From the NCBI GenBank assembly GCA_028876655.1, contig JAGWRA010000025.1:1-53396 (forward strand): a stretch of 53,396 nt of DNA, given 5' to 3'. The notes beneath the pieces were generated by a model. It ran no database searches and had not been told where the DNA came from. It saw only the letters and a program-made list of their open reading frames with translations. Positions 1 to 53,396 of the stretch are shown piece after piece; the stretch's first letter is position 1; each line of letters starts with the position of its first letter. Made by a program: the position numbers and the translations under genes. The stretch comes from Acidobacteriota bacterium. Its GTDB lineage: Bacteria; Acidobacteriota; Vicinamibacteria; Vicinamibacterales; CAVVIG01.

Positions 1-898
1 AGAACCAGAGCTTGTCCTTCTTGATCGGGCCGCCCAGGTCGTCGTGGTTCTCCCAGAACAGCACGTTGGGCGACGCCGAGCCGCCGCGGTTGGTGATGTT
101 GCTGTTCGTGTTGTCGCCCACGAAGCTCTTGCCCTCGTAGGTCTGGTTGATCAGCGACTTGAACTGGTTACCACCGCTCTTGATCGTCGACACGACGGCC
201 GCGCCCGGTGTGTTCATCGCCACGTCCTGGCCCGCGCCGCTCACCGCGATTTCGTTCTGCGAGTAGTAGTCCTGGTAGAACCCGGCGCCGCCCGTCCCCT
301 CGGTCGTGTCCACGCCCTCGGTGATGACGCGCGTCTGGTTCGTGATGCCGAACGCGTTGTACCCGGACTGCTGGCTCTTGTGGCTGCCGCCCACGTCGAA
401 GCCCTGCATCCGGATGCCCGGCGACTGCGCCAGCGCGCCCCACAGGTCCGACGAGCTCGGCACGCCGATGAGCTTCGCCGTGTCCATCGTGTTGCCGACC
501 GACGTCGACTGCGTGTCGACGATCGGCGACTCGGCCGTCACCTGGACCGTTTCCTTCAGCGAGGCCAGCTGCAGCGACGCGTCCACGTTCAGCGTCTGGC
601 CCAGGGCCAGGCTGATGTTCTGCCGCGTGAACGGCTGGAAGCCCGAGAGCTCGAACTTCAGCGTGTAGGTCCCCGACGGCAGCGACGGGAACTGGTAGCT
701 CCCGTTGGCTTCCGTCACGGCCACCTGCGAGCCGATCAGGGCCGGCGAGGTCGCCGTCACAGTGACGCCGGGGAGCACCGCTCCCTGCGCGTCCTTCACC
801 GTGCCGGTCAGCCGGCTGTTCACGTTCTGCGCCCACACCGGCGCCACGGCCATCAGGACCGTGGCCAGCGCAAGCGCCACCTGCTTACGAAGTTGCAT
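1..898 (-). CDS. Oar-like TonB-dependent receptor with N-terminal carboxypeptidase-regulatory-like domain (C-terminus truncated by window edge)
   Basis: Reverse strand reads MQLRKQVALALATVLMAVAPVWAQNVNSRLTGTVKDAQGAVLPGVTVTATSPALIGSQVAVTEANGSYQFPSLPSGTYTLKFELSGFQ..., homologous to the four receptors at 12443-25800; GGAGGGG ribosome-binding site just upstream of ATG at 898; open to the window edge. Confidence 0.93.
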   Translation of the reverse strand, partial: MQLRKQVALALATVLMAVAPVWAQNVNSRLTGTVKDAQGAVLPGVTVTATSPALIGSQVAVTEANGSYQFPSLPSGTYTLKFELSGFQPFTRQNISLALGQTLNVDASLQLASLKETVQVTAESPIVDTQSTSVGNTMDTAKLIGVPSSSDLWGALAQSPGIRMQGFDVGGSHKSQQSGYNAFGITNQTRVITEGVDTTEGTGGAGFYQDYYSQNEIAVSGAGQDVAMNTPGAAVVSTIKSGGNQFKSLINQTYEGKSFVGDNTNSNITNRGGSASPNVLFWENHDDLGGPIKKDKLWF

Positions 899-1322
899 GC
901 AATCCCCTCCATGCTTCGGGCTGAACGCCCGAGCCGACTTGCAATGGAAACAACGCCGTCTCTCCACGAATTGCACGGGTGCTTTCGGCGAGCTCTACAG
1001 CAGTAAATGTACCCATGAGCTTAAAATTTCAGCACATCTACATACTGTATGTTTATTATATTTATATAATATATATTCGATTTATTCGAGATACAGACTC
1101 TTCGCAAAATCCAAATTATTGTTCAACATGCTCCGATCAGATCCAAAACTCTTGAGCTTCAGGTCGTCTATGCGCTGGTGAAAACCATCGCCACGAACAA
1201 AACCATCGGCTCCCCCCTTTCGGGACCTGCCACTGTCGTCCCGGGCGACCGCCGTATAATGCTCGGGCTTGCTCGTCGGGCGTGCCGCGCCCGTAACGAC
1301 CGCGTCTCCTCTGGAGTGCCCC

Positions 1323-2702
1323 ATGTCCCTGCTGGTCGGGTTCCGAGTCGCCATCAGCGCGCTCGGCCGGAACAAGATGCGGACCCTGCTGACGATGCTC
1401 GGCATCATCATTGGGGTCGCCGCGGTGATTGCGATGGTGGCCGTCGGGCAGGGGGCGCAGGCCGCGGTGGAGTCCGAAGTCCGATCGGCCGGGGCGAACC
1501 TGATTTTCGTCAGCGCCGGCAACTACACCCGGGGCGGCGAATCGATGAACATTGCGTCCGGCCTCGGCGCGGCCAACACCCTCACGGTCGCCGATGCCGA
1601 TGCGCTCGCGCGGATTCAGGGTGTGCAATACCGGTCGGCCGGAGTCAGCGACCGGGCGCTGGCCGCGGCCGGGGATCAGACGTTCTTCACGGTGATTCAG
1701 GGGATCGACACCCAGTGGCCCCTCATCTATTCATGGGACTGGGTGCGGGGCGCCGGCTTCACGCCGGCTGATATCGGCGGCCACGTCCCGGCAGCCGTCC
1801 TCGGACGCACGGCAGCCGGCCGCCTGTTCGGCACGAGCGATCCCATCGGCCAGACGGTCATGATCCGCAACCGCGCCTTCCGCGTCGTGGGCGTGACGGG
1901 GACGACGACGGACGACCAGGCCGAGACGATTTTCGTTCCGTTCACGACCCTGCAGGACGTTCTCTCCGTTCACTCGCTGCAGACCATCACCGTGGCCGCC
2001 ACCGAAGCCGGGGACACGTCACAGATCTCGGCCGCTATCCGGAAGCTGCTGCGCGCACGCCACCATCTGGACGATCCGGCGGCGGCCACGGCCGTCGTGC
2101 CGACGCAGGGAGCCCGGGCGGGCAGCAATCTGATGATGCCGGGTGCGTCGACGGGCCTCGGCGTTCCCGACGACTTCACGGTGAAGACGCAGGCCGCCAG
2201 GGCGCTGACCAAGGGGCTCTACACGTCGGTCGCGGCCTTCGCGCTGGCCAACCTGCCGAAGCTGGACGAGGTGACGCGGCAGGAGATGACCAGCACGCTG
2301 GACCGCGCCGGCACGACGATGACGGCCCTGCTCGGCGGCATTGCGGCGGTGTCCCTCATCGTCGGCGGCATCGGCATCATGAACATCATGCTGGTGTCGG
2401 TGCGCGAGCGGACGCGCGAGATCGGCATCCGGATGGCCGTCGGCGCCCACGCGCGCGACGTCATGCTCCAGTTCCTGGCCGAGTCGGTGACACTCAGTCT
2501 GATAGGCGGCCTGCTGGGGATCGGACTGGGCTTCGCGGCCTCGCACGGCATCACGTCGATGCTGGAGTGGCCGACGGCGGTGTCTGCGCGGGCGGTGCTG
2601 CTGGCGTTCGCGATTGCCGGAGCGGTCGGCGTCTTCTTCGGCTACTACCCTGCCATCAAGGCTTCGCGGCTCGATCCGATCGATGCGTTGAGATACGAGT
2701 AG
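1323..2702 (+). CDS. ABC transporter permease, MacB/FtsX type
   Basis: MSLLVGFRVAISALGRNKMRTLLTMLGIIIGVAAVIAMVAVGQGAQ... GGIGIMNIMLVSVRERTREIGIRMAVGA... PAIKASRLDPIDALRYE is typical of MacB_PCD/FtsX permeases. Confidence 0.95.
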   Translation: MSLLVGFRVAISALGRNKMRTLLTMLGIIIGVAAVIAMVAVGQGAQAAVESEVRSAGANLIFVSAGNYTRGGESMNIASGLGAANTLTVADADALARIQGVQYRSAGVSDRALAAAGDQTFFTVIQGIDTQWPLIYSWDWVRGAGFTPADIGGHVPAAVLGRTAAGRLFGTSDPIGQTVMIRNRAFRVVGVTGTTTDDQAETIFVPFTTLQDVLSVHSLQTITVAATEAGDTSQISAAIRKLLRARHHLDDPAAATAVVPTQGARAGSNLMMPGASTGLGVPDDFTVKTQAARALTKGLYTSVAAFALANLPKLDEVTRQEMTSTLDRAGTTMTALLGGIAAVSLIVGGIGIMNIMLVSVRERTREIGIRMAVGAHARDVMLQFLAESVTLSLIGGLLGIGLGFAASHGITSMLEWPTAVSARAVLLAFAIAGAVGVFFGYYPAIKASRLDPIDALRYE

Positions 2703-2743
2703 GCGACGGGCGACGGGCTACGGGCTGCGGGCCACGGGCTACG
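2702..2743. repeat. Period-7 tandem repeat (GGCGACG GGCGACG GGCTACG GGCTGCG GGCCACG GGCTACG)
   Basis: Six in-register heptamers read directly, starting at the stop codon of the upstream CDS. Confidence 0.85.
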
Positions 2744-2781
2744 GGGCCCCGAAGTCCGGAGCCGGTAGCCCGACGACTCCC

Positions 2782-3279
2782 TCATTTCTTGTTCGCCACC
2801 GGATCGACGTACGGCATGTCGATCCAGTAGGGCTTGCCCGAGACCACATACGCGATGCGGGCCATGGCGTCCGGCTCGGTCACGGGCTGTCCCTGCGCCT
2901 CCCAGTACTCGCCCGTGTCGTTGATCTGCAAGGTGAGCGACTCGGGTGACCGACCGGGCCGCTGGACGGTGATGATGACGTCGGAGGCGATGGAGGCCGG
3001 CAGGGGATCGCGCACGGCGTTGCTGAAGTAGACCTGGTAGTGCGCCGTCCGCGGCATGACGACCTCGAAGTGCAGGTCGCCGTTCATCAGCACGATCCCG
3101 CCGTGGCGAGGTCGATGATCCGCGTGCGGCATCATCGGCATGGCCATCGGTGACGAGGCCGACGCGCCAGCCGCCCCGTTCTGCGCACCGAGCGGCGCGG
3201 CCGCCGGCGGACGGCCGCATCCTGCCAGCAGGAGCGTCATCGCCACGATCAGTGCCGGGCGCCAGTCCGCACGTGTCAT
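2782..3279 (-). CDS. Met/His-rich lipoprotein, putative metal-related
   Basis: MTRADWRPALIVAMTLLLAGCGRPP lipobox; SSPMAMPMMPHADHRPRHGGIVLMNGDLHFEVVMP motif. Confidence 0.7.
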   Translation of the reverse strand: MTRADWRPALIVAMTLLLAGCGRPPAAAPLGAQNGAAGASASSPMAMPMMPHADHRPRHGGIVLMNGDLHFEVVMPRTAHYQVYFSNAVRDPLPASIASDVIITVQRPGRSPESLTLQINDTGEYWEAQGQPVTEPDAMARIAYVVSGKPYWIDMPYVDPVANKK

Positions 3280-3382
3280 CGCACCCTCATTCCCGCCCGG
3301 CACCACCGCCCGAGGCGTCTCCGGTCCGGCTCATGTTGGCCGAAGTCCCTCACGGAGGCAAGCCCGCCGGCGGGCGCGCCGG

Positions 3383-4753
3383 TCAGCGGACGGTCGGCGC
3401 GAGATCGGCCGGCGGCCGCGGCGCGGTCGCCAGCGAGAGAAACAGCGTCCAGCGCCGGCCCGGATGGTCGGCCGTGCCGCCATGCGCCTCGAGGAAGCGG
3501 CGCACCAGGTCGCGGCCGGCCGTGTAGGCGACGACGTAGCTGCGATAGCGGTCGATGAAATCCAGCATCCCGGCCGGATCCGGCATCGCGCCGCGCCTGG
3601 CCAGCGCCCGGCGCGCAGCCGCGGCATCGATGACGCCATCGAGATAGTCCCGGGCCACGTCCGTGGTGACCGGCGCCAGCCGCGCGGTGAGACGCCGCAC
3701 CGCGTCGGCGCGGGCCGCCAGCGATCCATCGAGCCCGGCGAGCGGGTACAGGACCGTCCGTTCGAAGGCGAGGCGATCGTCACCCGGAAACGCGATGTCC
3801 ACGGCCTCGTTCGCGACCGCCTCCTCGAGCAGGCCCTGCGGGCTCATCAACGTCCCGATCGCGAACTCCGACCAGCCCCGGCCCCGCACGAGCTGCTCCT
3901 CCCGGAGCACGTGGAAGAGATGATGGCCGGGATACCCTTCGTGGCAGGCCAGGTCGAGCACCCGCTCGACCGAGACCGGCCGATCGGTGTTCACCTGGAT
4001 CACGCTCTGATAGTGGCCGCGATAGCGGTTGTAGGCGCTCCACGGCTGGCCCGTGACGTACTGCACCGTGAAGCGCTCGCCGGGCGGCAGCACGACGTGC
4101 GCGGCCGTTCGCTGGCGGCAGGCGGCCAGCGCCGCGGCGAAAACGGCGGGCAGGCGATCGCGCGGGATCTGCACCCGCGTCTCGAAGGCGGCCACGCGCG
4201 CGGCCAGGTCGCCCCGGCCGGGCAGCAGGCGATCGAGCGCCCGACGCGCCTGCTCTTCGTCCGGGCGTGAATCAGGAAGTGGTGCGATGCCGAACAGCGC
4301 GCGCGCTTCCTCGTCGAACGGCAGACGCCCGCCGGCCGCCATCCGCGCCTGGATGGCCAGTGCGTCGACCTGCCCGCGCAGGACGGCCCACCGCAAGGCC
4401 GTGGACGGCCCGCCCGCGGCAGGCGGCCTCGCGCGCATGGCGTCGCGCAGCGCCTCGGCGGCCTCGATCACCGGGACGAGGGACGAGGGTGCGATGCCGC
4501 CCGGCCCTGCGTCTGCCGGCGGCGCGAAGTCGGTTTCGACGGCGTCGGGATCGAGCCGGGCGAGCTGCCGCGCCAGCCGGATATAGGAGCGGACGGCCTC
4601 CTCGATCGGAAGCGTCCCGGCCGTGCCTCCTGCGGGACTGGTGCTCTCGGCGCGGCGATCCGGACGGCCGCAGGCGGTCAGGCCGACGGCGCCGGCGAGC
4701 ACGACCGCAACGGCCGCGCGGCGCCAGCCACGCGAGCGGGTCCCCGTGTGCAC
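3383..4753 (-). CDS. DUF885-family lipoprotein, probable metallopeptidase
   Basis: Lipobox LTACGR; CHEGYPGHHLFHVL (HExxxxHH) motif; MSPQGLLEEAVANEAVD. Confidence 0.85.
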   Translation of the reverse strand: MHTGTRSRGWRRAAVAVVLAGAVGLTACGRPDRRAESTSPAGGTAGTLPIEEAVRSYIRLARQLARLDPDAVETDFAPPADAGPGGIAPSSLVPVIEAAEALRDAMRARPPAAGGPSTALRWAVLRGQVDALAIQARMAAGGRLPFDEEARALFGIAPLPDSRPDEEQARRALDRLLPGRGDLAARVAAFETRVQIPRDRLPAVFAAALAACRQRTAAHVVLPPGERFTVQYVTGQPWSAYNRYRGHYQSVIQVNTDRPVSVERVLDLACHEGYPGHHLFHVLREEQLVRGRGWSEFAIGTLMSPQGLLEEAVANEAVDIAFPGDDRLAFERTVLYPLAGLDGSLAARADAVRRLTARLAPVTTDVARDYLDGVIDAAAARRALARRGAMPDPAGMLDFIDRYRSYVVAYTAGRDLVRRFLEAHGGTADHPGRRWTLFLSLATAPRPPADLAPTVR

Positions 4754-5021
4754 GTTGTTCCTCTTCGATCTTCGAGCCCGGCCGCCGATCCGCGCGCATC
4801 CGGCACTGCGGTCATTCTACCGTCGAGCTTGACGCGTTCAGGCGAACGGCCCGCCGAGCGCCGGCCGCAAGACAACTATTTACAATCACCGTGTTGTGCC
4901 TGCTGAGTTACGTGGGCATAATCTCGGCTCAACAGTATTCATCGGCAGCACGCTCGCGCTCGATCGGCAGCCGGTCGACACCCGCGCAGGCGGGCCCGGC
5001 CGCATCGGAGGGGGACGGCAT

Positions 5022-6704
5022 ATGCGACGGCCTTACTTGCTGGTTCTGTTCGCGCTCGCGCTCGGCGCCGGTTGCTCGGGCGGCACTCAAACGGCCAAGC
5101 CGGCTCCGGCCGCGGCCCCGGCGGCGGCGGCCGAGCCGAAGCTCGGCATCCGGCCGCAGGGGGACACCGAGATCTCGCCGGACCTCAGCCGGGTGCCGGA
5201 CGATCTGAAGCAGGTCTACGGCTACATCGACACGCACATCGACGACCACGTCCGCAACCTCCAGAAGTGGATCCAGCAGCCCAGCATCTCGAACTCGGGC
5301 GAAGGGATTCCCGAGTCGGCGCAGATGGTGAAGGGGTTCTGGGACGAGCTCGGGTGCCAGGAGACGCGCGTCTACGACGTCGGCATCACCGAATGGGGCG
5401 CCCCCGGCAACCCGGTGGTGTACGCCCGGTGCGACGAAGGGGCGCCGAAGACGGTGGTGCTCTACTGGATGTACGACACGATGCCGATCAGCGAGCCGGC
5501 CGACTGGAAGTATCCGCCGTTCGAAGGGCGGCTGGTCGAGCAGGCGCCGTTCAAGAAGGTGCTGATCGGGCGCGGCGCGGTGAACTCCAAGGGCCCGGAG
5601 ATGGCGCAGTGGAACGCGCTGATGGCGATCAAGAAGGTCACGGGCAAGCTGCCGGTGAACCTGATCGTCGTGGCCGAGGGCGACGAAGAGCGGATGGACA
5701 TCGGACTGCGCCAGTTCATGAAGGACCATCCGGATCTCTTCAAGGGCGCCGACGCGATGTACCGCTTCGGCGGCCAGTCCTACAGCGGCGGGGGTGAGCT
5801 GTCGGGCGGCTCGGAGGGCTGCGTCTACATCGAGCTGACGACGAGCGGCGAGAAGTGGGGCCGCGGTCCGAACCTCTCGAACATCCACGGCGCCTTCAAG
5901 CGCTCGGTGGACAGCCCGGCCTGGCGGCACATCAAGATGCTGGCCTCGCTCGTCTCCGACGACGGGAACACGGTGAAGGTGGCGGGCTTCTACGACCACA
6001 TGGAGCCGCTGAGCGCCGAGGAGACGGCCCGCCTGAAGGCGGCCGCCTCGAAGGTGGACATGAAGGTGGCGGCGGCGAACATCGGCGTCGGCCGCTTCAT
6101 CAGCGACGATCCGTTCACGATGCTGAAGATGGGATCGTACGGGACCTCCTTCAACCTGGACGGCATCTGGGGCGGCAACATGTACGCGGGCGGCGCGGGG
6201 GCCGTGCTGCCGGACAAGATCACCTCGAAGCACAACATCCGGTACATCCCGGACATGGACGGCCTCGACCTGGTGAAGAAGATCCGGGCCCAGCTCGATC
6301 GCAACGGCTACAAGGACGTCGACCTGAAGATCATCGGCGACGTCCCCTGGGCGAAGATGAGCTACGACACCGACATCGCCCGGGCGCTCGAGACGACCTA
6401 CGACATCTTCCACATCCCGTACCCGAAGAAGGGCGGCAACCCGTCGATCCTGGGGCCGTACTGGCCGGCGTACCTGTTCGGCAACGGTCCGGTGGGCCAG
6501 CGGGTCGAGCCGGTGCAGATGCCGATCATCGGCGGCGGCGCGGGCATGGGCGGCCGGGCGCATGCGGCCAACGAGTACTACGTGATCGAAGGGGCGGGCA
6601 AGGTGTACGGGATGGCCGGCGCCGAGAAGTCGGTCGCCACGGTGCTCTACGCCTTCGCCGGCAAGCTGAAGCCGGCCGCCGATGCGACGGCGACCACACC
6701 ATAG
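5022..6704 (+). CDS. M20 family metallopeptidase, lipoprotein
   Basis: MRRPYLLVLFALALGAGCSG lipobox; Arg/Lys/dipeptidase-like body (WIQQPSISNSGEGIPESAQMVKGFWDELG..., IVVAEGDEE). Confidence 0.88.
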   Translation: MRRPYLLVLFALALGAGCSGGTQTAKPAPAAAPAAAAEPKLGIRPQGDTEISPDLSRVPDDLKQVYGYIDTHIDDHVRNLQKWIQQPSISNSGEGIPESAQMVKGFWDELGCQETRVYDVGITEWGAPGNPVVYARCDEGAPKTVVLYWMYDTMPISEPADWKYPPFEGRLVEQAPFKKVLIGRGAVNSKGPEMAQWNALMAIKKVTGKLPVNLIVVAEGDEERMDIGLRQFMKDHPDLFKGADAMYRFGGQSYSGGGELSGGSEGCVYIELTTSGEKWGRGPNLSNIHGAFKRSVDSPAWRHIKMLASLVSDDGNTVKVAGFYDHMEPLSAEETARLKAAASKVDMKVAAANIGVGRFISDDPFTMLKMGSYGTSFNLDGIWGGNMYAGGAGAVLPDKITSKHNIRYIPDMDGLDLVKKIRAQLDRNGYKDVDLKIIGDVPWAKMSYDTDIARALETTYDIFHIPYPKKGGNPSILGPYWPAYLFGNGPVGQRVEPVQMPIIGGGAGMGGRAHAANEYYVIEGAGKVYGMAGAEKSVATVLYAFAGKLKPAADATATTP

Positions 6705-6719
6705 GCGCGCAGCCCACCC

Positions 6720-8261
6720 ATGACACCATCGACGGGCATCCGGATCGCGTTCAGCGCCCTGGGGCGCAACAAGCTCGAGACGGGGCTGGCCATGCTGGGC
6801 ATGACCATCGGCGTGGGGGCGGTCCTCACGACGATGGCGCTCGGCGCCGGGGCGCAGGCGTCGATCGAGCAGCAGGTCATGGCCGCCGGGCTCAACGTCA
6901 TCGTCGTCACGGCCGGCAACTACCAGACCAAGCAGGATGACGACATGGGGGGCGTCGTTGCGCACCAGGGCGACGCCCGCCCGCACACGCCGCTGCCACC
7001 GGGCGTGACCGATCCATACGACGACGCGGCGCCGCTCGCGAGCCGGATACGGCCGGCCGTCTGGCACGGCGGCGGGCCCGCGATCCATCTGGCCTTCTTC
7101 CATCCGGAGGACAACCCGATGGAGAAGCACGATCATCCGACGGCGGCCCAGCGGCTGGGGGACGCCGAAGCGGGGCTCGGGTCGGCGGCCACGCTGACGC
7201 GCGAGGATGCGGAGGCGATCCGCGCACTCGGCGGCGTGCAGTACGTCGCCACGGGCATTCACGACAACGCGCACGTCGTGAGCGGATCGCGGCGGTGGTT
7301 CACGCGGTACCACGCGACGGATCTCGACCTGCCGCTCATCCACCGTGCCTGGGCCTTCCCGCACGGGCGGTTCTTCGACCAGCAGGAGCTCGCCGGATCC
7401 CGGCAGGTGATGGTCCTCGGCAGTGTCGTCAGCGACCGGCTGTTCGGCGCCGACGTGAATCCCGTGGGCCGCACCGTGCGGCTCTGGAAGCAGCCGTTCA
7501 CGGTCGTCGGCGTCGTCTCCAGCACGACGTGGACGACGCCGCCGGGGCCGGGCGACGATCAGTTCGACGCCGTGTACGTGCCGGTGACCACCGTCGACCG
7601 CCTGCTGGACCTCTCGAAGCTGAACACGATCACGATCACGGTCACCTCGTCGGGCGAGGTGACACGGGTGGCGAAGGAGGTGACGCAGCTGCTGCGCGCC
7701 CGCCACAGGATCACCAGCAAGATGCCGGACGACTTCACGGTGACCACGCAGGCGCGGGCGGCGCTGACCAAGGGCGTCAACCCGCGGGTGGCGCGGGTGC
7801 TGGCGGGCAACGTCTCCAACTTCGATCAGGTCACGCTCGAGCAGCTGGCCCGGACGCTCCAGCGCGCCAGCCGGACGATGACCGCGCTGCTGGCGAGCAT
7901 CGCCAGCGTCTCGCTGCTGGTGGGCGGCATCGGGATCATGAACATCATGCTGCTCTCGGTGACCGAGCGGACGCGCGAGATCGGCGTCCGCATGGCGGTC
8001 GGGGCCCGGGCCCGCGACGTCCTGCTGCAGTTCATCGCCGAGGCGATCGCGTTGAGCCTCGTCGGGGGCGTCATCGGCGTCCTGCTGGGCTTCGCGGCGT
8101 CCGACTGGCTCAGCCGGGTGCTGCACTGGTCGACCGTCGTGTCGAGCGACGCCGTCGCCGTCTCGTTCGGCATCGCGGCCGCCGTCGGCATCTTCTTCGG
8201 ACTCTATCCCGCGCGGCAGGCCGCCCGGCAGGACCCGATCGACGCGCTAAGGTACGAATAG
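6720..8261 (+). CDS. ABC transporter permease, MacB/FtsX type, with His-rich extracytoplasmic insertion
   Basis: MTPSTGIRIAFSALGRNKLETGLAMLGMTIGVGAVL... GGIGIMNIMLLSVTERTREIGVRMAVGARARDVLLQF; insert HQGDARPHTPLPPG...WHGGGPAIHLAFFHPEDNPMEKHDHP. Confidence 0.94.
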   Translation: MTPSTGIRIAFSALGRNKLETGLAMLGMTIGVGAVLTTMALGAGAQASIEQQVMAAGLNVIVVTAGNYQTKQDDDMGGVVAHQGDARPHTPLPPGVTDPYDDAAPLASRIRPAVWHGGGPAIHLAFFHPEDNPMEKHDHPTAAQRLGDAEAGLGSAATLTREDAEAIRALGGVQYVATGIHDNAHVVSGSRRWFTRYHATDLDLPLIHRAWAFPHGRFFDQQELAGSRQVMVLGSVVSDRLFGADVNPVGRTVRLWKQPFTVVGVVSSTTWTTPPGPGDDQFDAVYVPVTTVDRLLDLSKLNTITITVTSSGEVTRVAKEVTQLLRARHRITSKMPDDFTVTTQARAALTKGVNPRVARVLAGNVSNFDQVTLEQLARTLQRASRTMTALLASIASVSLLVGGIGIMNIMLLSVTERTREIGVRMAVGARARDVLLQFIAEAIALSLVGGVIGVLLGFAASDWLSRVLHWSTVVSSDAVAVSFGIAAAVGIFFGLYPARQAARQDPIDALRYE

Positions 8262-8303
8262 CGGCCCGTGCGCGGCGGCCGTGCCTCGACGTAGAATCGG
8301 GGC

Positions 8304-9005
8304 ATGAGCTCCAGCCGCCCGGTCCAGGAGACGCTCGGCCTCCGGACGCCCCCCATCGCAATCGGCTTCCTCGACGACGAGCCCGAGGGGCTCGCGCGCT
8401 GGCACGGCGGCAGCGTGCCCGCCGGCTGCGCCTTCTGGACGAAGGCGATGGCGGGCGAGACCTTCTATACGGTCCCCTCCGATCACTTCAACTGCCCCGT
8501 CGGCTGCCACACGCACCGCCTGCCGCTGCCGGCGTCCCGGCGCACGGAGCTCGGCCGGGCGGCGGACACCATGATCGGCGCCGGCTACCTGCTGCCGTCC
8601 GACGTGATGTCGATGCCGAGCCTGTCGCGCAGCCCGGCGGCCGTCGCCTACGGTCCGGTCGACGCCGCGCCCTTCCCCTGGGACGTGATCCTGCTGGCCG
8701 CCACGCCGGCGCAGGGGATGCTGATCTACGAGGCCTTCGTGCGGCTGGGCGACGATCCGCTGATGGTGGTGAGCGCGCTGGGGCGTCCGGCGTGCAGCCT
8801 GCTGCCGTTCGTCACCGAGGGCGATCGCGCGGCGCTGTCGTTCGGCTGCGCGGGGAACCGGACGTTCACGGATCTCCCGGACGATCAGCTGTACTTCGCC
8901 GTGCCGGCCGCCCTGTGGGACCGGTTCAGCGACGTCCTGGAGACGATCGTCCGGGCGAACGAGACGATGGCGACGTACTACGAGGGGAAGAAGGACACTA
9001 CGTAA
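8304..9005 (+). CDS. DUF169 domain-containing protein
   Basis: [19 protein letters not shown]... [30 protein letters not shown]... resembles the DUF169 family with conserved cysteines. Confidence 0.82.
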
Positions 9006-10293
9006 ACTGCTCCACCTCGGTCGATCCGGCCAGGGCACCGGTCGAGCAGGCGCCACCGCTGACGATCTCCGCCACCGCGTCGAAGTAGCCGGCGCCGACC
9101 TCGCGCTGGTGCTTCGTGGCGGTGTAGCCGTCCCGCTCGGCCGCGAACTCCTCCCGCTGCAGGTCGGCGTAGGCCGCCATCCCCCGCTCGCGATAACCGG
9201 CGGCCAGCTGGAACATGCTGTAGTTCAGCGCGTGGAACCCGGCCAGGGTGACGAACTGGAACCGGTATCCCATGGCCCCGAGCTCGCGCTGGAAGCGGGC
9301 GATCGACGCGGCGTCGAGCTTCTTCTCCCAGTTGAACGAGGGCGAGCAGTTGTAGGCGAGGTACTTGCCCGGGTAGCGGGCGTGCACCGCCTCGGCGAAC
9401 CGGCGCGCCTCGGCCAGGTCCGGCGTGCTCGTCTCGCACCAGACGAGGTCGGCGTACGGCGCATAGGCGAGGCCGCGCGCGATGGCGGCGTCCAGCCCGG
9501 CGCGGACGCCGTAGAACCCCTCCGGCGTCCGCTCGCCCGTGAGGAACGGCTCGTCCGCGGGGTCGACGTCGCTGGTGACGAGCTGGGCGGCGTTCGCGTC
9601 GGTGCGGGCGATGAGGACCGTCGGCACGTCCTCGACGTCGGCGGCCAGGCGTGCGGCCACCAGGTTGCGCACGGCGGTCCGGGTCGGCACGAGCACCTTC
9701 CCGCCCATGTGCCCGCACTTCTTCTCGCTGGCGAGCTGGTCCTCGAAGTGGACGCCGGCCGCGCCGGCGTCGATCATGGCGCGCATCAGCTCGAAGACGT
9801 TCAGCGCGCCGCCGAAGCCGGCCTCGGCGTCGGCGACGATCGGGGCGAACCAGGTCTCGACGCCGGGCGTCCGTCCCTCGGCGCGATCGATCTGGTCGGC
9901 GCGGCGCAGGGTCTGGTTGATGCGGCGGACCACCTGCGGGACGCTGTTGGCCGGATAGAGGCTCTGGTCCGGGTACATCTCGCCGGCCAGGTTCGCATCG
10001 GCGGCGACCTGCCAGCCGCTGAGATAGATGGCCTTCAGGCCGGCGCGCACCTGCTGCAGGGCCTGGTTGCCGGTGAGGGCGCCGAGCGCGGCGACGTACG
10101 GCTCGCGGCCGAGGAGGTCCCAGAGGCGGGCGGCGCCGAGGCGGGCGAGCGTGTGCTCGATCGGGACCGAGCCGCGCAGGCGAAGCACCTCGTCGGGACC
10201 GTAGGGACGCGAGACGCCGCGCCAGCGAGGAAGGGTGGTCCAGTCGGTCTGCAGGTTGTGCTGCGCGCGCAGCGGCTCCGTTCGTCCGTTCAT
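8998..10293 (-). CDS. aceA: Isocitrate lyase
   Basis: [14 protein letters not shown] signature; [42 protein letters not shown] at 10293 preceded by GGAGG. Confidence 0.97.
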
Positions 10294-10397
10294 GCGTACA
10301 CCTCCGGGGTCCGTGGTCCGTGCGATGGGGCGCGCGCGGGCCGGCGGGGCGCGGCGCGCGATCTGGCAGTACCGTAACGGGAGCGAACAGACCGCGT

Positions 10398-10433
10398 CAA
10401 GCGAATATTCGCTGAGCATGGTATATTCGCTTG
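10398..10433. promoter_or_regulatory. Candidate operator: inverted repeat CAAGCGAATAT-N14-ATATTCGCTTG containing the 14-bp palindrome AGCGAATATTCGCT (10400-10413)
   Basis: Perfect palindromes read directly in the divergent intergenic region between aceA and the XRE-family regulator. Confidence 0.75.
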
Positions 10434-10491
10434 TGGCGAACGCCTGAAGCCTGTACGCTCACGCCCGCAACTGCCGAGGAGGCCCCTGCCG

Positions 10492-12036
10492 ATGACGCCC
10501 GAGACGCTCGCGCCCGCCGCGCCCCTGAACCTGAAGACGATCCTCGGGCTGAAGCTGAAGCGGTTCCGCGAAGCCCGGCGCTTCACGCTGCGCGAACTCG
10601 GCGAGCGGACGGGCCTGTCGACCTCCTACCTGGCGGAGATCGAAGCCGGCAAGAAGTACCCCAAGCTGGACAAGATCCTGCAGATGGCCGAGGGGCTCGG
10701 CTGTCCGTACGAAGAACTGGTGTCGACCAAGCTCGACGCCGAGTTCGACACGCTGCACGCGTTCCTCACCTCTCCGGCCATCCACAACTTCCCGTTCGAC
10801 CTGTTCGGCCTGCGGACGGGCGAGCTGATGAAGCTCATCACGCGATCGCCGCACGAGGTGTCGGCGCTGCTGCGGACGCTGCACGACATCGCCAGCCAGT
10901 ACAACATCGGGGCCACCCACTTCCTGCGCGCGGCCCTCCGGTCGTACCAGGAGCTGACGGGCAACTACTACGCGCCCCTCGAGGACGCCGCCGACCGGTT
11001 CCGCCGCGAGCTGGCGGGCCAGGCGGGCGGCGTCGCGACGATCGGCCGCCTGCGGGCGTGGGTGCTGGCGCACGGGGTGCAGGACATCGACGAGCGGCTG
11101 CTCGGCGAGCGGCCGGCGCTGCGGGCCTTCCGATCGCTCCGGCTGGTCGACCCGCCGCGCCTCCTGCTCAACCCGCGGCTGAGCGCCTTCCAGCAGGCGT
11201 TCGTGCTGGCGCGCGAGGCCGGCTACCAGCTGCTCGAGCTGAAGGCGCGGTCGCAGACGACCCCGCCCGATCGCGAGGACTCCTTCGAGCAGGTGCTGAA
11301 CGACTTCAAGGCGTCGTACTTCGCCGGCGCCGTGCTGCTGCCGCGCGACCGGATCGCCGCCGACCTCGGCGCCTTCTTCCGGCTGCCGACCTGGCAACCG
11401 GCCGCCCTGACGGCGCTGCTCGACCGCTACGGCGTGACGCCCGAGACCCTGATGTACCGGTTCAGCCAGCTCACCGGCCAGGAGTTCGGGCTCCATCCGC
11501 ACTTCCTCAAGTTCAGCCTCGAGAGCGGCCGGGTCCGCCTGCTGAAACAACTGAACCTCTCGACGCTGCGGATTCCGTCGGGCATCGACGCCGACGAGCA
11601 CTACTGCCGGCGCTGGCTCTCGACCCACCTGCTGATGGAGCGGGCCGCGGCCAAGGCGCGCCGGCCGCGGCGGGTCCCGAAGCTGCTCGTCCGGGCCCAG
11701 CACTCGACCTTCGTGGACCGGCCGGACGAGGCGTTCTTCTGCCTGGGCATGGCGCTGGCCGAGCCGCTGCGCCCCGAGCTCGACATCAGCCTGACGATCG
11801 GCTTCCGCGCCGACGAGGTCTTCGCGCGCACGGTACGGTTCGCGCAGGATCGGGCCATCCGGCAGACGGTGCTCAACGGCACGTGCGAGCACTGTCCGCT
11901 GCCGGCCGACGCCTGCGGCGATCGCGCGGCCGCTCCGGTGCTCTACCAGCAGCAGCTCGCCCGCGCCGAGCTGATGCGCGAGCTCGAGGCGCTCTCGGCC
12001 CCACGCCTCTCCGCCACCTCCGCGCGCCGCCGCTGA
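10492..12036 (+). CDS. XRE-family transcriptional regulator, RamB/ScfR-like
   Basis: N-terminal HTH (LKRFREARRFTLRELGERTGLSTSYLAEIEAGKKYPKLDKILQMAEGL); long C-terminal region ending CEHCPLPADAC; divergent from aceA. Confidence 0.88.
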   Translation: MTPETLAPAAPLNLKTILGLKLKRFREARRFTLRELGERTGLSTSYLAEIEAGKKYPKLDKILQMAEGLGCPYEELVSTKLDAEFDTLHAFLTSPAIHNFPFDLFGLRTGELMKLITRSPHEVSALLRTLHDIASQYNIGATHFLRAALRSYQELTGNYYAPLEDAADRFRRELAGQAGGVATIGRLRAWVLAHGVQDIDERLLGERPALRAFRSLRLVDPPRLLLNPRLSAFQQAFVLAREAGYQLLELKARSQTTPPDREDSFEQVLNDFKASYFAGAVLLPRDRIAADLGAFFRLPTWQPAALTALLDRYGVTPETLMYRFSQLTGQEFGLHPHFLKFSLESGRVRLLKQLNLSTLRIPSGIDADEHYCRRWLSTHLLMERAAAKARRPRRVPKLLVRAQHSTFVDRPDEAFFCLGMALAEPLRPELDISLTIGFRADEVFARTVRFAQDRAIRQTVLNGTCEHCPLPADACGDRAAAPVLYQQQLARAELMRELEALSAPRLSATSARRR

Positions 12037-12081
12037 CGCGCACGCCGTCCTCCTGGTCGCCAGCTCAGCAGACGCCGATTC

Positions 12082-12175
12082 ATTCAATCTTTCGACGGAT
12101 GACCTCTGTACGCATCCCTGTTCTTGGATCGAGTCGTGGCCGCCACGCAGTCAACGAGTTAGTGCAAGCTCAGCT
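12082..12175 (+). promoter_or_regulatory. Conserved upstream module, copy A (ATTCAAT-N35-TTGGAT-N21-TCAACGAGTTAGTGCAAGCTCA)
   Basis: Same elements at nearly identical spacing upstream of three receptor genes (also 15474-15568 and 18869-18964). Confidence 0.6.
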
Positions 12176-12267
12176 GCGCTGAACGGGCCCATCCGTCAGG
12201 CGGCCGACTCCGGATCGATGGATCGCCGCACGAGCGACAGCTGAGCCATTGAACACGAGTCATGCGG

Positions 12268-12442
12268 ATTGCTCCTGATGAGCGGAGATCTCCGCGTGCG
12301 GCACACCTCATGCACCGCCGCACGCAACGCCCGCGCGCAGCCGTGGCGGGCGCCTCAGCCATTCCCCGCATCGTGCACGTCCGTGCAAGTCGCTCTTCGC
12401 TTCGTCGAAACCGCGCGTTTCAGGAGGAGGAGGACTCTGACC
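12268..12442 (+). promoter_or_regulatory. Conserved 175-nt 5' leader, copy A
   Basis: Aligns along its length with 15660-15835; 12338-12407 is identical over 70 nt to 15730-15799. Confidence 0.75.
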
Positions 12443-15304
12443 ATGCCACGAATCCGTCGATCGTGCCTTACCGCACTCGTCGTGTTCGCGTTCGCGCTGC
12501 CAGGCGCGGCGCGGGCCCAGAACGTGTCGAGCCATCTCACCGGGACCGTCAAGGACGGCCAGGGCGCCGTGCTCCCGGGCGTCACCGTCACCGCCACGTC
12601 ACCGGCGCTGATCGGGTCGCAGGTCGCCGTCACGCAGTCCAACGGCACGTACCTGTTCCCGTCGCTGCCGCCCGGGACCTACGCGCTGAACTTCCAGCTG
12701 TCCGGCTTTCAGGCAATCACGCAGAGCAACATCAACCTGCCGCTCGGGCAGACGTTGACGGTGAACGCCCAGCTGCAGCTGGCGAGCCTCAAGGAGAGCG
12801 TCACGGTGACGGCCGAGTCGCCGGTGGTCGACGTCCAGTCGACGACGCTCGGCAACACGATGAACACGGCCAAGCTCATCAGCGTGCCGAGTTCCACGGA
12901 CCTCTGGGGCGCCCTGGCGCAGACGGCCGGCGTCCGGATGCAGGGTTTCGACGTCGGCGGCAGCCACAAGTACCAGCAGGACGGCTATGCCGCCTTCGGC
13001 GAGAACGACCAGACGCGCATCATCACCGAGGGGGTGGACACGACCGAGGGGACCGGCGGGGCGGGCGGGTACAACGACTTCTACGCCCACAACGAGGTCT
13101 CGGTCAGCGCAGCGGGCCAGGACGTCGCGATGAACACGCCGGGGGCGGCGGTCATCTCCACGATCAAGAGCGGCGGCAACACGTTCAAGTCGCTGATCAA
13201 CCAGAGCTACGAGCCCTCGAGCTTCGTCGGCAACAACATCAATCCGTCGATCACGGCGCGGGGCGGCTCCTCGTCGGCGAACCTGCTCTTCTGGGAGAAC
13301 CACGACGACCTGGGCGGCCCGATCAAGCGGGACAAGCTGTGGTTCTACGCCGCGTTCAACCACTTCCACATCGACCAGCTCCTGCCGGGCGTCCCCCAGA
13401 GCGTGGCGACGAACCTCGGGATCTTCAACAACTTCACGACCAAGGAGACCTGGAAGCCGAGCGCAAAGGACACCTTCATCGGCTACTACCAGTACGGGAA
13501 GAAGTCGGAACCGACGCGCGGCCTGTCGTCACTGCGTCCGAAGGAGTCGACGCTGGCCGAGTTCTCGCCCGGCTGGATGTACAACGGCAAGTGGGAGCGG
13601 GTCTGGACGAACCGCTTCTTCACCGAGCTGAACGTCGGCACGTTCGGCTACATCTTCCCGGAGGTGCCGTCGGTCGACTACAAGACCAACCCGCCGGTCC
13701 ACGACCTCGGCACGGGCCAGGAAACGGGCGCCGGCTTCGCGCAGGGGGGCACGGGCGGCCCGTTCGACCTGAACCGCGCCAAGCCGCAGGTCTTCGGTGA
13801 CGCGACCTACTACCTGCCGACCAAGAAGGGCGGCAGCCACGATCTGAAGGTCGGCTTCGAGTGGATCCGCGACGAGTCGCAGTTCGGCAACAACGGCCAG
13901 TCCGGACCGATCCTCTGGCTGCCGCGCGACGGGCAGCCGTTCGAGATCCGGCTGACGGACCTCGGGACGCCGGGCTCGCTCGGCAGCTCGTGGCTGGCGC
14001 CGGTCAACGAGGATCACCGGATGGCCTTCTACGCCCAGGACCGGTGGACGGCCAACAGCCACGTCACGCTGACCGTCGGTCTCCGGTACGATCGGCAGTC
14101 GCCCTACTACCGCCAGGGCAAGCGCGATCCGATCCTGACCGACTACTTCACGGCGGCGACCAACCCGGCCGCGACGCTGTTCACCCGGAACAACGTCGCG
14201 CCGCGCATCGGTGTCAGCATCGACCCGGGGGGCGACGGCAAGACGGCCGTCAAGGCGTTCTACGGCCGGTACTACTTCAACTTCGCCGACAGCTTCTCGA
14301 ACGTCAATCCGGGGGGGACCAACACCAAGACCTACCGCTACTCGGGGCCGAACGGCACGTTCATCCCGGCCGACCTCGGCCAGCTGGTGACCGCCACGGG
14401 CGGCGTCAGCACGACGCTCGATCCGAACCTCAAGACGCCGTACACCGATGAAATCGACTTCTCGGTGCAGCGCCAGATCTGGGGTGAGTCGTCGATCCGT
14501 GTGGCGTACGTCCGCAAGATGGACCGGAACGAGTTCTCCACCTACAGTCCGGATCTCGTCGGCCAGTTCACGGTGCCGGTCACGATTCCCGTGACGCTCC
14601 AGGGCGTCGGCAGCACGACGGCGACGACGCAGAACTTCACGGTGAACGACATCCCGGCGTCGCTGATTCCGGCGCTCGGCGAGAGCACGATCGCCACGAT
14701 TCCGGCGTCGGCCAACAGCGGCGCCCGCAACTTCGACACGATCGAGGTCGCCTTCAACAAGCGGTTCAAGAAGGGGCTCTTCCTCGACACGAGCTACGAC
14801 TGGACCCGCTACGACGCCCTCTTCTCCCCGAACGCGGTCAGCACCAGCAACGTGACGCAGGCCGACCCGATCGGGTACGACTACTTCGAGAACCCGTATC
14901 CGACCGTCTCCAACCGCCAGAAGACGAGCGGCTGGGTCTACCACCTGTCGGCCAACTACGAGTTCCCCTACCAGATCGGGATCGGCGCCAACTTCCTGAT
15001 CCAGAGCGGCTGGAACTACGCCCGCCGCATCGGCATCAACCTGCCGAACGCCGGCTTCCAGGAGTTCTGGATGGCGAACCTCGACACCAACCGATCGGAC
15101 ACGGTGCCGTTCCTGAACCTCCGCTTCGACAAAGCGTTCGACATCCCGGGCGGCCACCGCTTCACGGCGATGCTCGATCTCTACAACGTGACCAACGCGG
15201 TGCCGGTGACGAACTTCCAGATCCTGAACGGCACCTCGTACAACCGGATCATCAGCCTGCTCAATCCGCGCACGCTGGAGCTCGGCCTGCGCTTCGAGTT
15301 CTAA
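12443..15304 (+). CDS. Oar-like TonB-dependent receptor, tandem copy 1
   Basis: Signal peptide MPRIRRSCLTALVVFAFALPGAARAQ; CarboxypepD_reg-like domain; DVGGSHKYQQDGY, TRIITEGVDTTEGTGGAGG; C-terminal LELGLRFEF. Confidence 0.95.
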   Translation: MPRIRRSCLTALVVFAFALPGAARAQNVSSHLTGTVKDGQGAVLPGVTVTATSPALIGSQVAVTQSNGTYLFPSLPPGTYALNFQLSGFQAITQSNINLPLGQTLTVNAQLQLASLKESVTVTAESPVVDVQSTTLGNTMNTAKLISVPSSTDLWGALAQTAGVRMQGFDVGGSHKYQQDGYAAFGENDQTRIITEGVDTTEGTGGAGGYNDFYAHNEVSVSAAGQDVAMNTPGAAVISTIKSGGNTFKSLINQSYEPSSFVGNNINPSITARGGSSSANLLFWENHDDLGGPIKRDKLWFYAAFNHFHIDQLLPGVPQSVATNLGIFNNFTTKETWKPSAKDTFIGYYQYGKKSEPTRGLSSLRPKESTLAEFSPGWMYNGKWERVWTNRFFTELNVGTFGYIFPEVPSVDYKTNPPVHDLGTGQETGAGFAQGGTGGPFDLNRAKPQVFGDATYYLPTKKGGSHDLKVGFEWIRDESQFGNNGQSGPILWLPRDGQPFEIRLTDLGTPGSLGSSWLAPVNEDHRMAFYAQDRWTANSHVTLTVGLRYDRQSPYYRQGKRDPILTDYFTAATNPAATLFTRNNVAPRIGVSIDPGGDGKTAVKAFYGRYYFNFADSFSNVNPGGTNTKTYRYSGPNGTFIPADLGQLVTATGGVSTTLDPNLKTPYTDEIDFSVQRQIWGESSIRVAYVRKMDRNEFSTYSPDLVGQFTVPVTIPVTLQGVGSTTATTQNFTVNDIPASLIPALGESTIATIPASANSGARNFDTIEVAFNKRFKKGLFLDTSYDWTRYDALFSPNAVSTSNVTQADPIGYDYFENPYPTVSNRQKTSGWVYHLSANYEFPYQIGIGANFLIQSGWNYARRIGINLPNAGFQEFWMANLDTNRSDTVPFLNLRFDKAFDIPGGHRFTAMLDLYNVTNAVPVTNFQILNGTSYNRIISLLNPRTLELGLRFEF

Positions 15305-15324
15305 GCGTCACGCACGACACCTGT

Positions 15325-15354
15325 CCGGAGCCGGACCCGCGGGTCCGGCTCCGG
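15325..15354 (+). terminator. 30-bp perfect palindrome, probable 3' hairpin
   Basis: CCGGAGCCGGACCCGCGGGTCCGGCTCCGG about 20 nt after the stop; no strong poly-T. Confidence 0.7.
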
Positions 15355-15473
15355 CTCGTCTACCCCTCATCGGTCGAGCAGCCAGCCCAGCCATTTCAGC
15401 GATGACGACGGCCGTTCGAATCGCCGCCCCCACGAAATAATCCGTCTTTGAACTGAAGAGCTTTGACCGATCC

Positions 15474-15568
15474 ATTCAATCTTTTGATTGAGGACGCCGG
15501 TTCGCATCATTCAACTTGGATCGGCTGCGACACGAACGGAATCAATCACTTAATACAAGCTCATCTGG
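15474..15568 (+). promoter_or_regulatory. Conserved upstream module, copy B (ATTCAAT-N35-TTGGAT-N20-TCAATCACTTAATACAAGCTCATCTGG)
   Basis: Aligned to copies A and C with the 42-nt ATTCAAT-to-TTGGAT spacing. Confidence 0.6.
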
Positions 15569-15659
15569 TCTGTTCCGCTCTGTCGACACGCGGTCCGACT
15601 CCAAATACATGGACCAATGCAGCGCATACAGCAGAGTTTATTGAACACAATCGACGCGA

Positions 15660-15835
15660 ATTGCTCCTGATGAGCGGAGATCTTCGCGTACGGCACAGCT
15701 CCTGCACTGCCGCGCGCAACGCCCGCGCTCAGCCGTGGCGGGCGCCTCAGCCATTCCCCGCATCGTGCACGTCCGTGCAAGTCGCTCTTCGCTTCGTCGG
15801 GATGCATGCATTTCAGGAGGAGGAGGACTCTGACC
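15660..15835 (+). promoter_or_regulatory. Conserved 176-nt 5' leader, copy B
   Basis: Aligns with 12268-12442; includes a 70-nt identical block. Confidence 0.75.
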
Positions 15836-18706
15836 ATGTCACGAATCCGTCGATCGTGCTGTACCGCGCTCGTCGTGTTCGCGTTCGCGCTGCCCGGCGC
15901 GGCGCGGGCCCAGAACGTGTCGGGCCATCTGACCGGGACCGTCAAGGACACCCAGGGAGCCGTGCTGCCGGGCGTCACCGTCACCGCGACGTCACCGGCC
16001 CTCATCGGAACGCAGGTGGCCGTCACGCAGTCCAACGGCACGTATCTGTTCCCGTCGCTCCCGCCGGGGACGTACACCGAGAAGTTCGAACTGTCGGGCT
16101 TCCAGACGATTGCGCGGGGCAACATCACGCTGGCGCTCGGCCAGACGCTCACGGTGAACGCCCAGCTGCCGCTGGCGAGCCTCAAGGAGAACGTCACCGT
16201 GACGGCCGAGTCGCCGGTGGTCGACACGCAGTCGACGGGGCTCGGCAACACCCTGAACACGGCCAAACTGATCAGCGTGCCGACGTCCACGGACATCTGG
16301 GGCGCGCTGGCGCAGACGGCCGGCGTCCGGATGCAGGGCTTCGACGTCGGTGGCAGCCACAAGTACCAGCAGGACGGCTACAACGCCTTCGGCGAGCGCG
16401 ATCAGAACCGCGTCATCATCGAGGGGTCGGACACGACGGAAGGCACGGGCGGGGCCGGCGGCTACTGGGACTACTACGCGGCCAACGAGGTGTCGGTCAC
16501 GGCGGCCGGGCAGGACGTGGCGATGAACACGCCGGGGACGGCCACGGTGCTGACGATCAAGAGCGGCGGCAATCAGTTCAAGTCACTGATCAACCAGACC
16601 TACGAGCCGTCGAGCTTCGTCGGTGACAACGTCGACACGTCAATCACGGCCCGGGGCGGATCGGCGTCCAAGAATCTCCTGTACTGGGAGAACCACGACG
16701 ACCTGGGCGGCCCGATCAAGAAGGACAAGCTGTGGTTCTACGCCGCCTACAACCACTTCCACATCAACCAGAGCCTGCCGGGCGTCGACCCGAACGTCGC
16801 GACGAACCTCGGGATCCTCTGGGCGTTCACGACCAAGGAGACGTGGAAGGCGTCGTCGAAGGACACCATCATCGGCTACTACCAGTACGACAACAAGGCG
16901 CTGCCGACCCGTGGTCTGTCGGCCCTCCGGCCGAAGGAGTCGACGCTGGCCGAGTTCGCGCCGGGATGGATGTACAACGGCAAGTGGGAGCGGGTCTGGA
17001 CGAACCGGCTGTTCACCGAGCTGAACGTCGGCGAGTTCGGCTACGACTTCCCCGAGGTCCCCTCGGTCGACTACAAGACCCACCCGCCGATCCACGACCT
17101 GGCGCTCGGCACCGACAGCGGCGCCGGCTTCACGCAGGGCGGCACGTCCGGCCCGTTCGATCTGCATCGCGCCAAGCCGCAGGCGTTCGGCGACGCGACG
17201 TATTACCTGCCGACGAAGAACGGCGGGAGCCACAACCTGAAATTCGGCTTCGAGTGGATCAACGACATGTCGGAGTTCGGCAGCATCGGCACGGCCGGCC
17301 CGATCCTCTGGCTCGATCGGAACAACCAGCCCTTCGAGATCCGGCTGACCGACCTCGGCACGCCGAGCTCACTCGGCAGCGCCTGGCTCACGCCGATCAA
17401 TGAGGACCATCGGGTGGCCCTGTACGCCCAGGACCGGTGGACCGCCAACGATCACATCACGATCACGGCCGGCCTGCGCTACGACCGGCAGTCGCCGTAC
17501 TACCGTCAGGGCAAACGCGGGCCGATCCTGACCGACTGGTTCTCGGCGTACACGACGCCGGCCAAGACGCTCTTCACGCACACCAACATCGCCCCCCGCC
17601 TCGGCCTGAGCTACGACCCGATGGGCGACGGGAAGACGGCGGTCAAGGCGTTCTACGGCCGCTACTACTTCAACTTCGCCGACAGCTTCTCGGCGGTGAA
17701 CCCCGGCGGCGCCAACACCAAGACGTACCAGTACACGGGGGTGGCCGGCAACTACGATCCGGCGTACATCGCGGCCCACCTCGGCAAGCTGGTCGGCTCG
17801 ACGGGCGGCGTCAGCACGACGCTGGACTCGAACCTGAAAGCGCCGTACACCGACGAGATCGACCTCTCGGTGCAGCGGCAGTTCTGGGGTGAATCGTCGA
17901 TCCGACTGGCCTACGTCCGGAAGATGGACCGCAACCAGTTCTCGACCTTCAGCCCGGGCCTGGTCGGCCAGTTCACGGTGCCGACGGCGATCCCGGTGGC
18001 GCTGGCGAGCGTCGGCGGCGCGCAGGGCGTCCAGACCTTCACCGTCAACGACATCCCGGCCTCGCTCGTCCCGCAGCTCGCCGTGAACACCATCGCCACG
18101 ATGCCTTCGTCGGTGAGCAACGGCGCGCAGAACTTCGACACGATTGAAATCGCCTTCAACAAGCGCTTCCAGAAGGGGCTCTTCCTCGACATGAGCTACG
18201 ACTGGACGCGCAACAACGCGCTGTTCTCGCCGTACAGCGCCAGCGGCAGCAACACGACGCAGGGCGACCCGATCGGGTACGACTACTATGAGAACGTCTA
18301 CCCGACCGTCACCACCCGGCAGACGACGAGCGACTGGGTCTACCACCTGTCGGCCAACTACCAGTTCCCGTATCAGATTGGCATCGGCGCCAACTTCCTG
18401 GTCCAGAGCGGCTGGAACTACGCGCGCATCCTCAACGTCAATCTGCCGAACGGGGGCTTCCAGCGGTTCTGGATGAACGACCTCAGCAACAGCCGGTCGC
18501 AGACCGTGCCGCTGCTGAACCTGCGCGTCGACAAGACGTTCGACATCCCGGGCGGACACAGCGCCCAGGTGATGCTGGACCTGTTCAACATCACGAACGC
18601 GAATCCGGTCACGAACTTCGCGCTGCTCAACGGCTCGTCCTACAACCGGGTCATCACCATGCTGAGCCCGCGCACGCTGGAACTCGGCCTGCGGTTCCAG
18701 TTCTAG
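15836..18706 (+). CDS. Oar-like TonB-dependent receptor, tandem copy 2
   Basis: MSRIRRSCCTALVVFAFALPGAARAQNVSGHLTGTVKDTQGAVLPG...; C-terminal LELGLRFQF. Confidence 0.95.
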   Translation: MSRIRRSCCTALVVFAFALPGAARAQNVSGHLTGTVKDTQGAVLPGVTVTATSPALIGTQVAVTQSNGTYLFPSLPPGTYTEKFELSGFQTIARGNITLALGQTLTVNAQLPLASLKENVTVTAESPVVDTQSTGLGNTLNTAKLISVPTSTDIWGALAQTAGVRMQGFDVGGSHKYQQDGYNAFGERDQNRVIIEGSDTTEGTGGAGGYWDYYAANEVSVTAAGQDVAMNTPGTATVLTIKSGGNQFKSLINQTYEPSSFVGDNVDTSITARGGSASKNLLYWENHDDLGGPIKKDKLWFYAAYNHFHINQSLPGVDPNVATNLGILWAFTTKETWKASSKDTIIGYYQYDNKALPTRGLSALRPKESTLAEFAPGWMYNGKWERVWTNRLFTELNVGEFGYDFPEVPSVDYKTHPPIHDLALGTDSGAGFTQGGTSGPFDLHRAKPQAFGDATYYLPTKNGGSHNLKFGFEWINDMSEFGSIGTAGPILWLDRNNQPFEIRLTDLGTPSSLGSAWLTPINEDHRVALYAQDRWTANDHITITAGLRYDRQSPYYRQGKRGPILTDWFSAYTTPAKTLFTHTNIAPRLGLSYDPMGDGKTAVKAFYGRYYFNFADSFSAVNPGGANTKTYQYTGVAGNYDPAYIAAHLGKLVGSTGGVSTTLDSNLKAPYTDEIDLSVQRQFWGESSIRLAYVRKMDRNQFSTFSPGLVGQFTVPTAIPVALASVGGAQGVQTFTVNDIPASLVPQLAVNTIATMPSSVSNGAQNFDTIEIAFNKRFQKGLFLDMSYDWTRNNALFSPYSASGSNTTQGDPIGYDYYENVYPTVTTRQTTSDWVYHLSANYQFPYQIGIGANFLVQSGWNYARILNVNLPNGGFQRFWMNDLSNSRSQTVPLLNLRVDKTFDIPGGHSAQVMLDLFNITNANPVTNFALLNGSSYNRVITMLSPRTLELGLRFQF

Positions 18707-18723
18707 ACGCGCACGTCACACAC

Positions 18724-18753
18724 CCGGAGCCGGACCACAGGGTCCGGCTCCGG
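18724..18753 (+). terminator. 3' hairpin (CCGGAGCCGGACC-ACAG-GGTCCGGCTCCGG)
   Basis: 13-bp perfect stem just after the stop; near-identical to 15325-15354. Confidence 0.7.
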
Positions 18754-18868
18754 CCCGTCCGTTCGAGCCGCCTCGGCTGGCGCGGCCGCTGAAGACTCTG
18801 CGCACGGGATATTTCCCTTTCCTCGCGATCGCTGCGGTTCGACCTCTCGCCTACGGTCGAGCTGCACG

Positions 18869-18964
18869 CTTCAATTCGGCCGATGCCACGAGCCGGCGCT
18901 TCACGGTTTCTTGGATTCGGCATAGAGCAGAAGCAAATCAACGACTTACCGCAAGCTCATCTGG
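18869..18964 (+). promoter_or_regulatory. Conserved upstream module, copy C (TTCAAT / TTGGAT / TCAACGACTTACCGCAAGCTCATCTGG)
   Basis: Same 42-nt and 27-nt spacings as copy A; lies farther (about 660 nt) from the receptor ATG. Confidence 0.58.
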
Positions 18965-19438
18965 ACGCGAGCGCAGCTGTGGCGCGCGCGCGTGATTCAG
19001 TGAAATGGATTGCGCGCCTCACGCGCCCGACGGCCGGACGCGCGTGTACGAGGCGGATCGCGAGCGTCCATCGCAGAGATGGCTGACGTCGGATCGTCGC
19101 CTCTCTCGATCGTGAGGCGCGTTGGTTCCTGCTCCGCTCGGGAGTGATGCGCCCGACGTCTGGCCGCCACACCTCATCAATGCAGGTCTCTGTCGCTTCA
19201 CACACTTACGTCGTCGCACGCGCCGACGATCGTCTCGATATCGGTCGCCAGCGACGGCGCACGATCGCCGTGCGACGCCCGGTGCGCGCCTGATCGGTGG
19301 CGCGGGCGCGTCGGCCGTTGTGGCGGATGTCCCCGCGGGTCCGCGCGCGCGATGTCCTCGCCGATTGCGATCCGGCACGACCCGTGCTGTAAGGGAGGGC
19401 GTTGCCGGTGTCGATCCCGACGGTTCGAGGCCGGTGAC

Positions 19439-19514
19439 ATGCCGTGCCGCGGGTGGTTTTCCGCGGGACACGGCATTTCGCTTGTTGGGTCGATGGGATC
19501 GTGCCGATCCCATC
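19439..19514 (+). promoter_or_regulatory. Two consecutive hairpins abutting the Shine-Dalgarno of receptor copy 3
   Basis: ATGCCGTGCCGCGG-GTGGTTTT-CCGCGGGACACGGCAT (19439-19476) and GATGGGATCG-TGC-CGATCCCATC (19492-19514), followed immediately by AGGAGGAGG. Confidence 0.6.
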
Positions 19515-19531
19515 AGGAGGAGGAAGCGTTC

Positions 19532-22393
19532 ATGCTACGAGTCACTCGCGGCTTGCTCGCGCTGGGTCTGGTGGCCGCCCTTGCGGTGTCTGCCAGCGCC
19601 CAGAACGTGTCGAGCCATCTGACCGGAACCGTCAAGGACGGCCAGGGGGCCGTGCTGCCGGGCGTCACGGTCACGGCCACGTCGCCGGCCCTGATCGGGT
19701 CGCAGGTCGCCGTTACGCAGGACAACGGCAGCTACCTGTTCCCGTCGCTGCCGGCGGGCGTCTACACGCTGAAGTTCGAGCTGTCGGGCTTCCAGACGTT
19801 CACGCGCACGAACATCAACCTGTCGCTGAACCAGACCCTCACCATCAACGCGCAGATGCAGCTGGCGTCGTTGAAGGAGAGCGTGACGGTCACGGCCGAG
19901 TCGCCGGTCGTCGACACGCAGTCGACGACGATCGGCAGCACGATGAACACGGCGAAGCTGATCAGCGTGCCGAGTTCGACCGACCTGTGGGGTGCGCTGG
20001 CGCAGTCGCCGGGCGTCCGGATGCAGGGCTTCGACGTCGGCGGCAGCCACAAGTTCCAGCAGTCGGGCTATTCGGCGTTCGGTGAGAACGGCCAGACGCG
20101 CGTCGTGACCGAGGGCGTGGACACGACCGAGGGGACGGGCGGTGCCGGGTTCTACCAGGACTACTACTCGCAGAACGAAATCTCGGTGAGCGGCGCGGGC
20201 CAGGACGTGGCGATGAACACGCCGGGCGCGGCGGTCGTCTCGACGATCAAGAGCGGCGGCAACACGTTCAAGTCGCTGCTGAACCAGACCTACGAGCCCT
20301 CGAGCTTCGTGAGCGACAACGTGAACTCGTCGATCACGGCGCGCGGCGGGTCGGCGGCCAAGAACCTGCTGTACTGGGAGAGCCACGCCGACCTGGGCGG
20401 TCCGATCAAGAAGGACAAGCTCTGGTTCTTCGTCGGCTACAACCACTTCCACATCGATCAGCTGATCCCGGGCATTCCGAAGAGCGTCTCGACCAACCTG
20501 AGCGTGTTCAACACGTTCACGACCAAGGAGACCTGGAAGCCGAGCTCGCGGGACACCTTCATCGGGTTCTACGAGTACGACAAGAAGGCGGAGCCGACGC
20601 GCGGTCTCTCCTCGCTGACCCCGCTGGAATCGACCCTGGCCGAGTACGCGCCGGGCTGGATGTACAACGGCAAGTGGGAGCGCGTCTGGACGAACCGGCT
20701 CTTCACCGAGATCAACGTCGGGACGTTCGGCTATCACTTCCCCGAGGTTCCCTCGGTGGACTTCAAGACCAACCCGCCGGTCTACGATCTGGGCACGGGC
20801 ATCAGCAGCGGCGCCGGCTTCACGCAGGGCGGGACGAACGGTCCGTTCGTGCTCGACCGGGCGAAGCCGCAGGTCTACGGCGACGCGACCTACTACCTGC
20901 CGACCAAGGGCGGCGGCAGCCACGACCTGAAGTTCGGCTTCGAGTGGATCCGTGACGAATCGGAGTTCGGCGCCAACGGCCAGTCGGGCCCGATCCTCTG
21001 GCTGAACAAGAACAATGCGCCGTACGAAATCCGGCTGACCAACCTCGGCACGACGTCGAGCTTCGGCAGCTCGTGGACCGCGCCGGTCAACGAGAACCAC
21101 CGGGTGGCACTCTACGCGCAGGACCGCTGGACGGTGAACGATCGGGTGACCGCGACGGTCGGCCTGCGGTACGACCGGCAGTCGCCGAGCTACCGGACGG
21201 GGACGACCGATCCGGTGCTGTCGCAGTACTTCGCGGCCGGCTCGATCCCGGGCAAGACGCTGTTCACGGCCAACAACATCGCGCCGCGCCTCGGCGTGAC
21301 GATCGACCCGACGGGCGACGGCAAGACGGCCATCAAGGCGTTCTACGGCCGGTACTACTTCAACTATGCCGACACCTTCTCGGGCATCAACCCGACGGGC
21401 GCCAGCACGGCCACCTACCTGTACAGCGGGCCGAACGGCGTGTTCAACCCGGCCGACCTCGGCAAGCTGGTGAAGACCACCGGCGGCGTGAGCACGTCGC
21501 TCGCGTCGAAGATCACGACGCCGCACACCGACGAGATCGACCTGTCGGTGCAGCGCCAGTTCTGGGGTGAGTCGTCGATCCGCCTGGCCTACGTCCGCAA
21601 GATGGACCGCAACCAGCTGGCGGGCATCGACAACTACTCGCTCAACCCGGCCTGGATCGGCCAGTTCACCGTGCCGGTGACCGTGCCGGTCACGCTGCAG
21701 AGCTACGGCGTCGGCGTCACCGGGACGCAGACCCTCACGCTGAACGACATCCCGGCGTCGCTCGCCAACAGCGTGAGCAGCGTCATCCAGAACGCGCCGG
21801 GCAGCAACGGCTCGAACAACTTCGACACGATCGAAGTGGCGTTCAACAAGCGGTTCCAGAAGGGGCTGTTCGTGGACAGCAGCTACGACTGGACCCGGTC
21901 GAACGGGCCGTACTCGCCGTTCGACGAGAGCCGCAGCAGCACGACGCAGTCGGACCCGATCGGCCTCGGCTACTACGACCAGGTGAACCCGGCCGTGCCG
22001 ACGGTCCAGACGACGACCGCCTGGGTGTGGCGTCTGTCGGGCAACTACGAGCTCCCGTACCAGGTCGGCATCGGGGCCAACTTCGCGATCCAGAGTGGCT
22101 GGAACTACTCGCCGATCGCGCTGGTGACGCTGCCGAACGCCGGCTCGCAGTACATCTTCCTGCAGAGCCTCAAGAGCAACCGGTCGGACAACGTGCCGTT
22201 CCTGAACCTGCGGCTCGACAAGGCGTTCGACATCCCCGGCGGGCACCGCTTCACGGCGATGTTCGACATCTACAACCTGCTCAACGCGGTGCCGGTGACC
22301 AACTTCAACCTGCTCAACGGCGGGTCGTACAACAAGGTCATCGACCTGCTGAACCCGCGCACGATGGAACTCGGTTTCCGCTTCGAGTTCTAA
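19532..22393 (+). CDS. Oar-like TonB-dependent receptor, tandem copy 3
   Basis: MLRVTRGLLALGLVAALAVSASAQNVSSHLTGTVKDGQGAVLPG...; C-terminal MELGFRFEF. Confidence 0.95.
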   Translation: MLRVTRGLLALGLVAALAVSASAQNVSSHLTGTVKDGQGAVLPGVTVTATSPALIGSQVAVTQDNGSYLFPSLPAGVYTLKFELSGFQTFTRTNINLSLNQTLTINAQMQLASLKESVTVTAESPVVDTQSTTIGSTMNTAKLISVPSSTDLWGALAQSPGVRMQGFDVGGSHKFQQSGYSAFGENGQTRVVTEGVDTTEGTGGAGFYQDYYSQNEISVSGAGQDVAMNTPGAAVVSTIKSGGNTFKSLLNQTYEPSSFVSDNVNSSITARGGSAAKNLLYWESHADLGGPIKKDKLWFFVGYNHFHIDQLIPGIPKSVSTNLSVFNTFTTKETWKPSSRDTFIGFYEYDKKAEPTRGLSSLTPLESTLAEYAPGWMYNGKWERVWTNRLFTEINVGTFGYHFPEVPSVDFKTNPPVYDLGTGISSGAGFTQGGTNGPFVLDRAKPQVYGDATYYLPTKGGGSHDLKFGFEWIRDESEFGANGQSGPILWLNKNNAPYEIRLTNLGTTSSFGSSWTAPVNENHRVALYAQDRWTVNDRVTATVGLRYDRQSPSYRTGTTDPVLSQYFAAGSIPGKTLFTANNIAPRLGVTIDPTGDGKTAIKAFYGRYYFNYADTFSGINPTGASTATYLYSGPNGVFNPADLGKLVKTTGGVSTSLASKITTPHTDEIDLSVQRQFWGESSIRLAYVRKMDRNQLAGIDNYSLNPAWIGQFTVPVTVPVTLQSYGVGVTGTQTLTLNDIPASLANSVSSVIQNAPGSNGSNNFDTIEVAFNKRFQKGLFVDSSYDWTRSNGPYSPFDESRSSTTQSDPIGLGYYDQVNPAVPTVQTTTAWVWRLSGNYELPYQVGIGANFAIQSGWNYSPIALVTLPNAGSQYIFLQSLKSNRSDNVPFLNLRLDKAFDIPGGHRFTAMFDIYNLLNAVPVTNFNLLNGGSYNKVIDLLNPRTMELGFRFEF

Positions 22394-22410
22394 GGGCGCA
22401 CGCTCGTCTG

Positions 22411-22443
22411 CTGGCGCCGGCTCCCTCGCGGAGCCGGCGCCAG
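22411..22443 (+). terminator. 3' hairpin (CTGGCGCCGGCTCC-CTCGC-GGAGCCGGCGCCAG)
   Basis: 14-bp perfect stem followed by TTCCTTCCC. Confidence 0.72.
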
Positions 22444-22857
22444 TTCCTTCCCGGCTCCACCTTCCCGCTGTCCGTTCCTCACTCTCGAGCTTCAGTCCAG
22501 CCGATCGCCAACCCAGCTGTCTGGCGACGCGACGGCGAGGGGACCTCCGGCCCACCTCAGCCGTGCGTCACCTGGCTCTGATGAGCTCGCAGACAATTCA
22601 AGCAGATGGTTCTCAAGGTGGCGATCGGTTCTGATAACCGGATCGATCCACAACGTCCGGCATCCGCGCGAGTTATTCACCTCAACTCAACTGGAACAGT
22701 CGCCATACGGCAGAGTCATCGCGTTCAATCGGATGGATTACATCGGGAGACGGCGCCATTGGCACACCGCAATCCGAACTAATTCACGAACGGAATCTTC
22801 AATTCAGAAATTTCACGCGATGCGGCACCGCATTTGCCAAGACCGGGGCGCAACTCT

Positions 22858-22872
22858 CGTGAAATTTTCACG
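22858..22872. promoter_or_regulatory. Inverted repeat CGTGAAA-T-TTTCACG, candidate operator of receptor copy 4
   Basis: Perfect 7-bp arms about 50 nt upstream of the ATG, with an extra TTTCACG at 22811-22817. Confidence 0.5.
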
Positions 22873-22923
22873 TCGGGCACGTTCGGGAATGGCTCTGCCA
22901 GGAGTTGAGGAGGACTCTGACTC

Positions 22924-25800
22924 ATGCCAGATCGGACTCGTGCACGCATCTTGACGGCAGCGCTGCTCGCAGCGCTGCTGACCCTGCCCGCCACCAGCTT
23001 CGCGCAGAACGTCTCGAGTCACCTGACCGGGACGGTCAAGGACGGTCAGGGCGCCGTCCTGCCGGGCGTCACCGTCACCGCCACCTCACCCGCCCTGATC
23101 GGCTCGCAGGTCGCGGTGACGCAGTCGAACGGCAGCTATCTGTTCCCGTCGCTGCCGTCCGGCACCTACACGCTGAAGTTCGAACTGTCGGGCTTCCAGA
23201 CCCTCACCCGCAGCGGCATCAACCTGCCGCTCGGCCAGACGCTGACGGTCAACGGCCAGCTGCAGCTGGCGTCGCTGAAGGAGAGCGTGACGGTCACGGC
23301 GGAATCGCCGGTGGTCGACACGCAGTCGACCTCGCTCGGCAACACGCTGAACACGGCGAAGCTCATCGGCGTGCCGACGTCGACGGACCTCTGGGGTGCG
23401 CTGGCGCAGACGGCCGGCGTCCGGATGCAGGGGTTCGACGTCGGCGGCAGCCACAAGTACCAGCAGGACGGTTACGACGCGTTCGGTGAGACGAGCCAGA
23501 ACCGGGTCATCACCGAAGGCGTGGACACGACCGAGGGGACCGGCGGCGCCGGCTTCTACCAGGACTACTACTCGCAGAACGAAGTCGCGGTGAGCGCGGC
23601 CGGGCAGGACGTCTCGATGAACACCCCCGGGGCGGCCGTGATCTCGACGATCAAGAGCGGTGGCAACACGTTCAAGTCGCTGCTGAACCAGACCTACGAG
23701 CCCTCGAGCTTCGTGGGGAACAACATCGATCCGTCGATTACCGCCCGCGGCGGCTCCTCGTCGGCCAACCTGCTCTTCTGGGAGAGCCACGCCGACCTGG
23801 GCGGGCCGATCAAGAAGGACAAGGCCTGGTTCTTCGCCGCCTACAACCACTTCCACATCGATCAGCTGCTGCCGGGCGTGCCGAAGAGCGTGGCGACGAA
23901 CCTGGGGGTCTTCAACAACTTCACGACCAAGGAGACCTGGAAGCCCAGCTCGAAGGACACCATCATCGGCTACTACCAGTACGGCAAGAAGGGCGAGCCG
24001 ACGCGCGGCCTCTCCGCGCTGCGTCCGCCGGAGTCGACGCTGGCGGAGTACGCGCCGAGCTGGATGTACAACGGCAAGTGGGAACGGGTCTGGACGAACC
24101 GGCTGTTCACCGAGCTGAACATCGGCGAGTTCGGCTACCACTTCCCCGAGGTGCCGTCGGTCGACTACAAGACCAACCCGCCCATTCACGATCTGGGCAC
24201 GGGGCGGGACAGCGGCGCCGGTTTCGCGCAGGGCGGCACGGGCGGCCCGTTCGAGCTGAACCGGGCGAAGCCGCAGGCCTTCGGCGATGCGACCTACTAT
24301 CTGCCGACGAAGAAGTCCGGCAGCCACGACCTGAAGGTCGGCTTCGAGTGGATCCGTGACGAGTCGCAGTTCGGCAACATCGGCACGGCCGGCCCGATCC
24401 TCTGGCTGCAGAACAACGGGCAGCCGGCGGAAATCCGGCTGACGGATCTGGGGACGTCGAGCTCGCTGGGCAGCTCGTGGCTGGCGCCGGTGAACGAGGA
24501 CCACCGGATTGCGATCTACGCGCAGGACCGGTGGACGGCCAACGCGCACGTGACCGTGACGGCGGGCGTGCGCTACGACCACCAGTCGCCGTACTACCGG
24601 CAGGGCAAGCGCGATCCGATCCTGACCGACTTCTTCTCGGCCTACTCGGTGCCGGCGCGGACGCTCTTCACGCGCAACAACGTCGCCCCGCGCATCGGCG
24701 TGGCCATCGATCCGGGCGGCGACGGCAAGACGGCCATCAAGGCGTTCTTTGGCCGCTACTACTTCAACTACGCCGACAGCTTCTCGGGCATCAACCCGGG
24801 CGGCACGAACACGAAGACCTACACCTACACGGGCCAGGCCGGCATCACCGACCAGAACTACATCCTGTCCCACATCGGCACGCTGGTGGCCTCGACGGGC
24901 GGGGTCAGCACGGTCCTCGACACGAGCCTGAAGACGCCCTACACGGACGAGATCGACTTCTCCGTGCAGCGCCAGGTCTGGGGCGAGTCGTCGATCCGGG
25001 TGGCCTACGTCCGGAAGATGAACCGCGACCAGTTCGCCACCTACAACCAGTCGTGGCTGGGCCAGTTCACGAACCCGGTCATCGTCCCGGTCACGATCCA
25101 GAGCATCAACGGCGGGGTGACGGGCTCGCAGACCTTCACGGTCAACGACGTCCCGTCGTCGCTCAAGGGGGTCATCCACAACGTCATCTCGACGATGCCC
25201 GCGAGCGTGAACAACGGCGCGTACAACTTCGACACGATCGAGGTCGCCTTCAACAAGCGCTTCAAGCAAGGGCTCTTCCTCGACACCAGCTACGACTGGA
25301 CGCGCAGCGACTCGCTCAAGGGGCCCGGGAACTACAGCGCGAGCAGTACGACCCAGGGCGACGCGATCGGCAACGGCTTCTTCATCAACCCGTATCCGAC
25401 CGTGTCGAACCGGCAGGTCACGACCGGCTGGGTCTACCACCTGTCGGCGCACTACGAGCTGCCGTACGCGATCGGCGTCGGCGCCAATTTCCTGGTCCAG
25501 AGCGGCTGGAACTACTCGCCGATCATCCGCGTCAGCCTCCCGAACTCGGGGACGCAGTCGTTCTGGATGACCGACCTGCAGAACAACCGGTCGGACACGG
25601 TGCCGATGTTGAACCTCCGGCTCGACAAGGCGTTCAACATCCCGTCCGACCACCGGTTCACGGTGATGCTGGACCTCTACAACCTGACCAATGCCGCCCC
25701 GATCACGAACTTCCAGATCCTGAACGGCAAGACGTACAACCAGGTCATCAACATGCTGAACCCGCGCACGATGGAACTCGGCCTCCGGTTCGAGTTCTAG
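22924..25800 (+). CDS. Oar-like TonB-dependent receptor, tandem copy 4
   Basis: MPDRTRARILTAALLAALLTLPATSFAQNVSSHLTGTVKDGQGAVLPG...; C-terminal MELGLRFEF. Confidence 0.95.
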   Translation: MPDRTRARILTAALLAALLTLPATSFAQNVSSHLTGTVKDGQGAVLPGVTVTATSPALIGSQVAVTQSNGSYLFPSLPSGTYTLKFELSGFQTLTRSGINLPLGQTLTVNGQLQLASLKESVTVTAESPVVDTQSTSLGNTLNTAKLIGVPTSTDLWGALAQTAGVRMQGFDVGGSHKYQQDGYDAFGETSQNRVITEGVDTTEGTGGAGFYQDYYSQNEVAVSAAGQDVSMNTPGAAVISTIKSGGNTFKSLLNQTYEPSSFVGNNIDPSITARGGSSSANLLFWESHADLGGPIKKDKAWFFAAYNHFHIDQLLPGVPKSVATNLGVFNNFTTKETWKPSSKDTIIGYYQYGKKGEPTRGLSALRPPESTLAEYAPSWMYNGKWERVWTNRLFTELNIGEFGYHFPEVPSVDYKTNPPIHDLGTGRDSGAGFAQGGTGGPFELNRAKPQAFGDATYYLPTKKSGSHDLKVGFEWIRDESQFGNIGTAGPILWLQNNGQPAEIRLTDLGTSSSLGSSWLAPVNEDHRIAIYAQDRWTANAHVTVTAGVRYDHQSPYYRQGKRDPILTDFFSAYSVPARTLFTRNNVAPRIGVAIDPGGDGKTAIKAFFGRYYFNYADSFSGINPGGTNTKTYTYTGQAGITDQNYILSHIGTLVASTGGVSTVLDTSLKTPYTDEIDFSVQRQVWGESSIRVAYVRKMNRDQFATYNQSWLGQFTNPVIVPVTIQSINGGVTGSQTFTVNDVPSSLKGVIHNVISTMPASVNNGAYNFDTIEVAFNKRFKQGLFLDTSYDWTRSDSLKGPGNYSASSTTQGDAIGNGFFINPYPTVSNRQVTTGWVYHLSAHYELPYAIGVGANFLVQSGWNYSPIIRVSLPNSGTQSFWMTDLQNNRSDTVPMLNLRLDKAFNIPSDHRFTVMLDLYNLTNAAPITNFQILNGKTYNQVINMLNPRTMELGLRFEF

Positions 25801-25857
25801 CAGGCGCGAACGACTCGCAGGTCCGGGCGGCGCGGCCGCCCGGGCTTCCCCTCCTTC

Positions 25858-25892
25858 GGCCGGGCGCCCCAGCATGGGCGCCCGGCCCCTTT
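25858..25892 (+). terminator. Intrinsic terminator after the receptor array
   Basis: GGCCGGGCGCCC-CAGCAT-GGGCGCCCGGCC followed by CCTTTT. Confidence 0.8.
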
Positions 25893-25939
25893 TGCCCCGC
25901 CGCGACCGCCGCACGTCCGGAGTAGTATGAAGGGCGACG

Positions 25940-27562
25940 ATGAGCGCCCGACGCCGCCCGCCGCAGAAGACGACCAGCGCCCCGCCCGCACGGACATCCG
26001 CTTCCGGCCGCACGGCGCGACCGCCCGATCGCCTGCTCGTCGCCATCTGCGTCGTCCTGGCCACGATCGCCGCGACGCTCGTCCGGATCTGGTTCCCCTA
26101 CATCTGGCACGAGTCGGGCACGGCCGCGAGCGCCTTCTACCAGGGCGACACGCGGCCGTTCCTCGCGTACGCCGCCTCGATCGTCGCCGGGCAGCCGTTC
26201 GACAACGGCATCCCGTTCCATCCACCCGGCTGGCCGTTCGTGCTCGCGCTGTTCTACCGGCTGATGGGCTTCAATCCCCTGGCCGGCCAGCCGATCGATC
26301 CGGGCGCCATCAAGATCTTCGTCGCCGGGATCAGCGGTCTGTCGGTCGGGCTGGCGACGCTGCTGGCGGCCGAGCTGGCCGGCACCGGCGCCATGCTGGC
26401 CGTGGCGCTCCTCGGCACCTTCCACTTTGGCCACATCGTCGAGGGGACGACGCCGAACTCGGAGGCGCTCTACGGACTGCTCCTGACGGCGGCGCTGATC
26501 GTGGCGTGGGGCTGGCTGCGGCAGCAGGGACGCGAGGCGGCGCCGGGCTGGCGCGCGCTGGCGCGCCCGCTGCTGCTCGGGGCCCTCTGCGGTTTCGCGA
26601 CGCTCGTGCGCGCTGAGTTCGAGCTGTGCGCCGTGCTGCTGCTGGCCCTCCGCTGGATGCCGGGCCGGCCCCGGCACGGCCGCGTTCCCCAGAGCGCGGC
26701 GTTCGTCATCGGGATGGTGCTGCTGATGACGCCCAGCACCGTCGCCCATTGGCGGAGCCTGTCGGCGTTCAACGCCGCGCACACCACCGGCTTCCCCGGC
26801 CCGATGCCGACCTTCGCGCCGGTGACGAGCTACGGCGGGTTCAACTTCGCGATGGCCAACCACGAGAACGCCGACGGCGGGCCCAACAGCGACCATCCGC
26901 TGCTCGCCACCTGCACGTCGGCCGAATCGGGCGCGCTGGCGCAGGGGCAGCTCGACCTGTCCTGCCCCGGCGTCTACGACCTGTTCGTGCACGGCTACGG
27001 AATCGGCGCGGGCTGGCTGCTGACGCATCCGGCGCGTGCCGCCTGGCTGCTCTGGCGGAAGGCGGTCATGACCTCCGGGGTGTTCGCGCTCGGCTATTTC
27101 GCCGACGACCTCCCCGTCGGCGTCAACGGCACGCGGCGGCGGTCGGACCTGCTCGATCCGGCCGGCCGGCTGTTGTGGCCGATCCACGTGGTGCTGATCC
27201 TGCTGGGCCTGGGGCTGCTGTGGCGGCGGGAGCGGCTGGCGGTGGCGCTGCTGGCGGCGCCGCTCCTCACGCTGGCGGCGTCGGCGCTGGGCTTCTACGG
27301 GTACGTCCGTCTCGGCGTGGCGTACCTGCCCGCGTTCTGGGTGCTGCAGGGGGCGGCACTGGCGGCGATCGCGGATCGGCTGGTGACGTCGGCGCGCATC
27401 CGGCGGCAGGCACCGGCGCTGGTGCTGGCGGCGGGCCTGCTCGGCCTGGCCGCACAGGCGGCGACGGCCGGCGGCTCTCGCACGCTCTCGCTCGACGGCC
27501 CGCGGCGGCCCGACGGGTCGCTCGTGCAGGATGAGACGGTGAGGGTTGTCAGAGAGAAATAG
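25940..27562 (+). CDS. Multi-pass membrane protein, GT39/ArnT-like glycosyltransferase
   Basis: LLVAICVVLATIAATLVRIWFPYIWHESGTAASAFYQGD... FDNGIPFHPPGWPFVLALFYRLMG; multiple TM segments. Confidence 0.7.
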   Translation: MSARRRPPQKTTSAPPARTSASGRTARPPDRLLVAICVVLATIAATLVRIWFPYIWHESGTAASAFYQGDTRPFLAYAASIVAGQPFDNGIPFHPPGWPFVLALFYRLMGFNPLAGQPIDPGAIKIFVAGISGLSVGLATLLAAELAGTGAMLAVALLGTFHFGHIVEGTTPNSEALYGLLLTAALIVAWGWLRQQGREAAPGWRALARPLLLGALCGFATLVRAEFELCAVLLLALRWMPGRPRHGRVPQSAAFVIGMVLLMTPSTVAHWRSLSAFNAAHTTGFPGPMPTFAPVTSYGGFNFAMANHENADGGPNSDHPLLATCTSAESGALAQGQLDLSCPGVYDLFVHGYGIGAGWLLTHPARAAWLLWRKAVMTSGVFALGYFADDLPVGVNGTRRRSDLLDPAGRLLWPIHVVLILLGLGLLWRRERLAVALLAAPLLTLAASALGFYGYVRLGVAYLPAFWVLQGAALAAIADRLVTSARIRRQAPALVLAAGLLGLAAQAATAGGSRTLSLDGPRRPDGSLVQDETVRVVREK

Positions 27563-27565
27563 CTG

Positions 27566-27642
27566 TCAGTCATGAGTTGTGAGTTGTGAGTTGTGAGTTG
27601 TGAGTCATGAGTTATGAGTTGTGAGTTGTGAGTTATCAGTGT
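27566..27642. repeat. Period-7 tandem array (consensus TGAGTTG, about 11 units)
   Basis: TCAGTCA (TGAGTTG)x4 TGAGTCA TGAGTTA (TGAGTTG)x2 TGAGTTA TCAGTGT in strict 7-nt register. Confidence 0.93.
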
Positions 27643-28001
27643 CGAGCACCGAGACGCTGAATCAGGCTGTGCGTCATCCGCGAGATCTGATTTCCTTCAT
27701 CAATCAACGTGCTGACCGACTCGGGTGGCAGTGCCGGAAAGAGTCTCTCACAGAGCTCCAAGCAGGTGACCACCTCTTTGAGTGACCGGTAGGCGTAGGT
27801 CAGGAATCGGGTGAATTCGCCGTTCGTACCGCAGCCTGCACCTTCGGCTATGTTCAACGGCACGGAAGTCGCCGCCCTTCGCAGCTGAGCCGTCAGGTTG
27901 TAGCGCTCTTCCTCGGGCAGCCTGGCCGAGAACTCATAGATCCGAGTCACATAGGCCATCGCCCGCTGCCAGATCTCGAGCTGGTGACAGTCCTGACTCA
28001 T
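27636..28001 (-). CDS. Four-helix bundle protein (S23 / 23S rRNA intervening-sequence protein family), standalone
   Basis: LEIWQRAMAYVTRIYEFSARLPEEERYNLTAQLRRAATSVPLNIAEGAGCGTNGEFTRFLTYAYRSLKEVVTCLELCERL is classic for the family. Confidence 0.93.
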   Translation of the reverse strand: MSQDCHQLEIWQRAMAYVTRIYEFSARLPEEERYNLTAQLRRAATSVPLNIAEGAGCGTNGEFTRFLTYAYRSLKEVVTCLELCERLFPALPPESVSTLIDEGNQISRMTHSLIQRLGARH

Positions 28002-28009
28002 GACGCGAA

Positions 28010-28044
28010 GAACTCAACACTGCGAACTCACAACTGACAACTCA
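28010..28044. repeat. Inverted counterpart of the 27566-27642 heptamer array (5 units)
   Basis: Reverse complement reads TGAGTTG TCAGTTG TGAGTTC GCAGTGT TGAGTTC in 7-nt register. Confidence 0.85.
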
Positions 28045-28063
28045 CACCTGACCGACTTCTCCC

Positions 28064-28771
28064 CTACACGTGATCGATCCGCTCGCCCGGCGCGTGGGGC
28101 TCGCTGCCGTCACGCAGCTGGCGGTCCAGCGTCCGGCTGACGGCGTCCTTCGATCCCAGTCCCACGGCCAGCGCCATGGCCAGCACCACCCCGCCGAACA
28201 AGATGCCGAAGGCGAGCAGCAGGATCTCCCGCCCGAGGCCGATCTGCTCGAGGGCCATCGTGCCGGCCAGGATGAGGACCAGCCACTTCACGCCGACGCT
28301 CAGCAGCCGGGCCGACTGGATCTGCATGTTCACGGCGCTGATGAGGACCGAGCGGGCGACGAAGCGGGCGAACAGGTCGCCCAGGACCAGGATGATCGCG
28401 GCGGCGACGAGGTTCGGCAGGTACCCGAAGACGGTCAGCGCGAAGTAGGACGGCATGGTCGCGTCGAGCGCGCTGAGGCCGGCGAGAAACCCGAGGAACA
28501 GGATCGTCCACTGGGCGATGCGCGCGACCATGAGCGAGGCGCTCTTGTCGGGCGCCCACTCGGCCAGCATCGCCAGGCCGGTGCGGCTGGCCCGCTGATC
28601 GAAGTCGAGGCCGCGGAGCAGGCGGTACAGCACGACCCGCACGATCGCGGCGACGACGATGGCGGCGAGGAACAGGACCACCAGCACGACGAGACCGGGC
28701 AGGAAGTTCGCGATGTTCTCGACGATGCGGCCGGCCGCACGGCTGAAGATCAGGTTGACCTGGTCCCACAT
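28064..28771 (-). CDS. MscS-like conserved TM-helix-repeat membrane protein
   Basis: LPGLVVLVVLFLAAIVVAAIVRVVLYRLLRGLDFD... YLPNLVAAAIILVLGDLFARFVA ... AFGILFGGVVLAMALAVGLGSKDAVS. Confidence 0.78.
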   Translation of the reverse strand: MWDQVNLIFSRAAGRIVENIANFLPGLVVLVVLFLAAIVVAAIVRVVLYRLLRGLDFDQRASRTGLAMLAEWAPDKSASLMVARIAQWTILFLGFLAGLSALDATMPSYFALTVFGYLPNLVAAAIILVLGDLFARFVARSVLISAVNMQIQSARLLSVGVKWLVLILAGTMALEQIGLGREILLLAFGILFGGVVLAMALAVGLGSKDAVSRTLDRQLRDGSEPHAPGERIDHV

Positions 28772-30047
28772 GGGAGCTCCTTTCGAGGACGGAATCCGAA
28801 GTGCCGCTCAGGCATTGAACCGTTCGGGCCAGCGCCAGCGCGAGATCAGATAGGGCTTCTGGCGCTCGAACGCGAGGGCGAGCCGCTCGATCCGCTCGTC
28901 GACCACGGCGGCGTCCCCCGTGCCGACCTCCCCGAGGAACGACGCCAGCCAGCCCAGGTAGAGCGGGGTCAGCGCCCCCAGCAGGTGATCCGGCCGCAGC
29001 ACCCGCAGGCGATGCCCCACGGCGAAGTCGTAGATGATCCGCGCCCACAGCTCGTCATCCATGGCGAAGGCCCCGGCGGAGCCGACGACCAGCCGCTTCA
29101 GCGCGATGATCGTCGCCGGCGGCAGGACGGCCGCCCAGACGTCCCGCAGCTCGCGGTAGCCGAGCCGGAACGACTCGACGAGCTGACTCACCTCCACGGG
29201 GGGCGCCTCGGGCACCGCCGGCGACGTGCCGAACGCGGGGACGCCGGCCGACCCGCGGATGCGCTGCCAGACCTCCGCGCGGCGGGCCTGTTCGGTGAAC
29301 AGCGCCCCGATCACCTGGACGATGGTCGCGCTCAGATCGGGCGCGTCGTCGCGGCTCACGTGCCGGCGCGGGCCGAGCCGCGTCTCGCAGACCTTGAAGC
29401 CGCCGCAGACGGCCGCCGTCGTCGTCCAGATGTCGACGCCGACGCCATGGCCGCCGTCCTGCCAGCCGTCCTGTGCCAGCAGGTGGTCGAGCAGCGCGCG
29501 CGAGCAGCCGAACTCGCCGCCGGCCGGCTGATGGAGACGGACGCCGTAGAGCGCGCGGAACAGCGGATAGACGATGCTCCGGGTCAGAGCCCCTTCCTGG
29601 GGGGCGCGGGCGTAGCAGGGAGCGACGAAGTCGAAGCCGCCATCGAGCGCCGGTTCGATCAGTGCCGCGATCCAGTCGGCCCCGAGGCTGGCGACACTGG
29701 CGTCGACGACCGCGCAGGCGCGCGCCCCGAGGGCGGCGGCGGTCCGGAAGATGGCCGCCAGGGCCTGCGGGCGTCCGGGCAGGCCATGGTAGGCCGCTTC
29801 CAGCAGGTCGGCCGGATGCACCGGATAGGCGACCTGCACGAGGCGGCCGGCGCGAGGGCCGAGCGCGTGGCGGACCACATCGGGCGTCCCGTCGGTGGAC
29901 CCGCCCTCGGCCAGGACGATGCAGCTCTCGACGGCGGGCTGATGGCGCTGCAGCCCGGCCTGGACGGCCTCCATTACGGGCCCGATGGTCGCGGCATTGT
30001 TGTAGGCGCCGACGCCGATCACCACCGCGGCCGTCGTGGCCGCGGGC

Positions 30048-31706
<1,659 letters not shown>

Positions 31707-31791
31707 CGATGGCACTCCACGGGTGGATCCGATCGGCACGTGCGGCGGCGCGGCGCGGTTCGCGCCGGCGCGCGCGCACGACTGGGACCGC

Positions 31792-32910
31792 TCAGGTCCC
31801 GAGTTCCCCCAGCGTCCGGAGGAACGCTCCCACGTCCTGCCGGCTGACGAGGCCGACGACCCGGCCCTCGGTTACGACCGGGAGCTGGCTCGCTCCCGTC
31901 TGCTCCATCTGCTGCAGCGCCTGCCAGACGGGCGTGTCCGGCGCGACCGAGTGGACCCGGTCGAACGGCACCATCACCTGCGAGGCCGCGGTCGACGGCC
32001 AGTCGTCGCGCGGCACTTCCGTGATCCGGTGGAACGTGAGCAGGCCGGCGGCGCCGGCCGCCTCCATCACCAGGAACGCGCGGTCGCCCGTCCGCATGAC
32101 GTGTCCGTCGACGACCTCCTGCAGCGTCATCGTCCCGTCGACGGCGGGGACGTGCGGATCCATGACCTGCGCTACCGTATGACCGGCCAGCCGCCCCTGC
32201 ACGGCCTGCTGCTGGATCTGCCCGGCCGCGGCGTTGTCGAGGAACCAGCCGATGAACGCGATCCAGAGTCCGTCGGCGAACCGGCCGGCGAACACCTGCC
32301 AGACGCCGTAGAGGATGAAGAGGAACGCGAACCCGCGGCCGACCATCGCGGCGACCCAGGTGGCGCGCCGCATGTCGCGCGTGACCGCCCAGACGATCGC
32401 GCGGAACACCCGGCCGCCGTCGAGCGGGAACCCCGGAATCAGGTTGAAGATCGCCAGCGCCGCATTGATGTACGCCAGGTACTCCAGCAGGCCGAACAGC
32501 GCCCCTCCCGCCGGCGCCAGCCCCTTCAGGCCGTCGAAGAGCGCCGCCAGCGTGAAGCTGACGAGCGGCCCGGCGGCCGCGACGAGGAACTCGGCCAGCG
32601 CGCCGGGCGGGTCGGTGGCGATCTGCGCGACGCCCCCGAAGATGAACAACGTGATGCTGCGCACCGGGATGCGGAAGCGCAGCGCCACCGCCGAGTGGCC
32701 GAGCTCGTGCAGCAGGACGCTGACGAACAGCATCACCGCCGTCAGCGCGCCCATCACCCAGTACATCGCCGGCGCCCAGGTGGGGAACTCCACCGGGTAG
32801 TAGCTCGACGCGAGCGCCCAGGTGATGAGGGCGAAGATCAGGAACCAGGAGTAATCGAGGCCGATCGGGATTCCGAGTACCCGTCCGAGCGCGATCTGCT
32901 GGCGGCTCAT
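31792..32910 (-). CDS. Site-2 protease family (M50) with C-terminal CBS domains
   Basis: LLHELGHSAVALRF zinc motif; GFPLDGGRVFRAIVW; CBS-like region VMVPFDRVHSVAPDTPVWQALQQMEQTGASQLPVV. Confidence 0.92.
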   Translation of the reverse strand: MSRQQIALGRVLGIPIGLDYSWFLIFALITWALASSYYPVEFPTWAPAMYWVMGALTAVMLFVSVLLHELGHSAVALRFRIPVRSITLFIFGGVAQIATDPPGALAEFLVAAAGPLVSFTLAALFDGLKGLAPAGGALFGLLEYLAYINAALAIFNLIPGFPLDGGRVFRAIVWAVTRDMRRATWVAAMVGRGFAFLFILYGVWQVFAGRFADGLWIAFIGWFLDNAAAGQIQQQAVQGRLAGHTVAQVMDPHVPAVDGTMTLQEVVDGHVMRTGDRAFLVMEAAGAAGLLTFHRITEVPRDDWPSTAASQVMVPFDRVHSVAPDTPVWQALQQMEQTGASQLPVVTEGRVVGLVSRQDVGAFLRTLGELGT

Positions 32911-32968
32911 GCTTCCTCCCAGGCCTCCTCCGGCCGCCCGCCTCCGCGTGCCGGCGCGGCTCTCCCGA

Positions 32969-34681
32969 TCATACCGGCACCGGCGGCGCGAGGCGACGCC
33001 TGATCCGGTCGCAGAGCGCGGCGGGCGCCAGGACGAGGAGGCGGTCGCCGGCCCGCAGCGTCACCCCGCCGTGAGCGAGCAGCGTCTGCCCGGCGCGGAA
33101 AGCGGCCGCCACGGAGGACTCGGGGACCTCCTCGAACGCCCGATCGGCAGGCCGCCCGAGGAGGGGGCTGCCCGGCGGGACGGCCCCGAGGACGAACTGG
33201 CGGCCATCGGGCAGGTCGACCGGCAGGCCGGCCGCCAGGATGTCGCGCAGGTTCACCGGATCGAGGGACGCCGGCAGGCGGATCTTGTGGCGCTCGAGCA
33301 GGCGGAGCGCGACGTTCAGGTATTCGGTGGTGTGGACGGGCGAATCGGCCGGCGAGGCCACCTGCGCCTCGTACAGGCTGATGTACTTCAACCGGAGGTG
33401 CCCCGAGAGCAGCGACTGGACGATCGCGCTGAACATGACGGCCAGGGCGGCCGGCACGAGCAGCTTGTAGCCGCCGGTCATCTCGGTGACCATCCAGAGC
33501 GTGGCGATCGGCACGCGGGCGGCGCCGCCGAAGGTCGCGGCCATGCCGACGACGACGAAGGCGGCGGCCGGCTGGTGGAGGAGGCGCCCGAGCACGCCGC
33601 CCAGCATGGCGCCCACGTAGAGGGTCGGGGCGAAGACGCCGCCCGATCCGCCGGACGACACGGTCAGGGCGAACGCCAGCAGCTTGGCGAAGGCGAGCGC
33701 GAGCATCAGGTCGACGGCGAGCCGGCCGTCGATGGCGAGCTGGATCCAGCCGTAGCCGCCGCCGAGGACCTGCGGCAGCTGCAGCGCGAGCAGGCCGAGC
33801 GCGAGGCCGCCAAGGGCCGGCTTCACGTGCGGCGGACCGGGCAGCCGGTGGAACGCGTCGCGCAGGCGGTAGAAGACGACCGGCACGAGGGCCGCCATGA
33901 CGCCGCAGGCCAGCCCCAGGACGAGGTACCAGAAGTAGTCGACGAAGGAGGTGGGGGCGAGCGCGGGGACGCTGAAGAGCGGCGCCCAGCCGACGAACAG
34001 GCCGTTCACCGCGTAGGCGACGACCGAGGCGATCATCGTGTAGATGAGGGCGTCGCTCTCGAAGTCCATCCCGTTGTAGAGGACCTCGACGGCGAAGAGT
34101 GCCGTGCCGATCGGCGATCGAAAGATGGCCGACAGCCCCGCGGCCATGCCGATCAGGACGAGCAGCCGCCGGTCGGCATCGGACCGGCGGGTCAGCGTGG
34201 CGTAGATCGATCCGAAGCCGGCGCTGATGAGGGCCGTCGGCCCCTCGCGCCCCGCCGCGCCGCCCGATCCGATGGTGATGGCCGAGGTCAGCATCTTCAG
34301 CGGGGGGACGCGGAGGCGGATGAAGCCCCCGGACCGGTGGTACGCCCGCACGGCCGTGTCGGTGCCGTGGCCCTCGGCCTCGGGCGCGATGCCGTAGACG
34401 AGCAGGCCGGAGATCAGGCCGCCGAGGGTGCAGGCGACGGGGACCAGCCAGAGGTGATGGGGCCCGATGACCTGCGTCAGGGTGCCGCCCTCGCCAGGCA
34501 GGCCGGGCGCCTGGTACCCGGCCAGACGCCGGAGGAAGAGGTCGTCGAACAGCCGCAGGAGGCACATGAAGACCTGCGCGCTGAGGCCGCCGATGACCCC
34601 GAGCAGGATCGTGTCGACAAAGAGGCGCCACTTCTCCTTGAACACGGGGGGATCGTGCCATGCGCCCGCGCGGAAGGGCAA
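32969..34681 (-). CDS. ClC-family chloride channel/transporter with C-terminal TrkA-C-like domain
   Basis: GSGGAAGREGPTALI; SSGGSGGVFAPTLYVGAMLGG; LLAHGGVTLRAGDRLLVLAPAA. Confidence 0.93.
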   Translation of the reverse strand: MPFRAGAWHDPPVFKEKWRLFVDTILLGVIGGLSAQVFMCLLRLFDDLFLRRLAGYQAPGLPGEGGTLTQVIGPHHLWLVPVACTLGGLISGLLVYGIAPEAEGHGTDTAVRAYHRSGGFIRLRVPPLKMLTSAITIGSGGAAGREGPTALISAGFGSIYATLTRRSDADRRLLVLIGMAAGLSAIFRSPIGTALFAVEVLYNGMDFESDALIYTMIASVVAYAVNGLFVGWAPLFSVPALAPTSFVDYFWYLVLGLACGVMAALVPVVFYRLRDAFHRLPGPPHVKPALGGLALGLLALQLPQVLGGGYGWIQLAIDGRLAVDLMLALAFAKLLAFALTVSSGGSGGVFAPTLYVGAMLGGVLGRLLHQPAAAFVVVGMAATFGGAARVPIATLWMVTEMTGGYKLLVPAALAVMFSAIVQSLLSGHLRLKYISLYEAQVASPADSPVHTTEYLNVALRLLERHKIRLPASLDPVNLRDILAAGLPVDLPDGRQFVLGAVPPGSPLLGRPADRAFEEVPESSVAAAFRAGQTLLAHGGVTLRAGDRLLVLAPAALCDRIRRRLAPPVPV

Positions 34682-34797
34682 CGCACCTCGGCCGTGCCCG
34701 GGGCCGGCGGGGCCGGGGGATTCCGGAACGCGGGCCGACTCCGCTAGACTGAGGCGGCCGGCCCGGGTGCGCCCGGGGCCGGCGGGACGGAGGCCCG

Positions 34798-35871
34798 ATG
34801 CCAGCCGATCACGACGCGCGGCCGCCCGACCGGGCGGCGGCGTCCGACGCGCCCGCCCGACCGGTCGACCTGTCCGGCCTCTCGGACGACCAGCTGCTGG
34901 ACCTGCGGATGTGCGACCTCGGCGTGCAGATCGAGGGGAGCTGGCTCGAGGAGCGCATTGCCGAGCTGCAGGCCGAACTCGAGGCCCGCGGCATCCGGTT
35001 CCGGCCCCACTTCTGGCTGTCGGACGAATGGTTCACGCCCGACGGGGTGGCGGGCGTCGCCATCCCCTTCTACCTGGCGCATCCGCGGCTGGTGAAGCTG
35101 GAAGAGGCGCAGATGCTGGAGGCCGAGGGGGGGACGCCCGACTGGTGCATGAAGATCCTGCGCCACGAGGGGGGCCACGCGCTGGACAACGCATTCGACC
35201 TGCGCCGGCGCCGCAAGCGGCAGAAGCTGTTCGGGCCGTCGCAGACGCCGTATCCCGAGTACTACACGCCGAAGCCCTACAGCAAGAGCTTCGTCCTGCA
35301 CCTCGACTCGTGGTACGCGCAGAGCCATCCCGACGAGGACTTCGCCGAGACGTTCGCCGTCTGGCTGACGCCGGACTCGATGTGGCAGAAGCGGTACGCG
35401 GACTGGCCGGCGCTGCGCAAGCTCGAGTACATGGACGAGCTGATGCGGTCGATTGCGGGCCAGGAGCCGCGGCACGCCTCGCGGCGGCGCGTCGACCCGC
35501 TGAACCGGATCACGCGGACCCTGCGCCGGCACTACCAGCGCAAGCGCGAGCACTACGGGCTCGCCTATCCGGACTTCTACGACCGCGACCTGCGGCGGCT
35601 GTTCAGCGATCGGCCGGACGCCGCCCGGACCATGACGGCGGCCCGCTTCCTGCACCGGATCCGGAAGGACGTCCGGCGGCGCGTGGCGGCCTGGACGGGT
35701 GAGTACCAGTACACGATCGACCAGGTGTTCGACGACATGATCGTCCGTTGTCGCGAGCTGAACCTGCGGCTGGCCGGCCCTGAGGATCTGGCGAAGCTGG
35801 ACTTCACGATTCTGCTGACCGTACAGACCATGAACTACCTGCACAGCGGGCGCCACCGGGTGGCGCTATGA
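34798..35871 (+). CDS. Putative zinc-binding metallopeptidase
   Basis: MKILRHEGGHALDNAFDLRRRRKRQKLFG ... HPDEDFAETFAVWL: HExxH plus downstream Glu. Confidence 0.85.
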   Translation: MPADHDARPPDRAAASDAPARPVDLSGLSDDQLLDLRMCDLGVQIEGSWLEERIAELQAELEARGIRFRPHFWLSDEWFTPDGVAGVAIPFYLAHPRLVKLEEAQMLEAEGGTPDWCMKILRHEGGHALDNAFDLRRRRKRQKLFGPSQTPYPEYYTPKPYSKSFVLHLDSWYAQSHPDEDFAETFAVWLTPDSMWQKRYADWPALRKLEYMDELMRSIAGQEPRHASRRRVDPLNRITRTLRRHYQRKREHYGLAYPDFYDRDLRRLFSDRPDAARTMTAARFLHRIRKDVRRRVAAWTGEYQYTIDQVFDDMIVRCRELNLRLAGPEDLAKLDFTILLTVQTMNYLHSGRHRVAL

Positions 35872-36890
35872 GGAAGCTCCGGGTCCTCGCCCTGCTCCAC
35901 GACTACCTGGTCCCGCCCGACGACGTGACCGGGCACGACCTGCTGGCCGTCGACTGGAAGACCGAGTACGACGTGGTGTCGACGCTGCGCGACATCGGCC
36001 ACGAGGTGAAGGTGCTCGGGATCAGGGACGACCTGAGCGTGATCCGGCAGGCGATGCAGGACTTCAAGCCGCACATCGCCTTCAACCTGCTCGAGAACCT
36101 GCACGAGGTCGCCGTCTTCGACCAGAACGTCGTCAGCTACCTGGAGCTGCTGCGGCTGCCCTACACGGGCTGCAACTCGCGCGGCCTGATGCTGTCGCGC
36201 GACAAGGCGCTGACGAAGATGCTGCTGACCTACCACCGCATCCCGGTGGCCGAGTCGGTGGTGTTCCGCGTGGGGCGGGCGGTCCACCGGCCCAAGCGGC
36301 TCGCCTTCCCGCTCATCGTGAAGTCGCTGACGCAGGATGCGTCGATCGGCATCTCGCAGGCGTCGGTCGTCGACGACGAGCCCAGCCTGAAGGAGCGGGT
36401 GAAGTTCATCCACCGGAGCATCGGCACCGACGCGATCGTCGAGCGCTACATCGAAGGGCGCGAGCTGTACGTCGGCATCCTCGGCAACCTGCGGCTGCGC
36501 GTCTTCCCGGTCTGGGAGCTGAAGTTCACCAAGATGCCGGAGGACGTCCACCGGATCGCGACCGAACGGGTGAAGTGGAGCGCGAAGTACCAGAAGAAGC
36601 ACGGCATCACGACCGGCCCGGCCCGGGACCTGCCCGACGGGCTCGCCGATCAGATCCAGCGGCTCTGCCGCCGCGTGTACCGGACGCTCGAGCTGAGCGG
36701 CTACGCCCGCATCGACCTGCGGCTCGATGCCGAAGGGCGCGTGTACGTCCTCGAGGCGAACGCGAACCCGCAGCTCGCCTACGGCGAGGACTTCGCCGAG
36801 TCGGCCGAGACGGCCGGGATGTCCTACGAGGCGCTGCTGCAGGAGATCCTCAACACGGGCCTGCGGTGGCGGCCGGAGCGGCCGGGGTAG
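35868..36890 (+). CDS. ATP-grasp domain protein, D-Ala-D-Ala ligase-like
   Basis: LPYTGCNSRGLMLSRDKALTKMLLTYHRIPVAESVVF... FPLIVKSLTQDASIGIS ... YVLEANANPQLAYGEDFAESAETAGMSYEALLQEIL; 4-nt ATGA overlap with the upstream CDS. Confidence 0.9.
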   Translation: MRKLRVLALLHDYLVPPDDVTGHDLLAVDWKTEYDVVSTLRDIGHEVKVLGIRDDLSVIRQAMQDFKPHIAFNLLENLHEVAVFDQNVVSYLELLRLPYTGCNSRGLMLSRDKALTKMLLTYHRIPVAESVVFRVGRAVHRPKRLAFPLIVKSLTQDASIGISQASVVDDEPSLKERVKFIHRSIGTDAIVERYIEGRELYVGILGNLRLRVFPVWELKFTKMPEDVHRIATERVKWSAKYQKKHGITTGPARDLPDGLADQIQRLCRRVYRTLELSGYARIDLRLDAEGRVYVLEANANPQLAYGEDFAESAETAGMSYEALLQEILNTGLRWRPERPG

Positions 36891-37131
36891 CGCCTGCGGC
36901 TGCGGCGAGCGAGCGCAGCGAGTCGAGCCACGCGCGTGGGGGTGGGGCAACGTGCTGCCCCTTGTCCCTTGCCGTCCATCCCCCTCCGGCACGAGAATTG
37001 ACCCGCGTGGTTCTCACGTCCCCACACGCTTCCCCGAGTGTCTGGAATCATGTCAACGGCGGCCCGGCCGTGTATGAAACAATCCGGACCTTTCCGGTCG
37101 GCCGGCCGCTGTTTCAGGAGGTAACCCTTCC

Positions 37132-40100
37132 ATGCTCAGCCAACGCAGGCACGCCCGCCTGGCGGTCACGATCGGCGCGGCGCTGCTGGTGGCCGGCGGC
37201 CTGACGCTGCGCGGCCACGCGCAGACCGCCAGCCCGATCGCGCCGGGCCTCTACAGCCAGCTGCACTATCGCTATATCGGTCCGCTCGGCAACCGGGTGA
37301 CGGCGGTCACGGGTGTCCCCGGCAACCCGAACGTCTACTACTTCGGCGCCGCCGGCGGCGGCGTGTTCAAGACGACCGACGGCGGCTCGCACTGGACGCC
37401 GATCTTCGACCACGAGGACGTCGGCTCGATCGGCGCGATCGCGGTCGCGCCGTCCGACCCGAACGTCGTCTGGGTCGGCACGGGCGAGAGCTGGATCCGC
37501 AGCAACGTGTCGATCGGCGACGGCGTCTACAAGTCGACCGACGGCGGCCGGACCTGGCAGCACATGGGCCTGGACCAGACGGGCCGCATCGGGCGGATCG
37601 TGGTCGATCCCCGCAATCCCGACGTGGCGCTCGTCGCCGCCGAGGGGATGGCGTACGGGCCGCAGACCGAGCGCGGGGTCTTCCGGACCGACGATGGCGG
37701 GCGGACGTGGAAGAAGGTGCTGTTCGTCGACGAGAATACGGGTGCGGCCGACATCGCGATGGATCCGAAGAACCCGCGGATCCTGCTGGCGTCGACCTGG
37801 CAGCTGGTGATCCACACGTGGGGCCGGACGAGCGGCGGACCGGGCAGCGGCCTCTGGAAGTCGACCGACGAGGGGCTGACGTGGACGCGGCTCGAGGGGC
37901 ACGGCCTGCCGGCCGGCCCGCTCGGGAAGATCGGGATCGCCTTCGCGCCGAGCGAGCCGAGCCGGGTCTACGCGCTGATCGAGGCGACCGGCAGCACGGG
38001 CGGTGTGTTCCGGTCCGACGACTACGGCGACACCTGGACGGCCGTGAACCACAGCCACACGCCGGACCAGCGGCCGCACTACTACACGCGGATGGCGGTC
38101 GAGCCCGACAACCCGAACGAGGTCTACTTCGTCTCGGTCGAGCTGACGCGGTCGCTCGACGGCGGCCGGACGTTCGCCGACGCGCCGGGCGGCGACCACG
38201 GCGACAACCACGACATGTGGATCGACCCGGCCAACGGCAACCGGATGATCGTCGGCAACGACGGCGGCGCGATCATCTCGGTCGATCGCGGCCGGACGTG
38301 GATGCGGCCGACGCTGCCGATCGCGCAGATCTACCACGTCTACACCGACGATCGGGTCCCCTACAACGTCTACGGCAACCGGCAGGACGGGCCGTCGACG
38401 CGGGGGCCGAGCAACAGCCGGCTGGCCGACGGGACGATCCCGATCGGCCTGTGGCACTCGGTGGGCGGCTGCGAGAGCGGCTTCGCCGTGCCCGACCCGA
38501 AGGATCCGGACATCATCTGGTCGAACTGCTACGGCAACGCGCTCGACCGGTTCAACGAGAAGACGCGGCAGGCGCGGGCGGTCTCGCCGTGGCCCGACAA
38601 CCCGATGGGCCATGCGGCGCGGGACCTGAAATATCGCTTCCAGTGGACCTTTCCGATCGCCATCGATCCGCTGGACCACAACCGTGTCTACGTCGGCAGC
38701 CAGTACGTGCACGAGACGACCGACGGCGGCCAGACGTGGAAGGTCATCAGCCCGGATCTCACGCTGAACGACAAATCGAAACAGGGTCCGTCCGGCGGGC
38801 TCTCCCCCGATAACGCCAGCGTCGAGTACTACCCCGTCGTCTTCGCCATCACGGCGTCGCCGGTGAAGGAAGGGGTGATCTGGGCCGGGACCAACGACGG
38901 CCAGGTGCAGGTCACCCAGGACGGCGGTGCGCACTGGACGAACGTCACGAAGAACCTTCCCGGGCTGCCGCCCGACGGCACGGTCAGCAACATCGAGGCC
39001 GACCGCTGGAGCGCCGGCACCGCCTACGTCAGCGTCGACCTGCACCAGGTGAACGACCGCGATCCGTTCATCTACAAGACGACCGACTTCGGCCGGACGT
39101 GGACGTCGATCGGCGCCGGCATCCCGAAGAGCGTCTTCAGCTACGTGCACTGCGTGATCGAGGATCCGGTCCGCAAGGGGATGCTCTACGCGGGAACGGA
39201 GAACGGCGTCTACTTCTCGCTCGACGACGGCGCGCACTGGATGCCGCTGCAGAACAACCTGCCGCACGCGCCGGCCGACTGGCTGACCGTGCAGGAACCG
39301 TTCGACGATCTCGTGGTCGCCACCTACGGGCGCGGCTTCTGGATCCTCGACGACATCGCCGCGCTGCGCGAGCTGACCCCCGCGGTCCTCGACAGCCGGG
39401 CGCACCTGTTCTCCTCGCGGCCGGCCTGGCGCTTCCAGTTCATCAGCGACCCGATGGCGCAGGAAGAGGACCCGGCGGCCGGCCACAACCCGCCGTACGG
39501 CGCCGACCTCACCTTCTACCTGAAGGACGCGCCGACGGGTGACGTCACGCTCACGATCGCCGACAGCGCGGGCCACGTGGTCCGGACGATGAAGGAGACG
39601 GCGCACGCGGGGATCAATCGCGTCTGGTGGAACCTGCGGTACGACAAGCTGCCGGAGGTGCAGCTGCGCACGCCGCCGACGGGCGATCCGTACGTCACGG
39701 TCGGCCCGAAGGGCTGGCGGCCGCTGGTGGCGTGGGGTGGCCCCCCGCAGCCGCTGGTGACGCCGGGGATCTACACCGCGACACTGTCGGCCGGCGGCGT
39801 GACGTCGAGCCAGAAGATCACCGTGAAGAAGGATCCGAATACCGACGGGACGGAGGCCGACATCCTCGCCCAGACGAAGCTGGTCATGGCCATTCGCGCG
39901 GACGTCGCCGGGGAGATCCGGACGATTGACCAGCTCGAGTGGGTGCGGAAGCAGGTGGCCGACCTGAAGCAGACGCTCGGAGCCGGCGCTGGGTCGCCAG
40001 CCCTCGTCAAGGCGGCCGACCAGCTGAACGACCAGGCGCTGGCGGTGGAGAACCAGCTCTTCAATACCGAGCTCACCGGCGCCAGCGAGGACGCGCTGCG

Positions 40101-40323
40101 CTACCCGGTCCGGCTCTACTCGAAGCTGAACGACCTGGCGGGTGACGTCACGCAGAGCGACTACCCGCCAACCCAGGCTCAGCAGGAGGTCTACGAGCTG
40201 CTGCACCAGGAGCTCGGCTCGGTGGAATCGGAGGCGCAGACGGTCCTGACGAAGGACGTGGCCGCCCTCAACGACGCGCTGCATGCCGCGCACCTCGGCG
40301 CGATCGTCGTCCCGAAGTCCTAG
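37132..40323 (+). CDS. Secreted VPS10/sortilin-like (BNR-repeat beta-propeller) protein
   Basis: Signal peptide; repeated GVFKTTDGGSHWTPIF / GVYKSTDGGRTWQHMG / SxDGGRTF motifs; RBS AGGAGGT before ATG. Confidence 0.9.
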   Translation: MLSQRRHARLAVTIGAALLVAGGLTLRGHAQTASPIAPGLYSQLHYRYIGPLGNRVTAVTGVPGNPNVYYFGAAGGGVFKTTDGGSHWTPIFDHEDVGSIGAIAVAPSDPNVVWVGTGESWIRSNVSIGDGVYKSTDGGRTWQHMGLDQTGRIGRIVVDPRNPDVALVAAEGMAYGPQTERGVFRTDDGGRTWKKVLFVDENTGAADIAMDPKNPRILLASTWQLVIHTWGRTSGGPGSGLWKSTDEGLTWTRLEGHGLPAGPLGKIGIAFAPSEPSRVYALIEATGSTGGVFRSDDYGDTWTAVNHSHTPDQRPHYYTRMAVEPDNPNEVYFVSVELTRSLDGGRTFADAPGGDHGDNHDMWIDPANGNRMIVGNDGGAIISVDRGRTWMRPTLPIAQIYHVYTDDRVPYNVYGNRQDGPSTRGPSNSRLADGTIPIGLWHSVGGCESGFAVPDPKDPDIIWSNCYGNALDRFNEKTRQARAVSPWPDNPMGHAARDLKYRFQWTFPIAIDPLDHNRVYVGSQYVHETTDGGQTWKVISPDLTLNDKSKQGPSGGLSPDNASVEYYPVVFAITASPVKEGVIWAGTNDGQVQVTQDGGAHWTNVTKNLPGLPPDGTVSNIEADRWSAGTAYVSVDLHQVNDRDPFIYKTTDFGRTWTSIGAGIPKSVFSYVHCVIEDPVRKGMLYAGTENGVYFSLDDGAHWMPLQNNLPHAPADWLTVQEPFDDLVVATYGRGFWILDDIAALRELTPAVLDSRAHLFSSRPAWRFQFISDPMAQEEDPAAGHNPPYGADLTFYLKDAPTGDVTLTIADSAGHVVRTMKETAHAGINRVWWNLRYDKLPEVQLRTPPTGDPYVTVGPKGWRPLVAWGGPPQPLVTPGIYTATLSAGGVTSSQKITVKKDPNTDGTEADILAQTKLVMAIRADVAGEIRTIDQLEWVRKQVADLKQTLGAGAGSPALVKAADQLNDQALAVENQLFNTELTGASEDALRYPVRLYSKLNDLAGDVTQSDYPPTQAQQEVYELLHQELGSVESEAQTVLTKDVAALNDALHAAHLGAIVVPKS

Positions 40324-40483
40324 TCCACCGGGAGGGAGGTCTGCCGGCGCAGGCCTCCCTCCCGTCCGCTCCCGGCCGCCGGCCGTCTCTTCCTGCCGCC
40401 TCCGCCTCCCCCGCCCGGCCGGTATACTTGTGCACGCGCCCGCACGCGGCGAGCGCGCCGATTCCCGCGAGGAGCCCCACGTC

Positions 40484-41095
40484 ATGTCCGACCCGGCGCA
40501 GTACTTCGACATCCGGAGCGCCTTCTGGCGCCAGGCCTTCGACCAGGCCACCGACTACGACACCTACCTGGCCCAGTCGCCCGCCGCGAAGGCCGATCGC
40601 TGGCGGGCGCAGCTGAACGCCCTGCCGGAACTGACGGCCGACGAGCGGGCGCGTCTGACCGGTCACGACGTCCGGCTGAACGTGCTGCTGGTCTCGGGCG
40701 TCTGGTGCGGCGACTGCGTGCGCCAGGGCCCGATGCTGCATCAGCTGGCGAGTGCGGCCGGCGCCGGCGTGCAGCTGCGCGTCATCGATCGCGACGCCGA
40801 CCCGGCCGTGCGCGACGAGGTGCGCCTCCTCGGCGCGATGCGGGTGCCGGTGGCCGTCTTCCTGACCGAACAGTTCTTCGAGGTCGGGCGGTTCGGCGAC
40901 CGCATGCTGAGCACGTACCGGCGGAAGGCGGTCACCGAAGTGGGCGCGGCATGCGCCCTGCCGAACGCCAGCACGCCGGCTGCCGAGCTGGCCGCCGAGC
41001 GCGGCGAATGGCTCGACATCGTCGAGCGGATGCTGCTGATGGTCCGTCTGAGCCCGATCACGCGCGAGCACCTGACGTTCGCCAGCGGGGCCTGA
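40484..41095 (+). CDS. Thioredoxin-family protein
   Basis: LNVLLVSGVWCGDCVRQGPMLHQLASAAGAGVQLRVIDRDADPAVRDEVRLLGAMRVPVAVFLTE; WCGDC motif. Confidence 0.87.
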   Translation: MSDPAQYFDIRSAFWRQAFDQATDYDTYLAQSPAAKADRWRAQLNALPELTADERARLTGHDVRLNVLLVSGVWCGDCVRQGPMLHQLASAAGAGVQLRVIDRDADPAVRDEVRLLGAMRVPVAVFLTEQFFEVGRFGDRMLSTYRRKAVTEVGAACALPNASTPAAELAAERGEWLDIVERMLLMVRLSPITREHLTFASGA

Positions 41096-41142
41096 CCCGG
41101 CCCGCACGCGCGACATCCTTCGCCTCCAAGGAGACACCGCCC

Positions 41143-43167
41143 ATGCGTCACGTCCTCACGCGCAGCCGGCTCGCCTGCACGCTGCTGCTGATCCTGGCCG
41201 CCGCGCCGCTGGCCGCCCAGTCCGCGGGCTTCCGCAGCGCCGACCTGTCGGCCATGCAGGCCACGGGCGCCGCGCGCATCTCGCCCGACGGCTCCCACCT
41301 CGCCTACACGGTCGAGCGCTATGACCGCCCCGGCCGCCCGTACGGCCAGGTCTGGATCCTGGATCTCGCCAGCGGCCGCAGCGTCCGGCCCGGCAGTCCG
41401 GAGCAGCCGAGCGGGAACCCGCGCTGGTCGCCCGACGGCCGGTGGCTCGCGTACGACGGCAGCGCCGGCAATCGGTCGGGCCTGATGATCGTGCACCCCG
41501 ACGGGTCGGACCCGACGTTCCTCGCGCCGACCGAGAGCACGAATTCGCCGCTGCCCGGCCGCGGCGAGAGCATCGCGTGGTCGCCCGACAGCCGGTCCAT
41601 CGCGTACGTGTCGGCCGTCGCCGGCCCCGAGACGCAGGCGGCGAGCGGCGACCCGGAGGTCATCACCCGCTACAACTACAAGCCGACGGCCTCGGAGGGG
41701 CTCACGCGGTTCAACGACAACCGCCGGCTCCACCTCTTCATCGTGGACCTGGCGACGAAGCAGGTGCGCCAGCTCACCCGCGGCGATCATTACGAACACT
41801 CGCTGCAATGGTCGCCCGACGGGAAGCAGATCGTCTTCATCTCGAATCACGAGCCGGACCAGGACCGGGTGTTCAACTACGACATCTTCACGGTGACCGT
41901 CGCCGACGGCCACGTGCGCCGGCTGACGTTCACGCGCAACGCGGAATACGACCCGACCTGGTCGCCCGACGGCCGGACGATCGCCTATCTCGGGACGAAG
42001 CGGCCGCTCACCTCCTCGGAAACGACGATGGAGGACACGCACGTGTGGCTGATCGACGCCGACGGCACCCACCGCCGCGAGATCGGGGGCGACGTCGACG
42101 GCCGCCAGGAGCAGCCGGCCTGGGCGCCTGACGGGCGGTCGGTCTACACGACGGTGCAGATGCGGGGCGACGTCGACCTGTACCGGCTGCCGGTCGCCGG
42201 CGGCGCGCCGGAGCGGGTCGTGGCCGGGCGCGGCCGCGTGGGCGACTATTCGATCGCGCGCGACGGCACGCTCGCCTACTCGCTGACGACCGCTTCGTCG
42301 CCGGCCGAGGTGTACGTGCAGCACGGGACGGCGGCCCGCCCGGTGACCGACGTCGCGAAGGCGTTCCTCGCGGGCCGAACGGTGGCGCCGGTGAAGGCCT
42401 TCACGACGGAGAGCTTCGACGGCAAGCTCCGGATCGAGTCGTTCCTCACCGAGCCGCTCGACCTGCAGCCGGACCACGAGTATCCCGTCATCGTGGAGCT
42501 GCACGGCGGGCCGCACGGCCAGCAGGGGCCGGCCTTCGACTTCAAGGCGCAGGTCTATGCGGCGCACGGCTTCGCCACCCTGATGGTGAACTACCGCGGA
42601 TCGACCGGGTACGGGCAGACGCTCGAAGATGCGATCTTCGCGGATCAGGACGGCGCCGAGGCCCGCGACGTGCTCTACGCCCTGGACGTCGCCGAGGAGC
42701 AGTTCCCGTGGATCGACCGGCGCCGCGAGGGGGTGGAGGGGGTCAGCTACGGCGGGCAGCTGACCGACTGGCTGATCACGCAGACCAACCGGTTCGCGGC
42801 GGCCATCCCGATTGCCGGCATCTCGAACCTCGTCAGTTTCAACTACATGGCCTACTACCACGACTACCTGGCCGTGGAATACGGCGGCTATCCGACGACT
42901 GGGAACATCATGGACCGGCTGTGGGACCGGTCGGCGCTGCGCTACGCGGCGCAGGTGCACACGCCGACGATGTTCGCGCACGGGGAGAACGACAACGACG
43001 TGCCGATTGCGGAAGCGGAACAGTTCTACATCGCGCTGAAGGATGTCGGGGTGGAGACAATTATGGTACGCTATCCCCGCGAAGGGCACGGCATCCGGGA
43101 GACCCGCCACGTGCAGGATCTGATCGACCGGAGCCTGGCCTGGTACGATCGCCATTTCTCGAAGTAG
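41143..43167 (+). CDS. S9 family peptidase (prolyl oligopeptidase / acylaminoacyl-peptidase type) with PD40 propeller
   Basis: Signal peptide; SPDGSHLAY/SPDGRWLAY repeats; catalytic region GVSYGGQLTDWLITQTNRFAAAIPIAGISN; C-terminal YPREGHGI. Confidence 0.94.
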   Translation: MRHVLTRSRLACTLLLILAAAPLAAQSAGFRSADLSAMQATGAARISPDGSHLAYTVERYDRPGRPYGQVWILDLASGRSVRPGSPEQPSGNPRWSPDGRWLAYDGSAGNRSGLMIVHPDGSDPTFLAPTESTNSPLPGRGESIAWSPDSRSIAYVSAVAGPETQAASGDPEVITRYNYKPTASEGLTRFNDNRRLHLFIVDLATKQVRQLTRGDHYEHSLQWSPDGKQIVFISNHEPDQDRVFNYDIFTVTVADGHVRRLTFTRNAEYDPTWSPDGRTIAYLGTKRPLTSSETTMEDTHVWLIDADGTHRREIGGDVDGRQEQPAWAPDGRSVYTTVQMRGDVDLYRLPVAGGAPERVVAGRGRVGDYSIARDGTLAYSLTTASSPAEVYVQHGTAARPVTDVAKAFLAGRTVAPVKAFTTESFDGKLRIESFLTEPLDLQPDHEYPVIVELHGGPHGQQGPAFDFKAQVYAAHGFATLMVNYRGSTGYGQTLEDAIFADQDGAEARDVLYALDVAEEQFPWIDRRREGVEGVSYGGQLTDWLITQTNRFAAAIPIAGISNLVSFNYMAYYHDYLAVEYGGYPTTGNIMDRLWDRSALRYAAQVHTPTMFAHGENDNDVPIAEAEQFYIALKDVGVETIMVRYPREGHGIRETRHVQDLIDRSLAWYDRHFSK

Positions 43168-43190
43168 CTATCGCAGAGAGGACCGCTCGC

Positions 43191-43655
43191 ATGGGAGAGA
43201 TCAATCCGTCGATCCGCATCATCATCGCCATCTTCTCGGGGGCGCTGGCCGTGGTGTTCTTCCACGAGCCGACGATCGCGGTATTCCACCTGATCCACCT
43301 GACGTCGCAGCACGCGTACCCGACCGATCCGACGATTCCGATGTGGATGCCCGCGATCTCGTCGCGGATGTTCTGGGGCGGCGTGTTCGCGATCGGCGTG
43401 GCCTTCGCGACGGCCAAGCAGCCGGGCGGGCTCGCCTGCCTGAAGCGGGGCGCGCTGTTCGGCGCCATCTTCTGGTCGCTGGTCACCTGGATCCCGGAGG
43501 CGCTGCTCAAGGGGCTCCCGCTGTTCGACGGGCTGCACGTCGGCGAGATCCTCACCACCCTCGTCGCCAATGGCATCTGGGGGTTCGGAACCGCGCTGCT
43601 GATCATCATCTTCTCGTTCCTGACGGTGAACCTCGCGGACATCTCGCTGACCTGA
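43191..43655 (+). CDS. Small multi-pass membrane protein, unknown function
   Basis: MGEINPSIRIIIAIFSGALAVVFFHEPTIAVFHLIHL... hydrophobic segments; ATG preceded by purine-rich GAGAGGA. Confidence 0.72.
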   Translation: MGEINPSIRIIIAIFSGALAVVFFHEPTIAVFHLIHLTSQHAYPTDPTIPMWMPAISSRMFWGGVFAIGVAFATAKQPGGLACLKRGALFGAIFWSLVTWIPEALLKGLPLFDGLHVGEILTTLVANGIWGFGTALLIIIFSFLTVNLADISLT

Positions 43656-43660
43656 GACAC

Positions 43661-43695
43661 GTCGGACGTCCGACGTCCCACGTCCGACGTCCAGA
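43661..43695. repeat. Period-7 tandem repeat (GTCGGAC GTCCGAC GTCCCAC GTCCGAC GTCCAGA)
   Basis: In-register heptamers starting 5 nt after the stop codon of the upstream CDS. Confidence 0.8.
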
Positions 43696-43705
43696 CCACT
43701 GACGC

Positions 43706-43766
43706 CAGGGACCAGGGAAGAGGGACAAGCAAGGTCTTGCCCCTTTCCCCTTGCCCCTTGTCCCTG
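43706..43766. repeat. Opposed heptamer arrays forming an imperfect inverted repeat
   Basis: Left CAGGGAC CAGGGAA GAGGGAC; right GCCCCTT TCCCCTT GCCCCTT GTCCCTG; AGGGACAAG (43721) pairs with CTTGTCCCT (43757). Confidence 0.75.
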
Positions 43767-43924
43767 TCGTTTCTGGCCTATCCCGCCGACAGCCGGATCC
43801 CCACGATCGACACCAGCAGGCGCACGAGCCAGGCAGCCAGGACCGTGACCGTGCCGCGCCTCGCGCTGGCCCGGCCGGGCTCCCCCCGCTCGGCGGTCGC
43901 CCGGCGGCCTTCCGCCCGGGACCG

Positions 43925-45820
43925 TCAGATGTCGATCTGCATGCCGAGCTCGACGACCCGCTCGGTGGGGATGCGGAAGAAGTTCGTGGCGTGGCGGGCG
44001 TTGCGGGACATGAAGGCGAACAGTCGGTAGCGCCAGCGGGCCATCTCGGGCTTCGCGGACGGCAGCAGCGTCTCGCGGCCGAGGAAGAAGGTGACGTCGC
44101 TCATGTCGACGTCGAGCCCCCTGGCGCGCGCCCGCGTGAGCACCTCGACGGCGTTCGGGTCCTGCATGAAGCCGTAGTGCGCGGTCACGCGGTAGAAGCC
44201 GGCCTCGAGCGGCTGGACCTCGACCCGTTCGTCGCGCGGCACGCGCGGGATGTCCTCGGTCAGCACCGTCAGCAGCAGCACGCGTTCGTGCAGGACCTTG
44301 TTGTGGCGCAGGTTGTGCTGCAGCGCGACCGGGACGCCGTCCGGGCTGCCCGTCATGAAGACCGCCGTCCCCGGCACGCGCACCGGCGGGTGCTCGCGGA
44401 GCCCCTCCGCGAAGTCGTCGAACGGCATGTTGATCCGGCGCTGGCGGTCGCGCAGCAGGCGCCGGCCGTGCTCCCAGGTGGCCATCACGGTGTAGAGCAG
44501 GGCCGCGACGACGAGCGGGAACCAGCCGCCGTGCTCGATCTTCAGCAGGTTCGCGCCGAAGAACGACAGGTCGACGACGATGAACGACGCGGTGAGCAGG
44601 ATGGTCGCCCACAGCCGCCAGCCCCACAGCTCGTGCTCGACGATGGCGAGCAGCACGGTCGTGATCACCATCGTCGTGGTGACGGCCACGCCGTAGGCCG
44701 ACGCCAGGTTGCTGGACGACTGGAAGCCGAGGACCAGGCCGATGGTCGCGATCATCAGGGCCCAGTTCACCTGCGGCACGTAGATCTGCCCGCGCTCGTC
44801 GGGGGACGTGAAGTCGATCTCGACGCGCGGCAGGTAGCCGAGCTGCACGGCCTGCTGCGTCAGCGAGAAGGCGCCCGAGATGATCGCCTGCGACGCGATG
44901 ATCGTCGCCACCGTTGACAGCATCACCATCGGGTACAGCAGGCCGGCCGGCGCCAGCCGGTAGAACGGCTGGTGCGCGGTCGTCGGATCGGTGATGAGCA
45001 GCGCCCCCTGCCCGAAGTAGTTCAGCAGCAGCCCCGGCAGGACGATGGTGAACCAGGCGAGCCGGATCGGCGCCCGGCCGAAGTGCCCCATGTCGGCGTA
45101 CAACGCCTCGCCGCCGGTGACCACCAGGAAGACGGACCCGAGCACGAGGAAGCCGGTGGCGCGGTTGCGCACGAAGAAATCGAGCGCGTAGTACGGGTTC
45201 ACCGCCAGGATGACGTGCGGCTGGCGCACGATCGCCAGCACGCCGAGCGCGCCGATCGTGATGAACCAGAGCAGCATGATCGGCCCGAACACCGCGCCGA
45301 CCGTGGCCGTGCCGCGGTTCTGCACGAGGAACAGGCCGATGAGGATCGCGATCGTGATGGGGATGACGTAGGGCTGGAAGACGGGGGTCGCGACCTCGAG
45401 GCCCTCGACGGCGCTCAGCACCGAGATGGCCGGCGTGATCATGCCGTCGCCGTAGAGCAGCGCCGCCCCGAACAGCCCGAGCGTCACCAGGATCCAGCGG
45501 CGCCGGCCCGCCCGCCCCTTCGTCCGGTCCTCGCGCACCAGCGCCATCAGGGCCAGGATGCCGCCCTCCCCCCGGTTGTCCGCCCGCATGACGAACACGA
45601 GGTACTTGACGGAGATGACGATGATGAGCGACCAGAAGATCAGGGACAGCACGCCGAAGACGTTCGCCGGGTCGGGCACGATGGCGTGCTCGCCGAAGAA
45701 GCACTCGCGGAGGGCGTACAGCGGGCTCGTGCCGATGTCGCCGTACACGACGCCCAGGGCGACGAGGCTGAGGGCGGCCACGCGCCGCGACGAGGAACGA
45801 GCCGGATCTGAATCAGTCAT
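43925..45820 (-). CDS. kup: Kup-family potassium transporter
   Basis: SLVALGVVYGDIGTSPLYALRECFFGEHAI... GDGMITPAISVLSAVEGLEVATP. Confidence 0.96.
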   Translation of the reverse strand: MTDSDPARSSSRRVAALSLVALGVVYGDIGTSPLYALRECFFGEHAIVPDPANVFGVLSLIFWSLIIVISVKYLVFVMRADNRGEGGILALMALVREDRTKGRAGRRRWILVTLGLFGAALLYGDGMITPAISVLSAVEGLEVATPVFQPYVIPITIAILIGLFLVQNRGTATVGAVFGPIMLLWFITIGALGVLAIVRQPHVILAVNPYYALDFFVRNRATGFLVLGSVFLVVTGGEALYADMGHFGRAPIRLAWFTIVLPGLLLNYFGQGALLITDPTTAHQPFYRLAPAGLLYPMVMLSTVATIIASQAIISGAFSLTQQAVQLGYLPRVEIDFTSPDERGQIYVPQVNWALMIATIGLVLGFQSSSNLASAYGVAVTTTMVITTVLLAIVEHELWGWRLWATILLTASFIVVDLSFFGANLLKIEHGGWFPLVVAALLYTVMATWEHGRRLLRDRQRRINMPFDDFAEGLREHPPVRVPGTAVFMTGSPDGVPVALQHNLRHNKVLHERVLLLTVLTEDIPRVPRDERVEVQPLEAGFYRVTAHYGFMQDPNAVEVLTRARARGLDVDMSDVTFFLGRETLLPSAKPEMARWRYRLFAFMSRNARHATNFFRIPTERVVELGMQIDI

Positions 45821-45953
45821 CGTCCAGGGTGCGCCAACGATCGAATCCCGGCGCCGCGGCCCTGCACCGGCCGGGGCCCTCGGGCGGAACGTGACAGTTT
45901 ACCTCACCTGCGCCGCGCCCGGTCCCGGGCCTCATGTATCCTGTACGTGACCG

Positions 45954-46727
45954 ATGACGCCTGCCGCGCTTCCCCCGCCCGCCCGCCTGGCCGACGACGA
46001 CGTCCACATCTGGTGCCTGCGACAGGACCACCCGATCGACCCGCAGGCCCTGGCCGTCTGCGAGGCGCTGCTGTCACCCGGCGAGCGGGCGCGCCGCGAC
46101 CGGTTCGTCTTCCCCCGGCACCAGCGGCAGTTCCTGCTGGCGCACGCGCTGGTCCGGGCCACGCTCTCGCACTACACGGGCGTGGCGCCGGCCCGCTGGA
46201 CGTTCGCCGAGAACCAGTACGGCCGGCCCGAACCGGCGACGCCCGACGTGGCCCTGCCGATCCGCTTCAACCTCTCGCATACCGACGGCCTGATTGCGTG
46301 CGCCGTGACACTCGGCCGCGACATCGGCGTCGACGTCGAGGACGTGACGCGGCAGGCCGCCGGCCTCGACATCGCCGAGCGCTACTTCGCCCCCGCCGAG
46401 GTGGCCGACCTGGCGCGGGTGCCGGAGGCGGACCGGGCGCGCACCTTCTTCGACTACTGGACGCTGAAGGAGGCCTACATCAAGGCGCGCGGCATGGGGC
46501 TCGCGCTGCCGCTGCGGGCCTTCGCCTTCCGTCTCGCCCCGGGGGCGCCGCCGGCGATCGCCTTCACGCCGGAGCTGGACGACGATCCGGCCACGTGGCA
46601 GTTCCGCCTGCTCCGCCCGACCGCCACGCACCGCCTGGCGCTGGCCGTGCGCGACTCGCCGGTGCGGCCCGTGCGGATCGCGCTCGACTGGGCGGATCCC
46701 GCCCTCTTCGCCCGGTATCACCGCTGA
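45954..46727 (+). CDS. 4'-phosphopantetheinyl transferase, Sfp type
   Basis: RFNLSHTDGLIACAVTLGRDIGVDVEDV ... FFDYWTLKEAYIKARGMGLALPL. Confidence 0.94.
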   Translation: MTPAALPPPARLADDDVHIWCLRQDHPIDPQALAVCEALLSPGERARRDRFVFPRHQRQFLLAHALVRATLSHYTGVAPARWTFAENQYGRPEPATPDVALPIRFNLSHTDGLIACAVTLGRDIGVDVEDVTRQAAGLDIAERYFAPAEVADLARVPEADRARTFFDYWTLKEAYIKARGMGLALPLRAFAFRLAPGAPPAIAFTPELDDDPATWQFRLLRPTATHRLALAVRDSPVRPVRIALDWADPALFARYHR

Positions 46728-46738
46728 GGACGGCCGCC

Positions 46739-47614
46739 ATGCGCCTGCTCGCCATCAGCGATCTGCACGTCGACTACGCGGCCAACCGCGCGGCCCTCGA
46801 CGCGCTGCCACCCTGCCCCGACGACTGGCTCGTGCTGGCGGGAGACGTGGGCCATGCCACCGACCAGATCGAACGGGCGCTGCGGACGCTCACCACCCGC
46901 TTCGCGAAGGTCATCTGGGTGCCGGGCAACCACGAGCTCTGGACGACCTCGGACGATGCGCCGCGTGGCGAGGCGCTCTACGGCGAGCTGGTCGCGCGGT
47001 GCCGCGCCTGCGGGGTCGTGACGCCCGAAGACCCGTATCCGGTCTGGCCGGGTGACGGACCGCCCTGCGTGATCGCCCCGCTGTTCCTCCTCTACGACTA
47101 CAGCTTCGCCCCCGACGGCCTGTCGCCGGAGGCGGCGGTGGACTGGGCGGTCGAGAGCGGCGTGCTCTGCGCCGACGAGCGGCTGCTGCATCCGGATCCG
47201 TACCCCACGCGCGAGGCCTGGTGCGAGGCACGGTGCCGGCTGACCGAGGCGCGGCTGGCCGCGGTGCCGGCCGGACACGAGATCGTGCTGGTGAACCACT
47301 TCCCGCTCCGCCGCGACCTGGCCGTGCTGCCGGCGATCCCGCGCTTCACGGTCTGGTGCGGCACGCGGCGGACCGAGACGTGGCACACACGCTTTCCGGT
47401 GAGGGCTGCCGTGTCGGGCCACCTGCACATCCGCGCGACACATTGGCGCGACGGCGTCCGGTTCGAAGAGGTCTCGTTCGGCTACCCGCGGCACTGGCAG
47501 GCGGAGCAGGGGCTGGCCCCCTACCTGCGGGAGATCCTGCCGGGCCCGGCAGGGCCGGCGCCGGCCGGCGCCGCGAGCCGGTTCCGCCGGCGGCCGTGGC
47601 TGGCCGTCGACTAG
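46739..47614 (+). CDS. Metallophosphoesterase
   Basis: MRLLAISDLHVDY ... LVLAGDVGH ... VPGNHELW ... AVSGHLHIRA. Confidence 0.92.
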   Translation: MRLLAISDLHVDYAANRAALDALPPCPDDWLVLAGDVGHATDQIERALRTLTTRFAKVIWVPGNHELWTTSDDAPRGEALYGELVARCRACGVVTPEDPYPVWPGDGPPCVIAPLFLLYDYSFAPDGLSPEAAVDWAVESGVLCADERLLHPDPYPTREAWCEARCRLTEARLAAVPAGHEIVLVNHFPLRRDLAVLPAIPRFTVWCGTRRTETWHTRFPVRAAVSGHLHIRATHWRDGVRFEEVSFGYPRHWQAEQGLAPYLREILPGPAGPAPAGAASRFRRRPWLAVD

Positions 47615-47651
47615 CACCGGCCGGCCGTCTCCCGTAAACTGAAGAGAGTAC

Positions 47652-48920
47652 ATGTTGACGAAGGCCACGCTCTCGCGCATCCGGCGCACCGTCCGCCCGC
47701 AGACCTCGGAGGGGCCGCTGGCGGCGCCGGCCGCCGCCCCGCGCACGCTCGCCGCCGACAGCCCGTTCGAGCCGCATCGCGTCGCCGCGTTTCCGGCGGC
47801 CTCCTCGTCGCGGGTCCTGTTCGTGGATCTCGCGCGGGCGTGTGCCGTCGTCTTCATGATCCAGGGGCACACGCTGAACGTCCTGCTGGCGCCCGAGTAC
47901 GCCACCGGGGCGTTCTTCAGCAGCTGGCTCTTCCTGCGCGGACTGACGTCCCGGCTCTTCCTGGTGCTGGCGGGATTCGCCTTCACGGTGGCCACCAGCC
48001 GGCACTGGGAGGCGAACCGGCGCCTCTCGGCCCGGAGCTGGAAGCGGATCCGCCGCTTCAGCTTCTTCGTGCTGCTCGGGTATTCGATGCGGTTCCCGGT
48101 GCGCCACCTGCGGGACCTGCAGTTCCTCGGGCCGGCCCACTGGCAGTACTTCCTGACGGTCGACATCCTGCAGTGCATCGGCGTCGGCCTGCTGCTGCTC
48201 CAGCTGCTGGTCTTCCTGTCGAAGACGCGCCGGCGCTACGCGTACGCGGCCGCGGCGCTGTGCGCCCTGGTCGTCGTGCTGACCCCGATGGCCGAAGCCG
48301 GCCAGTGGACCGCGCACACGCCGATGACCCTCGGCGCGTACCTGTCGACGGCCGGGGGCTCGCTCTTCCCGTTCCTGCCGTGGGGCGCCTACCTGCTGCT
48401 CGGTGCGGCGCTCGGCGGGCTCTACGCCGACTGGGGCGCGGCGCGGCCGCGGGTCTTCCAGGCGCGCGTCCTGCTCGCGGGCGGACTCGCCGCCATCGCG
48501 ACCGGGCTGCTGCTCCAGACCTGGCATCTCGGACCGTTCAGCCGGGCCGACTTCTGGAGCACGAGCCCGAACCTGTTCCTCGTCACCGGCGGTTCGGCCC
48601 TGGTGCTGCTCTCCGGCTTCGCGCACGCCGGCCAGCGGCTCCGGCGCCTGCCGCCCGTCCTGCAGGCGCTCGCGCAGGAGTCGCTGGTCATCTACTTCAT
48701 TCACGTCTGCATCCTGTACGGATCGGGCTGGAACCCGAGCCTGCGCGCCCTCATCGGTTCGCACCTCGGCCCGATCGGCACCGGCGCCTGGATCGTCGTC
48801 CTGGTCGCCTCGATGGCGCTCGTCGCCTGGAGCTGGAATCGGCTGAAGCGCGAGTACGCGTGGGCGGCGACGCTGACGCGGCTGACCGCCGCCGCCTGGG
48901 TCGCCTACTCCATCGCCTGA
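47652..48920 (+). CDS. Membrane acyltransferase-like protein (DUF1624 / heparan-alpha-glucosaminide N-acetyltransferase-like)
   Basis: SRVLFVDLARACAVVFMIQGHTLNVLLAPEY... multiple TM helices. Confidence 0.8.
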   Translation: MLTKATLSRIRRTVRPQTSEGPLAAPAAAPRTLAADSPFEPHRVAAFPAASSSRVLFVDLARACAVVFMIQGHTLNVLLAPEYATGAFFSSWLFLRGLTSRLFLVLAGFAFTVATSRHWEANRRLSARSWKRIRRFSFFVLLGYSMRFPVRHLRDLQFLGPAHWQYFLTVDILQCIGVGLLLLQLLVFLSKTRRRYAYAAAALCALVVVLTPMAEAGQWTAHTPMTLGAYLSTAGGSLFPFLPWGAYLLLGAALGGLYADWGAARPRVFQARVLLAGGLAAIATGLLLQTWHLGPFSRADFWSTSPNLFLVTGGSALVLLSGFAHAGQRLRRLPPVLQALAQESLVIYFIHVCILYGSGWNPSLRALIGSHLGPIGTGAWIVVLVASMALVAWSWNRLKREYAWAATLTRLTAAAWVAYSIA

Positions 48921-49223
48921 CGCCGCCCCGCCCCGGGATCCGGCGCCGGCTCGGGGGCGCGAGGGGCCCGCCGCCGCACCTCATCCATTCAGGCGCCGCG
49001 CTGGCGCAGGCTTTGCTGCAACAACCCGATGAGCCGGCGGCTGGCGTGCGGCCGGCGGCTCCGGATCGGCCCGCGCCAGATCGCCGTTCGCCCTCATCTC
49101 CTTCTCCGCGCGGGCTTTCGGGCTCCAGTCGCCGGCGCACGGCCTCACGCCGGAGGCCGACGCCGTCAGGCCGGCAGTGTCGATAACGGCTGACCTTTGA
49201 CGCGTGCACGGATACACAGCCCC

Positions 49224-52200
49224 ATGAACCTCTCGGCGCTCTTCATCAAGCGGCCGGTCATGACGACACTGGTCATGTCGGCCATCCTGCTGTTCGGGAT
49301 CGTGGCGTACCGCGCGCTGCCGGTCAGCGACCTGCCGAACGTCGACTTCCCCACCATTTCCGTCTACGCGAGCCTGCCGGGCGCCAGCCCGAGCACGATG
49401 GCGGCGTCGGTGGCCACGCCGCTCGAGCGGCAGTTCTCGACGATCAACGGCGTGGACAACATGAGTTCGAGCAGCACGACCGGCTCGACGCAGATCACGC
49501 TGCAGTTCGACCTGAGCCGTGACATCAACGCGGCCGCGCAGGACGTGCAGTCGGCGATTGCCGCCGCCTCGCACCAGCTGCCGCCGAACATGCCGAGTCC
49601 GCCGACCTACCGCAAGGTGAACCCGGCGGCCTCGCCGATCATGTTCCTGTCGCTCACCTCGCCGACGATGCGGCTGTCGGACCTGGACGAGTACGCGGAA
49701 ACGACCGTCGCGCAGCGGATCTCGATGGTGAGCGGCGTGGCGCAGGTGTCGGTCTTCGGGGCGCAGAAGTACGCGGTGCGCATCGAGCTGAACCCGCAGG
49801 ATCTCGCGGCCCACCAGATCGGGATCGACCAGGTGGCGACGGCCATCCAGGACGGGAACGTGAACCTGCCGACGGGCGAGCTGAACGGCCAGGCGCACTC
49901 CTACACGGTGCAGGCGAACGGCCAGCTGCAGGATGCCGCGGCGTTCCGGCCGCTGGTCGTCGCCTACCGGAACGGCGCGCCGGTCCGGCTCGGCTCCCTC
50001 GGCCGGGTGCTGGACAGCGTGCAGGACAACCGGACGGCCAGCTGGTCGGACGGGCAGCGATCGGTGGCCCTGGCGGTGGAACGGCAGCCGGGCACGAACA
50101 CCGTGGCGGTGGTCGACGCGATCCGCGCGCTGCTGCCGACGCTGCGGACGGAGATGCCGGCGGGCGTGCAACTGCGGATCCTGCACGATCACTCGACGTC
50201 GATCCGCGCGTCGGTCGACGACGTGACGCACACGCTGCTGCTGACGATCGGCCTGGTGATCCTCGTCATCTTCCTGTTCCTGCGGAACGTCCCGGCGACG
50301 ATCATCCCGAGCCTGGCGCTCCCCTTCTCGCTGGTCGGCACCTTCGCGGTGATGTACGAGCTGGGCTACAGCCTCGACAACCTGTCGCTGCTGGCCCTCA
50401 CGCTGGCCGTCGGCTTCGTCGTCGACGACGCCATCGTGATGCTGGAGAACATCGTCCGCCACCTCGAGATGGGCAAGGGCGTGCTCGAGGCGTCGCTCGA
50501 CGGCTCGCGGGAGATCGCGTTCACGATCCTGTCGATGACGCTGTCGCTGACGGCGGTGTTCATCCCCGTGCTGTTCATGGGGGGGATCCTGGGGCGGCTG
50601 CTGCACGAGTTCGCGGTGACGATCGCCTCGGCGATCCTGGTGTCGGGGTTCGTCTCGCTGACGCTGACCCCGATGCTGGCCAGCCGCTTCCTGCGGGACG
50701 CCGGCGAGGTGCGGCACGGCCGGCTCTACCGCGCGTCGGAACGGGCGTTCGACGGCCTCTTGCGGGCCTACGAGTGGAGTCTGCAGGGGGCCCTGCGGCA
50801 CGGCCGGATCGTGCTGGCGGGCACGGTCGCCATCATCGTCGCGACCGGGTGGCTCTTCACCGTCGTCCCGAAGGGGTTCGTGCCGAGCGAGGATCAGGGG
50901 CTGATCATGGGCTCGACGCAGGGGCCCGAGGGGATCGCCTTCCAGGCCATGGAGGCCCGGCAGCAGGAGGCTGCCGACATCATCGCGCACGACCCGAACG
51001 TCGCCCACTTCATGTCGAACGTGAACGACAACGGGTCCGGCTTCCTGTTCATGCACCTCAAGCCGCGCAGCGCGCGGGCCCTGAGCGCCGATCAGGTGAT
51101 CGAGGAACTGCGGCCGAAACTGGCGCAGATTCCGGGCCTGCGGGTCTTCCTGCGGAACCCGCCGCCGATCAACATCGGCGGCCACGTCTCGAAGAGCGAG
51201 TACCAGTTCACGCTGCAGAGCCCGGATACGACCCTGCTCTACGGCGTGGCGCCGCGCTTCGAGCGCCAGCTGGCGACCCTCCCGCAGCTGGCGGACGTGA
51301 CCTCCGACCTGCAGATGCGCAAGCCGCAGGTCGACGTCGAGGTGAACCGCAACGAGGCGGCCGCACTCGGCGTCACGGCCGCGCAGGTCGAGGACGCACT
51401 CTTCACGGCCTACGGCTCGCGGCAGGTCTCGATGATCTACGCGCCGAACGACGAGTACGAGGTCATCCTGCAGCTGGAGCCGCGGTTCCAGCGCTCGCCG
51501 TCCGCCCTGCAGCAGCTCTACGTCCGGTCCTCGTCCGGGACCCTGGTGCCGCTGGCGTCGGTCGCCCGGCTGAAGACGACGACGGGGCCGCTGTCGATCA
51601 ACCACGTCGGCCAGCTGCCGGCGGTGACGATGTCGTTCAACCTGGCCCCAGGCGTGTCGCTGGGCAGCGCGCTCGCGGCCGTCCAGGCCACCGCGCAGCG
51701 CGATCTGCCGAGCAGCATCACCACGAGCTTCCAGGGAACCGCCCAGGCCTTCCAGTCGTCGCTGACCGGCCTCGGCATCCTGCTCGTGCTCGCCGTGCTG
51801 GTGATCTACATCGTGCTGGGCATCCTCTACGAGAGCTTCATCCATCCGCTGACCATCCTGTCGGGCCTGCCGGCCGCCGGCTTCGGGGCCCTGCTGAAGC
51901 TGCTGCTGTTCCACGTCGATCTCGACCTCTATTCGTTCGTCGGCGTGATCATGCTGGTGGGCCTGGTGAAGAAGAACGGCATCATGATGATCGACTTCGC
52001 CCTCGACGCGCAGCGCCGGGAGCACAAGCCGGCCATGGCCGCGATCTACGAGGGTGCCGTGGTCCGCTTCCGGCCGATCATGATGACGACCGCGGCCGCG
52101 CTGATGGCCACGCTGCCGATCGCGCTCGGCACCGGCGCCGGATCGGAGTCGCGTCGCCCCCTCGGCCTCGCCGTCGTCGGCGGGCTGCTGTTCTCGCAGT

Positions 52201-52409
52201 TCCTCACCCTCTACATCACGCCGGTCGTCTACGTGTACATGGACCGCGTGCAGACCTTCTTCGGCGTCGGCGCCCGCACCCGTGCGCCGCGCACGGCGCC
52301 CGCCGGCGAGCCCGCCTCGCCCCGACCGGCCTCCGCCTCCGCCCGCGTCCGGTTCGGCGAGTCGTGGCGCTCTCTGACGGCCGGCGACTCCGACGAGGGC
52401 CGCGCCTGA
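49224..52409 (+). CDS. RND-family efflux transporter permease (HAE1 / MdtB-like)
   Basis: [78 protein letters not shown]... [32 protein letters not shown]. Confidence 0.96.
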   Translation: [1061 protein letters not shown]

Positions 52410-52617
52410 TCCGCCTCGGCTGCAGGCACGACCACCGCCTTCGCGATCCAGTCACGCTCCTCTCCTCGGCGAGCCGGGCGACCGGCCCCGTGCCGCGGGG
52501 GCCCGGTCTGCCACATGCGGTACACTTTCCGGGGACGAAAGGCCGTCTCCGGTCGTCTCAAGGGGTCAGGCGGGCGGGGCCCCGAGTGAGACGGCCGGGC
52601 GACGGGAGGCTGAGGGG

Positions 52618-53319
52618 ATGGCGGATCTGGACCTGCTGGCGTTCGGTCCTCATGCGGACGACGTGGAGATCGGACTGGGCGGCACCATGGCCCGGCACGC
52701 CGCGCTGGGTTACCGGACCGGCATCTGCGACCTGACGCGCGGCGATCTGTCGACCAACGGCACGCCGGAGGAACGGCTCGTCGAAGCCGAGGCTGCGCGC
52801 GTCGCGCTCGGTGCCGCCTGGCGCGGCAACCTCGGCTGGCCGGACGGCACCATCGGCCGCGATCCGGCTCATCTGCCGGCGGCGGTGGCCGTCATCCGCG
52901 AATGGCGTCCCCGGACGATCGCCATTCCGTACTGGAAGGACCGGCATCCCGATCACGAGGCCGCCAGCCATCTGCTCACCGAGGCGGTCTTCAAGAGCGG
53001 GCTCCGGCGCTACGCCCCCGGAACCGGGGCGTGGCGGCCCGAGTGGATCGGCTACTACTTCATCAACGACTCGGATCCGCCGTCGTTCGTGATCGACGTC
53101 AGCGAGTACTACGAGACCAAGCGGCGGGCGCTCGCCTGCCACCGCAGCCAGTTCCAGCCGCAGGCGCCCGACGCGGAGCAGACGCGGCTGACATCACCGC
53201 AGTTCCGGCAGCTCATCGAGAGCCGGGACGCACAGTTCGGCGCGCTCGCGGGCGTCGCGTGGGCGGAGGGGATCGTCGTGAAGACGCCAATCGTCCGCCC
53301 GCACCTGTTCCGCGAGTGA
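52618..53319 (+). CDS. bshB1: Bacillithiol biosynthesis deacetylase, BshB1 type
   Basis: DLLAFGPHADDVEIGLGGTMARHAALGYRTGICDLTRGDLSTNGTPEERLVEA... KDRHPDHEAAS. Confidence 0.92.
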   Translation: MADLDLLAFGPHADDVEIGLGGTMARHAALGYRTGICDLTRGDLSTNGTPEERLVEAEAARVALGAAWRGNLGWPDGTIGRDPAHLPAAVAVIREWRPRTIAIPYWKDRHPDHEAASHLLTEAVFKSGLRRYAPGTGAWRPEWIGYYFINDSDPPSFVIDVSEYYETKRRALACHRSQFQPQAPDAEQTRLTSPQFRQLIESRDAQFGALAGVAWAEGIVVKTPIVRPHLFRE

Positions 53320-53396
53320 AGTGAGCCGGGGTTCGGGGCGGAGCCCCGCGGCGTAACGGCCCGCACGGCGGGCCCGCGAACGGAACGGAGCGAGCC

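Follow-up and report, generated by a model that had tools for sequence, protein, structure and literature searches.

An S23-family gene between inverted heptamer arrays in an Acidobacteriota genome is likely a copy of a widespread mobile element

Do a small gene and the tandem repeats that bracket it form one unit, and does that unit move? The question is raised by an intergenic interval in an Acidobacteriota bacterium, lying within the 53,396-nucleotide stretch of DNA analysed here (the window; contig JAGWRA010000025.1 of assembly GCA_028876655.1), whose genome is referred to as G000. The gene (27636-28001, minus strand) encodes a protein of 121 amino acids that an earlier note had placed in the S23 family (23S-rRNA-IVP, four-helix bundle), in agreement with its matches to PF05635 (E 1.2e-30) and TIGR02436. 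One end of the unit, on the 3' side of the gene, is a direct array of about nine TGAGTTN heptamers (27573-27635, plus strand), and the other, on the 5' side, is an inverted array of about five (28010-28044, minus strand). This bracketing, also claimed before, was recovered by TRF, which reports TGAGTTG at 27573-27634 (period 7, 8.9 copies, score 103) and the second array at 28009-28051, as well as by a TGAGTTN pattern scan, which places the latter at 28010-28044. Recomputation of the 19-bp inverted repeat formed by the inner edges gave the 16 matches previously counted, and reading of the sequence locates the S23 stop codon (TCA on the plus strand, 27636-27638) inside the last heptamer of the 3'-side array, as had been stated. 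The unit is indeed poorer in GC than its surroundings (55% vs 69% window-wide), which ranks it in the lowest 0.7% among 479-bp windows. S23 is the sole gene there, and no catalytic transposase is encoded in the unit.

The complete intergenic interval that holds the unit measures 501 bp (27563-28063, no strand) and was compared with that of G001, a genome of the same genus. On one side lies an open reading frame of 540 amino acids (25940-27562, plus strand) without Pfam or NCBIfam match, so that its former labelling as GT39 is not supported, and on the other a gene with mechanosensitive-channel helices (PF05552; 28064-28771, minus strand). Both neighbours are syntenic in G001 (60% and 69% identity, respectively), where the gap between them is only 147 bp vs 501 bp and contains neither S23 nor TGAGTT arrays. 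A site without the unit, of the kind that the earlier note had suggested looking for, is present in this relative. The G001 gap has short inverted repeats of its own, and taken alone it cannot exclude a deletion. As for the protein, its closest homologues belong to other families of the order (78, 70 and 66%), and within its own genus or family there is no counterpart close to it in similarity. Vertical inheritance of the gene in synteny, which would have refuted the proposal, was therefore not met, given the empty G001 gap and closest homologues outside the family.

Those closest homologues (genomes G030 and G023) lack a 5' array adjoining S23 and carry instead, divergent to it, a gene of 537 amino acids. 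In G030, TGAGTT arrays enclose S23 together with this gene of no known family, the second array standing beyond it (L278 161-2280), and in G023 the same pair occurs twice, with an array on one side only (L276 5223-7230, L277 1-1180). The G030 protein has no Pfam, NCBIfam or PHROG match and no significant PDB relative. Distant homologues of it occur on Rhodococcus and Mycobacterium plasmids, some in several copies. Immediately past the array, the loci L278 158 (minus), L276 7209 and L277 1141 share a hairpin, GATATCAAGGGC...GCCCTTGGCTAG, that varies slightly among them. The arrangement in G030 is possibly a composite or cargo-bearing element, and it invites the idea that S23 units are generally cargo of larger elements and only seem mobile, for which the duplicated pair of G023 could also be quoted. 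We consider this most improbable, since no 537-aa gene adjoins the S23 gene of the window, and filled and empty plasmid alleles, described below, differ by the S23 unit only.

The association between S23 genes and arrays extends well beyond this locus. We surveyed 130 non-redundant S23 genes drawn from relatives, from the class and from named genomes across bacteria plus one archaeon, accepting arrays of period 7, 8 or 9 with a score of at least 12 within 200 bp of the gene, and used as controls 317 flanks of other open reading frames within the same loci. An array was present on at least one side of 85% of the S23 genes and on both sides of 52%, as compared with 9% of the control flanks, some of whose matches are themselves S23-type arrays of period 7, 8 or 9; the remaining 15% of the S23 genes show no array at this threshold. 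Because the sample was picked by protein similarity and score, these percentages cannot be taken for the family as a whole. Among S23 genes with double arrays (n = 88), the pair is inverted in 79 and direct in 5, and the period is 7 in 70, 8 in 13 and 9 in 5. Left and right units resemble each other more within a locus than between loci (0.62 vs 0.43), and the unit sequence differs among nearly all loci. The arrays that the earlier note had proposed to seek within 200 bp of S23 homologues are there, mostly inverted and matched in unit, and the other outcome that would have refuted the proposal, homologues generally without arrays, did not occur. S23 gave no match in phage records.

How far the protein dictates the unit is less clear. 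Unit similarity tracks protein identity only above about 60% (Mantel p = 0.055), hence specific recognition of the unit by S23 is not demonstrated, and on the same grounds we rejected the idea that each protein lineage strictly recognises one fixed unit. The period of the unit does cluster on the protein tree, with 13 changes vs 17.3 after shuffling and none of 200 shuffles as low, on a quick tree with weak support. Some loci have peculiarities of their own: period-9 arrays stand beside the S23 genes of L086, L091, L092, L102 and L204, a hydrophobic stretch is found at the protein end in L091, L101 and L102, and in L226 (1630-1920) two heptamers, GGTGACA and GGGAACA, are interleaved in one array.

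Within G000 itself, dispersal was gauged by pattern searches and limited stretches. The pattern TGAGTTNTGAGTTNTGAGTT (TGAGTTN, at most two mismatches) has 151 matches, compared with 43 for the reversed control and 5 in G001, an abundance that exceeds chance, and GGCAATN has 87 (control 0), with none in G001. Both families are scattered across the genome without S23, and G000 thereby holds dispersed arrays of the STRR-like kind, that is, tandem 7-bp units at many genome places. Its four S23 genes each lie inside inverted arrays of their own, different unit: TGAGTTN in the window, GGGCAAT on contig C18, ACGGGCT on contig C270 and a degenerate GGC-rich unit on contig C245. The window contains further arrays without a gene, namely an ACGGGCT array (2704-2745, plus strand) with the unit found around the S23 gene of C270, a GGACGTN array (43659-43692, minus strand) and an inverted pair of AGGGANN type (AGGGACCAGGGAAGAGGGACAAG ... 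CTTGCCCCTTTCCCCTTGCCCCTTGTCCC; 43706-43765, no strand). GGACGT adjoins the only S23 gene of G001 and is dispersed in both genomes, with 46 matches in G001 and 44 in G000, yet none of the four G000 S23 genes carries it, which indicates that arrays can outlive or lack their gene. A further genome, G018 (87% complete), has 117 TGAGTT matches, and neither of its two S23 genes shows a TGAGTT unit. Many array sites in G000 are inverted pairs without a gene, for which folding gives long hairpins (z -5 to -8). We regard such gene-less pairs, which make up at least part of the dispersed G000 heptamer arrays, as non-autonomous, MITE-like forms. The reversed control TGCAGGN turned out to be strongly dispersed in other genomes (132 matches in G021, 39 in G023), pointing to further heptamer families.

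The best evidence for mobility comes from cyanobacterial plasmids and not from the lineage of the window. Six plasmid sites occur in two states, one filled with an S23 unit and one lacking it, and they include positions within cas, nrd and tra operons. Between nrdB and nrdA, a unit is present in Nostoc edaphicum and missing in Calothrix NIES-4105; between two secretion genes, it is present in Calothrix PCC 7716 and missing, again, in NIES-4105. The site after a traM-like gene is filled in Nostoc C052 and N. edaphicum and empty in Nostoc C057 and UHCC 0926; in ATCC 53789 it holds a pair of arrays that lacks S23. Between cas6 and cas4, two different S23 units occupy the junction in Anabaena sp. 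90 and Pseudanabaena galeata, Nostoc UHCC 0302 is empty, and Dolichospermum UHCC 0315A, with 99% identity outside the junction, bears a different repeat, GTAGGTTGGGTT ... AACCCAACCTAC (L228 1320-1560); judged by these alleles, the junction appears to be an insertion hotspot. The reported CRISPR association of the '23S rRNA IVP' (PMC10910872) may simply reflect insertions such as these. In one plasmid operon, the A-B junction is occupied by a unit in three plasmids and the B-C junction, in a fourth, by a different one; at least five empty copies of each junction are available.

In the filled and empty plasmid pairs the S23 unit alone makes the difference between alleles, and the inserts start and stop at or near the arrays, which in their inverted orientation supply the terminal inverted repeats expected of MITEs. 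The borders are not fully regular: the B-C insert extends about 40 bp past the array on its right, and the alleles at tra and nrd point to small deletions. There is no consistent target duplication either; TTCTA stands on both sides at the A-B site but resembles the unit, and elsewhere there is none or at most 1-3 bp. Besides, presence and absence cannot always separate gain from loss. A nested case is found in Nostoc 'Peltigera membranacea cyanobiont' N6, whose A-B unit, otherwise 97% identical to the ATCC 53789 copy, has a 182-bp insertion inside the S23 reading frame. The insert is made up of a filler and, on either side of it, inverted TCAGAAG/TCAGGAG-type arrays that match in kind those of the element it interrupts; what could be a target duplication measures at most 1-2 bp. 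By this comparison, a gene-less array pair is mobile too.

These sites also bear on a reading in which nothing moves along, the arrays being regulatory or structural sites (operators, terminators or RNase III substrates) that grow by slippage and are bound by S23. Array lengths do vary, arrays do stand at gene ends, and a regulatory role has been proposed for the TAACTGA repeats (PMC4679880). Such a reading is nonetheless very unlikely in view of orthologous sites that lack both gene and arrays, of the plasmid operon whose A-B and B-C junctions carry unlike S23 units, of the gene-less pair inserted inside a reading frame in Nostoc N6 and of units that differ between nearly all loci. The simplest form of it, the unit as a plain product of slippage, was rejected on the filled and empty sites.

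We propose the name S23-heptamer element for such units. Association, inversion, dispersal and presence or absence at orthologous sites, including that of a gene-less pair, rest on comparison of sequences; on this support, and with no movement observed experimentally, the element is very probably mobile. The inference of the earlier note that the flanking repeats and the protein form one unit is in turn supported by the array survey, the G001 gap, the plasmid sites and the nested insertion. As to the feature in the window, it is likely one autonomous copy of a mobile element found widely, in which inverted arrays with a unit of 7 bp (in some cases 8 or 9 bp) enclose a single S23 gene and lie at or near the element's ends.

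This anatomy has precedents. The intervening sequence (IVS) in the 23S rRNA of Coxiella burnetii, of about 430 bp, has an S23p reading frame with tandem GACAGAT heptamers upstream of it, its ends form an inverted stem of 28 bp, and RNase III cuts it (PMC4990558); mobility of IVSs with the reading frame as a component was proposed, as far as the citation in that paper tells, by Ralph and McClelland (1993). An S23 reading frame inside complementary ends is common to both, and the predicted fold of the window-unit transcript, in which the arrays pair and leave the reading frame in the loop (z -3.3), would form the corresponding stem-loop. The window unit differs in being intergenic, in its heptamer and in belonging to a genome-wide family with gene-less copies. 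An Rfam search of the window found no rRNA and no other family, consistent with what had been noted, and since the unit lies outside an rRNA gene it is not an IVS despite the shared anatomy.

Dispersed heptamers are likewise on record. GGGAATC arrays in Xanthomonas and GGGGAYT arrays in Nostoc are tandem, intergenic and dispersed, in Xanthomonas they are often paired in inverted orientation (70 and 75 such pairs), and in general no link to mobile elements was seen, S23 being unmentioned (PMC4692102). We find that the orthologues of XCC0516 in Xanthomonas are flanked by inverted arrays of GGGAATC type, the published unit (L104-L107). TAACTGA direct repeats were described in Beggiatoaceae, Cyanobacteria and Bacteroidetes with no evident transmission mechanism and, again, without mention of S23 (PMC4679880); they share with our element the dispersed heptamer arrays, and TCAGTTA-type units flank S23 genes elsewhere, e.g. 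in L162. In the literature searched, which left out preprints and subscription journals, no link between S23 and dispersed heptamer arrays was found. S23-heptamer units probably explain the scattered 7-base arrays reported in many bacteria.

The resemblance to REP/BIME sequences with RAYT and to MITEs lies in a gene-bearing unit within inverted repeats accompanied by many gene-less inverted pairs. The S23 unit differs from them in having arrays of 7-9 bp and not a fixed palindrome, in lacking a consistent target duplication and in lacking an HUH/Y1 or any other transposase; no cognate transposase was found, gene-bearing units encoding S23 only, or S23 and an unknown gene. A host single-strand transposase (Y1/RAYT or IS200 type) might still move the array pairs in trans, with S23 as regulator or passenger. 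The analogy with REP/RAYT biology speaks for it, and Y1_Tnp (PF01797) is present in 65 of 82 S23 genomes vs 17 of 44 others (p = 1e-5), an association that may reflect genome plasticity only. We consider this unlikely, however: neither the unit nor G000 as a whole gave a match to a Y1 (REP-associated tyrosine) transposase (PF01797), even though G000 has several dispersed array families; 17 S23 genomes have no Y1, 9 of them with no RT either (some are drafts that may miss genes), and one would not expect a mere passenger to recur between arrays of this kind across so many phyla. Y1 as the mover was accordingly set aside, as associated with S23 and absent from G000.

Structure prediction raises another possibility. 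The model of the window protein (pLDDT 95.5) matches XCC0516 (2GSC, TM 0.90), which is described as a homopentamer (PMC4990558), 2RLD (0.77) and Avd of diversity-generating retroelements (DGRs; 4DWL, TM 0.78), along with the RT-Avd ribonucleoprotein. The likeness of PF05635 to Avd had been noted earlier (PMC10053308) and was also stated for S23-family proteins in the earlier note. Like Avd, S23 might serve as cofactor of a reverse transcriptase (RT) that copies the RNA of the element into new sites; besides the fold, the compact folding predicted for that RNA would suit this retro-mobility. Unlike a DGR, however, the unit has no RT, template or variable repeat; none of these stands beside S23, and the sole RT detected in G000 lies on a different contig (C251). 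RT (PF00078) occurs in 28 of 82 S23 genomes vs 14 of 44 others (p = 0.84), and in 54 S23 genomes none was found, including the single-contig G021 with its 10 S23 genes. Retro-mobility is thus improbable, and RT-driven movement was rejected for want of any genome-level association between RT and S23 (126 genomes).

With no transposase in the unit, no RT association and no Y1 in G000, we favour S23 acting on the array hairpin together with host copying, a mechanism that is inferred and remains tentative. The S23 pentamer, with its Avd fold, would bind the array when this is folded as a hairpin, in RNA or single-stranded DNA, and may help the replication or repair machinery of the host to copy it into new sites. 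Targets could be chosen through short homology to the unit; TTCTA at the A-B insertion resembles the unit end, which would be in line with annealing of this kind. In transcripts the stem could fold, and RNase III may cut there as it does in rRNA intervening sequences, so that an operon could tolerate the insertion.

Should a transposase-less mechanism be confirmed, the S23-heptamer element is a class of its own, with an anatomy already known from rRNA intervening sequences. In its broadest form, a claim that we hold to be evenly poised, these elements are a separate class of mobile DNA, about 0.5 kb long and bounded by inverted tandem arrays. Each lineage would rewrite the unit, the element would encode one nuclease-less, pentameric nucleic-acid-binding protein and spread by way of host replication or repair, and both the rRNA intervening sequences and the heptamer arrays dispersed in many phyla would be its products. 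Binding of S23 to the arrays and mobility of the unit are directly testable in laboratory strains. If our reading is true, a very common family with solved structures and no known function would gain a role and a genomic rule, S23 would tie together the 7-base arrays of Xanthomonas, cyanobacteria and giant sulfur bacteria, which have no known mover, and the long-debated rRNA intervening sequences would be placed in a wider class.
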